Source: Kappaphycus alvarezii
Lineage: Eukaryota; Rhodophyta; Florideophyceae; Gigartinales; Solieriaceae
DNA: 64,000 nt
NCBI GenBank assembly: GCA_002205965.3
Contig: NADL03000457.1
Span: forward strand, 248,001 to 312,000
Direction: 5' to 3'
Below, one piece after another: positions 1 through 64,000 of this stretch; the stretch's first letter is position 1; every line of letters starts with the position of its first letter. The notes under the pieces were generated by a model, which saw nothing but the letters and a program-made list of their open reading frames with translations, made no database searches and was not told where the DNA came from. Made by a program: the position numbers and the translations under genes.

Positions 1-2067
1 GGACATTGGAGGAACACATAGCTCATTGCAAGGAAGTGTTCAGGAGAATAAAAGAATCGAAAATGAAGTTGAAGGTTACCAAGTGCAGCGTTGCCCAGTC
101 AGAAGTGAAATTGATTGGTCACATCGTTAATTCAAGTGGTGTGAAGGTGGATCCCGACAAGATCAAAGATATTGTAGAAGCTCCGGTGCCGGAAAACGTG
201 ACCGAACTCAGGAGTTTTCTGGGACTCGCGGGGTACAACCGACGTTTCATAAGGGGGTTTGCGGACAGCTCAGCAGTGTTGCACGCGGCGACGTCTGTTA
301 AGAAGGCTTTCGAGTGGACTCCGGAGATGTAAGAGGCCTTCGAATACTTGAAGGGGAAACTGACTACCCCTCCAAAATTGGCGTTCCCGGATTCCAATTC
401 TCCTTTTCTAGTGGGAACAACGCCTCTTCGACAGCCCTTGACGTTGTTCTCTCGCAGAAGAAAGAAGACGGGAAAATACATCCCATTCAGTTTGCTTCTC
501 GAACGATGACAGACCAGGAGCGCCGCTACTCCACGAGCGAACGAGAAGCACTCGCCGTGTTATTCGCTCTTAAGAAGTTTCGAGTGTACCTCCTGCCTGA
601 AAAACCCTTCGTTGTCTATACGGATCATCAAGCCCTTCAAACCGAATTCAAGAAGAAAGATATTCACGGGCGGTTGGAAAGGTGGATGGATTTGATGGCG
701 GAATACGACTTCGAGATCAAGTATCGTCCGGGACTGACAAATGGGGCGGCCGATTATCTCTCGAGAAGACCTAACAAGAAGGAAGAAAGAAGAAACGAGG
801 AAAACATAACAGAAGGATTGGTGGCGACAGTGGATTGGGCAGACCCAAAGCTGCATGGTTTGGAACTGCACTTGCTAGATATAGCACGTTTCCTAGCCAG
901 AGAAACGGTTCAAGAATCCGACCCGAAGAAGAAGGTCGCAGTCAGACGGAGCGCAAAAGGTTTCATGCTCTGGAAAGATACCCTCTTTCGTCGTGAGAAG
1001 GACGGGCTCCGTGTAGTGCCTCCGGTCAATTAGCGCTCGGAGATTCTGGCCACCTTTCCTGATGATGTTGGCCACTGGGACGTCGGTTCGACAAGAAAGT
1101 TCGTGAGGGACCGATTATGGTGGCCTGCGGTGTACCGTGATGTCACCGAGTATGTGCAAGGCTGTGATGGGTGTCAGCATGCGAGAAGGTTGCCAACGTA
1201 TCACTCGAGTTTGAGACCTCCCGCTATTGAACTCTTTGAGACCTTCTCGATGGACTTTGCTGGACCCTTCAAGCCTTCGAAGAATGGGAAGAGATTTATT
1301 CTGATCGCTGTGGGACATATGACAGGGTGGCCCATAGCCTGGGCCGCGACGGATTATACGGTTGATACGGTGATGAGGTTCATCGAGGAAGAGATTTTAT
1401 CACCGTTCGGACCGCCAAAGAGAATTGTCTCGGATAACGCGACTGCGTTTATGGCGGGAGCGGTACAAGAGTACATGAAAGAGAGGGGAGTCGAGTGGAA
1501 GGCGGTGCTTGCTTACGCGCCGATGGCAAACGGTCGCGCGAAGCCGATGGTGGGAACTATCAAGCACATGCTCAAAAGGGCTATCGTCCGCAGTGGGATA
1601 GACTGGGCAGAGGCCCTCCCCAAAGTCTTATTCGGTTACCGCAGATGCGACCGAAGCGACTCCCCTTCCCCTTTTCGACTGATGTATGGAATTAGTCCGA
1701 GGATGCTGTCCAGCGATTCGGTAGCATTTCTCAGTGACGCTGGCCCCATCATCGGCTTATAGAGACCTTAGCCGATTCGAGAACGCGGGCCGGCGTGGTG
1801 GAGAAGACCAGCGAACCCCGCAAGACGAAAGGAAAAGTCAGGAAGTTCGAAGTTGGAGATGAAGTATTGGTAGCGCACGGTGCGGCCTTCAATAAGGGGC
1901 GCAACTGGTCGGTTTTCGACTCTTATTACTATGGACCGTGCAGGTTGATGAAGGCGAACCACCCTCGCTACGAGTTACTTTCCTCCACCGGCCTCTTTAC
2001 GAGGAAGTCAATTCACGCGCGCCGGATTGTCCCGTATCAGAAGAGATCGATCCATTTATTCAATTAA
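1..2067 (+). mobile_element. Ty3/gypsy pol fragment (RT end, RNase H, integrase)
   Basis: The region encodes, in order, the end of a reverse transcriptase (connection segment with the SFLGLAGYNRRFI motif), RNase H (VYTDHQAL; AADYLSRR), an integrase zinc region (CDGCQHARR), an integrase core (FSMDFAGPF, VSDNATAF, then a TIKHM helix) and a GPY/F-like tail (YYGPCRLM, RRIVPYQK). This order RT-RNase H-integrase is that of Ty3/gypsy. It enters from the left edge, so gag, protease and the 5' LTR lie outside. It is related to, but clearly diverged from, the Ty3 copies further right. The reading is broken about three times, so it is a fossil. No LTR could be identified downstream; a minus-strand ORF abuts and slightly overlaps its end. 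Confidence 0.9.
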
Positions 2068-3487
2068 GGAAGAAAAGAAATTCGAGGACATGAGAGAAAA
2101 AGAGGCAAGAATCGAGTGGATTGCTGCGATGAAAGCGAAGAACGCATGATAGAAGGCTAAGTACCGAAGAGGCACACAGAGAAATCGTAAGCATTGTGAG
2201 TGAAGTCTTGAATCTTGAGCAACTAGGGAGCGGCGTTGCTGCCTCCCTGGTTCTCCCTAATCCTCCTCTCGCGCTTCCGGACGGACAGGGAGTTGAGACC
2301 AGGGCGCCGCTTCCTGCGCTTTCCTGGATAGCGAGCGCCGCCCTCCGAACCTCTAGGATGGAAATGATTGTAGAATTATTACCGACGCATTCACGGAAAG
2401 GTTGAGAGGAGAGGTCCAAAGCAAAGCGCTCACATGGGTCCCGTATCTGGCCCGTCTCGTTGTTCATGGTGACACAGTGATGGAAACCATGGGAACCCTG
2501 GATCGTCACGGCGTAGACACCACTAGGAAGAGCCAAGGTCTCCTTGATGCTCGGGTTGAGACGAAAGATTTGATGGAGAATGAACGAGCGTGAAGGCGCA
2601 TGCTTCTGGGCGTCCCTCAGGCTCCTGATGCGACCCCGACGTGTGACATCGGCCTTCAAAGCTCGATCGTTACCCTCATAGTACTCCATACACTCTTGTC
2701 CGACGGGAGGGGCACCCAACTGCCAAAGAGCATTGGAGATTGAGAAACCGATGCATAAGTCAGTATCATCACGGAATACCACATCAGTGCGAGGAGAGGC
2801 CAAGAGAGAATCAGGGGAAGCACGGGGCTCCCTGGAACGAGCTGATGACAACTTGAGATAACGACCAGGATGAAGTTGGCACCACCTGTGGACGCGCGAA
2901 ACAGCACTGAGTCGACCTTCACACCTTAAAGAGAACCGGGCATGACGGGAGATGGAGTGACCGTCTGGCTCTTGGGGGCCGGAGAATGCGAGAGTGTAGA
3001 GCAAAACCGAGTGCTCATTTCCCGTTTCCGTGTCGACTGCTCCATAAGTCTGGGTGTCGTCGTCCCAGGGGACCGTGCTGATAATCCAATCCTCATCCCG
3101 TACTCCATCGTACACGCGCCGATCGTGCTGGGATTCCGTGAGACCGAATTGAAAAGAATCCTCCCGAGTGACTTCGTCACCAACGCAGTGAATCACGTAA
3201 TATGTGATGTGGGTCCCGAAGAGATCGAGGAACTCCTGACGAGAGACGCGGTATGGATGTATTCCACAGGCGTCGGTGTAGATGACGAAAGGGTTCCGCT
3301 CCTCCCCGCCGAGGAAAAGCACCTTCCTGATGTCGGCACACTCCGACAATAACCGCATCAAATTCGCTCTAGCCACCGGAGGAGGCCCCTTTGCATCGCG
3401 GGCGACTCGCGCCGCCTTAGTGGCGATATTCTTGCAAAGTGCACGGCCACCGGTGCTCAAACGAGCAAGCTGCTTCGTTCGAGCCAT
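2060..3487 (-). CDS. histone H3 tail-like N-terminus fused to a possible papain-fold cysteine peptidase
   Basis: An uninterrupted 475-codon ORF opens with ATG then ARTKQLARLSTGG, continuing with IATKAAR near residues 21-27. This follows the histone H3 tail residue for residue: R2, K4, Q5, R8, S10, T11, G12, G13, K18, A21-T22-K23 and R26 are kept, while positions 9, 14 and 27 are L, R and V instead of Lys. No histone fold follows. Residues 45-180 are unrecognised. Residues 243-260 (DLCIGFSISNALWQLG) with C245, then GFHHC (H336/H337) and QIRDP (D350), resemble the Cys-His-Asp order of papain-like (clan CA) peptidases; this is inference from motif order. Residues 430-450 are hydrophobic and might be a membrane segment. 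It converges on, and overlaps by 8 bp, the Ty3 pol end, so it could be an antisense gene of that element or a host gene. Confidence 0.7.
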   Translation of the reverse strand: MARTKQLARLSTGGRALCKNIATKAARVARDAKGPPPVARANLMRLLSECADIRKVLFLGGEERNPFVIYTDACGIHPYRVSRQEFLDLFGTHITYYVIHCVGDEVTREDSFQFGLTESQHDRRVYDGVRDEDWIISTVPWDDDTQTYGAVDTETGNEHSVLLYTLAFSGPQEPDGHSISRHARFSLRCEGRLSAVSRVHRWCQLHPGRYLKLSSARSREPRASPDSLLASPRTDVVFRDDTDLCIGFSISNALWQLGAPPVGQECMEYYEGNDRALKADVTRRGRIRSLRDAQKHAPSRSFILHQIFRLNPSIKETLALPSGVYAVTIQGSHGFHHCVTMNNETGQIRDPCERFALDLSSQPFRECVGNNSTIISILEVRRAALAIQESAGSGALVSTPCPSGSARGGLGRTREAATPLPSCSRFKTSLTMLTISLCASSVLSLLSCVLRFHRSNPLDSCLFFSHVLEFLFFLN

Positions 3488-3941
3488 GGAAAAAAAGGGG
3501 AAAGAGAAGGAAGGAGTTGTGAAGGGGTTATGCGTTCAAGGCGGTGCAGAACGGGGGGAGTTGCAGAGAAGAAAGATGGTTCAAGATAAGTTCCGGACGT
3601 TCGCGAATTTCGAGGGCAGCGGGGGAGAGCTCAACAGTGCGCGGTTGTTGGAGACGAGAGGTTGAGATGATGGAACGGGTTGACAGAGTCTGGAGGAATT
3701 GGGACCTCCGGGCGTATACTGGCCGTTTGGCGGCACCTCAGTCGTTCGCCCGACGGAAGTTGAAGGGTTGATTAGGCTGATAAGTTGAGTAGGGCGAGTA
3801 GGGACTGAGGTCGGTAGAATGGATGGTGGGCGATTCGGGCATGGGGTGGTAATGAGGGGGCCCCCTAGGTGAGAGCGAAGCTGAGCTGGAAGTCCGTTAT
3901 TATCGTTGTGGCGCCCGTGGCCCACAATCAGTGGGGGGCTT
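3488..3941. other. no gene seen; upstream region of the H3-tail ORF and LINE junction
   Basis: This stretch is purine-rich on the plus strand close to the H3-tail ORF start and then becomes mixed. No LTR of the left Ty3 element and no recognisable coding domain was seen. The LINE leader begins somewhere near its right end. Confidence 0.5.
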
Positions 3942-4144
3942 GTCGCGCGATATTTGTGTCGCGCGACGGTCAGGGTCGTTGGTTGATTGGCCCAGTGTGC
4001 TCGTACAGTATACAGTACTACTGTACACTGTACGAGCGGGAAGTGGGCACGTACAGTGTACAGTAGTAGTGTACACTGTACTTGCACGTTCATGAGTAGA
4101 AATCCCAGACCGGCCGCCCTATAAGATGACGCGAGGGCGGCCGG
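3942..4144 (+). repeat. row of four inverted repeats in the LINE 5' leader
   Basis: Four hairpins lie in a row. GTCGCGCGA (3942-3950) pairs with 3959-3967. Arms of 19 bp with one mismatch span 3999-4037, starting GCTCGTACAGT. A perfect 12-bp pair, GTACAGTGTACA and its complement, spans 4051-4081. A perfect 11-bp GC-rich pair, CCGGCCGCCCT (4110-4120) with 4134-4144, encloses the start codon at 4126. Such a leader could be promoter architecture or an RNA structure used in translation; that is inference. Confidence 0.85.
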
Positions 4145-4905
4145 AGTACGGGGGAAGGAGAGGTAGGTTCCGCTTGGCCGCGAGAGAGAGAAGAGGACAG
4201 AGTAAACACAAAACAAGCATTTCACCCCTGGAACAATCTCAAGTAGAACATGTACCCCACCTAGAGCATATGCCAGTCGAGCGAAACAATGGCAATTGGT
4301 TTTCAGAGCACACGCTAGCAGGCCCCACCTCAACAAGTCCACTACCACATCCGGAGGTTTGTCCACTCTGCCCAACCCCAAAAACACGAATGCGAACAGT
4401 CGCCAACCTGCTGGCACATCTTCGTCACACGCACCGCGCCGGATCTAAGCAAGGACAGCCAAAACTGCATCAGCACAGTAAGCTCAAGAGGTACATCGCA
4501 CAGGTGGGTTATTGGTACTGTGCTTGCCACAACCAGTACATCGGCTCCAAGGTTTCCGGGCCGAGGGATAACGGCCTCTTCGAGTTTTCATACTCGAAAT
4601 GCCCAAAATGCACAGTCAACACGGCACCAAAGCAGTACACGCCACTGGACAACACACAACTCCGCAGCCTCGTACCAACGACAGTACCCTCCACGGTACC
4701 TGTTTCAGACGAGCCAGCCCCGCCAGCACCAAATAAGGCTTCCGCAGACAGCATTATCCCCAACATTTCTAGCGCTGAGGCACCTCTGACAACTGCGACG
4801 AACACCAGGTCTACTTCTCGACCCACACCGGACAATCCCGCGCCTCAGGGGCCTGCCGCAGAAATCCAAAACCCCTCAAGCAACCACGCGCAACCGTTGC
4901 CCTGA
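4126..4905 (+). CDS. LINE ORF, N-terminal zinc-finger region
   Basis: This 259-codon frame begins at an ATG inside a hairpin loop. The N-terminus is Arg/Gly-rich (RGRPEYGGRRGRFR). A C2H2-like finger follows, starting CPLC and ending HLRHTH, then a CxC...CPKC cysteine pair, and a Pro/Ser/Thr-rich linker. N-terminal C2H2 fingers that bind target DNA are usual in R2-type LINEs. The frame ends at TGA 4903-4905 but the same frame stays open to 5398, so the stop is most likely a lesion in this copy. A hydrophobic or signal segment is not seen; the protein would work in the nucleus as part of the target-primed reverse-transcription complex. Confidence 0.75.
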   Translation: MTRGRPEYGGRRGRFRLAARERRGQSKHKTSISPLEQSQVEHVPHLEHMPVERNNGNWFSEHTLAGPTSTSPLPHPEVCPLCPTPKTRMRTVANLLAHLRHTHRAGSKQGQPKLHQHSKLKRYIAQVGYWYCACHNQYIGSKVSGPRDNGLFEFSYSKCPKCTVNTAPKQYTPLDNTQLRSLVPTTVPSTVPVSDEPAPPAPNKASADSIIPNISSAEAPLTTATNTRSTSRPTPDNPAPQGPAAEIQNPSSNHAQPLP

Positions 4906-5398
4906 GCTGATCAGGTTTTCACAATCCACATACCGGTGATTTGTCATATCCCGACACGGTTCCGGCCTGCCCTCAGTGAACTTCTCTCAAAAGCTCTACA
5001 AGAAGCTGCACATGCGTGTAACGCGGGACAGGACGGCGCGTCGGATGCACTAAGCAAAGTCTTTCTCTTCCTTTCAGTAATGTTCTGTAACACATCGGGT
5101 TGGCAACTCCCAAACGACGATGGCGACGCAAGCGCTCACACCAATGCAGAAATATTCAGGGAACAGATAAGACTATGGAACGCGGGACAATACGATACCC
5201 TCTGGCAAGCAGCGCTTGCCCAGTGCACCTACAGGGCCTCAAAAAAGCTGTCACGGTCAGAACAAAAGCCGGCCAACATCAGACGAGCGTTGAGCCTTGC
5301 CAGAGAGGGCGCTTACGGAAAGGCGGCGCAAGCACTAAACTCACTCGGCGCCCTCCCGGCAACACAAGCCGTATCTGACGCACTCCGTGGAAAACACC
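4906..5398 (+). pseudogene. LINE ORF, segment between zinc fingers and reverse transcriptase
   Basis: This continues the preceding frame after TGA 4903-4905. Its closing motif, with AREGAYGKAAQALNSLG followed by a VSDALRGKHP-type end, is the helical segment typically just upstream of the reverse transcriptase in this LINE group. The Ty3-1 5' LTR cuts it after the codon for His in GKH. The next LINE residues (PQVTLVAHGP) resume at 12890 in the correct phase. Confidence 0.8.
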
Positions 5399-5802
5399 TG
5401 ATGTGCACAAATTCGCACACGAAAAACTCTAGATGAGGACCATAATTGTATACAGTATTGGAACTGGGAAGATATTTTTACAGTTTTTGAATTTGCAAGA
5501 TATTTTTAATTTGGGTGAGTGTGGCAAATTCATCGGTTGATTTTTTATTTTAGGACACGCTGTCATAGTGGATGTCAGTACAGTTCTAGGTTGTGGGTGA
5601 TACTACGAGTGACTCTGAAAGGTCTATATAATGGCCACATCAATTCCCACCCCTGGCCGATGGGTGGCTGGCATGGGTATGGCACCTAGATATTTACCTT
5701 GAGGAAATATCTTCTAATGGTCTCTCTGGTTCACACGATTCCCGTGAATGCATTTTATGGTTATTAGTCTGTTTGTTTGAAGACTTTTAGGATAGCCAAA
5801 AG

Positions 5803-5812
5803 TCTATATAAG
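5803..5812 (+). promoter_or_regulatory. conserved TATA box of the Ty3 LTR
   Basis: AGTCTATATAAGCCGAGTAA is shared, with few changes, by the Ty3-related LTRs at 5399, 12161, 20050, 26060 and the partial copy ending at 30247, although their upstream halves differ. This marks the core promoter. A second TATA-like box near 5622 is shared only by some copies. Confidence 0.7.
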
Positions 5813-5846
5813 CCGAGTAAACTGCTTCCTCTAGTGGAGGTCAAGA

Positions 5847-5903
5847 AAGTTGGCAGACAACTTCAGGTCAAGCTCCGAGTAGTAGGAAGTTGAGAGTCAA
5901 CTT
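5847..5903 (+). other. paired hairpins in the R/U5 part of the Ty3 LTR
   Basis: AAGTTG-GCAGA-CAACTT (5847-5863) and AAGTTGA-GAG-TCAACTT (5887-5903) form two perfect hairpins 23 bp apart, just downstream of the TATA box. In the Ty3-2 LTR the first becomes AAGTTT-GCAGA-AAACTT (20498-20514): the closing pair changes from G-C to T-A and the loop stays. The second keeps a 7-bp stem with another loop (20538-20554). Confidence 0.7.
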
Positions 5904-6206
5904 CAGATCCTAGAAAACTTTTTCCTAAGCTGGTCGCAGAGCATCAGTGGTAGACCCTGCCCCTTTTATACTTGCTTGTAGCCCTCTCAACTCTCTCCCA
6001 TATACACTCCTTTTTATTTGTTCAACTATACCACGGTAGCACTTTTGTCGCTCGCAACACCTCCGTCTTGGGGTAGTTGGTTCTAAGTATCTCTTCTCCC
6101 GACGATTTACCCCTATCATTTGGTACTCTTGTGGAGGGGGTTGCACCCGAGGTATTCGAGTTGAGCAGTCTTAGGGAACCATTGAGGGGATTTCTTTTCT
6201 GTAATC

Positions 6207-7133
6207 ATGGATCTCAACGCTGCTCGTATAACGTTCACAGGGGGCAAGAATGAAGACGTTGAGGAGTTTCTCTATACATATGTCAACGTTGTGATGCGTG
6301 AGAAGAGCGATGAAGAGAAGGCCGAAAGTATCTTCGCCTATCTTCATGGTGACGCAAAGCACAAATATAAGGCCAAGTTTATCAACGGGTGGTCTCTTAA
6401 CGGGAATGGGCGTAACTTCGGTGAGGTATGTGAGTGGCTTGTGAAAGAATATGCTAAGCAGGTAGAACCAGATGAGATGATTCGTACCGCCATAGAGGCC
6501 CGGCTCAACTTCGACGATTTGTTAAGCTCATTGGTATACTTGTGTGATCTCTATGAAAAGGCTGGGTTCAACGCCCAAGCCAAGTACGGAATGCTGCGTA
6601 AGGCGGCGATGGGGGATAAGCGGCTCTCCGATTTCCTCCTCATCAAGGGCCCTCACACTTTTAATGAACTGAAGGGTACCATAGTAGAATTTGTCAAAAA
6701 TTCGGAGACGTTTCAGTCACTGAGTGAGGTACCGAGGGAAACCCGCACATCGGTGTCTATCGTACATCCTGAAAAGAATTATCAAAGGCCAGCGACTAGC
6801 GCAGCAGCATTGGAATCAGTCAGGAGCGATGTCAAAAACTTGGAAGAAAGGTTGGAAACCCGATTCGATAATCGACTTGACATGATAACCTCGCAGTTGG
6901 AAAGCCTTACTCTTACCATTAAGAAGAACCAGTCTGGGGCCCCAAGGCCGCAGAAGTCTGTTCCTACTGTCACAAGCCTGGACACTTTGCAAATAGGTGT
7001 CCTGATAATCCACATAGAAACACTCGTTGTGGAAAGTGCGGTCGTTACGGGCATCATGAAAGTAACTGCTGGTCTAAAGACAACAGAAGAGCAAATTTAT
7101 CGGACGCGAGGAGTGAGTCAGGACCAGAGATGA
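6207..7133 (+). CDS. gag: Ty3-1 gag-like frame
   Basis: The ATG at 6207 opens a 308-codon frame beginning MDLNAARITFTGGKNEDVEEF. Residues 1-170 are the helical capsid-like gag region and residues 195-240 a likely coiled coil. The Ty3-2 copy at 20859-21780 shows that the family carries two CCHC zinc knuckles (CFYCHKPGHFANRC and CGKCGRYGHHESNC) after the coiled coil, which bind RNA. Gag would form the cytoplasmic virus-like particle. The copy is a fossil with a break toward its end. Confidence 0.85.
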   Translation: MDLNAARITFTGGKNEDVEEFLYTYVNVVMREKSDEEKAESIFAYLHGDAKHKYKAKFINGWSLNGNGRNFGEVCEWLVKEYAKQVEPDEMIRTAIEARLNFDDLLSSLVYLCDLYEKAGFNAQAKYGMLRKAAMGDKRLSDFLLIKGPHTFNELKGTIVEFVKNSETFQSLSEVPRETRTSVSIVHPEKNYQRPATSAAALESVRSDVKNLEERLETRFDNRLDMITSQLESLTLTIKKNQSGAPRPQKSVPTVTSLDTLQIGVLIIHIETLVVESAVVTGIMKVTAGLKTTEEQIYRTRGVSQDQR

Positions 7134-8215
7134 AAATCTTACAAAACAGGAAGGATCAAAGGTTGGCGGATGCCGGTAACGTATCCATCGCTGAAGAAAT
7201 CAGTCAAGTTAATGTGACAAAAAGGGATGGGGAAGGGAACGTTTTGTCGAAAAAACCTAGGCTAGATTATGGAATGCTGGAGCATATCCCAGCACCTGTA
7301 CCTCCTCGAACCAAGAGGCTTGATCAAGTTGTTCCAGGGGTGGGAAACACTTCGGCCAAGAAGACGAGAAAGAGTAAGAAATTTAAGAGTATCCCGAAGG
7401 ACGTACTAGAATATGTGAAGAAGTACAATTTGGTGGCTGAGCTTGCATCGGCCCCAACTGGGATAACGTTTGGTCAACTTTTGAGGGGCGACGCAGAGGA
7501 TGCGAGAAAAGAACTCAAAAAAATTATCAGGTCTAATAAGTCCGCTAAGGGTAAGAAACTGTTTCTTCAATCGGCCTCGACAGCACCAAGACGTCTTAAA
7601 CTAGTACCAGTCAAAGTATTGGGAATGCAAACCCAAGCTCTTTTCGATTCGGGCGCTGTTCCAAACCTTATCTCAGAAACTTTGGTGACAGATTTAGGTC
7701 TCGAAATTATTCCAACTACTCGAAGAATAACTGTGGCGGATGGAACCGTCTCAAAATGCATGGGCACTGTTAACAAGGTTTCCGTGTTCTTTGGGGACTC
7801 TAAAGTTGATGTAGACTTTCTCGTCATGCCGGAGCTCCCTTTCGATGCAATCATTGGCTGTCCTACCATGGAAAGACTAGGGACCTGCATTGACTTGGGC
7901 AACCAAATCGTTTCAGTTAATGTTGACGGCAGAAACGTGAAGATGCCCCTGGATTTCGACAAAAGCACACATCCGGAAGATCTAAGAGAGACGGACAGTG
8001 AAGATTTCACTTCTAGCTATGACAGCGAAGATTCCGAACCAACTAACACTTTCGGAAGTGAGAAAGGGTACGCTCGGGGGACAATGAACATGACATGGGA
8101 CGATTATGATTCTGGGTTTGAAACAGATGAAGAATGGAATTCTAGGGTAGGTTTGACACCTGAATGTGTTTCTTTTTGCGATAATATCGAATCAAAGGAC
8201 GGAATTCGGGCATGA
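7130..8215 (+). CDS. pro: Ty3-1 protease and linker frame
   Basis: The frame overlaps the end of the gag frame. Its first half is a basic linker. It then shows an aspartic protease: ALFDSGAVPNLIS with the DSG active site, and later LPFDAIIGCPTM, the hydrophobic-hydrophobic-Gly motif. An acidic Ser/Asp-rich tract (DSEDFTSSYDSEDSE) follows. The protease cuts gag and pol in the particle. The same region in Ty3-2 is interrupted by a solo copia LTR. Confidence 0.88.
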   Translation: MKILQNRKDQRLADAGNVSIAEEISQVNVTKRDGEGNVLSKKPRLDYGMLEHIPAPVPPRTKRLDQVVPGVGNTSAKKTRKSKKFKSIPKDVLEYVKKYNLVAELASAPTGITFGQLLRGDAEDARKELKKIIRSNKSAKGKKLFLQSASTAPRRLKLVPVKVLGMQTQALFDSGAVPNLISETLVTDLGLEIIPTTRRITVADGTVSKCMGTVNKVSVFFGDSKVDVDFLVMPELPFDAIIGCPTMERLGTCIDLGNQIVSVNVDGRNVKMPLDFDKSTHPEDLRETDSEDFTSSYDSEDSEPTNTFGSEKGYARGTMNMTWDDYDSGFETDEEWNSRVGLTPECVSFCDNIESKDGIRA

Positions 8216-10641
8216 AAGAAGATTACAATTGCACGGAAAACAAGGATATATCGAATTCCATATCTGAAGATGTGAGCACGCCGGAAGAGGTCCTTCAAAA
8301 TTTGGAGGGTGAGGATCAAGAAAAGGACCAGCGCCAAATTGGAGAAATTCAAGAAAAAGTACAGCACCTTCCAGCCCCCGCCTCAATGATAATATCCGAC
8401 ATGTTAACATCTTCCGAAGTAATTGCATGGAGTGTATCAGATTTAAGACAAGCAAGTGTACCGGTCACTCACTCATTTGAACTTACCGATACTCAACCAA
8501 TTTACCACAGGCCTAGACGTCAACCGCCAAAATATGACCAATTTATCTCAGAGAATGTTACAAGTATGCTGGAAAATGATATCATTCGGCCAGTTTCATC
8601 CCCATGGTCATTTCCAGTTGTGGTCGCACCAAAGAAGGATGGAAAGCTGCGTTTTTGCGTCGATTACCGACAACTGAACCAGAGAATGATACCCGATCGA
8701 TTTCCGATTCCAAATATGGAGGAAATCCTCGAGGACTTGAAGGACGGGAGATACTTCACCTCAATTGATCTTTACACTGGTTATTGGCAGATTCCATTGG
8801 ATGAAAAATGCAAGGAAAAAACAACTTTTACCAGCAAAGCCGGTACATTCAGGTTCGAAGTGATGCCTTTTGGTCTCATGAATGCCCCAGCTACATTCCA
8901 AAGAATGATGAACGAGGTTTTGAAAGGACTTCCATTTGCAAGAGTTTATATCGATGATGTAGTGATATTCTCAAAAACCTTGGATCAGCACATATCGCAT
9001 GTCAAGACTGTGGTGGAGAAAATAGCTGCGTACAGCCTGAAAATTAAGTTAAGCAAATGCTTCTTTGCGAAAACGTCTATCCAATTACTCGGTCATATCG
9101 TCGATCAAGAGGGAATTAAAGTGGATCCAGAGAAAACGAAAAAAATCAAGTTGGCACCAAGGCCCGCTTCAAAGACGGAGGTTCGAAGCTTCTTAGGACT
9201 GGCCTCATATTACAGGAGATTTATCAAAGATTTCGCCAAGACTGCAGCACCGTTACATGCCAGCACAACAAAGAACGGAAAATTTTTATGGAACAAGGAA
9301 ATGCAAACCGCATTTGAAGAGCTTAAAGATAAGCTATGTGTCCCCCAGTGCTCATGTATCCAGATTTCAAGAGACCATTTGTTGTGGAGACAGATGCCTC
9401 AGAACGGTCTTTGGGTGCCGTTTTGTCCCAAAAAGATGAAAACGGAAGACTACACCCGGTTCAATTCGCAAGTCGCACTCTGAATGATGCGGAAAGAGAT
9501 ACTCAGTCTGCGAGAAAGAAGCGCTAGCTGTCGTCTTCGCACTGAAAAAGTTTCGTGTTACCTTTTATCACTCGAGAAATTTGTCTTGATAACTGATCAC
9601 CAGGCACTTAAGACAGCATTCCAAAAGAAAGATGTACATCACCGCTTGGCCCGATGGCTCGACATTTTCGCAGAATATCGGTTTGAAATTGTGTATAGGC
9701 CCGGACGCAATAATCAGCCTGCCGATTACCTATCCCGCTTGAGGGATCCACTGATTCCAAATGAAAAAGCTTCCGAGAACATCGTCGGAGTTGCCGAGGT
9801 GCAAGTGCCGAACAATAACGAGTACGAAGCTAATATTCACGGACTAATTAAATTCCTGGATGGACTAGAAATGAGAAAGGTTGATATTGAACACAGAAAT
9901 TGGGTACGCAGGAATCAAAAGGCTTTTACACTATGGAATGGGAAACTCTTCCGACACACGAAAGCCGGTCCTCGACTAGTGGCCCCTTTGAAAGAAAGAA
10001 TGAAGATCTTGAGGACTTTTCATGATGAGTTAGGGCATTGGGATCTCGAAACAACCAAGAAATTCGTTACTGAGAGATTCTGGTGGCCCAGTATCCATAA
10101 GGACGTCTATAATTTCGTGAAAAGCTGCGACAACTGTCAAAAATTCACGCCAATACGAAAGTATAAGACAACTCTAGGCTTTCCAGTTTCCGGTCTCTTT
10201 GAAACCTTCTCAATTGACTTTGCCGGCCCATTCAAGGAAACCTCTTCCGGAAACAAATATCTCCTTATAGGGGTGGAACATCTTACTGGATGGCCAATAG
10301 CAGTTGCAGTTGAGGAGGCCAATGCTGAAGTGGTCCTGAGATTCATCGAAAAAGAAATAATTGAACCGTTTGGTCTTCCAAAAAGGATCATCTCAGATAA
10401 CGCCTTTGTTTTACTGCAACTTCACTGCTTCGTTTCTTGGAAGAGAAGGATTCAGCTGAAGACAGTTCTCGCATACGCTCCTATGTCAAACGGTAAAGCG
10501 GAGAGGATGGTTGGAACCATCAAACGAGCAATATCGAAAACTATGTCGAGAATGAAATCCAGTGGGAAGATGCCTTACCAAAAGTGTTATACGGCTATCG
10601 TCGAAGAAGAGGAAGAAGTGGACGGTCACCGTTTGAGCTAA
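8212..10641 (+). pseudogene. pol: Ty3-1 reverse transcriptase, RNase H and integrase core
   Basis: The reverse transcriptase shows PKKDGKLRFCVDYRQLN, TSIDLYTGYWQIPL, MPFGLMNAPATFQ and the catalytic YIDDVVIF. RNase H follows (VETDAS; LITDHQALKTAF; PADYLSR). The integrase has the HHCC zinc region (HDELGHWD ... CDNCQK) and core motifs FSIDFAGPF, ISDNAF and AERMVGTIK. The segment is broken about twice. Together the domains copy the RNA to DNA and insert it. Confidence 0.9.
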
Positions 10642-11069
10642 TGTACGGAAGAGCTCCTAGAATGTTACAGAGAGATATGGAAACAAATATTATCGATGAA
10701 GAGAGTAGAGAGGTCGAACTACTGGCCACCGAAAGCTGGAGATCACACCGCGCGCTAACACAGACAAGAAATAAGGATGAAGAGCCTCCAGTCCAAACTT
10801 TCTCAGTCGGCTCTAAAGTACTTGTAGCACACGGAAAAGCAATGCAACAGGCTGTGAAGTGGCCGGCTTTCCAAACAAAGTACTCGAACCCTTGCATCGT
10901 CACGGAGGAAAGACACCCGCATTATAAGCTCTGTTCAAGCTCAGGGAAGAGATCAAGGAGGGCAATCCATGCACGTCGTCTGGTCCCTTACCATCAGAGG
11001 CCTGAAGAATTCCTTCTCACACAGGACTATGCGCAACCACGGGCATACTCATCTTTAACTATAGAATGA
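10584..11069 (+). CDS. Ty3-1 integrase C-terminal region
   Basis: This frame overlaps the preceding one and carries the end of the integrase core (SPFELMYGRAPRML) and the C-terminal module with VGSKVLVAHGKA, KYSNPCIV and RRAIHARRLVPYH, a GPY/F-like domain. No chromodomain is visible. Its last codons overlap the start of accessory ORF 1 by 4 bp. Confidence 0.8.
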   Translation: MLYGYRRRRGRSGRSPFELMYGRAPRMLQRDMETNIIDEESREVELLATESWRSHRALTQTRNKDEEPPVQTFSVGSKVLVAHGKAMQQAVKWPAFQTKYSNPCIVTEERHPHYKLCSSSGKRSRRAIHARRLVPYHQRPEEFLLTQDYAQPRAYSSLTIE

Positions 11070-11641
11070 TTCCTATGGGAGGAAAAAGGGCCTGGGAATG
11101 GATCATCTCGATTACGCGTGACTACTACGAACTCCACGTAATCATCCATTTCTACATTAATATATGCCTATGTTTTCGTACGTTGAACGGACCATTGCTA
11201 CCTGAAGAAGATTTCCGACTATTAATCAGAGTTCTATTCTCATTCCAAAACGGAAGGTTCACGGAAGCAGGTCCAGAGTTTGTGGAAGTCATATATCATT
11301 ACTCTATAGGAAGGTATGGAATGGTAGCTATCGGAGACTTGTCGCAAACATATCTGAACATTATCCGTCCAGTTTACGTATTTCTCAAGAACAACCAAGA
11401 TGTGCGACTGAGAGGTTACAGCTTGCCCCCTGATATGGAATATCGACTGGTCCCGTATCCTCTATGGGAACCTTACGTTGCTCCGCTCAGAAACACAACC
11501 TCAGCTGGAGACCAAGATCCTCCCGAGACCGTGATGATGATACGGCAGGACCATCAAGTGATCGAGGCGGATCATCGAAGAGGGCAAGGCGTCGGGAGCA
11601 GCGAGGAAGATCGCCAAGAAGATCGCCCAAACACCGCCTAG
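11066..11641 (+). CDS. Ty3-1 accessory ORF 1, unknown function, paralogue of ORF 2
   Basis: This 191-codon ORF overlaps the integrase end by 4 bp (ATGA-type overlap) and lies where env would sit in an envelope-bearing element. It has no signal peptide. Residues 15-105 form a helical domain with INICLCFRTLNGPLL, RVLFSFQNGRF, YSIGRYGMV and IIRPVYVFL. The tail is polar and Asp/Arg/Glu-rich. The same domain is repeated in the next ORF, so it arose by tandem duplication. I do not recognise the fold. The Ty3-2 copy has lost this whole region by deletion. Confidence 0.75.
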   Translation: MIPMGGKRAWEWIISITRDYYELHVIIHFYINICLCFRTLNGPLLPEEDFRLLIRVLFSFQNGRFTEAGPEFVEVIYHYSIGRYGMVAIGDLSQTYLNIIRPVYVFLKNNQDVRLRGYSLPPDMEYRLVPYPLWEPYVAPLRNTTSAGDQDPPETVMMIRQDHQVIEADHRRGQGVGSSEEDRQEDRPNTA

Positions 11642-11708
11642 TCTCCCAAGGGGAAACTATGCATCCTTAATTATTGGACGGCTACCAATTAGACGTTGGC
11701 TTCGCGAA

Positions 11709-12095
11709 ATGACAGAGGACCCTCGAGAAGCAGAAGTAATTTCCTTTTTTGCCATTAGTATTTGCATGTGCTTCCAGACCATTCACGGGGCGCACCTTAC
11801 TCGTGAGGACTCAGTCCTTATGTTGCGAGTTTTTTTCTCCTTCAGATACCCGTTTCTGGACCCGTTGCCAGAAAAGTTTGCATACTACGTTTACTACCTC
11901 ACATTTGGAAGGTTTGGAGAAGTGAAACGGGAGGAGCTCATTAGAGAACACTATGAAACCATACGCCGAATCTACGAAACTCTTGACCAAGGAGATGAGC
12001 CGGTATCGCACGGTACACACTCTCTCATCATATTGGAAATGAGCTACTACCATATCCTTACAGTGAACCCTATACTCTCCCTGATGAATGGATAG
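11709..12095 (+). CDS. Ty3-1 accessory ORF 2, unknown function, paralogue of ORF 1
   Basis: This 128-codon ORF matches accessory ORF 1 along its length: ISICMCFQTIHGAHL, RVFFSFRYPF, YLTFGRFGEV and TIRRIYETL align with ISICL-, FSFQ-, GRYG- and IIRPVY-type motifs of ORF 1. The similarity extends slightly upstream of its ATG (RRWLRE). The next downstream feature is the polypurine tract and 3' LTR. It may be a small regulatory or structural protein of the element; this is not shown by the sequence. Confidence 0.7.
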   Translation: MTEDPREAEVISFFAISICMCFQTIHGAHLTREDSVLMLRVFFSFRYPFLDPLPEKFAYYVYYLTFGRFGEVKREELIREHYETIRRIYETLDQGDEPVSHGTHSLIILEMSYYHILTVNPILSLMNG

Positions 12096-12160
12096 AACTC
12101 CCACAAGAACAACAAGAGCATTGAGAACGAGCCGGGACGTTCGTCTTGAGCGGGAGGGCG

Positions 12161-12885
12161 TGATGTGCACAAATTCGCACACGAAAAAATCTAGATGAGG
12201 ACCATAATTGTATACAGTATTGGAACTGGGAAGATATTTTTACAGTTTTTGAATTTGCAAGATATTTTTAATTTGGGTGAGTGTGGCAAATTCATCGGTT
12301 GATTTTTTATTTTAGGACACGCTGTCATAGTGGATGTCAGTACAGTTCTAGGTTGTGGGTGATACTACGAGTGACTCTGAAAGGTCTATATAATGGCCAC
12401 ATCAATTCCCACCCCTGGCCGATGGGTGGCTGGCATGGGTATGGCACCTAGATATTTACCTTGAGGAAATATCTTCTAATGGTCTCTCTGGTTCACACGA
12501 TTCCCGTGAATGCATTTTATGGTTATTAGTCTGTTTGTTTGAAGACTTTAGGATAGCCAAAAGTCTATATAAGCCGAGTAAACTGCTTCCTCTAGTGGAG
12601 GTCAAGCAAGTTGGCAGACAACTTCAGGTCAAGCTCCGAGTAGTAGGAAGTTGAGAGTCAACTTCAGACCCTAGAAAACTTTTTCCTAAGCTGGTCGCAG
12701 AGCATCAGTGGTAGACCCTGCCCCTTTTATACTTGCTTGTAGCCCTCTCAACTCTCTCCCATATACACTCCTTTTTATTTGTTCAACTATACCACGGTAG
12801 CACTTTTGTCGCTCGCAACACCTCCGTCTTGGGGTAGTTGGTTCTAAGTATCTCTTCTCCCGACGATTTACCCCTATCATTTGTA
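12161..12885 (+). repeat. Ty3-1 3' LTR
   Basis: This is nearly identical to 5399-6125 and preceded by the polypurine tract at about 12149-12160. It is followed by the target duplication ACACC and by resumed LINE coding sequence. Confidence 0.92.
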
Positions 12886-13939
12886 ACACCCACAGGTTAC
12901 CCTGGTAGCCCACGGGCCCAAGTTCGTTCCGCCTGTTTCCATCCCCCCGCCTACCAAAATCACCACGGAAGAGGTCCTTCGTGCAGTCCGCTCGTTCAAA
13001 CCTGGCTCCGCTCCCGGCGGCTCGGGCCTTCGCCCCTCCCACCTCGACGAGTTGCTACGCGCTCCGTCCTCCTCCTCCCGTGGAGGAATGCTGCATTCGC
13101 TTACCGAACTCGTCAATGTCCTAGCAGCCGGAAAAGCGCCACCCACTCTGGCTCCGTGGATTGCGGGAGCACCACTCACCCCGCTTGCTAAGGCAGACAT
13201 GACGCCCCGTCCCATCGCCGTAGGCGGGACACTGAGACGTTTGGTGAGTAGCTGCCTCATCTCACAATCCTCTACAAAGGCGGCGACCTACCTACAACCA
13301 ATCCAAGTTGGCATTGCGACGAGGGCCGGGGCCGACACTATTGTGCACGCCGTCCGACGAATGGTTAATACAGTTGGCAACTCATCAGAATTTGCGCTGC
13401 TTTCAGTAGATCTTAAGAACGCGTTTAACCTTTGCAGTCGATCTGCTTTTCTGGAAGCGGTTCAAACGCATTTTCCACAACTGCTGCGCTGGGTAATGTA
13501 CTGTTACAACGATCCAGCACATTTGTGGACGGGTTTTGACACACTACGTAGTGTGATCGGTGTCCAGCAAGGCGACCCGCTCAGCGGCTTGCTCTTCGAC
13601 ATGGTTCTCCATAGGCTAACCTTGAAGATACAAGACATGCTGACGTTGTCGAAGGTCGACAAAAAGGTCCAAGAGATATTCCTACAGCTGTGGTATCATG
13701 ATGACGGCTACATAGTGGCCAAAAATGCCTCTCTGCTGAAAGCTATCGCAATTCTGTCCTCTCCCGAGGCAACGCGCCTCGGTCTACACTTGGCACTTCC
13801 CAAGTGCAAAGTATGGTGGCCCACAGCTCCAAACGAGGTCGTCACAGCCGCGTACCCCCCGGAGATCCAACAAGTCTACAGCGAGGGAACTGCGGCCCTG
13901 AATGCGCCTATCGGCTCAAATGATTTCATGAGGCACTAA
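12886..13939 (+). CDS. LINE reverse transcriptase domain
   Basis: The LINE frame resumes here. Visible reverse transcriptase blocks are ITTEEVLRAVRSFKPGSAPG and GLRPSHLDE upstream, RPIAVGGTLRRL (motifs 1-2), LLSVDLKNAFNLCSR (block A, catalytic Asp), GVQQGDPLSGLLFD (block B), LWYHDDGYIV (block C with the two Asp) and GLHLALPKCKVWW (block D). These are characteristic of the R2-like LINE group. The frame ends at TAA 13937-13939, though the same frame continues for about 35 more codons with good thumb-like sequence, so the stop looks acquired. Confidence 0.92.
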
Positions 13940-14765
13940 TTCACCAACCATGTGCTCTCTCTGGAACCCTTTATGCAGGCCGTCACGGAACTTCAGGATA
14001 CACAGGTCTCCTTCCAGATTTTAAGAACCTGCTTAGGGGTAAGTTGGGCTATCTCCTTCGGGTCGTGCCGCCATCGTGCACCATCGAAGGAGCCACCTAT
14101 TTCGACCAGCTGATGGAACGGTCAATGAGGACTTTGGCAGGAGGCGTCCTCGACAGCACAGTCTTTCGGGAACTGCAACTCCCGCTCAAACAAATTGAGG
14201 ACAAAAAGCCCACATTAGGAATCGGTCTTACATCAGCCAAAGACATCGGTGCAGCCACCTTCCTCGCGTCTAGCTCACATACAAACAAGCTAGGTGAGCG
14301 ATGCCTGCCGTCTGCAGTCAGCGACTTGGCAACTTACGAGGAGGCCAAGACGGCATTCACTCAATGGAATTCATCTTGCCGCCCGGTCGACAGGCTCCCA
14401 TTCAGTCGTTTTTGCTCTAACCCTCCATCGCAAAAGACACTGAATGACGCAGTCCATGCTGCAATATATGAAGGGCTTCCGGTGGGTAGTTGTCGTACAC
14501 AGGCCTTCAGGGCCTCAATGAGTCTCCCAGGTGCCAAGGAATGGGTCCATTGCCCTCCCACAACAGGCTTGAAAACCGCAATAGGCACACGACATTTCTC
14601 GGTGTGGTTCAAATACTATTGCCACGCCCCGCTCTTTGCGCAAGGAACCCCTTGTCCAAGAGTCGGTTGCCCGGAAACAGTGGACGTCCACGGCGACCAC
14701 TTGATCCACAGCAGGTACCGAGCGCAACGGATCGTCCGCCACGATGACCAGGTCACCCTACTAAG
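13940..14765 (+). pseudogene. LINE thumb region and C-terminal zinc motif
   Basis: After the TAA the original frame encodes VLSLEPFMQAVTELQ and QILRTCLGV, then the reading moves by one base near 14042 to LGYLLRVVPPS and stays open. It shows MRTLAGGVLD, LGIGLTSAKDIG and, near the end, a cysteine/histidine motif: PCPRVGCPE, HGDHLIH and RIVRHD, the C-terminal CCHH zinc region found between reverse transcriptase and endonuclease in R2-like LINEs. It is cut at 14765 by a small repeat. Confidence 0.8.
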
Positions 14766-14833
14766 GTTGTCTGGAAAACCATGGGATAGGTCGGAAATAT
14801 CTTCCAACAGTAAAACACCCAAACGTTTTCCCC
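14766..14833 (-). repeat. SR1 repeat, 68-bp copy inserted in the LINE with 9-bp duplication
   Basis: CCTACTAAG occurs at 14757-14765 and again at 14834-14842, flanking a 68-bp insert. Without the insert and one duplicate the LINE frame runs on from DDQVTLL to SNDLSLG. The insert matches the first half of the SR1 repeats at 16263, 16826 and 19482. There is no strong terminal inverted repeat. A 9-bp duplication is typical of Mutator-like DNA transposons, so a non-autonomous element of that kind is possible. Confidence 0.8.
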
Positions 14834-15299
14834 CCTACTAAGTAACGACCTGAGCCTAGGCGCAAGGCATCCTGCCGTCGAGCCCCGGTCGCACGGGGAA
14901 CACAAAACAAGGCCGGACATCAGGGAAACGGGCGCCACTGGCGGCACCGATTACTTCGATGTGACCTTCGTGAACCCGCTGGCCCCTTCTCACCTCAGAA
15001 TGAGAACCTTCAACCCCCTTACCAGCTTGAACGCAGCCCACGCGGACAAGCTCCGAAAATATCAGGGATTCTTAGCCAGCTTACCTGGCAGGAACAGACT
15101 CGTGCCCGTTCCTATCTCCACACTCAGGGGGTGGCATCCCGAAGCGTTCCGCCACATCACGGAGGTAGCCCGAGCAGTCGCCAACCGAGCCCTGGACCAA
15201 TACTACAGGGTGAGGACAATTCTCCTCCAACGACACGCGGCGTTGATGGTCACTTCCAACGCAGCCTGCTTGTCAACCGGTCTACCAGCTACTTTCTAG
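14834..15299 (+). pseudogene. LINE restriction-like endonuclease and C-terminus
   Basis: The frame reads LGARHPAVEP, then TRPDIRETGATGGTDYFDVTF and HADKLRKYQ, matching the RPD ... DVT ... K/KY layout of the PD-(D/E)xK nuclease that nicks the target in R2-like LINEs. A C-terminal helical segment follows (FRHITEVARAVANRALDQYY) and the frame stops at 15297-15299. The 77-bp insertion upstream puts it in another phase from the preceding segment. Confidence 0.8.
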
Positions 15300-16262
15300 C
15301 TGGTACACACGCTCAAGCACTTGCAATATAGGTCCTGCCAATGGTTTGATTACAAATACAGAGGACTCCCAACCTTTCCATTACTCGCAGTAAACCAAAC
15401 CAATTTTCCCCCTTTAGGAGAAAAATTCAAATTTGGAGTCATTTTTGAGCTCAAAACACTCGACCATCGCTCTAGCCTGTAAGCGAACTGACATAGCCTG
15501 CTCCTTTGGAGTTAGTTACTGAAGCAATACATCTTCTTTCACTACCACTCCTCGTCCTTTTCCGTTAACATCAACAGTAGCATTTTAGTTGCCTGAAATA
15601 ACAGAGATGCAGTCGGGTCAGAATAGAGAACCAAAGTAAAGATCCACTTGATCAACTACATACATTTGGTGCCGAATCGAAGGTACTGATTACTCAAGGT
15701 AAGTATTTAAAACACACAGCTAAGGCTCCTGCGTTCCGCATGAATTACTTTTGTCTATGCTTCAAAAAAATATGAAGACTCACATATTGCGAGGTCTGCT
15801 CATATTCTGGAAAGATATCTTGTAGTTCTATCCACGCGCGACGCCTCATTTCGTATCATGAGAGACCCAAATATCTGTGCATTATTGCAAAATAAGTTAC
15901 ATTTACCCCACCACAGAAACATACATGAGCAACATGCATAGTATTGAATACCCTACTGTAGCAAAACACTAAAAAACTTCAATAGGGTGGCTAAACTCTT
16001 CGTATTCTGAGTCGCGGCATACTACAAATGCGGTAATAGTGGGCCAGATCGCATAACTAACCTGATCACAAAGCCGAGTCTTCACACCTCCAGTGAAACA
16101 TTAACTTCAGGTTTTGACAGCCACCGCGTATTCGTCGTCTACGATAGAATTCGTCTCAAACGGAGATCAAAGCGTGTTGAAAGCTAGCAGCACAGAACTT
16201 CATCCCAATTGCCATCGTTCTGGGAGGGCTTCACCATGCACAGGTGCTCCTTTGTTCCAAAT
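15300..16262. other. LINE 3' flank and non-coding DNA
   Basis: The first tens of bases may be LINE 3' untranslated sequence. The rest is AT-rich with no coding domain, no tRNA-like fold and no repeat related to the rest of the window that I could see. Confidence 0.5.
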
Positions 16263-16378
16263 GGGGAAAGTTTTGAGTGTTTTACTCTTGGAAGATATAT
16301 CCGGTCTATCCCATGCTTTTCAAGACAACCGCAATCAACTCAAAAAGGGTATATCGACACAGTAATGGGGAAGGAACT
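16263..16378 (+). repeat. SR1 repeat, long copy
   Basis: The copy starts GGGGAAAGTTTTGAGTG, continues TTGGAAGATATATCCGGTC and ends at GTAATGGGGAAGGAACT. It aligns over about 115 bp to the copies at 16826 and 19482. Confidence 0.75.
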
Positions 16379-16825
16379 CCAAATGTCCCTATTTTTTGTC
16401 TTTCCGCTGGAATGGAAACGGCGTGCAACTACTGTAGAAAAAAGAATATCCAAGGAAATGTACTGGTACGTAATTAAATGATGCTTAGAACATTTGGGAG
16501 GGGGCAAATAAATTGATTGGTTCAAACGCATGTTAATCTACATTTTTCACCAGAAGTGTGCACTACTCTTTAAGAGTATGAAAATGGGGAGAGCCGGAGC
16601 TCTAGTAGGGTCCCTAGTGAAGGCTGTAAGATATTGGACTGTAATGTTACAGTGAACCGGGAGCACGATTGTATGGAGGGAACTTCAAAACGCGCTTTAC
16701 TTCAACTATGGTAACACTGCAGGGGGAAAGTAAGTCAGAGTTCAGCCGGGACGAATAGAAGGAATGTGGATTGCTTTAATGTATGGAAGATATGGTTGGT
16801 TGTAGCCCGGAATATCCTAAAGGGG

Positions 16826-16939
16826 GGGAAGGTTTGGGTGTTTTACTCCTGGCAGATATATCCGATCTATCCCATGGTTTTCCAGTCAACCACAATCGAC
16901 TCAAAAAGTGTATACCGACACAGTAATCGGAAGGAACTA
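16826..16939 (+). repeat. SR1 repeat, long copy
   Basis: This copy shows GGGTGTTTTACTCCTGG, ATATATCCGATCTATCCCAT and CACAATCGACTCAAAAAGTG, ending CGGAAGGAACT. It is in the same orientation as the copy at 16263. Confidence 0.75.
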
Positions 16940-17134
16940 CTCCCCCTCAGGGTGAAAAGCGCTGTCGGAGAAAGGATATAGGTCTTGGCTTGGAGCTACC
17001 GTTGTCGTGTTGCGTTCTACTCGAAACCAGGTTTATTTCATCACAATTAGATTCTTAGTAACGAAAGAAGTGCAGCTCTTCTGCGTTGATAGATATCAAA
17101 TCTTAGACTGGAACTCATTTTTGATAAATTTCTA

Positions 17135-17345
17135 GCGGAAATATCCAGTTACATAGTCTTCCTTCGCAGCTTCCCCTCGTAGTTCCTCTCCGCAGCAGGA
17201 ACTTCGCACTTCGTTGCACGTGTTGCGTTTAGCCTCTAAGTGATGCAGGAGCAACAGGTTGCTACCCGCCGCATGCCTGTGTAACTGATCTTTGAATAAT
17301 CTTAGCACACTTTCGTGACTTAGAACTCGCAAAGATTCTCCTTCC
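17135..17345 (+). pseudogene. LINE C-terminal relic
   Basis: This piece is the complement of part of the minus-strand LINE relic at 27654-28235 at the DNA level, for example around CGTGTTGCGTTTAGCCTC. The plus strand gives a degenerate version of the zinc/endonuclease boundary (VARVAFSL, then VMQ). It contains stops and has no coding capacity. Confidence 0.6.
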
Positions 17346-17780
17346 GTCAAGAGGCCCCATGATGGTTGTGATAAATAAATTTATCTATCATAACTGAGAA
17401 CAAATGTACTTTATTCATCTTTTTGTCAAGAAAAAACACTGTTGTTGTCACACGGCGCTAGGCTTCCAGTTAATGGCTGTGCGACCGGTAAAAGGAGCAG
17501 AAATCCTTCCACTTCCAGTAAAATTTATCGGGTGTGATAAGGTATAAAAGATCCTAATGATGCAGTTGTAGGCTCTTTAATATCACACCCGCCAAATTCA
17601 CTTTTTAGACTACGAACAGCGAATCCTATAAAAAGTGATCTGAGCTGTTCTTCTGTTAATATATTACAATCCAAACCATTCTCAACCTTCCCATATCGTC
17701 TCTTCTTCTGAAACCATAATTCCAAAACTACCTAAACGAGAACATAAAGCAAAATCTGCTCCTCAATTCCGTCATTCCAA
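17346..17780. other. upstream region of the zinc-finger gene
   Basis: AT-rich sequence without repeats. It presumably contains the promoter of the gene that begins at 17781, but no clear TATA box can be assigned. Confidence 0.4.
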
Positions 17781-19028
17781 ATGCCGAATAGACAAGAAAC
17801 CGCGGTAAGGCGTCAACGCCGCCATTACAATCATGTACAAATGAAGGCCCTAGAGGAGATGGCGAATAGACGAATGGAGCACGTAAACAGACTGGTTCAT
17901 GATAGACTAATTTACGAAAACTCCCGTGCTCTTCCACCCGTTTTGGAAGAACAGCGTCTTAAGAAAGGGTTAGAACGTGATACAGAGATTGGGAAGCACA
18001 TATTTGCATTTTATGAGCAAAAGGGGAACGTAACGTGCCCTGTCGAAGGTTGCAATTCAAAATATACGTCGTTCACGGCTATTGGCGTAAGTTGTCCACT
18101 CAGCTCAATTTTCTTTGTGTGTAAATGTCTATGTCGAAAAATCTAAGAACTAACATAAACTCTTGTCGAAACGTATTCTTTGATCTATTCCCCAGAAACA
18201 TCAAGTTAAAAAGCACGGATCGAGAACACCATTTGTTTGTCTCGCACCCGGATGTTTCCAGCTTTTCCGTACTGCTGCGGAGGGAAGAGAGCATGTCTCA
18301 AGGTAAGTCAATAAATGAGACTGAATCATGTCAATCACTCAGCTACTTTCGCAGCGCAAAGTGTCTAGGCAATGATCACTGACCCTTTTTAATCTCCTTG
18401 TCCATTTCCAAAGTGCTCATCAAGACTCGAATCAAACTACTGCCTTACAGATCCAGTCGGTATCAAATGTTGATACCAACCACAGGGTCGAAATCAAAAC
18501 CCGACTGAGCTCACATCACCAAGCCAGCAACCTGAGACCTCGCCCCTTGATTCCATTGAGGCTCCAATGGAAGGTATTGACGTTGCGAGAAATTCTGCTG
18601 GGGTTGATAGCATGGCATGTGCAAATAAACGAACACGTGAGAAGGGGTCCTCCGAAGGCGATTCTCAAGAACCTCCTCGCAAACGACGAGCGTTGATTGG
18701 TAGCTCACATGGTCAGAATGAAACTCCGTTTCAGGGGAAGAAGGAAAACTCAATTCTTGAAACGATGCAAGGCATATGTGACAGACATGAATGCTCTCCC
18801 GATGTGAAAAGAGGTGCCCTTTCTCTATTCTTGTTCAAAAACCCCATTATTGAACCAATCCTGGATGATCTCGAGTTGTAAGTAATCACTGAGAAGATGA
18901 ACCCATACAGCTTGTTCGTTTTTGATTGGGATGAAACAGAGATCTATCGCAATCCCAAACTACCTGCCTATGATTTACCAACGGAGGGCGTCACCTTTGC
19001 AGTTTGCAATTTGTTGTATTGGGCTTAA
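17781..19028 (+). CDS. intron-containing C2H2 zinc-finger protein (probable host gene)
   Basis: Exon 1 (17781-18086) starts MPNRQETAVRRQRRHYN, is basic and helical, and ends inside a finger. Introns 18087-18195 (GTAAGT...CCCAG) and 18303-18413 (GTAAGT...AAAG) each split a finger, and splicing gives two matching C-x4-C-x12-H-x4-H fingers: CPVEGC ... HQVKKH and CLAPGC ... HVSSAH. After exon 3 the most protein-like frame (QNPTELTSPSQQPETS, with the nuclear-signal-like PPRKRRA) is reached only if 26 bases at 18460-18485 (GT...AG) are removed. A further GTAAGT...CAG of 33 bases (18878-18910) would add about 39 residues ending at 19028. Otherwise the stop is TAA at 18879-18881. It is probably a nuclear DNA- or RNA-binding protein. 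No TE domain is seen. Confidence 0.65.
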
Positions 19029-19481
19029 GGTGAGTTTTTTTCTTGGTTCTCTCTTCCCAGTAGCCTTCTGGTAGCAGTTAATAACGTCTCAGTAAACGAT
19101 AGACTAGAGATGGACTTCATGAATTAAAATCTAGAATGAAGCTATAATTTCGATGGAGGATAGCTGAAAGGAAGCTATCCTCAGTAAAGAAGGAGCTATT
19201 CGCCAAGGAGTACACGCTACCTTACCGTAAAATGCATAAATGTAGATATTCTGCTTTGTTTTGGGATTTTCCCAAAAAAATGTATGGCGAATGCTAGTGC
19301 GATGACGAACGTGTTCGTTTAGTTCTTTCAGAAACTAGATCTCTAATCAGTAAAGCACTCAAAATTCCCCCACCCAAACATATTCCAGACTCATACTGTA
19401 TTCCTGTCTAAATATGTATTTCAATTGTGGTCATCTCTGTCAATCTTTCCCAGTGGCGGCGTTTTAGGGAGCATAGTTCCT
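19029..19481. other. non-coding DNA
   Basis: AT-rich stretch between the zinc-finger gene and SR1 copies. Nothing recognised. Confidence 0.4.
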
Positions 19482-19605
19482 CCCCATTACGGTGTCGGCA
19501 CACCTTTTTGAGTCGATTATGATTGTCTGGAAAACTTTAGGATAAATCGAATATATATTACAACAGTAAAACACCCCGAACTTCCCCATCTTTCCCAGCT
19601 GTCTG
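19482..19605 (-). repeat. SR1 repeat, long copy, minus orientation
   Basis: On the minus strand this reads GGGGAAGTTCGGGGTGTTTT, then CCAGACAATCATAATCGAC and ends GGGGAGGAACT, aligning to the plus-strand copies at 16263 and 16826. Confidence 0.75.
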
Positions 19606-19624
19606 AGGCCACTGTGCTTTTAGA

Positions 19625-19685
19625 AGGAGGAAAATTTTGGGTGTTTTTACAGTTAGATGATATACTTGATCTATCTTTATAAAAG
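19625..19685 (+). repeat. SR1 repeat, degenerate partial copy
   Basis: The segment GGAGGAAAATTTTGGGTG ... TTGATCTATC matches only the first half of SR1. Confidence 0.5.
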
Positions 19686-20049
19686 AAAAGTAAGGCTTTT
19701 GTAAGGCTTTTCTGTTTTATTCCGCTTTTAGATACGCAGTCCAGAAAACTTCGAAACCAACATCGAACTCTGGTTCTAGCCCGTAAGGACAGAAATTGGG
19801 GCTCCTCAGCAGATTTGGTTTCAGAGTCTTGAGCAATTGTCTCGTGGGGGAAATTTGAGATGTTTTTAATCCATGAAAAATATGGTCAGCTGTTCCTGAG
19901 GGATTTCGTGATGTGGGCAAAGACTTACAATGTAAAGGATTGGCGGGAAGCCGTCAAAAAACTATAAAACTGGCTGGAGGCTATCCAACAGGCACGCCAC
20001 CTTGGACATGTATAGAATAGAAAAGAATGGAGCCATAATGAAAGTAAGG
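19686..20049. other. flank of the Ty3-2 insertion
   Basis: No coding or repeat signal was recognised. The 5 bases before the Ty3-2 LTR do not recur after its 3' LTR. Confidence 0.4.
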
Positions 20050-20776
20050 TGATGTGCGCAAAATTTGCACACGAAAAAAAAATCTAGGGAAGGACCAAAT
20101 TTGGATACAGTATCGGGATTTGGAAGATAGTTTTACAGTGTCTGATTTTGCAAGATATTTTTAATTTGGATGAGTGTGGCAAATTCATAAGTTGATTTTT
20201 TAGTTTAAGACACGCTGTCATGATAGATGTCAGTACAAGTCCAGGTTCTGGGCGATACTAAGAGTGACTCTGAAGGTCTATATAATGGTCACATTAATTC
20301 CCACCCCTAGCCGATGGGTGGCTTGCATGGGTATGGCACCTAGATATTTACCTTGGGGAAATATCTTCTAATAGTCTCTCTGGTTCACACGATTCCCTTG
20401 AATGTATTTTATGGCTATTAGTATGTTTTTGAGACTTTAGGGGTACCCAGAAGTCTATATAATCCGAGTAAACTGTTTCCTCTTGTAGAGGTCAAGCAAG
20501 TTTGCAGAAAACTTCAAGTCAAGTCCCGAGTAGTAGGAAGTTGATATTCAACTTCAGACCCAAGAAACCTTTTTCCTACGCTGCTCACAGAGCATCAGTA
20601 GTAGACCCTGCTCCTTTCATACTTGCTTTTAGCACTCTCAACTCTCTTCCATATACACTCCTTTTCATTCGTTCAACTATACCGCGGTAGCACTTTTGTC
20701 GCTTGCAACACCTCCTTCTTGGGGTAGTTGGTTCTGAATATCTCTTCTCCCGACGATTTGCCCCTATCATTGGGTA
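20050..20776 (+). repeat. Ty3-2 5' LTR
   Basis: Begins TGATGTGCGC and ends near TATCATTGGGTA. It is colinear with the Ty3-1 LTRs but visibly more diverged. Confidence 0.85.
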
Positions 20777-20858
20777 CTGTTGTGGAGAGGGTTGCACCCG
20801 AGGTATTCGAGTTGAGCAGTATTAGGGAACACTTCGGGGGGATTTCTTTTCTGTAATC

Positions 20859-22596
20859 ATGGATCTCAACACTGCTCGTGTAAGGTTAACAGGGGGCAAG
20901 AATGAAGACGTTGAGGAGTTTCTCTATACATATGTCAACATTGTGATGCGTGAGAAGAGCGATGAAGAGAAGGCCGAAAGTATCTTCGCCTATCTCCATG
21001 GTGACGCAAAGCACAAATATAAGGCCAAGTTTATCAACGGGTGGTCTCTTAACGGGAATTGGCGTAACTTCGGTGAGGTATGCGAGTGGCATGCGAAAAA
21101 GTATGCTAAGGAGGTAGAACCAGATGAGATGATTCGTACCGCCATAGAGGCCCGGCTCAACTTCGACGATTTGTTAAGCTCAGTGGTATACTTGTGTGAT
21201 CTCTATGAAAAGGCTGGATTCAACGCCCAAGCCAAGTACGGAATGCTGCTTAAGGCGGCGATGGGGATAAGCGGCTCTCCGATTTCCTCCTCATCAAGGG
21301 CCCTCACACTTTTAATGAATTGAAGAGTACCATAGTAGAATTTGTCAAAAATTCGGAGACGTTTCAGTCACTAAGTGAAATACCGAGGGAAACCCGTACA
21401 TCTATGCCGATCGTACATCCTGTAAATAATTATCAAAGGCCGGCTACTAGCGCAGCAGCATTGGAATCAGTCAGGAGCGATGTCAAAAACTTGGAAGAAA
21501 GGTTGGAAACCCGATTCGATAATCGACTTGACATGATAACCTCGCAGTTGGAAAGCCTTACTCTTACCATTAAGAAGAAGCAGTCTGGGGCCCCCAAGGC
21601 CGCAGAAGTCTGTTTCTACTGTCACAAGCCTGGACACTTTGCAAATAGGTGTCCTGATAATCCACATAGAAACACTCGTTGTGGAAAGTGCGGTCGATAT
21701 GGGCATCATGAAAGTAACTGCTGGTCTAAAGACAACAGAAAAGCAAATTTATCGGATGCGAGGAGTGAGTCAGGACCAGAGATGAAAATCTTACAAAACA
21801 GAAAGGATCACAAGTTGACGGATGCCGGTAACGTATCCATCGCTGAAGAAATCAGTCAAGTCAATGTGACAAAAAGGGATGGGGAAGGGAACATTTTATC
21901 GAAAAAATCTAGGCTAGATTATGGAAGGCTGGAACATATCCCAGCACCTGTACCTCCTCGAACCAAGAAGTCTGATCAAGTTGTTCCAGGAGTGGGAGTC
22001 ACTCCGACCAAGAAGACGAAAAAGAGTAAGAAATTTAAGAATATCCCGCAGGACGTACTAGAATATGTGAAGAAGTACAATTTGGTAGCTGAGCTTGCAT
22101 CGGCCCCAACTGGGATAACGTTTGGTCAAGTTTTTAGGGGCGACGTAGAGGACGCGAGAAAAGAACTCAAAAAAATTATCAGGTCTAGTAAGTCCGCTAA
22201 GGGTAAGAAACTGTTTCTTAAATCGGCCTCGACAGCACCAAGACGTCTTAAACTGGTACCAGTCAAAGTATTGGGAATGAAAACCCAAGCTCTTTTCGAT
22301 TTGGGCGCTGTTCTAAACCTTATTTCAGAAACTTTGGTGACAGATCTAGGTCTTGAAATTACTCCAACTACTAGAAGAATAATTGTTGCGGATGGAATCG
22401 TATCAAAATGCATGGGCACTGTTGACAAGGTTCCCGTGTTCTTTGGGAACTCTGAAGTTGATGCAGACTTTCTTGTCATGCCTGATCTCCCTTTCGATGC
22501 AATCATTGGCTGCCCTACCATGGAAACACTAGGGACCCGCATTGACTTGGGCAACCAAATCGTTTCAGTTAATGTTTCAGTTAATGTTGACGGCAG
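20859..22596 (+). pseudogene. gag-pro: Ty3-2 gag and protease (first part)
   Basis: Gag starts MDLNTARVRLTGGKNEDVEEF and is followed by the two CCHC knuckles (CFYCHKPGHFANRC, CGKCGRYGHHESNC) and an aspartic protease region (ALFDLGAVLNLIS, LPFDAIIGCPTM). It is highly similar to Ty3-1 and stops at the nested LTR. Confidence 0.85.
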
Positions 22597-23865
22597 TGAT
22601 GAAAGGAACAGAGGATGATGAGGGATGAGGAGAGAGAATGAAAAGGGAAGTAGGGAAAGAGTGTGGGCGGAGAAAAGAAACAGAAAGGAGACAGAACGGC
22701 AAGGGTGAGGTTGGTGTTGAAATCAGAGGCAAGTCCGTGCCTCTTCTTTACTTGGATGAGCTATTAGACCACAACTATATACTGTTTGCCGGTACTCACT
22801 TCGGCTTTGCGAAAGCAAAATGAAAGTAGCAAAATCTACATTTGCAGTACTATCTTTGTTGATCCTATAGCCTACCAAAGCCGAGATGCTTCAGAATCCC
22901 TGATTTGCATGCGCGGGAAATTCATAATTACCGATATTCAAAACGTAAGTAACATTACGTGCATGCTAGCCATGCATGTTCTGTTACAAAAACGTACACT
23001 AAAACAGTCAACAAGTGAATAATGCCTTACGTGACCCGCCAATGCAACTGTAATCTCTCGGCATGTAACAGAACCCAAAGGCGGGAACTTAAGGCGGGAA
23101 CTTAAAATATCATAAAAGTAGAAAACTAAAATATCATAAAAGTATAAAACAGTTTTTGGCGGGCTTGTCTCACGTTGTTACGTAATAGTACGTAAATCTC
23201 ATGCAGGCCGTTCAACGTGAATTAAGCCTTACGTGCCATACGTGCAATATCGTAAAAGTAACGTGGCTGCATCAACATACTTTTGCTGCATACTTGTGCA
23301 AGGGTGATTTGTATGCAGCCAGTATAGTGAGTATAGTGTAAACTGTATGCAGCCAGTCCAGGCAACTATAGGATAAATATAGAAACCACTGTTTACTCGT
23401 ACACGTCCGACACCTACAACACTGTACGCGTACGAGAGAGAAGAGAAAGTACACGTATGCCACATAGAAGACAGTACACGTATGACACACTGGGTACGGT
23501 ACCTTGAGCCTAGAATAGAGACAAACCATCAACCAACCATAACATGCCAAGTGTCAATATGCTCCACAAAGATCAGCTCAGATATCTCCACTTGGAGCGA
23601 TATGAGTGGTATGGAGGCGTATCTAGCAGCCAATCAGAGGGCAGAATACCAAGTGGTTTGAAAAATGGCAAAATGCGCCGTGATTTTGAGTTGCCCGAAA
23701 ATGGGCTTTCGTCCCAGGCAAGTCTCGATTTGGCCCATTTTACACCTGTAGTAGGTGTACACACAGAAGAAGGGTGCAACTCGCTTTTTCATGCTACAAG
23801 TGTACACGTGTCCAGCTGGCAACTAAAAACGATGGGATCGCATGCATTCTATCCCTTTTTCAACA
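22597..23865 (-). repeat. solo LTR of copia family A inside Ty3-2
   Basis: A 1269-bp segment starting TGATGAAAGG and ending TTTTTCAACA is flanked by GGCAG (22592-22596 and 23866-23870). It is the complement of the LTR at 30248-31471. A lone LTR with intact 5-bp duplication is the product of LTR-LTR recombination of a former element. Confidence 0.92.
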
Positions 23866-26036
23866 GGCAGAACCGTGAAGATGCCCCTGGATTTCGACAA
23901 AAGCACACATCCGGTAGATTTAAAAGAAACGAACAGTGGAGATTTCACTTCTAGCTATGACAGTGAGGATTTCGAACCAACTAACACTTTCCGAAGTGGA
24001 GAAGGGTACGCTCGGGGATACTGAACATGGCATGGGTCGATTATGATTCTGGGTTTGAAACAGATGAAGACTGGAATTCTAGGGTAGGTGTGACACCTGA
24101 ATGTGTTTCTTTTTGCGATAATATCGAATCGAAGGATGAAATTCGGGGCATGAAAGAAGATTACGATTGCAAGGAAAACAGGAATATATCGAATTCCATA
24201 TCTGAAGATGTGAGCACGCCTGAAGAGGTCCTTCAAAATTTGGAGGGAGATGCTCGAGAAGAAGAGCAGCGCAAAATGGCAGAAATTCAAGAAAATTACA
24301 GCACCTTCCAGCCCCCGCCTCAATGAAAATATCCGACATATTAACATCTTTCGAATTAATTGCATGTAGCGCTTCCGATCTAAGACAAGCAAGTGTACCG
24401 GTCACCCACTCATTTGAACTTACCGATACTCAACCAATTTACCACAGTCCTAGTCGTCAACTGCCAAAATATGACCAATTTATCTCAGAGAATGTTACAA
24501 GTATGCTGGAAAATGATATTAATCGGCCAGTTCCATCGCCATGGTCATTTCCAGTTGTGGTAGCACCAAAGAAAGGTGGAAAACTTCGCTTTCGCGTCGA
24601 TTACCGACAACTGAGCCAGAGAATGATACCCGATCGATTTCCGATTCCATATATGGAGGAAATCCTCGAGGATTTGAAGGACGGGAGATACTTCACATCG
24701 ATTGACCTTTACACTGGCTATTGGCAGATTCTATCGGATGAAAAATGTAACGAAAAAACAACCTTTACCAGCAAAGCCGGTACATTCAGGTTCGAGGTGA
24801 TGCCTTTTGGTCTCATGAATGCACCAGCTACGTTCCAAAGAATGATGAACGAGGTTTTGAAAGGACTTCCATTTGCAAGAGTTTATATCGATGAGATGGT
24901 AATTTTCTCAAAACCTTGGATCAGCACATATCGCATGTCAAGACGGTGGTGGAGAGGATATCTGCGTACAGCCTGAAAATTAAGTTTAGCAAATGCGTCT
25001 TTGCGAAAACGTCTATCCAATTACTCGGTCACATCGTCGATCAAAAGGGAATTAAAGTAGATCCAGAGAAATCGAAAAAAATCAAGTTGGCACCAAGGCC
25101 CGCTTCAAGGACGGAGGTTCGAAGCTTCCTAGGACTGGCCTCATATTAAAGAAGATTTATCAAAGATTTCGCCGAGACCGCAGTACCGTTACATGCCAGC
25201 ACTACGAAGAACGGAAAATTTTACTGGAACAAGGAAATGCAAACTGCATTCGAGGAGCTTAAAGATAAGCTATGTGTCCCCCGGTGCTCATGTATCCAGA
25301 TTTCAAGAGACCATTTGTTGTGGACACAGATGCCTCAGAACGGTTTTTGGGTGCCGTTTCGTCCCAAAAAAGATGAAAACGGAAGACTAAACCCTGTTCA
25401 ATTCGCAAGTCGCACTCTTAATGATGTGAAAAAAAGAGATACTCAATCTGCGAGAAAGAAGCGCTAGCTGTCGTCTTTGCACTGAAAAAGTTTCGTGTTT
25501 ACCTTTTATCACTTGAGAAATTTGTCTTGGTAACTGATCACCAGGCACTTAAGACAGCATTCCAAAAGAAAGATGTACATCACCGCCTAGCTCGATGGCT
25601 CGACATTTTCGCAGAATATCGGTTTGAAATTATTTATAGGCCCGGACGCAATAATCAGCCTGGCGATTACCTATCCCGCTTGAGGGATCCACTGATTCCA
25701 AATGAAAAGGCTTCCGAGGACATCGTCGGAGTTGCCGAGGTTCAAAAGCTGATCGATAACGAGTACGAAGCTTATATTCACGGACTTATTAAATTCCTTG
25801 ATGGACTAGAAATGAGAAAGGTTGATCTCAAACACAGAAATTGGGTGCGCAGGAACCAAAAGGCTTTTACATTGTGGAATGGGAAACTCTTCCGACACAC
25901 TAAAGCAGGTCCTCGTCTAGCGGCCCCTTTGGAAGAAAGAATCAAGATCTTGAGGACTTTTAATGATGAGTTAGGGCATTTAGATCTCGAAAATACAACC
26001 ACGAAACAGAGAAAGAACAATAAAGACGAGCCATGA
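23866..26036 (+). pseudogene. pol: Ty3-2 protease tail, reverse transcriptase, RNase H, start of integrase
   Basis: Sequence resumes after the nested LTR with the acidic linker, then PKKGGKLRFRVDYRQL, TSIDLYTGYW, MPFGLMNAPATFQ, VYID, RNase H (VTDHQALKTAF) and the first part of the integrase zinc region (NDELGHLDLE), where the deletion begins. Several breaks. Confidence 0.85.
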
Positions 26037-26090
26037 CGTTCGTCTTGAGCGAGAGGGCGTGATATAATGAAAATTGTAGATATTATTTGG

Positions 26091-26190
26091 CATTCTGTGC
26101 TGGCTGCGCTAGCACTCTGCGCTTGCTGCGCTGGAATGCTGCGCTGGGTTCGCTGGCATGCTGTGCTGGCTGCGCTGTCACTGTAGTTAC
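26091..26190. repeat. GCTGCGCTGG-type low-complexity tract
   Basis: Imperfect repeats of TGCTGCGCTGG and TGGCTGCGCT inside the U3 of the variant LTR. Confidence 0.7.
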
Positions 26191-26281
26191 AGTTTTATTC
26201 CTAATCATTTTTAAAGGGGGGATTTTCGCCGTACTGAAGCGGTGCCAATAGGGCATATAGGTACTGTATTGGTGCAACGGA

Positions 26282-26488
26282 TTGAGAGGGTTGAAAACTC
26301 TATATAAGGGGCCGGAAAATATGGACCAGGTGTTCCTGATTCTGGAACTGGATGGAGGCGTAATCAGTGGTTTAAATATTTCGCAGGAGGCGATGGACAA
26401 TTCTAAGCCGTTCGCGGATATTTATGTGGACTGTCTGGGTGGAATGGATATTTTGGGGGAACTGTTCGGCTCTGATGTAGAGAACTAA
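26282..26488 (+). CDS. short acidic ORF inside the variant LTR U3
   Basis: A 68-codon ORF whose last ~55 residues (VISGLNISQEAMDNSKPFAD, then CLGGMDILGELFGSDVEN) match the C-terminus of the ORF ending at 29937. It lies just after a TATA-like CTCTATATAAGG. Acidic, hydrophobic-spaced residues resemble a transactivation-type tail, which is inference. It may be a displaced coding end captured in the LTR. Confidence 0.5.
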   Translation: MRGLKTLYKGPENMDQVFLILELDGGVISGLNISQEAMDNSKPFADIYVDCLGGMDILGELFGSDVEN

Positions 26489-26939
26489 GATATTAAGGAA
26501 ATAATCTAGATATTTATCCTGATAGTATCTGCTGTTAGTCATTCTCGTTCACACCATTCCATTTGATGCATTTTATGGTTCTTAGTATGTTTCTTTGAAA
26601 CTTTAGGGATACCCAAAAGTCTATATAAGCTGAGTAAACTGCTTCCTCATGGAGAGGTCAAGCAAGTTGGCAGAAAACTTCAAGTCAAGTCCCGAGTAGT
26701 AGGGAGTTGAGAGTCAACTTCAGACCCAAGAAACATTTTTCCTACGCTGCTCACAGAGCATCAGTAGTAGACTCAGCCCCTTTCATACTCGCTTGTTGCC
26801 CTCTCATCTGTCTTCCATATACACTCCTTTTCATTCGTTCAACTATACCACGGTAGCACTTTTTTCGCTTGCAACACCTCCTTACTGGGGTAGTTGGTTC
26901 TTAATATCTTCTTCTCCGACGATTTACCCCTATTAGACA

Positions 26940-27513
26940 CCATTTCTCTGTCTGTCCCTGCGCTGATGGCTCCATTCGGCGCCACAATTGTGTTCGAGAC
27001 CGCCTCATTTCCGATGTATCACTCTTATCAATTGGGATTCGCCTTGTCCGGGAAAGGACCTTCCCGCAAGACTTGCCCCGATCCTCCAACTCCGGCCGCC
27101 GCCTCGATATCTACATCGATGATGTCCAGTTCTCTCCTGCCCCCCAGGGCTACGACGTCACTTTCATCAGCCCCCACTCCGCTCCATACGCCCAACAGCG
27201 GATTCACACACCCTCGCTGCCCTTACTGCATCTGAGCGCGCTAAATCTCTCTGCTATGGCCAACTCTGCGCCGAACTACGTATTGACTTCCACCCGATGG
27301 CTTTCGATATATACGGGTCTGCCGGTCCCGGTGCCCAACGAGGTCTGTCAAGAATTGCTGAGTACATCGCTCTACGGAAAGGCAGTAGCCCTGCCGTCGA
27401 GCGCGATCGCTTGTTCACGAATATCAGTTCGCTCATACAACAAAGAACTTCTGTCGGGATCAACCGAGGACAACTCAACCGCTCCTGGCTCGGATAGGGT
27501 TTTCCCCTTTTGA
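26940..27513 (+). pseudogene. R2-like LINE relic, endonuclease C-terminus
   Basis: The plus strand encodes RRLDIYIDDVQF and GYDVTFISPH (the endonuclease Asp strand), then after a frame change AKSLCYGQLCAELRIDFHP and MAFDIYGSAGPGAQRGL, the C-terminal segment usual in this LINE group, ending NRSWLG. It begins directly after the Ty3-2 3' LTR. Confidence 0.75.
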
Positions 27514-27653
27514 GGGCCGCTAGCCCCCTTTTTCTGCTTGGTAAAGTCTTCTTCTTCTTCTAGTTTATTTTACAAGAGACATATGCGTTGTGGTAAATCT
27601 TTATTGGTTGTACAATGTCGCACAGAATCGTGCGGAGGGTATTCATAAATTAA

Positions 27654-28235
27654 CTACGGATGCGGTCGGCGGGTAGAAATCTGTCGTGCCTGCATTATTG
27701 GGAGACTAAATGCAAAACGTGTAACGAAGTCGCGGAGCTCCTGTTGAGTGGAGGCACCGCGACGGGAAGCAGCGAAAGAAGCAAGGCGGCGATTCCCATT
27801 AGGTGTGATATCGGCCGAGCGGGCGGAGCAGACTGGGCAGCGAGTAGATCCAGGGAATAGCGCGATGCCGAGACGTAAAGTCAGAGCGACTTTCCACGTA
27901 GAAGAGAACATGTACGTACTGCGGTAGGGGTGGGGAAGCGAAGAGAAAATAGACGAGGCGGAGTACGTGCGCACGGAGAGGAACCGTGCTCGGTCGTGGG
28001 CTGTCGCGGACGTGAACAACCTATCGAACTTCGATAGCGTAAGTTCAGTTGTGATCGCAGACTGGAGCCTTTCGCCGGGGACCGGCGATGAACAACGCTC
28101 GAAAAGAGCCGTCGCTGTAAGCGACGAAGACAGCTGCGGAGACATATGCAGGCGCAACATGCAAAGTTGTCGTGAATCAAAGGACTCTCCATGATTCTCA
28201 ACCAAAGTATTTCGTGTCACTCTCTTTTGCTTCAT
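27654..28235 (-). pseudogene. R2-like LINE relic, thumb/zinc region, minus strand
   Basis: The minus-strand frame contains HDRARFLSVRTYSASSI, WKVALTLRLGIALFPGSTR and CPVCSARSAD, then QQELRDFVTRFAFSLPIM: the block before the endonuclease in R2-like LINEs, with the second half of the zinc motif degraded. It is oriented opposite to the neighbouring relic, and a shorter homologue lies at 17135-17345. Confidence 0.75.
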
Positions 28236-29365
28236 TTCGCATCTAAATTATCTCCTTGATTCTCTCTTTGTTTGGAGGGAGCAAATATTATATAAAGTAC
28301 TCTAAACTCCGGTAGTGTGTTATAAAAGGACCTTGCACCGCCCATGAAAAGGGGGTAGAAGGTACCCAATTGAACAACAACAATAACCCGAATCCGAAAC
28401 CGCAACTACACGGATTGTGTCCAAGATCTAACTCCTTGTACCTTAGCATTTCAGTGTCTCGTCTTATAAGTTAAATTGTGAAGTTCTACGACTGAAGATT
28501 ACTACGGGATCACGATCCCTGAAATAACAAGTTGCGGATACTTCAGCTAAGCGACTACACCGAGGAGCCTTGTCCCCTGAAATAACGCGCGCGCGGACGT
28601 AATTGTGTTTATTTTTTCTTAGCGGTGCAACATTAATATAACTCAAGAGCTATGGCTACACCCACAAAGAGAGAAACATGAGTGAGCATGGTGATAACAA
28701 CACAGTGAGCTCAGCGTCTATTTCCACACATAAAACCTGTCGAGGACGAGTATCCTGACCCACAACCACAGGGGGCGGGGGAAAGTAACGATGAATAGGA
28801 AAGGCACGAGGAGATTTTGGACGATTACGTGAAAAACTGGTGTAAAATGCAACAGCAGACACCTGCAGACACCTGGAAACATTATTGACATTATCTGGAG
28901 TGATTTACCTGTGTTTTTGCCAAGAAAAGTGTCAGAACGAAAAAGGTCCTCTTCGCATCTTGAAATTCGTCCTTGACCAATCGCCTACCTTTGTCTTCCC
29001 AAAACAAATTCTAAATATCTTTTTCCTTTATGAATCCAAATTCACTGTACAACTCCATTTTCTATTTTATGTTTGAATATTTGGTCCTCCCTTCAAAGAG
29101 ACGCCTTTCAATTCGTGTCACTTCGCTTCCCAAATTCAGTTCCGATATTTTATCACGCAGATTTTTATGATGCCCCCGAATTCATGCAAATCCAAGGCCG
29201 CAGTATCGCCTTTTTTTGACCAAGAGCATGATGATTGCCAAAGACATGCCCCTATTAAAGTGCTATAGCATTGTCGCTGAAGCATCACTCCTACCACCAA
29301 CAATTTGATAAGCTGATAACCCTTTCTGTCAACATCCGCAACCCTGCTCACCCCTTTTCCAGAAA
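28236..29365. other. no gene recognised
   Basis: AT-rich sequence. Short ORFs show no domain or repeat. The right end is the upstream region of the acidic ORF. Confidence 0.4.
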
Positions 29366-29937
29366 TATGACTTCAAATCGCCCCTCTGTCACTATCTCCG
29401 AAAACCGCCCTTTCCGTCCCATCAATGGCCTCAGTCTCGCCGCCTACGGGCCAACCGATGCCGACGACTACATCAGACGGCAAACTAAGAATAAAATCAT
29501 CGAGTTCGTTCGTCGCCTCTTCATAGAAGAAGAGGCGAGGGAAGTAAGTGGGGAGGAGACTGAGAAAGTCGAGGAGGAGAGCGGGGATTCCTTCGAGGAA
29601 TGGTTACCCCCTGAGCTAGTGTACGAGACTCAGGAGAAGGAAGAGGAGGAAGAGGTGGGAGAGAGAGGAGAGAGGAGATGATGAGGACAACGACGAGGAC
29701 GAAGTGGATGAGGGAACAGAGGGCATGGAAAGTGTTGGACTGGTGGGGCCTGGACTGGAGAGTATGAAACAAGTGGTGCCGACGCTGGAACCGGATGGAG
29801 ATATCTTTAGTAGTTTAGATATCTCCAATGAGGAATTAGAGAGCTATGAGCCGTTCGCAGATATTTGTGGGGACTGCTTGGACAACATGGATATTTTAGA
29901 GGAGTTGTTTGGATCTGATTTAGAGAATGGGAAATAA
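29366..29937 (+). pseudogene. acidic protein of unknown function running into a Ty3-type LTR
   Basis: From the ATG at 29366 (MTSNRPSVTISENRPFRP) it encodes SLAAYGPTDADDYIRRQTKN, a helical RRLFIEEEAR segment, then a Glu/Asp-rich tract and a conserved end, LDISNEELESYEPFADICGD and DNMDILEELFGSDLENGK. The end recurs in the variant LTR at 26282-26488. It appears broken once in the acidic tract. The family is unknown. It may belong to a relative of the Ty3 elements, since the LTR core promoter follows within about 130 bp. Confidence 0.5.
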
Positions 29938-30247
29938 GAGGACATCATTGATTGTTAGTTTCTTAAGTATCTTTTGTTTAGAGTATATCATCCACACAAA
30001 TGTTTGTATGCATTTCCTGGTACCTTCTGTAGTTTTGTTCGGAATTTAGGGGTAGCCAAAAGTCTATATAAGCCGAGTAAACTGCTTCCTGATGGAGAGG
30101 TCAAGCAAGTTGGCAGACAACTTCAAGTCAAGTCCCGAGTAGTAGGGAGTTGAGATTCAACTTCAAACCCAAGAAAACTTTTTCCTACGCTGCTCACAGA
30201 GCATCAGTGTAGACCCTTCCCCTTCCATACTTGCTTGTAGACCTCTC
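29938..30247 (+). repeat. partial Ty3-type LTR, cut by copia A
   Basis: The conserved AGTCTATATAAGCCGAGTAA box, the paired-hairpin region (AGTTGGCAGACAACTT) and CATACTTGCTTGTAG are present. It stops at the start of the copia A LTR; the missing LTR end is not found elsewhere in the window. Confidence 0.75.
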
Positions 30248-31471
30248 TGTTGAAAAAGAGATAGAATGCATGCGATCCCATGGTTTTTAGTTGCCACCTG
30301 GACACGTGTACACTTGTAGCATAAAAAGTGAGTTGCACCCTTCTTCTGTGTGTACACCTACTACACCTGTAAAATGGGCCATATCGAAATTGCTGGACGA
30401 AAGCCCATTTTCGGGAAACTCAAAATCACGGCGCATTTTGCCATTTTCAAACACTTGGTATTCTTCCCTCTGTTGGCTACTAGATACGCCTCCATACCAC
30501 TCACCATCGCTCCAAGTGGTGATATCTGAGCTGATCATTGTGGAGCGTTCTGACACTTAGCATGTTATGGTTGGTTAATGGTTTGTCTCTATTCTAGGCT
30601 CAAAGTACTGTACCCAATGTGTCATACGTGTACTGTCTCCTATGCGGCATACGTGTATTGTCTCCTCTCTGTCGTTCGTGTACAGTATTATAGGTGTCGT
30701 ACGTGTACAAGTAAACTGTGGTTTCTATATTTATCCTATAGTTGCCTGGACTGGCTGCATACAGTTTACACTATACTCATTATACTGTCTGCCTACAAAT
30801 CACTCTTGCACAAGTATGCAGCCAAAGTATGTTGATGCAGCCACGTTGCTTTTACAGTATTGCACGTATAGCACGTAAGGCTTAATTCACGTTGAACGGC
30901 CTGCATGAGATTTACGTACTGTTACATAACAACGTGAGACAAGCCCGCCAAAAATTGTTTTCTACTTTTATGATATTTTGTTCCGCTTTAAGTTCCCGCC
31001 TTTGGTTCTGTTACAGGCCGAGAGATTACAGTTGCGTTGGCGGGTCACGTAAGGCATAATTCACGGGTTGACTGTTTTAGTGTACGTTTACGTAAAAGAA
31101 CATGCATGGCTAAGCATGCACGCAATGTTACTTACGTTTGAATATCGGTAATTTAAAATTTCCCGCGCATGCAAATCAGGGCATCTCGGCTTGGGTAGGC
31201 TATAGGATCAACAAAGATAGTACTGCAAATGTAGATTTTGCTACTTTCATTTTGCTTCACAAAGCCGAAGTGAGTACTGGCAAACAGTATATAGTTGTAG
31301 TCTAATAGCTCATCCAAGTAAAGAAGAGGTACGGACTTGCCTTTGATTTCAACACCAACCTCACCCTTCCGTTCTATCTCCTTTCTGTTTCCTTTCTCCA
31401 TCTACACTCTTTCCCTACTTCCCTTTTCATTCTCTCTCCTCATCCTCTCTCATCCCCTGTTCCTTTCATCA
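30248..31471 (+). repeat. copia A 5' LTR
   Basis: It begins TGTTGAAAAAG and ends CCTTTCATCA immediately before the primer site. The solo LTRs at 22597-23865 and 55173-56400 and the expanded LTR at 33839-36458 are its complement. Confidence 0.9.
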
Positions 31472-31485
31472 GGTTATGGGCCCAG
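31472..31485 (+). promoter_or_regulatory. copia A primer binding site for initiator Met-tRNA anticodon arm
   Basis: GGTTATGGGCCCAG is complementary to CUGGGCCCAUAACC, the anticodon arm of eukaryotic initiator Met-tRNA. Copia, 1731 and Ty5 use such an internal tRNA fragment as primer. Confidence 0.85.
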
Positions 31486-31644
31486 TCCACGCTACCGCTC
31501 TTTCCGCTTGATCCGTCCCTCAACCATTGACGTTGACGTTGAGTTAATTACTTTCTCTGTATTGTTGGTGCTGTTAGTGTTGTCATTGTTGCTTTGTGGT
31601 GATTGTTGTGGGTTCTTGTCTTTGTTAGGACCCATTTGGTGATT

Positions 31645-31885
31645 GTCAAGCACTCTGTGTGTGGATCCTGAGTGTTTTTGTGGTTCTCATTGTGTGTTGT
31701 TGGAAGCTTTTGTTGATACGAACCAACTTTAAGGTTTTCAAGCACTCTGTGTGTGGATCCTGAATGTTTTTGTGGTTACCATTTTGTGTTGATCAGAGCA
31801 ATCGTTGTTTGTGCTCTACTACTGTTGAGAACAATTTTGTGTTGTCAAGCACTCTGTGTGAGGATCCTGAGTGCTTTGTGGTGTC
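31645..31885 (+). repeat. three copies of a CAAGCACTCTGTGTG motif in the leader
   Basis: TCAAGCACTCTGTGTGTGGA followed by TCCTGAGTGTTTTTGTGG occurs three times, near 31648, 31739 and 31848, spaced about 92 and 108 bp. Confidence 0.85.
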
Positions 31886-32391
31886 ATTGCTCTGCTCGTC
31901 GTTGTTGTTCGGTTTTCTGTCTCTTTTGTGGTGGTTGTGGTTATTCGGCAATTGATCAGCTCGAGTTTATTGTTTGGAAAATATTGGCCTTGTTGTTTGA
32001 GGAGGAATCTAGGCCTGGTTGTTGATATCCCTTGCACTCTTGGAAAGCCTTCACGGCAACGGAAAAGAAGAAGACAGAGTGCGGGGGTCCGCCCAAGTTT
32101 GTCCGATTCTTTTGCCGAATCGTGGTCTTGGCAATCGGTTTTGTAATCCTCTCACCGGCTGTACTCTTTTGAGAACGGTGCCTCTGTATAACGCCTACAG
32201 GTAAAGTCGCTGTGCTTACTCGTGGCACACGGATTGCGCTCAAAGTTGAAAGACCAGCACTGGCCGATATACAGGGGTAGCGCCCTAAGGCACAAATAAA
32301 GAGGTGGTAAAGAGGTAAAGAAGAGGAAATCTAAAGAGGTAAAGAGCTGGAAATTTAACACCACGTTTCTTTGAGTAAACGCTGCAAAAAT

Positions 32392-32453
32392 CTTATAGGG
32401 AAAGGCTTGCCGTGACAAGCGACTATCGGTCGCCGGCTTGGGATACCCGAACA
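32392..32453 (+). other. conserved leader hairpin, copia A
   Basis: GCGAC-TATCG-GTCGC (32419-32433) lies in a block (CTTATAG ... GGCTTGCC ... CCGGCTTGGGAT ... CGAACAG) shared with the copia B leader at 51445-51506, 96 bp before the gag ATG. The B stem is GGGAC-TATCG-GTCCC. Confidence 0.65.
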
Positions 32454-32528
32454 GAGGACTTTGCATACTCACTGCATACGTGGTAATAGAGGTTTCAGAT
32501 ACAAAGGGTCTTGTATAAAAACGTAGTC

Positions 32529-33838
32529 ATGGACGATCGCGGAGGTGGAGTTCGAATTGAAAAGCTCACCAACAATAATTTCCATGTTTGGAAGCAGAAG
32601 GTGCAGCTTCTTCTCGCTCTCCGGGAGCTCGATGACTAAATTGTGGATGATCCGCCTGAGGAATCGGATGATAGGGCTCTCAAATCATGGACTCGGGCCG
32701 ACCGCAAAGCACGGGCGCTCATCGGGTTGTCCCTTTCTGATGAGCACCTTGAGCATGTGCGCACTGCGGCAACTGCAAAGAAGATGTGGACTATTATTCT
32801 CAACACGTTTGAGAGGCACACGCTCCTCAATAAACTTGCGGCTCGACGCCGGTTTACACTGCGGCTATGGATGGTAACGAGAGAGTTTTGCAGTACGTTA
32901 ACCGTGTGACACAGTTGGCAGCGACCCTGAAATCCATGGATGTGACTATCGATGACAAAGAGATAGCCATGGCTGTGCTCAACGGATTTTTTCACCCCGG
33001 TTTGAAAATCTCATCGTTGCCTTGGACGCGCTCGGCAATGAGGACAGGGTGTTTACTTTGGAATTTGTGAAGAGCCGGTTGTTGCAGGAAGAGGAGCGTG
33101 CTCAAATGAGAGAGTCAAAAGGTACAAAATCCAATGCGGCATTCATATCCAATGCCCGTCCGAGTGACTACGGAGGTAATGCTAGACGGCTGCAATGTAC
33201 GAACTGCGGTCATTCTGGTCACACCGCGGACAGATGCTGGGGCAAAGATGTGAACGGTAGGCGCCCGGAAGCTCCAAGGGGCTATCGTGCATCCGTTTTC
33301 GTAGTGGCAGAGCATCTAATAATCATCGAAACGAGAAAAATCGCCCACGAGGAGATCAGCAGGCGTTCGTAGGTGCAAATGTATTTGATTCGACTGATTC
33401 TCATCCTTCAGCTGGTAGTAAGGACAGCGTTGATGATGAAATTGTTTGTCTCATGTCACGAATTAAATCGGCCGGGATTTCGGCCGGAACTTCCTCCTGG
33501 TACGCAGATTCCGCATGTAATTCCCATATGACTTACGATAGGAGTGTTTTCGCGAATTATACCGAATTTTCTGCAGCCTCAGTCGAAATGGGAACTAAAG
33601 CCTGGGCTAAGATTGCTGGGCGAGGTGACGTGGAGCTGACTCTACTAGTGGATGGTTCTCGAAAGCGGTGCATACTGCGAGATGTTGTCCACGTTCCTAG
33701 TTTCGAATACTCTCTCATCTCTGTAGGCAAAGCTGACATAGAAGGGATCAAAACTGTACTTGAGAACAAAGCTTTGCAGATGACTAAGAATGGGAGAGTT
33801 GTAGCAACTGGAAAAATGCTGTGCAATAGCCTTCTTTA
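32529..33838 (+). pseudogene. gag-pro: copia A gag and protease
   Basis: Gag shows KLTNNNFHVWKQKVQLLLAL, ARALIGLSLSDEHLEHVR and HTLLNKLAARR (the UBN2-type gag of copia), a CCHC knuckle (CTNCGHSGHTADRCWG) and a protease with WYADSACNSHMT. Broken about twice. Confidence 0.85.
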
Positions 33839-36458
33839 TGATGTTAGGAACAGGGGATGATGACGGATGAGGAGCGAGATTGAAAAGGGAAGTAGGGAAA
33901 GAGTGCAGATGGAGAAAGGAAACAGAAAGGAGATGGAAAGGCAAGAGTGAGGTTGGTGTTGAAATCAAAGGCAAGTCCGTACCTCTTCTTTACTTGGATG
34001 AGCTATTAGACTACAACTATATACTGTTTGCCAGTACTCACTTCGGCTTTGTGAAAGCAAAATGAAAGTAGCAAAATCTACATTTGCAGTACTATCTTTG
34101 TTGATCCTATAGCCTACCCAAGCCGAGATGCTTCAGAATCCCTGATTTGCATGCGCGGGAAATTTAAAATTACCGATATTCAAAACGTAAGTAACATTGC
34201 GTGCATGCTAGCCATGCATGTTCTGTTACGTAAACGTACACTAAAACAGTCAACCCGTGAATTATGCCTTACGTGACCCGCCAACGCAACTGTAATCTCT
34301 CGGCCTGTAGCAGAACCCAAAGGCGGGAACTTAAGGCGGGAACTTAAATATCATAAAAGTAGAAAACAATTTTTGGCGGGCTTGTCTCACGTTGTTACGT
34401 AACAGTACGTAAATCTCATGCAGGTCGTTCAACGTGAATCAAGCCTTACGTGCTATACGTGCAATACTGTAAAAGCAACGTGGCTGCATCAAAATACTTT
34501 GGCTGCATACTTGTGCAAGAGTGATTTGTACGCAGCCAGTATAATGAGTATACTGGAAACTGTATGCAGCCAGTCCAGGCAACTGTAGGATAAATATAGA
34601 AACCACTGTTTACTTGTACACGTACGACACCTATGGTGAGGTTGGTGTTGAAATCAGAGGCAAGTCCGTGCCTCTTCTTTACTTGGATGAGCTATTAGAC
34701 CACAACTATATACTGTTTGCCAGTACTCACTTCGGCTTTGTGAAAGCAAAATGAAAGTAGCAAAATCTACATTTGCAGTACTATCTTTGTTGATCCTATA
34801 GCCTACCCAAGCCGAGATGCTTCAGAATCCCTGATTTGCATGCGCGGGAAATTTAAAATTACCGATATTCAAAACGTAAGTAACATTGCGTGCATGCTAG
34901 CCATGCATGTTCTGTTACGTAAACGTACACTAAAACAGTCAACCCGTGAATTATGCCTTACGTGACCCGCCAACGCAACTGTAATCTCTCGGCCTGTAGC
35001 AGAACCCAAAGGCGGGAACTGAAGGCGGGAACTTAAATATCATAAAAGTAGAAAACAATTTTTGGCGGGCTTGTCTCACGTTGTTACGTAACAGTACGTA
35101 AATCTCATGCAGGTCGTTCAACGTGAATCAAGCCTTACGTGCTATACGTGCAATACTGTAAAAGCAACGTGGCTGCATCAAAATACTTTGGCTGCATACT
35201 TGTGCAAGATTGATTTGTACGCAGCCAGTATAATGAGTATACTGGAAACTGTATGCAGCCAGTCCAGGCAACTGTAGGATAAATATAGAAACCACTGTTT
35301 ACTTGTACACGTACGACACCTATGGTGAGGTTGGTGTTGAAATCAGAGGCAAGTCCGTGCCTCTTCTTTACTTGGATGAGCTATTAGACTACAACTATAT
35401 ACTGTTTGCCAGTACTCACTTCGGCTTTGTGAAAGCAAAATGAAAGTAGCAAAATCTACATTTGCAGTACTATCTTTGTTGATCCTATAGCCTACCCAAG
35501 CCGAGATGCTTCAGAATCCCTGATTTGCATGCGCGGGAAATTTAAATTACCGATATTCAAAACGTAAGTAACATTGCGTGCATGCTAGCCATGCATGTTC
35601 TGTTACGTAAACGGACACTAAAACAGTCAACCCGTGAGTTATGCCTTACGTGACCCGCCAACGCAACTGTAATCTCTCGGCCTGTAACAGAACCCAAAGG
35701 CGGGAACTTAAGGCGGGAACTTAAATATCATAAAAGTAGAAAACAATTTTTGGCGGGCTTGTCTCACGTTGTTACGTAACAGTACGTAAATCTCATGCAG
35801 GCCGTTCAACGTGAATCAAGCCTTACGTGCTATACGTGCAATACTGTAAAAGCAACGTGGCTGCATCAACATACTTTGGCTGCATACTTGTGCAAGGTGA
35901 TTTGTATGCAGCCAGTATAGTGAGTATAGTGTAAACTGTATGCAGCCAGTCCAGGCAACTATAGGATAAATGTAGAAACCACTGTTTACTTGTACACGTA
36001 CGACACCTATAATACTGTACACGAACGACAGAGAGGAGACAGTACACGTATGCCACATAGGAGACAGTTCACGTATGACACATTGGGTACAGTACTTTGA
36101 GCCTAGAATAGAGACTAGCCATCAACCAACCATAACATGCCAAGTGTCAGAACGCTCCACAATGATCAGCTCAGATATCACCACTTGGAGCGATGTGAGT
36201 GGTATGGAGGCGTATCTAGTAGCCAACCAGAGGGAAGAATACCAAGTCGTTTGAAAAATGGCAAAATGCGCCGTGATTTTGAGTTGCTCGAAAATGGGCT
36301 TTCGTCCCAGGCAACTTTCGATTTGGCCCATTTTACAGGTGTAGTAGGTGTACACACAGAAGAAGGGTGCAACTCACTTTTTCATGCTACAAGTGTACAC
36401 GTGTCCAGGTGGCAACTAAAAACCATGGGATCGCATGCATTCTATCCCTTTTTCAACA
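33839..36458 (-). repeat. copia A 3' LTR enlarged by tandem triplication
   Basis: The LTR is about 2620 bp against about 1225-1270 for its relatives. The excess is two additional tandem copies of a 689-bp segment. Ends are TGTTGAAAAAG (minus strand, at 36458) and the TCA tip at 33839. Confidence 0.88.
33946..36012 (-). repeat. 689-bp tandem repeat, three units
   Basis: Units start at 33946, 34635 and 35324, each at GTGAGGTTGGTGTTGAAATC. Units two and three are nearly identical over their length, so the expansion is young. Confidence 0.9.
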
Positions 36459-36479
36459 CTCCCCTCGATCACATTGTCT

Positions 36480-38360
36480 TTACATTAATTCATGCTCCCC
36501 CTTACTACCCATCACAATCAGTCTAACAAGTTTTGTCATCTGAACTCGTTCTAGTGGTTTTGTCAAAGCGTCAGCAACATTTTCAGTTGTTGGCACGTAC
36601 ACCAAGTCCACCTCTTTACGCACAACTGCATCTTTTACAAAGTGATATGCAATATCAATGTTCTTGTTGCTCTGTTGGTGCTCTCGTTTTGGAGCGAGCT
36701 CCATAGCTCCCTGTTTATCGCTGTATATTGTAGTAGCATGATCAATTCCAAGTGCTTTCATGCCCATCGATGTCCAGATTTCAAGGATGTCCCGAACGAC
36801 ACGTCTCAGCCATATTGCTTCTTTACTTGCTGCAGTTAACGAAATGTATTCGGCCTCACATGACGAAGCTGTGACAACCGTTTCTTTCGCGAGCACCAAC
36901 TTACCCCACTTCCAGCCATGCGAAACACGAAACCACTCGTCGATTTGCGATCGGACACATCTCCGGCCCAATCCGAGTCACAGTATGAGACAAGCCCAGA
37001 TCAGCATTCCCTCGGAACACAAGACCTAAATCTTTGGTCCCAGCAGATACCTTAACACTCTTTTTACTGCTAACCAATGCTTCTCTCTTGGTTCTTCGCA
37101 GAGACGTGCAAGTTTGCCCACCGCATAAGATATATCAGGTCGTGTTCCAACAGACAAATACTTGAGAGCTCCAATGGCGCTCCTGTATGGAGCATCTGTC
37201 CGAGCATCACTGCCCGTATCTACCGACCGATCCACGTTAACTCGTCAGTGTTTAGATTCATAGGAGTTGGAACAGGTCTACAATTCTGCATTCCAAATCG
37301 CTCTAGAACGCTGTCTACAAAACGTGGCTGGGATAAACACAAGGATCGTTTCGATCTCCGGCGCGAAATTTCAAGCCCAACAACCATTCTCGCTTCGCCC
37401 AAATCTTTCATTTCAAAACGGCGGTTCAGCTCCCCCTTCATCCATGCAATCGCCTCCATGTTGTTTCCTGCAAGCAGCAAGTCATCAACATACAGGAGGA
37501 TAATCATGATTGAGTCGGAGGTCGGGTCAAATTTTACATAAACACAGGGATCATTAGTGCTACTTTTGAATTTGAGCCCATCAAGCAAGAAAATCATCGA
37601 TTTTCTGGTGCCTCCGTCTATGTGCCTGTTTCAAACCATACAACGCCTTCAGAAATTTGCAGACATGATTTGGTTTCGAGGCGTCCTTAAATCCATCAGG
37701 CTGTTCCATGTGCACGTCCTCCTCCACATCACCGTTCAGAAATGCCGTCTTAACGTCCATTTGATGCAGCTCCAGGTCCTGATGTGCGAAAAGTTCCAAA
37801 AGCACCCGAATTGACGTGAGCTTCACGACAGGGGCGTACGTCTCATTATAATCTACCCCTTTCACCTGTTGGAAACCACGAGCGACAAGACGCGCTTTAA
37901 ATTTTCGGGAAAAGCCTCCGCTGGAGTCCTGGGCATCTTTTATTGCAAACACCCATTTTGGAGTCAGAATGTTTGAGGCCTCCAAACGTGGGACTAACTT
38001 CCATGTTTTGTTCCGAAGGATCGAGTCTCGCTCGGACTCGATGGCGGACTTCCGAAAGTCTGCGTCCGGTCCTATCGCCGCGTGTCGGTACGACATGTTG
38101 ACAACATTTGTAACGAGAGCCGTGTCATTGGTGTCAAGGATATGTTTGATCTCCACCAAGCATTGGGGCTCTCCGAATCCTTTCAGATCTCCGAGGAGCT
38201 ACAGACACCTCAGGGGCTCAGGGATTTCGTTATTGTACCTACGTTTTCGGCGACCGTTGGGTGTTTCCAACATTAGCCTGGTCATTCCCTTGTCCCTGAA
38301 TATCTTGTCTCGAAGATGCAGTTTTTCGACTGTGTCCGGTGTAGGAAGCCGGACTTGAGC
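36480..38360 (-). pseudogene. pol: copia A reverse transcriptase and RNase H
   Basis: Motifs on the minus strand: YNETYAPVVKLTSIRVLL, HQMDVKTAFLNGDVEEDV, IILLYVDDLLLAGN, YLSVGTRPDISYAVGKLAR, SSCEAEYISLTAASKEA and the closing NVADALTKPLERVQ. Copia-type order, with integrase upstream. Several breaks. Confidence 0.85.
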
Positions 38361-38434
38361 ATCATGTTCAACGCCGAGACTTACAAGATCCTCATCAGAG
38401 CTATTTGCGAGATACTCATCTGATTCTTTCTCAT

Positions 38435-40037
38435 TTATTTCAAACTGGCAGGTTCGCTCTCACTGAATCTGACATCTCTGGAAACAACTACCTTTTGTAA
38501 TTCAGGATCCCACAGTTTGTAGTCTTTGCTGGCTTCCGCATATCCAAGCATAATTGCTTCCCGTGCTCGGTTGTCAAGCTTACTCAACTGACTTGCCGGG
38601 ACGGTGTACCAACATTTGCTTCCGAACGTACGAAGGTGCGACAAATTGGGCTTGCGACCGTACCATATATGATGCGGGGTCGTGTGGCTTGGAAGTGCCC
38701 GAGTTGTTACTCTGTTTCGGATGTATACAGCAGTCGCCAGAGCTTCGGCCCAGAACTGTTTTGGCAGATTCTTTGCGTGTAGCATGACCGAACCAGATCC
38801 ATCAGTGTTCGGTTCAGCCGCTCTGAAACACCAGTCTGTTCAGGAGACTCCACTGCACTAAGCTCATGTTTTGTACCGCGCTCGGCAAGGTAGTCCTTGA
38901 ATGCAGTGGACATATATTCTCCCCTCGATCTGAACGAAGAATGCCAATGCGACGCCCAGTATGGGCTTCGCTACGAGCTTGGAACAGTTTATATTATCAA
39001 AGACCTCTGACTTTCGCTGCATCATGTACACGGTAGCCCAGGAAGAGTGATCGTCTGTGAAGGCCACAAAGTAGCGTGCCCTCCAACAAAAGAAACCCCA
39101 TAGGTCCACAAACGTCACTGTGAACAAGGTCTAACATCGCTTCAGCTCTACCAGTCGTGCGTTCCTTCGGCACTGCAGAACGATGAGCCTTTCCATGAAC
39201 GCATGAGGTGCATATTTCGGATGTATTCGAGCCACTGATCTGCACGCCGTCCACAACATTGTTCCTTACCATAGATGCAATGCCTTGCTTGCTTACGTGA
39301 GCCATTCTCTCGTGCCATGTCGAGAGTGTGGTGACTTTCGCAGAGTACAAGGTATCATTGGGTATCTTCTGGACTATGTCGATAGCATAAAGAAGGCTAT
39401 TGCACAGCATTTTTCCAGTTGCTACAACTCTCCCATTCTTAGTCATCTGCAAAGCTTTGTTCTCAAGTACAGTTTTGATCCCTTCTATGTCAGCTTTGCC
39501 TACAGAGATGAGAGAGTATTCGAAACTAGGAACGTGGACAACATCTCGCAGAAGGCACCGCTTTCGAGAACCATCCACTAGTAGAGTCAGCTCCACGTCA
39601 CCTCGCCCAGCAATCTTAGCCCAGGCTTTAGTTCCCATTTCGACTAAGGCTGCAGAAAATTCGGTATAATTCGTGAAAACACTCCTATCGTAAGTCATAT
39701 GGGAATTACATGCGGAATCTGCGTACCAGGAGGAAGTTCCGGCCGAAATCCCGGCCTGTTTAATTCGTGACATGAGGCAAACAACTTCATCATCAACGCT
39801 GTCCCCACTATCAGCTGAAGGATGAGAATCAGTCGAATCAAATACATTTACACCTACGAACGCCTGCTGATCTCCTCTTGGGCGAGTTTTCTCGTTTCGA
39901 TGATTATTAGATGCTCTGCCACTACGAAAACCGGATGCACGATAGCCCCTTGGAGCTTCCGGGCGCCTACCGTTCACATCTTTGCCCCAGCAACTGTCCG
40001 CGGTGTGACCAGAATGACCGCAGTTCGTACATATCAT
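38435..40037 (-). pseudogene. pol: copia A zinc knuckle, protease and integrase
   Basis: The minus strand reads CTNCGHSGHTADSCWG, WYADSACNSHMTYDR, the integrase zinc region (WHERMAHVSKQG ... CTSCVHGKAHR), LVHSDVCGPM, the third acidic motif near TGVSERLNRTLMDL, and RTFGSKCWYTVP. Broken in about three places. Confidence 0.85.
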
Positions 40038-40040
40038 TTT

Positions 40041-40209
40041 GTCCGAGATGCTGTGACTCGAAAGATTGTTTCACTGTTTCACGTACCTTCTACAGATCTG
40101 CCAGCAGATATACTCACCAAGCCTCTTGGTCGCATTCTATTCATAAAATGCATAACATCTCTAGGCCTCGGAGCGCTGCACGATGTTTAGGTCATGTAAT
40201 TGAGGGGGG
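40041..40209 (+). pseudogene. copia B RNase H end, truncated
   Basis: YHFVRDAVTRKIVSLFHVPS and LPADILTKPLGRILF match the end of the B element at 44154. It is fused to the copia A zinc-knuckle end at about 40040. A G-rich polypurine tract follows. Confidence 0.8.
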
Positions 40210-41367
40210 TGTTGTTGATTTGGCAAGACGATCACATGACCCCACATCGGTGCCAAACCTCATAAGAGGCATGAGGCATGTTCCACGTGTACACATGCAC
40301 ACGTGTTGAATGAAGGGTGGCCCTAAGGCATTTCGGAAGAAATCAAAGTTCCCAGGGACGAAAGCACGATTTTGAGAGGTCAGCGACTTAGAGGGTAAAA
40401 TGTTGTTTATGGGTGATTTTACGTAGGGTAGGGTACTATAAGTGGATGATGAGTATACTGTATGAGAGATATGCTGAGGGAAGCTATGTACACGTGTACA
40501 TGGTGGCAGTTGTGTATGTGATGTACACGTGGTACAGCTAAGAGTAGAAACCTTTTGTGCAGTGTTGTACACGTACTGTACTAGTGCCAAATGAGGAACT
40601 GTACTTCGCACTGTACATCGTAATATACCAAGTACTGTACTCCTTACTGTACCTGAGTTTGTACAGTAGGAATCAATTATGGCAATACTGTCATGACTCC
40701 TAGAAAGAGGTATTTGATTTTATATTATGTATGAGGATTCTAGTTATGATTACGGGTTTTATCCAGCTGCATCCAAAAATCGGTTATGTGATTCCATCAT
40801 ACGTATGTGGTTTCTAGTTATGATATTGATTTGTACAACTGCATCCAAAAATCAGTTATGTGATTCCATCATACGTATTTTGTTTCTAGTTATGATACTG
40901 ATTTGTACAACTGCATCCAAAAATCAGTTATGTGATTCCATCATATGTATGAGGTTCGTAATTATGACGAAGATTGGACCGACTGCATCCAAAAATCAGT
41001 TATGTGATTCCATTTTACGTATGACGGATTGAGTCCGTTATTTTGGCACAAGGGAATTCGGTTCCGGTGAGTCTGCAAAATAAGGTACTGTATTGATGTG
41101 TGTATTGGGCCAGGGTATTTACACAAATTTGTCAACTTTGGAAGCAGTTCCAAAATTGCCCCTAATGACTGTTATCACCGGGCCAACATCTTGAAATCCG
41201 CTCAAATGGCTCAGTTTGTGGGATTCTGTTAATGGACGCAGTGAGTTAGGAAATAGTTGTAGGTTGTAATTAAGGTCAGGATTTTAGAGTTCCGAGTAAA
41301 TTCTGGGTAGCCAAGCCCGCAACTTCATCCGTCCAGCAAAATCCTTCACCCTCTCCGATTCCCATTA
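40210..41367 (+). repeat. copia B LTR, shared between two partial B bodies
   Basis: It starts TGTTGTTGATTTGGC after GGGGGG and ends GATTCCCATTA. RNase H of one B copy lies to its left, and the integrase of another follows it directly without primer site or gag. Confidence 0.85.
40735..41030 (+). repeat. copia B LTR minisatellite, about four units
   Basis: Units of about 66-72 bp contain GCATCCAAAAATCAGTTATG and GTGATTCCATCATACGTATG. The unit number differs in every B LTR in the window. Confidence 0.85.
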
Positions 41368-44154
41368 AGATTGGCCCACGTTCACACTCAAGGAATATTG
41401 TCCATGGCTCGTAAGAACGTGGTAAGTGGACTTCATATCTCCTCTTCAGATACAACAAGAGACGCTAGCTCATCTTCTGACTGTGAATCTGTGACATGTG
41501 ATGCGTGTGTGTTAGGAAAAGCAACTCGTGCTGTGATTCCTAAACAGCGCTCTGGAGGCAGGGCCAAACATTTGCTAGACTTGGTCCATTCGGACGTCTG
41601 CGGCCCACTCCAAGTACAGTCAGTAGGTGGTGCTAGATACTTTGTCACTTTTATCGATGACCACTCAAACTGGAGTGTTGTCTATCCGATGAAGAGTAAA
41701 GATGAAACGTTCCATTTTTATCAGAAGTTTGCCCAATATGCCTTCACACACACTGGTCAACGCGTGAAAGTGCTTCGATCTGATCGTGGAGGAGAGTATC
41801 TTTCTTCAGAGTTCCAATCCTTTCTATCGTCACAAGGAACTGTTCATCAAACGACCGCTGCATACACACCTGAACAGAATGGTGTGGCAGAACGGCTCAA
41901 TCGTACCCTGATTGATCTCGTCAGGTCTATGCTGTCCCATATGAAGGTTCCGAAAGCTCTTTGGGCTGAAGCTCTGGATAACGCAGTTTACGTTCGCAAT
42001 CGTGTCAAGACAAGAGCTTTGGGTGGTCTCGTTACTCCATTTCACCTATGGATGAAGAAAAGGCCAGATGTATCTCACCTACGTGTGTTTGGATGTCAAT
42101 GCTGGTACAAGGTGCCTGGTAATGAGGTGCGTAAACTGGACTGTTTGCTGGGTATCCGCCGGGAACCAAGGCCTACAAAATTTGGGATGACAATCTACAT
42201 CGCATTGTTATTTCCAGAGATGTACAGTTCGATGAGTCGAGACCAGGGGCTTGCTCTTACGATGAAAATTTTTCCGATGATAATGACGTGCACGTTGACC
42301 CAGTGGAGGCGACCGATACTGACGAAATTGAGTCTGAAACATGTAATGGTGATAATGAGCATGGCATTGAAGCAGGGTCACAGGCGGAGGTTGAGAACTT
42401 TCAAAGTCAAGGTAATGAGCCCGACTCAACTAATGAGACTTTGCAACCAGAAGAAGTGAGTGGTGAGCAAGATGCTGGTCCCGGTGATGTGGAACCTCGC
42501 CGCTCCACTCGTTCACGACGCCCACCCCGACAGTGGTGGACAGGCCTGGTGGGAACCACCTTACTTACACCTTTCTGTGGCGACATCAACATACCGAACT
42601 CCTTTAAAGAGGCGATGGGTGGACCACAACCACAGTTCTAGCAGAAAGCGATTGATAATGAGCTAGAGTCCCAACGTAAAAACAAAACCTGGGCACTAGT
42701 GCCACGATCGGAAGGTGCCAACATTCTAACTTCACGCTGGGTATTTACTGTAAAGGACATGCCGGACGATAACGGCACGTTGACTCAAAAGGGAAAAGGT
42801 CGCCTGGTTGTGCGGGGTTTTCAACAAATTGAGGGGATTGATTACTCAGAGACTTTTGCGCCGGTGATCAAATTTACAACGATTCGATTGTTGTTGGCGA
42901 TTGTAGCCCACTTCGATTTAGAGCTTCATCAAATGGACGTGGTCACGGCCTTTCTGAACGGTGACTTAGAAGAGGATATTTATATGGAGCAGCCTGAAGG
43001 TATCGTTGACTCTTCCAGGCCCAATCATGTTTGCAAACTTCTCAAGGCTATCTATGGTCTTAAGCAAGCGAGTCGACAATGGCACAAAAAGATTGACGAT
43101 TTCCTTATTCACACGCTTGGCTTCAAGACTACGAGAAGTGACGCCTGTCTATATACAAACATATCAGAAAAAGGCGTTATGCTGATTGCCCTATATGTGG
43201 ATGACTTGCTTCTTGCGGGAAGTGATCTGAAAGCCGTGACCTGGATGAAAGGTGAACTGAACAAGAGATTTGAGATGAAAGATTTAGGCGAGGCCAAAAA
43301 GTGTATTGGGCTTGAAATAAGTAGAAAAAGGGTCCCTAGGCGGATCTACATCTCGCAGACAGAGTATGCCAAGTCCATTTTGAACGTTTTGGTATGGCCA
43401 GTTGCAATCCGTGAGGACTCCGATGGAACAAGGATTACACCCTGACACGTCAACTAGCCCGTATTGCGATGTACCATTTCGACAGATCATTGGCTGCTTA
43501 ATGTTTCTTATGGTAGGGTCACGTCCAGATCTTGCATATGTGGTGGGAAAACTGTCCCAACACTGTGAGAACCCTCGCGAGGACCACTGGCAAGCAGCCA
43601 AAAGAGTTCTGAGATATATCAAAGGAACGCTCTCACTAGGTGTAGTTCTAGATGGAAATATCCCAGTGCAAACTCTAGAGGGCTTCAGCGATGCAGACTG
43701 GGGTGGTTGCTTGGACTCGAGAAAGTCCACCAGTGGATATGTGTTCAAACTGTGTGGGGGAGCTATTAGTTGGTCGTCTAGGAGACAAACGGTCGTTGCG
43801 AAATCCACATGCGAAGCAGAGTATATTGCACTGTGTGAGGCTTGCAAAGAGGCAGCTTGGCTCAGGTGCCTTCTTGCAGACGCATTGGGAAAGTCGAAAG
43901 ACAGCACAGTTACAATCGGGTGTGATAATGCTGGTACAATAGCGTTTGCGGGTAACGAAGGAGTGAACAGGCGAAATAAGCACATTGACATATCATATCA
44001 TTTTGTCCGAGATGCTGTGACTCGAAAGATTGTTTCACTGTTTCACGTACCTTCTACAGATCTGCCAGCAGATATACTCACCAAGCCTCTTGGTCGCATT
44101 CTATTCATAAAATGCATAACATCTCTAGGCCTCGGAGAGCTGCACGATGCTTAG
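41368..44154 (+). pseudogene. pol: copia B1 integrase, reverse transcriptase, RNase H
   Basis: Integrase: LAHVHTQGILSMARKN, CDACVLGKATRA, LVHSDVCGPLQV, FIDDHSNWSVVY, DRGGEYLS, EQNGVAERLNRTL. Reverse transcriptase: YSETFAPVIKFTTIRLLL, HQMDVVTAFLNGDLEEDI, IALYVDDLLLAGSD. RNase H: CEAEYIALCEACKEA, DILTKPLGRI. About three breaks; gag and protease are missing. Confidence 0.88.
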
Positions 44155-44172
44155 GTCATGTAATTGGGGGGG

Positions 44173-45475
44173 TGTTGTTGATTTGGCAAGACGATCACAT
44201 GACCCCACATCGGTGCCAAACCTCATAAGAGGCATGAGGCATGTTCCACGTGTACACATGCACACGTGTTGAATGAAGGGTGGCCCTAAGGCATTTCGGA
44301 AGAAATCAAAAGTTCCCAGGGACGAAAGCACAATTTTGAGAGATCAACGACTTAGAGGGCAAAATGTTGTTTATGGGGTGATTTTACGTAGGGTAGGGTA
44401 CCATAAGTGGATGATGAGTATACTGTATGAGAGATATGCTGAGGGAAGCTATGTACACGTGTACGTGGTGGCAGTTGTGTATGTGATGTACACGTGGTAC
44501 AGCAAATAGTAGAAACCTTTGGTGCAGTGGTGTACACATACTGTACTGGTGTCAAGTTTCGTACTGTACCTCGTACTGTACTTCTTACTGCACTTGAGTT
44601 CGTACAGTGGGAGTCGATTATGAAAATGCTATCATGGCTACACCGCTACGGTCTCTCCAGGTACAGTAGAATGCCTGCTGTATCCGCCGGCTGCATCCAA
44701 AAACAGTTTTGTGATTCTATAATACGTATGAGGTTTCTAGTTATGATTATGGTTAGTCCGGCTGCATCCAAAATCAGTTATGTGATTCTACCATACGTAT
44801 GAGGTTTCTGATTATGATTACGGTTTGCCGGCTGCATCCAAAATCAGTTATGTGATTCTATAATACGTATGAGGTTTCTAGTTATGATTATGGTTAGTCC
44901 GGCTGCATCCAAAATCAGTTTTTTTGATTCTATAATACGTATGAGGTTTCTAATTATGATTACGGGTTATCCGGCTGCATCCAAAATCAGTTGTGTGATT
45001 CCATAATACGTATGAGGTTTCTGATTATGATTAAGGTTTGCCCGCTGCATCCAAAATCAGCTATGTGATTCCATAACACGTATGAGGTTTCTGATTATGA
45101 TTACGGTTTGCCGGCTGCATCCAAAAATCAGTTGTGTGATTCCATAATACGTATGACGGGTTGAGTCCGTTATTTTGGCACAAAAGAATTCGATTCGGAT
45201 GAGTTTACAAAATAAGGTGCTGTATTGATGTGTGTATTGGGCCAAACTGTCTTACACGAATTCGACAACTTTGGAAGCAGATCTAAAAATGCCCAAATTG
45301 ACGTTATTACTGGGCCAATATGTTTCAATCTGTCCAAATGGTTCAGTTTCTATGTTTTTATTAATGGACGCAGTGAGTTATAGAGTAGTTGCAGGTTGTA
45401 CTTAAGGTCAGAATTTTAGAGTACCGAGTAAATTCTGGGTAGCCAAGCCCGCAGCTTCATCCTCTCTCCCACCAA
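44173..45475 (+). repeat. copia B1 3' LTR with minisatellite
   Basis: Preceded by the polypurine run GGGGGGG (44166-44172). The minisatellite at about 44690-45160 has about eight units. The right tip is lost where a different copia fragment starts. Confidence 0.82.
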
Positions 45476-46305
45476 CCTTCCCATCGCAACTCATCTTCAC
45501 AGGAACACCTGTTGAGAGCAGTGCGGTTTCTGCGACCAGTGATACATTAGAGGAAGAGCTAAAAGCCACCAGCTGGTGGGTTTCCTTGAGACTCGAGAGG
45601 AGCGACGAGGAGCGACGGGAGGGGATTCTTCAGATGGGACTGGATTGTCTTCACCGGCTGGAGCGGACTCATCAGCATATTCTTCTTCGTCAGGGAATTC
45701 GGTGCTTCGGAAATTTCTTCAGATGGAGGATTGTCTTCGGAGGAAATGGTTTTGCCGGATCTGCATTCGTTAGATCGGAGATGACTTCAGATTGTGTACA
45801 GGTTCCGAATTCTTTAAAAATTACATCTCTGGATACTACCATTCTTTCTGATTCAATGTCCCAGAGCTTACATCCCTTGCTCTGAGAGGAGTACCCCATC
45901 ATGAGGGCTTCACGAGATCTGGGGTCCAGCTTTTTGAGTTTGTTCTTTGGCACTACATACCAGCACTGTGCACCAAATACTCGCATGTGAGATATGTAAG
46001 GGGCAGTGCCATTCCAGAGGTGATAGGGAGTGGTGTTTTCCGGCAAAGAACTTGAGGTAACTGGATTTAGAACACACACAGCCGTGGAAAGTGCCTCAGC
46101 CCAGAAATGCTTGGGAAGGCACCTGTAGTGTAACATAGATCGGACCAGATTGAGAAGGGTTCGATTCATCGTTCTGCTGTCCCATTTTGCTGGGGTGTGA
46201 GCCACGATGAGCTGATGTTGAATGCCATTCGTCCTGAGCAAGTTCTTGAAATCGGTAGAGAGGTACTCTCCCCCATTGTCTGAACGTAAGCCTTGATGAG
46301 AATTT
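45476..46305 (-). pseudogene. copia family D integrase fragment
   Basis: The minus strand encodes TPAKWDSRTMNRTLLNLVRS, FWAEALSTAVCVLNPVT, YHLWNGTAPYISHMRVFGAQ and VVSRDVIFKEF, the integrase C-terminal part and linker. It is not the A, B or C integrase. It is cut on both sides by B LTRs. Confidence 0.8.
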
Positions 46306-47306
46306 TAATGGGAATCGGAGAGGGTGAAGGACTTTGCTGACGGATGAAGTTGCGGGCTTGCTACCCAGAATTTACTCGGACTCTAGAATCTTGGCCTTAA
46401 GTACAACCTACAACTACTTTCTAACTCACTGCGTCCACTAGCAGAATCCCACAAACTGAGCCATTTGAGCGGATTTCAAGATCTTGGCCCGGTGATAACA
46501 GTCATTAGGGGCAAATTTGGAACTGCTTCCAAAGTTGACAAATTTGTGTAAATAGGTTGGCCAATAACACATCAATACAGTACCTTATTTTGCAGACTTA
46601 CCGGAAACGAATTCCCTTGTGCAAAAAATAACGGGCTCAATCCGTCATACGTATAATAGAATCACATAACTGATTTTGGATGCAGTCGGTCCAATCTTCA
46701 TCATAATTACGAACCTCATACATATGATGGAATCACATAACTGATTTTTGGGTGCAGTTGTACAAACAATATCATAACTAGAAACCCATACATAATATAA
46801 ATCAAATACCTCTTTCTAGGAGTCATGACAGTATTGCCATAATTGATTCCTACTGTAAATTCAGGTACAGTAAGGAGTACAGTACTTGGTATATTTACGA
46901 TGTACAGTGCGAAGTCAGTTCCTCATTTTGGCACTAGTACAGTACGTGTACAACACTGCACAAAAGGTTTCTACTCTTAGCTGTACCACGTGTACATCAC
47001 ATACACAACTGCCACGTACACGTGTACATAGCTTCCCTCAGCATATCTCTCATACAGTATACTCCTCATCCACTTATAGTACCCTACCCACATAAAATCA
47101 CCCCATAAACAACATTTTGCCCTCTAAGTCGTTGATCTCTCAAAATCGTGCTTTCGTCCCTGGGAACTTTTGATTTCTTCCGAAATGCCTTAGGGCCACC
47201 CTTCATTCAACACGTGTGCATGTGTACACGTGGAACATGCCTCATGCCTCTTATGAGGTTTGGCACCGATGTGGGGTCATGTGATCGTCTTGCCAAATCA
47301 ACAACA
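46306..47306 (-). repeat. copia B2 3' LTR
   Basis: About 1001 bp, shorter than its 5' partner mainly because it has fewer minisatellite units. Tips TAATGGG and CAACAACA as read on the plus strand. Confidence 0.85.
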
Positions 47307-47339
47307 CCCCCCTCGATTACATGACCTAAGCATCGTGCA

Positions 47340-48559
47340 GCTCTCCGAGGCCTAGAGATGTTATGCATTTTATGAATAGAATGCGACCAAGAGGCTTGGT
47401 GAGTATATCTGCTGGCATATCTGTAGAAGGTACGTGAAACAGTGACACAAATCTTTCGAGTCACAGCATCTCGGACAAATAATATGATATGTCAATGTGC
47501 TTATTTCGCCTGTTCACTCCTTCGTTACCCGCAAACGCTATTGTACCAGCATTATCACACCGATTGTAACTGTGCTGTCTTTCGACTTTCCCAATGCGTC
47601 TGCAAGAAGGCACCTGAGCCAAGCTGCCTCTTTGCAAGCCTCACACAGTGCAATATACTCTGCTTCGCATTTGGATTTCGCAACGACCGTTTGTCTCCTA
47701 GACGACCAACTAATAGCTCCCCACACAGTTTGAAACACATTCCACTGGTGACTTTCTCGAGTCCAAGCAACCCCCCAGTCTGCATCGCTGAAGCCCTCTA
47801 GAATTTGCACTGGGGATTTCCATCTAGAACTACACCTAGTGAGAGAGTTCCTCTGATACATCTCAGAACTCTTTTGGCTGCTTGCCAGTGGTCCTCGCGA
47901 GGGTCCCGCAGTGTTGGGACAGTTTTCCCACCACATATGCAAGATCCGGACGTGACCCTACCATAAGAAACATTAAGCAGCCAATGATCTGTCGATATGT
48001 ACATCGCAATACGGGCTAGTTGACGTGTCAGGGTGTAATCCTTGTTCCATCGGAGTCCTCACGGGATTGCAACTGGCCATACCAAAACGTTTCAAAATGG
48101 ACTTGGCATACTCTGTCTGCGAAATACAGATCCGTCTAGGGACCCTTTTTCTACTTATTTCAAGCCCAATACACTTTTTGGCCTCGCCAAAATCTTTCAT
48201 CTCAAATCTCTTGTTCAGTTCACCTTTCATCCAGGTCACGGTTTTCAGGTCACTTCCCGCAAGAAGCAAGTCATCCACATATAGGGCAATCAGCATAACG
48301 CCTTTTTCTGATATGTTTGTATATAGACAGGCGTCACTTCTGTAGTCTTGAAGCCAAGCGTGTGAATAAGGAAATCGTCAATCTTTTTGTGCCATTGTCG
48401 ACTCGCTTGCTTAAGACCATAGATAGCCTTGAGAAGTTTGCAAACATGATTGGGCCTGGAAGAGTCAACGATACCTTCAGGCTGCTCCATATAAATATCC
48501 TCTTCTAAGTCACCGTTCAGAAAGGCCGTGACACGTCCATTTGATGAAGCTCTAATCAA
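47340..48559 (-). pseudogene. pol: copia B2 reverse transcriptase end and RNase H
   Basis: IALYVDDLLLAGSD, GLEISRKRVPRR, ILEGFSDADWGV, KCEAEYIALCEACKEA. Continues the 48552-50750 frame with about four breaks. Confidence 0.82.
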
Positions 48560-50750
48560 AGTGGGCTACAATCGCCAACAACAATCGAATCGTTGTAAAT
48601 TTGATCACCGGCGCAAAAGTCTCTGAGTAATCAATCCCCTCAATTTGTTGAAAGCCCCGCACAACCAGGCGACCTTTTCCCTTTTGAGTCAACGTGCCGT
48701 TATCGTCCGGCATGTCCTTTACAGTAAATACCCAGCGAGAAGTTAGAATATTGGCACCTTCCGATCGTGGCACTAGTGCCCAGGTTTTGTTTTTGCGTTG
48801 GGACTCTAGCTCCTTATCAATCGCTTTCTGCCAGAACTGTGGTTGTGGTCCACCCATCGCCTCTTTAAAGGAGTTCGGTATGTTGATGTCGCCACAGGAA
48901 GGTGTGAGTAAGCTGGTTCCCACCAGGCCTGTCCACCACTGTCGGGGTGGGCGTCGTGAACGAGTGGAGCGGCGAGGTTCCACATCGCCGGGACCAGCAT
49001 CTTGCTCACCACTCACTTCTTCTGGTTGCAAAGTCTCATTAGTTGAGTCGGGCTCAATACCTTGACTTTGAAAGTTCTCAACCTCCGCCGGTGACCCTGT
49101 TTCAATGCCATGTTCATTATCACCATTAGATGTTTCAGACTCAATTTCGTCAGTATCGGTCGCCTCCACTGGGTCAACGTCCACGTCATTATCATCGGAA
49201 AAATGTTCATCGTAAGAGCAAGCCCCTGGTCTCGACTCATCGAACTGCACATCCCTGGAAATAACAATGCGATGTAAATTGTCATCCCAAATTTTGTAGG
49301 CCTTAGTTCCCGGCGGATACCCAACAAACATTCCCGTTGTTGCGCGAAGTTTACGCACCTCATTACCAGGCACCTTGTACCAGCATTGACATCCAAACAC
49401 ACGTAGGTGAGATACATCGGGCTTTTTCTTCATCCATAGGTGAAATGGAGTAACGAGACCACCCAAAGCTCTTGTCGTGACACGATTGCGAACGTAAACT
49501 GCGTTATCAAGAGCTTCAGCCCAGAAAGCTTTCGGAACCTTCATATGGGACAGCATAGACCTGACGAGATCAATCAGGGTACGATTGAGCCGTTCTGCCA
49601 CACCATTCTGTTCAGGTGTGTATGCAGCGGTCGTTTGATGAACAGTTCCTTGTGACGATAGAAAGGATTGGAACTCTGAAGAAAGATACTCTCCTCCACG
49701 ATCAGATCGAAGCACTTTCACGCGTTGACCAGTGTGTGTGAAGGCATATTGGGCAAACTTCTGATAAAAATGGAACGTTTCATCTTTACTCTTCATCGGA
49801 TAGACAACACTCCAGTTTGAGTGGTCATCGATAAAAGTGACAAAGTATCTAGCACCACCTACTGACTGTACTTGGAGTGGGCCGCAGACGTCCGAATGGA
49901 CCAAGTCTAGCAAATGTTTGGCCCTGCCTCCAGAGCGCTGTTTAGGAATCACAGCACGAGTTGCTTTTCCTAACACACACGCATCACATGTCACAGATTC
50001 ACAGTCACAGTCAGAAGATGAGCTAGCGTCTCTTGTTATATCTGAAGAGGAGATATGAAGTCCACTTACCACGTTCTTACGAGCCATGGACAATATTCCT
50101 TGAGTGTGAACGTGGGCCAATCTTTCATGCCATGTCTTCAAAGAGGCTTTGTGCGCCGAATGAACCTCGTTACATGTGTCAAGCACATACAGCTCTCCTC
50201 GACTTGTGGCAGTAGCCACGATGCAGTCACTCCTCTTCACAGTGCACTTGTCACGAACGAACTCAACGTCAAATCCATTATCGACCATCTTACGTACAGA
50301 GATTAGGGAAAAAGCAAAGCTTGGAACGTGCAGCACATTGGTGAGCTTGCATGACTTTTGAACTCCGCTCACTAAAAGCGTAATGGGGACGGTCCCGACT
50401 CCAGCTACTACTGCACACGCTTTTGTTCCCATTTCTACGCGGCTGTTTGAGACCTCCCTGTAGTCGGAGAACAGTCTCTTGTCAAATGTCATGTGCGCGG
50501 AGCATCCAGAGTCGATAAGCCAAGTGTTTGAGGTTATGTTGATACCAGAGTTATCTACCTTGTTCATCAGACATATGTACTCGACTTCATTAATTTCCAG
50601 ATCTTCTTGCTCTTGAGCAATCATCGCAGTAGGCTTCTGTGACTGTCTACGTAGGAACCGGTCAGGTGGCGGTGGTCGCCTTCCGTTGATGTCCTTTCCC
50701 CAGCAGCGGGCAGCGGAGTGTCCATTGTGACCACAGTTGGTGCATGTCAA
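48552..50750 (-). CDS. gag-pol: copia B2 zinc knuckle, protease, integrase, reverse transcriptase
   Basis: A 732-codon open frame: CTNCGHNGHSAARCWG knuckle, protease WLIDSGCSAHMTFD, integrase zinc region (WHERLAHVHTQG ... CDACVLGKA), core LVHSDVCGPL, SDRGGEYLS and EQNGVAERLNRTL, a Ser/Arg/Glu-rich linker (RRSTRSRRPPRQW), then reverse transcriptase to TTIRLLLAIVAHFD. This integrase-before-RT order is diagnostic of Ty1/copia. Confidence 0.9.
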   Translation of the reverse strand: MTCTNCGHNGHSAARCWGKDINGRRPPPPDRFLRRQSQKPTAMIAQEQEDLEINEVEYICLMNKVDNSGINITSNTWLIDSGCSAHMTFDKRLFSDYREVSNSRVEMGTKACAVVAGVGTVPITLLVSGVQKSCKLTNVLHVPSFAFSLISVRKMVDNGFDVEFVRDKCTVKRSDCIVATATSRGELYVLDTCNEVHSAHKASLKTWHERLAHVHTQGILSMARKNVVSGLHISSSDITRDASSSSDCDCESVTCDACVLGKATRAVIPKQRSGGRAKHLLDLVHSDVCGPLQVQSVGGARYFVTFIDDHSNWSVVYPMKSKDETFHFYQKFAQYAFTHTGQRVKVLRSDRGGEYLSSEFQSFLSSQGTVHQTTAAYTPEQNGVAERLNRTLIDLVRSMLSHMKVPKAFWAEALDNAVYVRNRVTTRALGGLVTPFHLWMKKKPDVSHLRVFGCQCWYKVPGNEVRKLRATTGMFVGYPPGTKAYKIWDDNLHRIVISRDVQFDESRPGACSYDEHFSDDNDVDVDPVEATDTDEIESETSNGDNEHGIETGSPAEVENFQSQGIEPDSTNETLQPEEVSGEQDAGPGDVEPRRSTRSRRPPRQWWTGLVGTSLLTPSCGDINIPNSFKEAMGGPQPQFWQKAIDKELESQRKNKTWALVPRSEGANILTSRWVFTVKDMPDDNGTLTQKGKGRLVVRGFQQIEGIDYSETFAPVIKFTTIRLLLAIVAHFD

Positions 50751-50769
50751 AGTCGAAACACGCCTTGCC

Positions 50770-51417
50770 TCAGGGATGTGCCCAATAAGAGCAGACTTGG
50801 CGGATTCTGCCTTCTAGTAAGCTCATCGATGCACGTTGCTCCTCTTGGAGCAGGCGACTTTTTACATATTCTACTCCGAACGTGTTATCTTCGGATCCAA
50901 GAGCGTCAAGCGCTACAATGAGATTTTGAAACCTCTGCGGAAGACCATTGAGAACTGCCATAGCCATTTCCTTGTCATCAATGATGACTCCCATTGACTT
51001 TAAGCGAGCTGCTAGGTGTCGCACACGTCCTATGTATGGCAAAACTTTCTCATTGTCTAGCATGGTGACCGTGTAGAAGTCTCTCCGGGCCGCCAGCTTA
51101 TTTAGTAATGTGTGGCGCTCAAAAACTTCCAAGATGGCGTCCCACATTTCTTTGGCTGTGACAGCATCTCTCACATGATCCAGGTGATCATCGGACAGCG
51201 ACAGGCCGATGATGGCCCGGGCCTTTCGATCCCCTTGCTTCCATGCCTTGTAAGTGGAAGATTGTTCATCTTCAGGAACGGTGCCATCAGTAATATACTG
51301 TTCCACATCGCGAAGGGCCAACAGGAGCTGAATCTTCTGTTTCCACACGTAGAAATTGGTATCCGTGAGCTTTTCGATCTTCATCGATCCTCCTCCTTGA
51401 TCTTCTCCGCTACTCAT
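50770..51417 (-). CDS. gag: copia B2 gag
   Basis: The 215-codon frame starts MSSGEDQGGGSMKIEKL and shows NFYVWKQKIQLLLALRD, ARAIIGLSLSDDHLDHVR and FERHTLLNKLAARRDFYT, the UBN2-type copia gag. Its end is just short of the zinc-knuckle frame. Confidence 0.88.
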   Translation of the reverse strand: MSSGEDQGGGSMKIEKLTDTNFYVWKQKIQLLLALRDVEQYITDGTVPEDEQSSTYKAWKQGDRKARAIIGLSLSDDHLDHVRDAVTAKEMWDAILEVFERHTLLNKLAARRDFYTVTMLDNEKVLPYIGRVRHLAARLKSMGVIIDDKEMAMAVLNGLPQRFQNLIVALDALGSEDNTFGVEYVKSRLLQEEQRASMSLLEGRIRQVCSYWAHP

Positions 51418-51444
51418 TGCAATATTCTAGAGGTGCTAATGTTC

Positions 51445-51506
51445 TGTTCGAAGATCCCAAGCCGGGGACCGATAGTCCCTTGTAGTGGCAAGCCCACCTC
51501 TATAAG
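51445..51506 (-). other. conserved leader hairpin, copia B
   Basis: On the minus strand GGGAC-TATCG-GTCCC (51479-51465) lies about 48 bp before the gag ATG, within a block (CTTATAG ... GGCTTGCC ... CGGCTTGGGAT ... CGAACAG) shared with copia A at 32392-32453. Confidence 0.65.
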
Positions 51507-51577
51507 AACACAGCACACGAAACTCTAGACTAAAGCAAAGGCCAAAGACGTCGCTTCAAACAAACAAATGGATCTCT

Positions 51578-52244
51578 TTAAATTCTCTGGGACAAAACTA
51601 CTTTCAAGTGTTCCTTCCCGTTCTCGTGACGCTTGAGAACCTCGTGGGAATCGAACACTCTATCACAAGCAGTACACCTAGGGGTCTTTTTCTTGTTTTT
51701 CTCTCTAGTCCTATGACCCTTAGAATTGATGTGATCGTAGAATGTCTGTGCGCTATTGCAGCTAATATCACAGAGCTTGCAGTACCTCTTGTTCCTCGGC
51801 GGAACTCTTCGTTTAGCCTTTAGTTCCTTCTTGGCAACTCGATCGGCGAGGGCTTTAGCTTTCTTTGCCGAGAGGCGTTGAACTTTCTTTATTGGCTTAT
51901 CCAGAGGTACTGACTTACGAGGGATCCTATACCTTTCCCTAGACGAGGGAAGCGCGAGCGTCTTCGGCGGCGGTCCTTCTGGTTCGAGTACTTCGATCGA
52001 TTCCACAACTGTCCTCCCCACAGATGGCAAAGTCCTAACTGTCGCAGCCCTGGGCACTCGGGGCACCAGGGCTAATTCCGAGTCTAGCACAACCCCGCAA
52101 AAGCAGGCACAAAAGTGGAAGTGATCGTCAGTAACAGCTTTTGGGATTATGAGTCTTTAGACCAACCAAAAGGTGGCAAAGAGAATCACTTCGATGTGCA
52201 AAGAAATGGAATTATTCAAATAGCTTACCGGAACGAGTAGACAT
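51578..52244 (-). CDS. leader ORF of copia B2: two-finger U1/JAZ-type C2H2 protein
   Basis: Between primer site and gag, and in the same orientation, lies an open frame of about 170 codons. It has an acidic/Pro N-terminus (VVESIEVLEPEGPPP), a Lys/Arg-rich helical middle (KKAKALADRVAKKELKAKRR) and two closely spaced fingers: CKLCDISCNSAQTFYDHINS followed by KGH, and CTACDRVFDSHEVLKRHENG followed by KEH, both C-x2-C-x12-H-x5-H. The spacing is that of U1/JAZ-type fingers, often dsRNA-binding. The long frame (51578-52083) has no ATG of its own at its start; an ATG at 52244 followed by a GTAAG donor at 52228 and a TAG acceptor at 52084 suggests a 145-nt intron and 173 residues in all. It may be an element gene or captured host sequence. 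Confidence 0.6.
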
Positions 52245-52326
52245 AATCAAGAGACTGAGATAGACAAGAAAACAATGCAGCAACACACGGCGACTTACGG
52301 GGTTCAGAGAAAGAGACGGCGTTGAA

Positions 52327-52340
52327 CTGGGCCCATAACC
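52327..52340 (-). promoter_or_regulatory. copia B2 primer binding site
   Basis: GGTTATGGGCCCAG on the minus strand directly follows the 5' LTR tip and is complementary to the initiator Met-tRNA anticodon arm. Confidence 0.85.
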
Positions 52341-53564
52341 TAATGGGAATCGGAGAGGGTGAAGGACTTTGCTGGACGGATGAAGTTGCGGGCTTGGCTA
52401 CCCAGAATTTACTCGGAACTCTAAAATCCTGGCCTTAAGTACAACCTACAACTACTTTCTAACTCACTGCGTCCACTAACAGAATCCCACAAACTGAGCC
52501 ATTTGAGCGGATTTCAAGATCTTGGCCCGGTGATAACAGTCATTAGGGGCAAATTTGGAACTGCTTCCAAAGTTGACAAATTTGTGTAAATAGGTTGGCC
52601 CAATACACACATCAATACAGTACCTTATTTTGCAGACTTACCGGAAACGAATTCCCTTGTGCCAAAATAACGGACTCAATCCGTCATACGTAAAATAGAA
52701 TCACATAACTGATTTTTGGATGCAGTCGGTCCAATCTTCATCATAATTACGAACCTCATACATATGATGGAATCACATAACTGATTTTTGGATGCAGTTG
52801 TACAAACCAATATCATAACTAGAAACCACATACGTATGATGGAATCACATAACTGATTTTTGGATGCAGTTGTACAAACCAATATCATAACTAGAAACCA
52901 CATACGTATGATGGAATCACATAACTGATTTTTGGATGCAGCTGGTAAACCGTATCATAACTAGAAACCTCATACGTATGATGAAATCACATAACCGATT
53001 TTTGGATGCAGCTGGATAAAACCCTTAATCATAACTAGAATCCTCATACATAATATAAAATCAAATACCTCTTTCTAGCAGTCATGACAGTATTGCCATA
53101 ATTGATTCCTACTGTACAAACTCAGGTATAGTAAGGAGTACAGTACTTGGTATATTACGATGTACAGTGCGAAGTACAGTTCCTCATTTGGCACTAGTAC
53201 AGTACGTGTACAACACTGCACAAAAAGGTTTCTTCTCTTAGCTGTACCACGTGTACATCACATACACAACTGCCACCACGTACACGTGTACATAGCTTTC
53301 CTCAGCATATCTCTCATACAGTATACTCATCATCCACTTATAGTACCCTACCCTACGTAAAATCACCCCATAAACAACATTTTGCCCTCTAAATCGCTGA
53401 TCTCTCAAAATCGTACTTTCGTCCCTGGGAACTTTGGATTTCTTCCGGAATGCCTTAGCGCCACCCTTCATTCGACACGTGTGCATGTGTACACGTGGAA
53501 CATGCCTCATGCCTCTTATGATTTGGCACCGATGTGGTATTGATCGTCTTGCAAATCAACAACA
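52341..53564 (-). repeat. copia B2 5' LTR with minisatellite
   Basis: About 1224 bp. The minisatellite spans about 52690-53040 with about five units. The TGTTGTTGATTTG tip abuts copia C at 53565. Confidence 0.88.
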
Positions 53565-55172
53565 TACTAGTGACTCTGGTGACTTTGTGTGCCTCACTGT
53601 TTCCTCGCAGAAAGTATCACAGGCTAGTTCAATGACCTGGCATGTCGACTCTGGTGCTACATCGCATATGACCTTGACAAGTCGTTGTTTCAAGACTTCG
53701 AAGGAACTGCCGCTTTCGATGTTGGATCGGTAATGACTCGAGTGTGACTGCTCGCGGTCGTGGCTCGGTCATCCTACGTATGAATGTGAACGGCAAGTGT
53801 GCTGTGCCATTTGAAGAATGTGTGGGTACCGGAACTCGCCTATCATCTGATTTCGGTTTCGACGATGGAACGTGCAGGCATGAAGATTGCATTTGAAGGT
53901 GGCACTTGTATCGTCACGAAGGGTTCCACAACCATCCTACAAGCACACGCACCAACGGTTTGTATCGTGTGAGGACGATGTCAAATGCGACGACGAACGT
54001 CGAGGGTACCACAACAGCGGAGGCAGCACTTGCGACGACCGACCTGCAACTTTGGCATGCACGCCTTGCACATGTACATGTTGATGGCATTCGAAACATG
54101 GTCAGCAGACAAGTCGTGAAAGGCATCGACACCAATGTAAAGCAAAAGGTCGACACATGTGAATCATGCATCTACGGTAAGAGTTGTCGTGCACCGATAC
54201 CCAAACAAGGGGGGGCACCTCTGCAAACTTCCTTGACCTTGTACACTCTGACGTTCATGGCCCGATGCAGGTACGATCACTTGGCGGTTCAAGGTACTTT
54301 GCTACATTCACTAATGACCATTCACGATACTGCACTGTGTACGCAATGAAGCACAAGTCAGAGACCTTTGCATGTTTTAAGAAGTGGCTCGCAATGGTCG
54401 AACGCCAGACTGGGAACAAGCTCAAGGCCATCCGTGTTGACAACGGTGGTGAGTACGTGTCCAAGGAATTTGAGGACTACTTGAGTGCACGCGGATCTTG
54501 TATAACCCGACGGTGCCGTATAACCCACCAGAATGGTTTTCGCTGAACGACTAAACCGGACGCTTGTTGAACTTGTCCGCACCATGTTACACCACGGCAA
54601 GATGGCGAAGCACTTCTGGGCAGAGGCATTATCGGTCGCCGTGCATGTCCGAAATCGTGTCACAACGAGAGGACTACCTAGCAATGTCACACCGTACGAG
54701 TTGTGGACAGGTCACAAGCCCGACATGAGTCATATGCGCGTATTCGGTACGAAATGTTGGTACACGATTCGCGATGGGAGCACGAAGAAACTCGATGCGC
54801 GTGCTCGTGAGGCTCGTCTGATTGGTTACGCCAAGGGGTCAAAGGGTACAAGTTGTACGACGAAACACATAAGAAGGTAGTGGTGTCACGTGACGTTCGA
54901 TTTGATGAAGAGGGTACATCGCGCCAGTGATGACCATGTCGAGGTGTCTGTTGACGAAGACCTCTGTGAGAACCGAGTTCACTTTGATGATGCACAGGCA
55001 CAGCATCACTGAACCCACGAACGTCACCGATGGTCCTACTGAAGGCGTCAATGATACTACTGATGATCCCAATGACGACAATGGTACTGTAGACAATGAT
55101 GGGCATGGCGAATCGGAGACGTCAAATGACTCGCAGCAACAACCTCAGGCCACTCGCCGGTCAGGTCGTAAG
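53565..55172 (+). pseudogene. pol: copia C protease and integrase
   Basis: Protease WHVDSGATSHMT; integrase zinc region LWHARLAHVHVDG ... CESCIYGKS; core VDNGGEYVSKEF and ERLNRTLVELVRTML; then MRVFGTKCWYTIRD and an Asp/Asn-rich linker. Several breaks. Confidence 0.82.
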
Positions 55173-56400
55173 TGATGAAAGGAACAAGGATGATGAGGGA
55201 TGAGGAGAGAGAATGAAAAGGGAAGTAGGGAAAGAGTGTAGATGGATAAAAGAAACAGAAAGGAGATAGAACGGCAAGGGTGAGGTTGGTGTTGAAATCA
55301 AAGGCAAGTCCGTACCTCTTCTTTACTTGGGTGAGCATTAGACTACAACTATATACTGTTTGCCGGTACTCACTTCGGCTTCGTGACAGCAAAATGAAAG
55401 TAGCAAAATCTACATTTGCAGTACTATCTTTGTTGATCCTATGCCTACCCAAGCCGAGATGCCTCAGAATCCCTGATTTGCATGCGGAGAAATTTAATTA
55501 CCGATATTCAAACGTAGTAACATTGCGTACATGCTAGCCATGCATGTTCTGTTACGTAAACGTACACTAAAACAGTAACCCGTGAATTATGCCTTACGTG
55601 ACCGCCAACGCAACTGTAATCTCTCGGCCTGTAACAGAACCAAAGGCGGGAACTTAAGGCGGGAACTTAAATATCATAAGAGTAGAAAACAATTTTTGGC
55701 GGGCTTGTCTCACGTTGTTACGTAACAGTACGTAAATCTCATGCAGGCCGTTTCAACGTGAATTAAGCCTTACGTGCTATACGTGCAATACTGTAAAAGC
55801 AACGTGGCTGCATCAACATACTTTGGCTGCATACTTGTGCAAGAGTGATTTGTATGCAGCCAGTATAATGAGTATAGTGTAAACTGTATGCAGCCAGTCA
55901 GGCAACTATAGGATAAATATAGAAACCACTGTTTACTTGTACACGTACGACACCTATAATACTGTACACGTACGACAGAGAGGAGACAATACACGTATGC
56001 CACATAGGAGACAATACACGTATGACACATTGCGTACAGTACTTTGAGCCTTAAATAGAGACAAACCATTCAACCAACCATAACATGCCAAGTGTCAGAA
56101 TGCTCCACAACGATCAGCTCAGACATCGCCACTTGGAGCGATGTGAGTGGTATGGAGGCGTATCTAGCAGCCAATCAGAGGGCAGAATACCAAGTGGTTT
56201 GAAATGGTAAAATGCGCCGTTGATTTTGAGTTGCCCGAAATGAGTTTCGTCCAGGCAACTCTCGATTTGGGCCCATTTTACACGTGTAGTAGGTGTACAC
56301 AGAGAAGGGTGCAACTCGCTTTTTCATGCTACAAGTGTACACGTGTCCAGGTGGCAACTAAAAACCATGGGATCGCATGCATTCTATCCCTTTTTCAACA
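55173..56400 (-). repeat. solo LTR of copia A inside copia C
   Basis: Starts TGATGAAAGG and ends TTTTTCAACA, flanked by GTAAG at 55168-55172 and 56401-56405. It is about 1228 bp, the complement of the 30248 LTR. Confidence 0.92.
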
Positions 56401-58017
56401 GTAAGCGTCAGCCACCAAAGGAATGGTGGAGGACTACTGCGCTCATGTCACCAGCGTGTCCGCCGGACCCAACGACTTATCATGGCCATGTCCAGCACGA
56501 ATAACGACGAGTGGCGCGCTGCCATGCAGAAGGAATATGACGCACTCATGGAGTACAAGACCTGGGGTCTGCCTCGTCCGTCCGACCACAACGTTGTTTC
56601 GTCCAAGTGGGTGTTGTGACAAGGACAAACCTCAACCGAACGGTGAGATTAAAAACAGCGCAAGGAGAGACTAGTGGCACGTGGATTTCACAGGTCGAAG
56701 GCGTCGACTACACCGATATGCACTGTGGTGAAGTTTACTTCGGTCCGGATCATCTTGGCACTTGTGACATTCTTTGCATTGTTTCTGCACCAATGGATGT
56801 CGACTCCGCATTCCTAAACGGTGACCTCGAGGAGAAAGTGTACCTCGAGCGGCAGAAGGGTTTAAACGCAAGGGCAAGGACATTGGGTATGTCGACTTTG
56901 GAAGGCCATATACGTGTTTGAAACAAGCATCATGTCGATGCACAGAAGATTGACGAGTTCTAACGAGGGAGCTTCGCATGAGTCGTAACGAAGCGACGAA
57001 TGTGTGTATTTTTTCGCGATCAAGGAAACATTTGTGATTGTTGCACTCTATGTGGATGACCTTCTTATTGCTTGCAACAGCCTTACGAGCTGCAAGAAGT
57101 CAAGGAACAGTTGTGCAAACGTTTTCGTATGAAGGACTTGAACGAAGCCCGTACATGTTTGGGATTCGAAAATCTATCGTGATATCAACGGAAAACGTCT
57201 CATCTGTCCCAATCCAAGTACGTCAAGGCTGTATTGGAGCGGTTCAACATGTCGGAGGCCAAAGGGATGAAACACCTATGGAGGTCAAGTTGGACTTAGA
57301 TGCCGATATCGCTGATGAAGACATCGCGGATGTTCCATATCGCGAGGCCATCGGGTGCTTGATGTACTTGATGGTTGGGACACGTCCGGATATTGCATTT
57401 GCAGTGTGCAAACTGGCCAGTACGTTGAACGGCCAAGGGAGGTGCATTGGAAAGCAGTGAAACGCATTATGCGTTATTTGGTTAGCACTATGGAATATGG
57501 ACTGTGTTATGATGGAAACGCAGGTATGGTACCATTTGGGTATGTTGATGCCGACTGGGCAGGTGACACTGGCAACCGCAAGTCGACTGGCGGATATGTA
57601 TTCATGCTTGCCGGTGCCGCGATATCATGGTGCTCACGTCAACAAGATGTTGTTGCATTATCTTCAACTGAGGCTGAGTACATTGGGTTGTGTGAAGGTG
57701 TAAAGGAAGCGATTTGGCTTAAGCGGCTTGTAGACAACCTGGGTACCGATGAGAATGGCGATATGGAACCGATGATGCTGCTGAAGGTGGATAACCAAGG
57801 TGCTATGCACTTGGCCAAAAATGCATCGGTCAAGCGTCGCACTAAGCACATCGATATCCGGTATCACTTTAGGAGAGAGGCACTTTCGAACAAGTCGGTG
57901 ACGTTGGAATATTGCCCGACCGAAGACATGGTTGCAGATGTTCTAACGAAAGCAATTGGACGTGTAAAGTTGGAATCATTTGTTGCATCACTTGGATTGG
58001 AACGTCGAAACCAGTGA
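56401..58017 (+). pseudogene. pol: copia C reverse transcriptase and RNase H
   Basis: Reverse transcriptase: DEWRAAMQKEYDALMEYKTW, MDVDSAFLNGDLEEKVYLE, a CTLCG-like YVDD region near 57045, and YLMVGTRPDIAFAVCKLAS. RNase H: YVDADWAGDTGNRKSTGGYV, SSTEAEYIGLCEGVKEA, MVADVLTKAIGRVK. The RNase H part is the best kept. Confidence 0.82.
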
Positions 58018-58028
58018 CAGAGGGGGGG

Positions 58029-58233
58029 TGTTGGATGTACAGTACACTGTGTGCACATACTGTATGGTGTTGGATGTACAGTACACTGTGTGCACATACT
58101 GTATGGTATGACAAGTGATTACAGTATGTGCTGTTGGATGTACAGTACACTGTGTGCACATACTGTATGGTGTTGGATGTACAGTACACTGTGTGCACAT
58201 ACTGTATGGTATGACAAGTGATTACAGTATGTG
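58029..58233 (+). repeat. copia C LTR tandem array
   Basis: A unit beginning TGTTGGATGTACAGTACACT (about 39 bp, ending ACTGTATGG) occurs four times, in two pairs, each pair followed by TATGACAAGTGATTACAG; the higher-order period is about 102 bp. Confidence 0.88.
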
Positions 58234-58598
58234 CGAGTGGAGGTGTATATGTACTGTACAAGTTTGCTGTCACCGGTTGTGTGATTACAGGTTACGGGTG
58301 ATGTGAATTGTGATGACATGGATGATTACAGGCTACGGGTGATGTGAATTGTGATGACATGGATGGATTACAGTGATGTAGAATGTTACGTACATGCACG
58401 TAACTATGATGTGGTGATCACAGTGAATTGATGATTACGTGTGATGTCATCAGAATAGGTGAGCTGGACTGTCATGTACGATGGTAGAAACGTAACCTAG
58501 GGTAATAGTGTATGTGTTGGTGCATATAAGCACCTGAATCTTCGAGATGAGTAAAGGTAGACTCGGCACTACATCCCTTCCTCCACCTACCTTTTTCA
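58029..58598 (+). repeat. copia C 3' LTR
   Basis: Begins TGTTGGATGTACAG after the polypurine run and ends CCACCTACCTTTTTCA, lacking the final three bases of the family tip (CAACA), and is joined to inverted copia C gag. Confidence 0.82.
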
Positions 58599-59441
58599 TC
58601 ATGTGATACTTTCTGCGATGATACCGTGAGGCACACAAAGTCACCAGAGTCACTAGTATCACCATCGCTGTCATCTTTGTTGTTGGCATTACGACGACGG
58701 CCTTCGACTTGTTGGCCTTGTCTTTCTCGTCGCTCTGTTTCTTCCAACAAAATCGCTCGGTGTGACCATCCTTACGCAGTAGTCGCAATGGCGATTCCTG
58801 CGCGACTGTCGGGACTGACGGCCCATCAATGCAGAGTCCGTCTTGCTTGACCCGCGTCACTCTGGCGATCGTCCATGCGTTGTTCCTCCTGGCGCAAACG
58901 ACTCTTCACAAAGTCCACCGTAAGAGGCTTGTCATCAACGACGGTATCGATTGCAACGATGAGATGTTCAAAGCGCTCAGTTAGGCCACAGGATACTCAT
59001 TGCGATATCTGAGTCCTCAACATTGACATCCATGGACTTCAGGTCGGATGCCAACTGGCCACACGATTCACAAAGGCCAGTACCGTCTCACCATCGTGAA
59101 TCTTTGCAGAGTAGAACTCGCGACGGGCTTTGATCTTGTTGAGGAGGGTTTCGACGTTGGAACACATTTCCAATAGCCTTCCACATTTCGGCAGCAGTGG
59201 TGAGTCCGCGGACGTGGTCGAGGTGCTCATCACTCAAAGACAAACCGATAATGGCCTTAGCTTTGGAATCCCGTTTCTTCCACTGAACGAGTGCATCACC
59301 CTCTGGAGCAGTCGCTGGGGGCGTCAATACATCATCGAGGTCACAAAATGCGAGTACCAACTCGATCTTCTGCTTCCAAACATGGAAGTTGGACTCACCG
59401 AGCTTCTCGATTTTGAAGCCGCCAAGACTCTTATCGTCCAT
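58599..59441 (-). pseudogene. gag: copia C gag, inverted relative to its pol
   Basis: The minus strand starts MDDKSLGGFKIEKLGESNFH at 59441 and shows WKQKIELVLAF, KAKAIIGLSLSDEHLDHVRG and a CCHC-like segment (HTERFCW), ending with the gag-protease linker (DTSDSGDFVCLTVSSQK) that also begins the plus-strand half at 53567. About three breaks. Confidence 0.82.
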
Positions 59442-59909
59442 AACGTATGTTTTCGGACGACAAATCGACAGAAATAATATGATCGGAGATCACAACAGTA
59501 CGAACCTAGCACCAAATCCTAGGTCAAAACACGAAACAGTATGCCAAAGCACACCAAAAAACAACACAAAGATTCACACAAGCGATTCAGACAAACACCA
59601 AACGGGTCAATGGGTGTCAAAATAGTTAACGAAACAATATCTTCTCTTAGTACGTGATGCTTGCCGCTGGCAATATGCAATCACGGGAAGTCGGACTTCC
59701 GGCCCCCGGTCTGACTCTCCGGGTGAGCTCACGGTTCCAGCGATTGACTAATTTGAAAGTTGAACGACTTGAGCCTTGACGAAGAACGACAGCGAAAGTG
59801 AAAGGAAGGATGTCCCAAAGGACAACAATTCGGAGGTTCCCAAAGAACACAACCGGAAACGAGACAACGGCACAAAGGGAAACAAAGGATCGAAAGGAGC
59901 GATTAGCGG
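59442..59909 (-). other. copia C leader
   Basis: Untranslated leader between primer site and gag. Includes the palindrome GGAAGTCCGACTTCC near 59685-59699 (minus strand). No extra ORF with a domain was seen, unlike copia B2. Confidence 0.6.
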
Positions 59910-59924
59910 GCTGGGCCCATAACC
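59910..59924 (-). promoter_or_regulatory. copia C primer binding site
   Basis: GGTTATGGGCCCAGC on the minus strand next to the LTR tip; complementary to the initiator Met-tRNA anticodon arm. Confidence 0.85.
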
Positions 59925-60159
59925 TGTTGAAAAAGGTAGGTGGAGGAAGGGATGTAGTGCCGAGTCTACCTTTACTCATCTCGAACATTCAGGTGCTTAT
60001 ATGCACCAACACACTACACTATTACCCTAGGTTACGTTTCTACCATCGTACATGACAGTCCAGCTCACCTATTCTGATGAAATCACACGTAATCATCAAT
60101 TCACTGTAATCACCACATCATAGTTACGTGCATGTACGTAACATTCTACATCACTGTAA
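59925..60159 (-). repeat. copia C 5' LTR, cut by copia B3
   Basis: This is the complement of the last 235 bp or so of the 58029-58598 LTR. It stops where the copia B3 LTR begins, so B3 inserted into it; the rest would lie beyond the right edge. Confidence 0.85.
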
Positions 60160-61587
60160 TAATGGGAATCGGAGAGGGTGAAGGACTTTGCTGGACGGAT
60201 GAAGTTGCGGGCTTTGCTACCCAGAATTTACTCGGAACTCTAAAATCCTGGCCTTAAGTACAACCTACAACTACTTTCTAACTCACTGCGTCCACTAACA
60301 GAATCCCAAAACTGAGCCATTTGAGCGGGTTTCAAGATCTTGGCCCGGTGATAACAGTCATTAGGGGCAAATTTGGAACTGCTTCCAAAGTTGACAAATT
60401 TGTGTAAATAGGTTGGCCCAGTACACACATCAATACAGTACCTTATTTTTGCAGACTTACCGAAACGAATTCCCTTGTGAAAATAACAGACTCAATCCGT
60501 CATAGGTGAAATAGAATCACATAACGGATTTTGGATGCAGTCGGTCCAATCTTCACCATAATTACGAACCTCATACATATGATGGAATCACATAACTGAT
60601 TTTTGGATGCAGTTGTACAAACCAATATCATAACAAGAAACCACATACGTATGATGGAATCACGTAACTGATTTTTGATGCAGCTGGATAAAACCCGTAT
60701 CATAACTAGAAACCACATACGTATGATGGAATCACATAACTGATTTTTGGATGCAGTTGTACAAACCAATATCATAACTAGAAACCACATACGTATGATG
60801 GAATCACATAACTGATTTTTGGATGCAGCTGTACAAACCAATATCATAACTAGAACCACATACGTATGATGGAATCACATAACTGATTTTTGGATGCAGC
60901 TGTACAAACCAATATCATAACTAGAAACCACATACGTATGATGGAATCACATAACCGATTTTGGATGCAACTGGATAAAACCCGTAATCATAACTAGAAT
61001 CCTCATACATAATATAAAATCAAAAAACTCTTTCTAGCAGTCATGACAGTATTGCCATAATTGATTCCTACTGTACAAACTCAGGTATAGTAAGGAGTAC
61101 AGTACTTGGTATATTACGATGTACAGTGCGAAGTACAGTTCCTCATTTGGCACTAGTACAGTACGTGTACACCACTGCACAAAAGGTTTCTACTCTTAGC
61201 TGTACCTCGTGTACATCACATACACAACTGCCACCACGTACACGTGTACATAGCTTTCCTCAGCATATCTCTCATACAGTATACTCATCATCCACTTATA
61301 GCCCAACCCTACGTAAAATCACCCCATAAACATTTTGCCCTCTAAATCGCTGATCTCTCAAATCGTACTTTCGTCCCTGGGAACTTTGGATTTTTTCGGA
61401 ATGCCTTAGGGCCACCCTTCATTCAACACGTGTGCATGTGTACACGTGGAACATGCCTCATCCCTCTTATGATATTTGGCACCGATGTGGGTCATGTGAT
61501 CGTCTTGCCAAATCAACAACACCTCATGCCTCTCATGAGGTTTGGCACGATGTGGGGTCATGTGATCGTCTTGCCAAATCAACAACA
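60160..61587 (-). repeat. copia B3 3' LTR with minisatellite and duplicated tip
   Basis: About 1428 bp. The minisatellite (60500-60970) has about seven to eight units. The last 66 bp (61522-61587) duplicate 61456-61521, so the LTR tip is present twice. Confidence 0.85.
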
Positions 61588-61641
61588 CCCCCCTCGATTA
61601 CATGACCTAAGCATCGTGCAGCTCTCCGAGGCCTAGAGATT

Positions 61642-64000
61642 TTATGCATTTATGAATAGAATGCGACCAAGAGGCTTGGTGAGTATATCTGCTGGCATAT
61701 CTGTAGAAGGTACGTGAAACAGTGAAACAATCTTTCGAGTCACAGCATCTCGGACAAAATGATATGATATGTCAATGTGCTTATTTCGCCTGTTCACTCC
61801 TTCGTTACCCGCAAACGCTATTGTACCAGCATTATCACACCCGATTGTAACTGTGCTGTCTTTCGACTTTCCCAATGCGTCTGCAAGAAGGCACCTGAGC
61901 CAAGCTGCCTCTTTGCAAGCCTCACACAGTGCAATATACTCCGCTTCGCATGTGGATTTCGCAACGACCGTTTGTCTCCTAGATGACCAACTAATAGCTC
62001 CCCCACACAGTTTGAACACATATCCACTGGTGGACTTTCTCGAGTCCAAGCAACCACCCCAGTCTGCATCGCTGAAGCCCTCTAGAGTTTGCACTGGGAG
62101 ATTTCCATCTAGAACACCTAGTGAGAGCGTTCCTTTGATATATCTCAGAACTCGTTTGGCTGCTTGCCAGTGGTCCTCGCGAGGGTTCTCACAGTGTTGG
62201 GACAGTTTTCCCACCACATATGCAAGATCTGGACGTGACCCTACCATAAGAAACATTAAGCAGCCAATGATCTGTCGATATGGTACATCGCAATACGGGC
62301 TAGTTGACATCTCAGGGTGTAATCCTTGTTCCATCGGAGTCCTCACGGGATTGCAACTGGCCATACCAAAACGTTTCAAAATGGACTTGGCATACTCTGT
62401 CTGCGAGATATAGATCCGTCTAGGGACCCTTTTTCTACTTATTTCAAGCCCAATGCACTTTTTGGCCTCGCCTAAATCTTTCATCTCAAATCTCTTGTTC
62501 AGTTCACCTTTCATCCAGGTCACGGCTTTCAGGTCACTTCCCGCAAGAAGCAAGTCATCCACATATAGGGCAATCAGCATAACGCCTTTTTCTGATATGT
62601 TTGTATATAGACAGGCGTCACTTCTCGTAGTCTTGAAGCCAAGCGTGTGAATAAGGAAATCGTCAATCTTTTTGTGCCATTGTCGACTCGCTTGCTTAAG
62701 ACCATAGATAGCCTTGAGAAGTTTGCAAACATGATTGGGCCTGGAAGAGTCAACGATACCTTCAGGCTGCTCCATATAAATATCCTCTTCTAAGTCACCG
62801 TTCAGAAAGGCCGTGACCACGTCCATTTGATGAAGCTCTAAATCGAAGTGGGCTACAATCGCCAACAACAATCGAATCGTTGTAAATTTGATCACCGGCG
62901 CAAAAGTCTCTGAGTAATCAATCCCCTCAATTTGTTGAAAGCCCCGCACAACCAGGCGACCTTTTCCCTTTTGAGTCAACGTGCCGTTATCGTCCGGCAT
63001 GTCCTTTACAGTAAATACCCAGCGAGAAGTTAGAATATTGGCACCTTCCGATCGTGGCACTAGTGCCCAGGTTTTGTTTTTGCGTTGGGACTCTAGCTCC
63101 TTATCAATCGCTTTCTGCCAGAACTGTGGTTGTGGTCCACCCATCGCCTCTTTAAAGGAGTTCGGTATGTTGATGTCGCCACAGGAAGGTGTGAGTAAGC
63201 TGGTTCCCACCAGGCCTGTCCACCACTGTCGGGGTGGGCGTCGTGAACGAGTGGAGCGGCGAGGTTCCACATCGGGACCAGCATCTTGCTCACCACTCAC
63301 TTCTTCTGGTTGCAAAGTCTCATTAGTTGAGTCGGGCTCAATACCTTGACTTTGAAAGTTCTCAACCTCCGCCGGTGACCCTGTTTCAATGCCATGTTCA
63401 TTATCACCATTAGATGTTTCAGACTCAATTTCGTCAGTATCGGTCGCCTCCACTGGGTCAACGTCCACGTCATTATCATCGGAAAAATGTTCATCGTAAG
63501 AGCAAGCCCCTGGTCTCGACTCATCGAACTGCACATCCCTGGAAATAACAATGCGATGTAAATTGTCATCCCAAATTTTGTAGGCCTTAGTTCCCGGCGG
63601 ATACCCAACAAACATTCCCGTTGTTGCGCGGTCGTCAAGTTTACGCACCTCATTACCAGGCACCTTGTACCAGCATTGACATCCAAACACACGTAGGTGA
63701 GATACATCGGGCTTTTTCTTCATCCATAGGTGAAATGGAGTAACGAGACCACCCAAAGCTCTTGTCGTGACACGATTGCGAACGTAAACTGCGTTATCAG
63801 AGCTTCAGCCCAGAAAGCTTTCGGAACCTTCATATGGGACAGCATAGACCTGACGAGATCAATCAGGGTACGATTGAGCCGTTCTGCCACACCATTCTGT
63901 TCAGGTGTGTATGCAGCGGTCGTTTGATGAACAGTTCCTTGTGACGATAGAAAGGATTGGAACTCTGAAGAAAGATACTCTCCTCCACGATCAGATCGAA
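61642..64000 (-). CDS. pol: copia B3 integrase end, reverse transcriptase, RNase H
   Basis: A 704-codon frame on the minus strand to 63756, continuing to the edge after a break: FHLWMKKKPDVSHLRVFGCQ, RRSTRSRRPPRQWW, FAPVIKFTTIRLLL, TAFLNGDLEEDIYME, IALYVDDLLLAGSD, GCLMFLMVGSRPDLAYVVGK, CEAEYIALCEACKEA and PADILTKPLGRI. Nearly the same as B2 but better kept through RNase H. Confidence 0.9.

Follow-up and report, generated by a model that had tools for sequence, protein, structure and literature searches.

An open reading frame (ORF) of the red alga Kappaphycus alvarezii encodes a protein that begins with a nearly complete copy of the histone H3 tail. The ORF belongs, as an antisense accessory gene, to a lineage of Ty3/Gypsy LTR retrotransposons and is positioned between pol and the 3' LTR; this identification, of the element and the gene together, is close to certain. 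The comparison of its copies demonstrates, at the level of aligned codons, that the tail is H3-tail sequence under protein-level purifying selection outside histones. The best explanation overall, with about an even chance of being right, is that the tail is an H3 mimic that would help the element against chromatin silencing. The window, i.e. the whole stretch of DNA analysed, comprises 64,000 nucleotides (C453:248001-312000) of the 336-Mb genome.

The H3-like N-terminus

The ORF occupies positions 2060..3487 of the window on the minus strand, with its ATG at 3487-3485 and its stop at 2062-2060, and encodes 475 residues, uninterrupted in the window copy. The H3-like N-terminus (3407..3487, minus strand) consists of Met and 26 residues and is conserved in the family. 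Residues 2-27 align with H3(1-26) without gaps and are identical to it at 19 of 26 positions. The earlier note had described an in-register H3 tail of about 26 residues on a protein without a histone fold. This description agrees with the identity and with the lack of an H3 core in the window, and the span given for the tail, 3380-3487, is corrected to the 27 codons of 3407-3487. Chance resemblance was rejected by a scan of the window's 2339 ATGs on both strands, in which the next best in-register match to H3 has 6 identities in 26. In a tblastn search of the window with H3, the tail stretch has an E-value of 1.1e-6 and all else is at 0.24 or above, so that there is no histone core there. No histone fold follows the tail: H3 matches the tail only, and the body has no histone similarity. 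A phmmer search of the PDB found 118 sequences at E<=10; among the 60 matches listed, all are H3 chains, covering query residues 1-35 with a best E-value of 0.00096. The possibility that the tail is an exon of a spliced H3 gene whose core lies close by was rejected as well, because the window has no H3 core and a simple donor-site pattern is negative at the end of the tail.

The body of the ORF codes for protein, as the period-3 power over residues 28-380 is 7.6 and exceeds that of all 500 shuffles. The signal is absent from residues 161-240 and 381-475, each taken alone, and reaches only to about position 2348, which leaves the true C-terminus uncertain. Between the ATG and the 3' LTR is a leader (3488..3940, minus strand), which contains a pyrimidine run of 29 nt on the ORF strand (3488-3516); no run of purines or of pyrimidines in the window is longer. 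A similar run was found only in L009 among 14 other copies.

The carrier element

The 3' LTR of the element, located by LTR comparison, is at 3941..4224 (plus strand) and has TG...CA ends. The 5' LTR, likewise TG...CA, is about 2.6 kb to the left of the window at C453:245136-245418 (L056:1637-1919). C453:245134-245418 and positions 3939-4224 of the window are 98.25% identical over 286 columns. A target-site duplication, CCCCT, is at 4225..4229 (plus strand), and CCCCT also stands before the 5' LTR in L056. The TG...CA ends and the presence of CCCCT on both outer flanks thus place the bounds of the element at C453:245136 and position 4224 of the window, a span of 7089 bp. LTR-like pairs with identities of 73.5-98.25% are present in six of the seven elements compared and were not found for the remaining one, L020/L059. 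The run at 3488-3516, a purine run on the plus strand, had been a candidate polypurine tract for an LTR beginning at 3518; it was rejected because the LTR comparison puts the start at 3941. A near-palindrome of 91 nt, of the TGTACAGT type, lies inside the 3' LTR (3997-4087) and has a counterpart in the 5' LTR. Besides this palindrome, no terminal inverted repeats were found around 2068-4095.

The 3' part of pol, comprising the end of the reverse transcriptase (RT), RNase H, integrase and a C-terminal module, occupies 3..2067 on the plus strand; gag and the protease of this copy lie outside the window. Domain matches were obtained to Integrase_H2C2 (9.1e-11) and rve (3e-10), and the sequence is collinear with the RT, RNase H and integrase of a second Ty3 element of the window at 35-51% identity. 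Pol of the window copy is broken: stops interrupt it at 330-332, 1031-1033 and 1760-1762, and its frame changes within about 360-530 and within about 1738-1830. The accessory ORF is intact.

The second Ty3 element (5399-12885) is full, with LTRs that are 99.4% identical and a target-site duplication ACACC. Two overlapping sense ORFs, 11006-11641 and 11562-12095, which are alike by eye, lie between its pol and 3' LTR. By eye, the element sits inside a non-LTR retrotransposon; no pair resembling a target-site duplication was found for the LINE of the window. Two coding stretches resembling C2H2 zinc fingers were noticed by eye between retrotransposons, at 17782-18330, with apparent introns, and at 51578-52156.

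Copies in the genome

A search of the alga's own genome with the ORF gave at least 119 matches with identities of 33-100%; these are pieces, and a single copy may yield several. Outside this genome no relative of the body was found. At 22 of 27 distinct loci, a count that excludes L011 as the same place as L035, the C-terminal end of pol/integrase lies antisense, 56-606 bp past the 3' end of the ORF. In the remaining five, L035 has a protease piece, and L016, L019, L027 and L033 have no pol end within 1 kb. An antisense ORF between pol and the 3' LTR is common to many copies, and a stand-alone host gene was rejected, given the 22 loci beside a pol end. At L019:3404-6120 there is an inverted duplication with arms of up to 427 nt (100% identical) around a copy of the H3-tail ORF, which yields two copies of the tail in opposite directions.

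The codon use of the ORF is unlike that of the window's transposon ORFs (AAG 10, AAA 0), and its pyrimidine-rich leader is gene-like. Both features would fit a host gene of the usual kind that happens to lie beside a retrotransposon, or a fragment of an H3 gene joined there by chance, with a tail that has no function. This reading is very improbable, however, for a multicopy sequence that lies inside LTRs and a target-site duplication and has a tail that is kept across subfamilies by purifying selection. It is refuted by these data for the family as a whole. The number of matches, the LTRs and the duplication bear out the earlier interpretation in so far as a non-histone protein, that of an LTR element, does have a copy of the H3 tail.

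The genome contains three intact host H3 genes with the canonical tail, K9 and K27 included. Two more host H3 loci, L066 and L067, have a one-base lesion in the tail when compared with a paralogue and are pseudogenes or assembly errors. Canonical H3 has 88 matches in the genome, six of which represent five ordinary H3 loci and four of which represent two loci with the core only (C660:372234-372670 and C609:1093448-1093887; 53-68% identity over residues 35-135), possibly a divergent H3 variant. The other 78 are of the tail type, with a start at H3 residue 1 or 2, and several of them fall at sites of the accessory ORF. Annotators are thus warned that most matches to canonical H3 in this genome are not ordinary H3 loci.

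Conservation of the tail

Five subfamilies, A (that of the window), B, C, D and E, were distinguished by eye on the basis of their tails and bodies. Mean identities between subfamilies are 0.30-0.40 for the body and 0.44-0.71 for the tail. Of 414 between-subfamily pairs, 405 are more alike in the tail than in the body, and all nine exceptions involve subfamily C. Across the five subfamilies the tail has an identity of 0.624, the best of 364 windows of 26 residues, as measured in ten copies picked for a full tail, with gaps and stops set aside; the alignments, being anchored on the query, favour the subfamily of the window.

Over the 26 tail codons, the Nei-Gojobori method gives a mean pS of 0.82 and a mean pN of 0.30 between subfamilies, with pS greater than pN in all 89 pairs. 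The comparison of family tails with the three host H3 tails gives 0.78 and 0.26, respectively, and pS is again the larger in 45 of 45 pairs. The saturation of pS prevents the reading of ages, but the constraint on the peptide still holds. The multicopy occurrence in an LTR element and the excess of pS in every between-subfamily pair exclude the chance junction that the earlier note had allowed for.

Among the fetched copies, the main match of eight starts only at residue 12 or beyond, and these eight provide a test of the tail that is free of selection for a recognisable start. The tail remains in all eight, in the match or just upstream of it; six have both halves, and L024 and L033 have the second half only. 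The earlier note had considered that homologues might lack the tail, and it is present in the fetched copies, these eight included.

Residue pattern of the tail

Individual residues were counted over 42 copies, a sample biased toward copies with a recognisable start. L016-L035 are mostly divergent copies that mostly match from residue 1-3 (L035 is close, at 80%), and L036-L055 were chosen for a match start at residue 1 or 2. The inverted duplicate of L019 was counted as a second copy; L008, which is the window itself, and L011 were omitted. Residue 1 is Met in 33 of the 42 copies and Ile, Val or Leu elsewhere, as is expected if many copies are decaying.

The best-kept residues of the tail are K23 (40 copies) and A21 (39), followed by T3, T11, A24, A25 and R26 with 37 each. 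A1, K4, S10 and G13 are kept in 36 of 42 copies each and Q5 in 36 of 40; overall, retention is 32-37 for A1-K4 and 35-37 for S10-G13. In the window copy alone, the retention of residues 1-5 is not significant (0.18). The window copy is atypical in P16L and R17C, as P16 is kept in 35 of 42 copies and R17 in 32 of 41.

Six positions are replaced family-wide, and both K9 and K27 are among them. Position 9 is Leu in 37 of 42 copies and Lys in four, which are the four copies of subfamily C. Position 27 is never Lys (0/42); it is Val in 30 copies and Met in three, and Ile is also found. The others are T6 to Leu (32 copies), K14 to Arg (31), Q19 to Asn (24) and L20 to Ile (35). The chance probability that both K9 and K27 fall among six replaced positions of 27 is about 0.04, a post hoc figure. 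Around positions 9 and 27 the flanks are largely kept and the lysines are mostly replaced by hydrophobic residues; subfamily C, which keeps K9, has Ala at position 8 instead of R8. Of 39 copies with Leu9, 34 encode it as TTG, the three of subfamily E and L022 as CTC, and L012 as CTG. The retention of T6, K9, Q19 and L20 by subfamily C and of K14 by subfamily B favours descent from a canonical H3 tail over convergence. The earlier note had stressed H3K4. K4 is indeed kept in 36 of 42 copies, but it is Arg in three of the four copies of subfamily C, and the loss of K9 and K27 is the more striking feature.

The main rival explanation, which is rather unlikely, is that the tail is a nuclear-import tag only, read by importins of the Kap123 type. 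According to the parts of PMC5677370 available, K14 and K23 are the residues through which Kap123 holds H3 12-17 and 21-26, and import is affected only slightly by K14R. In line with this, no tail residue of the family is more conserved than K23, residues 21-26 form a strong block, and Arg or, in three of 42 copies, Lys is found at position 14. Import leaves unexplained, however, why A1-K4, Q5 and S10-G13 are retained and why subfamily C has Thr or Ala at position 14.

The body of the protein

Cys245, Asn252, His337 and Asp350 are conserved across subfamilies at 0.9 or above (ten copies, five subfamilies), and the conserved C-terminal domain that contains them (2330..2782, minus strand) is a candidate cysteine peptidase. 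In nine stop-free A1 pieces, Asp is present in 9/9, His in 8/9, and Cys in all eight pieces that reach it. These residues suggest that the body may be a cysteine peptidase. In their order, these residues resemble a papain-like triad.

Such an enzyme might be directed against H3 itself, in which case the tail would be a pseudosubstrate or a self-cleaved propeptide and the enzyme would clip the tails of host H3. Besides the four conserved residues, the position of A21-R26 as one of the best-kept blocks of the tail is consistent with this. H3 is clipped by cathepsin L, a cysteine protease, and Plasmodium H3 is clipped between A21 and S22 (PMC12269491, in part). All the same, we regard an H3-directed protease as improbable.

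The body is otherwise an orphan. A large protein database contained no match to the ORF (E<=0.001) or to residues 55-400 or 1-45 (E<=10). PHROGs and NCBIfam gave no match, and Pfam nothing near its cut-off, TRP28 included. The best hit in a tblastn search of phages was 0.03, and that in a profile search of the PDB was 0.21, to BRD2, taken as noise. AlphaFold2 run without an alignment on 441 residues of the ORF and on the C-terminal domain gave models of low confidence, and fold searches with that of the C-terminal domain found no significant match, which does not imply a new fold. In viral and genome contig collections no relative was found; these negatives weigh little, since a Ty3 pol of the window also has no match in the viral contigs. 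A DNA pattern for the start of H3 occurs in no stretch of the viral contigs and in seven of the genome contigs, with no fusion among the seven. When translated, three are full-length H3 (136 residues) and two are H3 for about 95 residues; one is ended by the contig edge and one diverges after residue 15, perhaps at an intron.

A proposed decoy for partners of H3

A function of the accessory protein as a decoy for H3 partners has a little less than an even chance. The protein would enter the nucleus, and removal of its initiator Met would leave a free Ala-Arg-Thr-Lys N-terminus. The tail could then engage H3-tail-binding enzymes or readers. Given Leu9 and Val, Met or Ile at position 27, it could occupy any H3K9 and H3K27 methyltransferases of the host or sequester other partners of the H3 tail, itself unmethylated at both positions. 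A search of the genome with PF05033 gave no match, and neither did its controls. Silencing of the element would be weakened as a result, and the body might cleave whatever the tail has bound or disable it in another way.

The most specific form of this proposal is tentative and on balance unlikely: the protein may be a natural 'oncohistone' acting in trans, its captured tail joined to a body like that of a protease, and may trap or destroy the enzymes of H3K9 and H3K27 silencing, which would let the element escape. The precedents for such trapping were obtained with peptides or with whole H3 in chromatin, none with a fusion. H3K9M traps Clr4 (PMC5030085, as far as available), and a hydrophobic residue 27 beside Arg26 inhibits PRC2, unbranched side chains being the better inhibitors (available sections of PMC4853476). 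In Neurospora, K9L and K14R of H3 are interfering mutants, and K27L has no effect on DNA methylation. The commonest residue 27 of the family, Val, is branched, which counts against a K27 trap. The trapping of a K9 enzyme cannot be the function of all members because subfamily C keeps K9 (4/4) together with Ala8. If the proposal is true, it would represent a new anti-silencing strategy of a transposon. A selected, near-complete H3 tail in which both silencing lysines are replaced is also a natural experiment on H3-tail residues outside the nucleosome.

Comparison with known systems

Short peptides of viruses and of hosts are known as histone mimics, and LTR elements with antisense accessory ORFs have been described as well. 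In the literature listings searched, which lacked most subscription papers, there was no case of a nearly complete H3 tail carried by a transposon and maintained by selection, and none of an H3-tail fusion on a transposon or retrotransposon protein.

Plant Ty3/Gypsy elements have antisense accessory ORFs (Retand TRP28, Grande gene23, RIRE2) that are positioned between pol and the 3' LTR, shared within lineages and presumed to be regulatory, and the Grande protein is nuclear (PMC11963269, PMC7264820, both in part). The present ORF resembles these in its orientation, location and occurrence throughout a lineage. It differs in its H3 tail, as the word 'histone' is absent from the available text of the two papers, and in having neither TRP28 nor a significant Pfam family.

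The SNAG domain of GFI1 and SNAI1 is an N-terminal mimic of the H3 tail that occupies the substrate cleft of LSD1 (PMC5896174, partial text). SNAG is a short mimic on host transcription factors, whereas the tail described here is a 26-residue copy of H3 on a transposon protein. In the epigenetic editor CHARM, a free N-terminus appears critical for the tail (PMC11875203, in the sections available), so that such a tail can act when it is free at an N-terminus. CHARM is man-made, and its tail, when unmethylated, stimulates DNMT3A; the tail described here has K9 and K27 replaced and precedes an orphan body.

The oncohistones H3K9M and H3K27M and the Neurospora K9L mutant likewise have a hydrophobic residue at position 9 or 27 with kept flanks, and theirs is a dominant or semi-dominant interference with methylation. 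These are whole histones or peptides, whereas the tail here belongs to a fusion protein that may interfere with methylation. The targeting domain of the Ty5 integrase resembles Esc1p (PMC4700185, available part), and Ty5 is therefore another case of a retrotransposon protein that resembles a host chromatin-associated protein. The Ty5 motif binds Sir4p, serves targeting and is not derived from a histone, whereas the accessory tail is that of histone H3.
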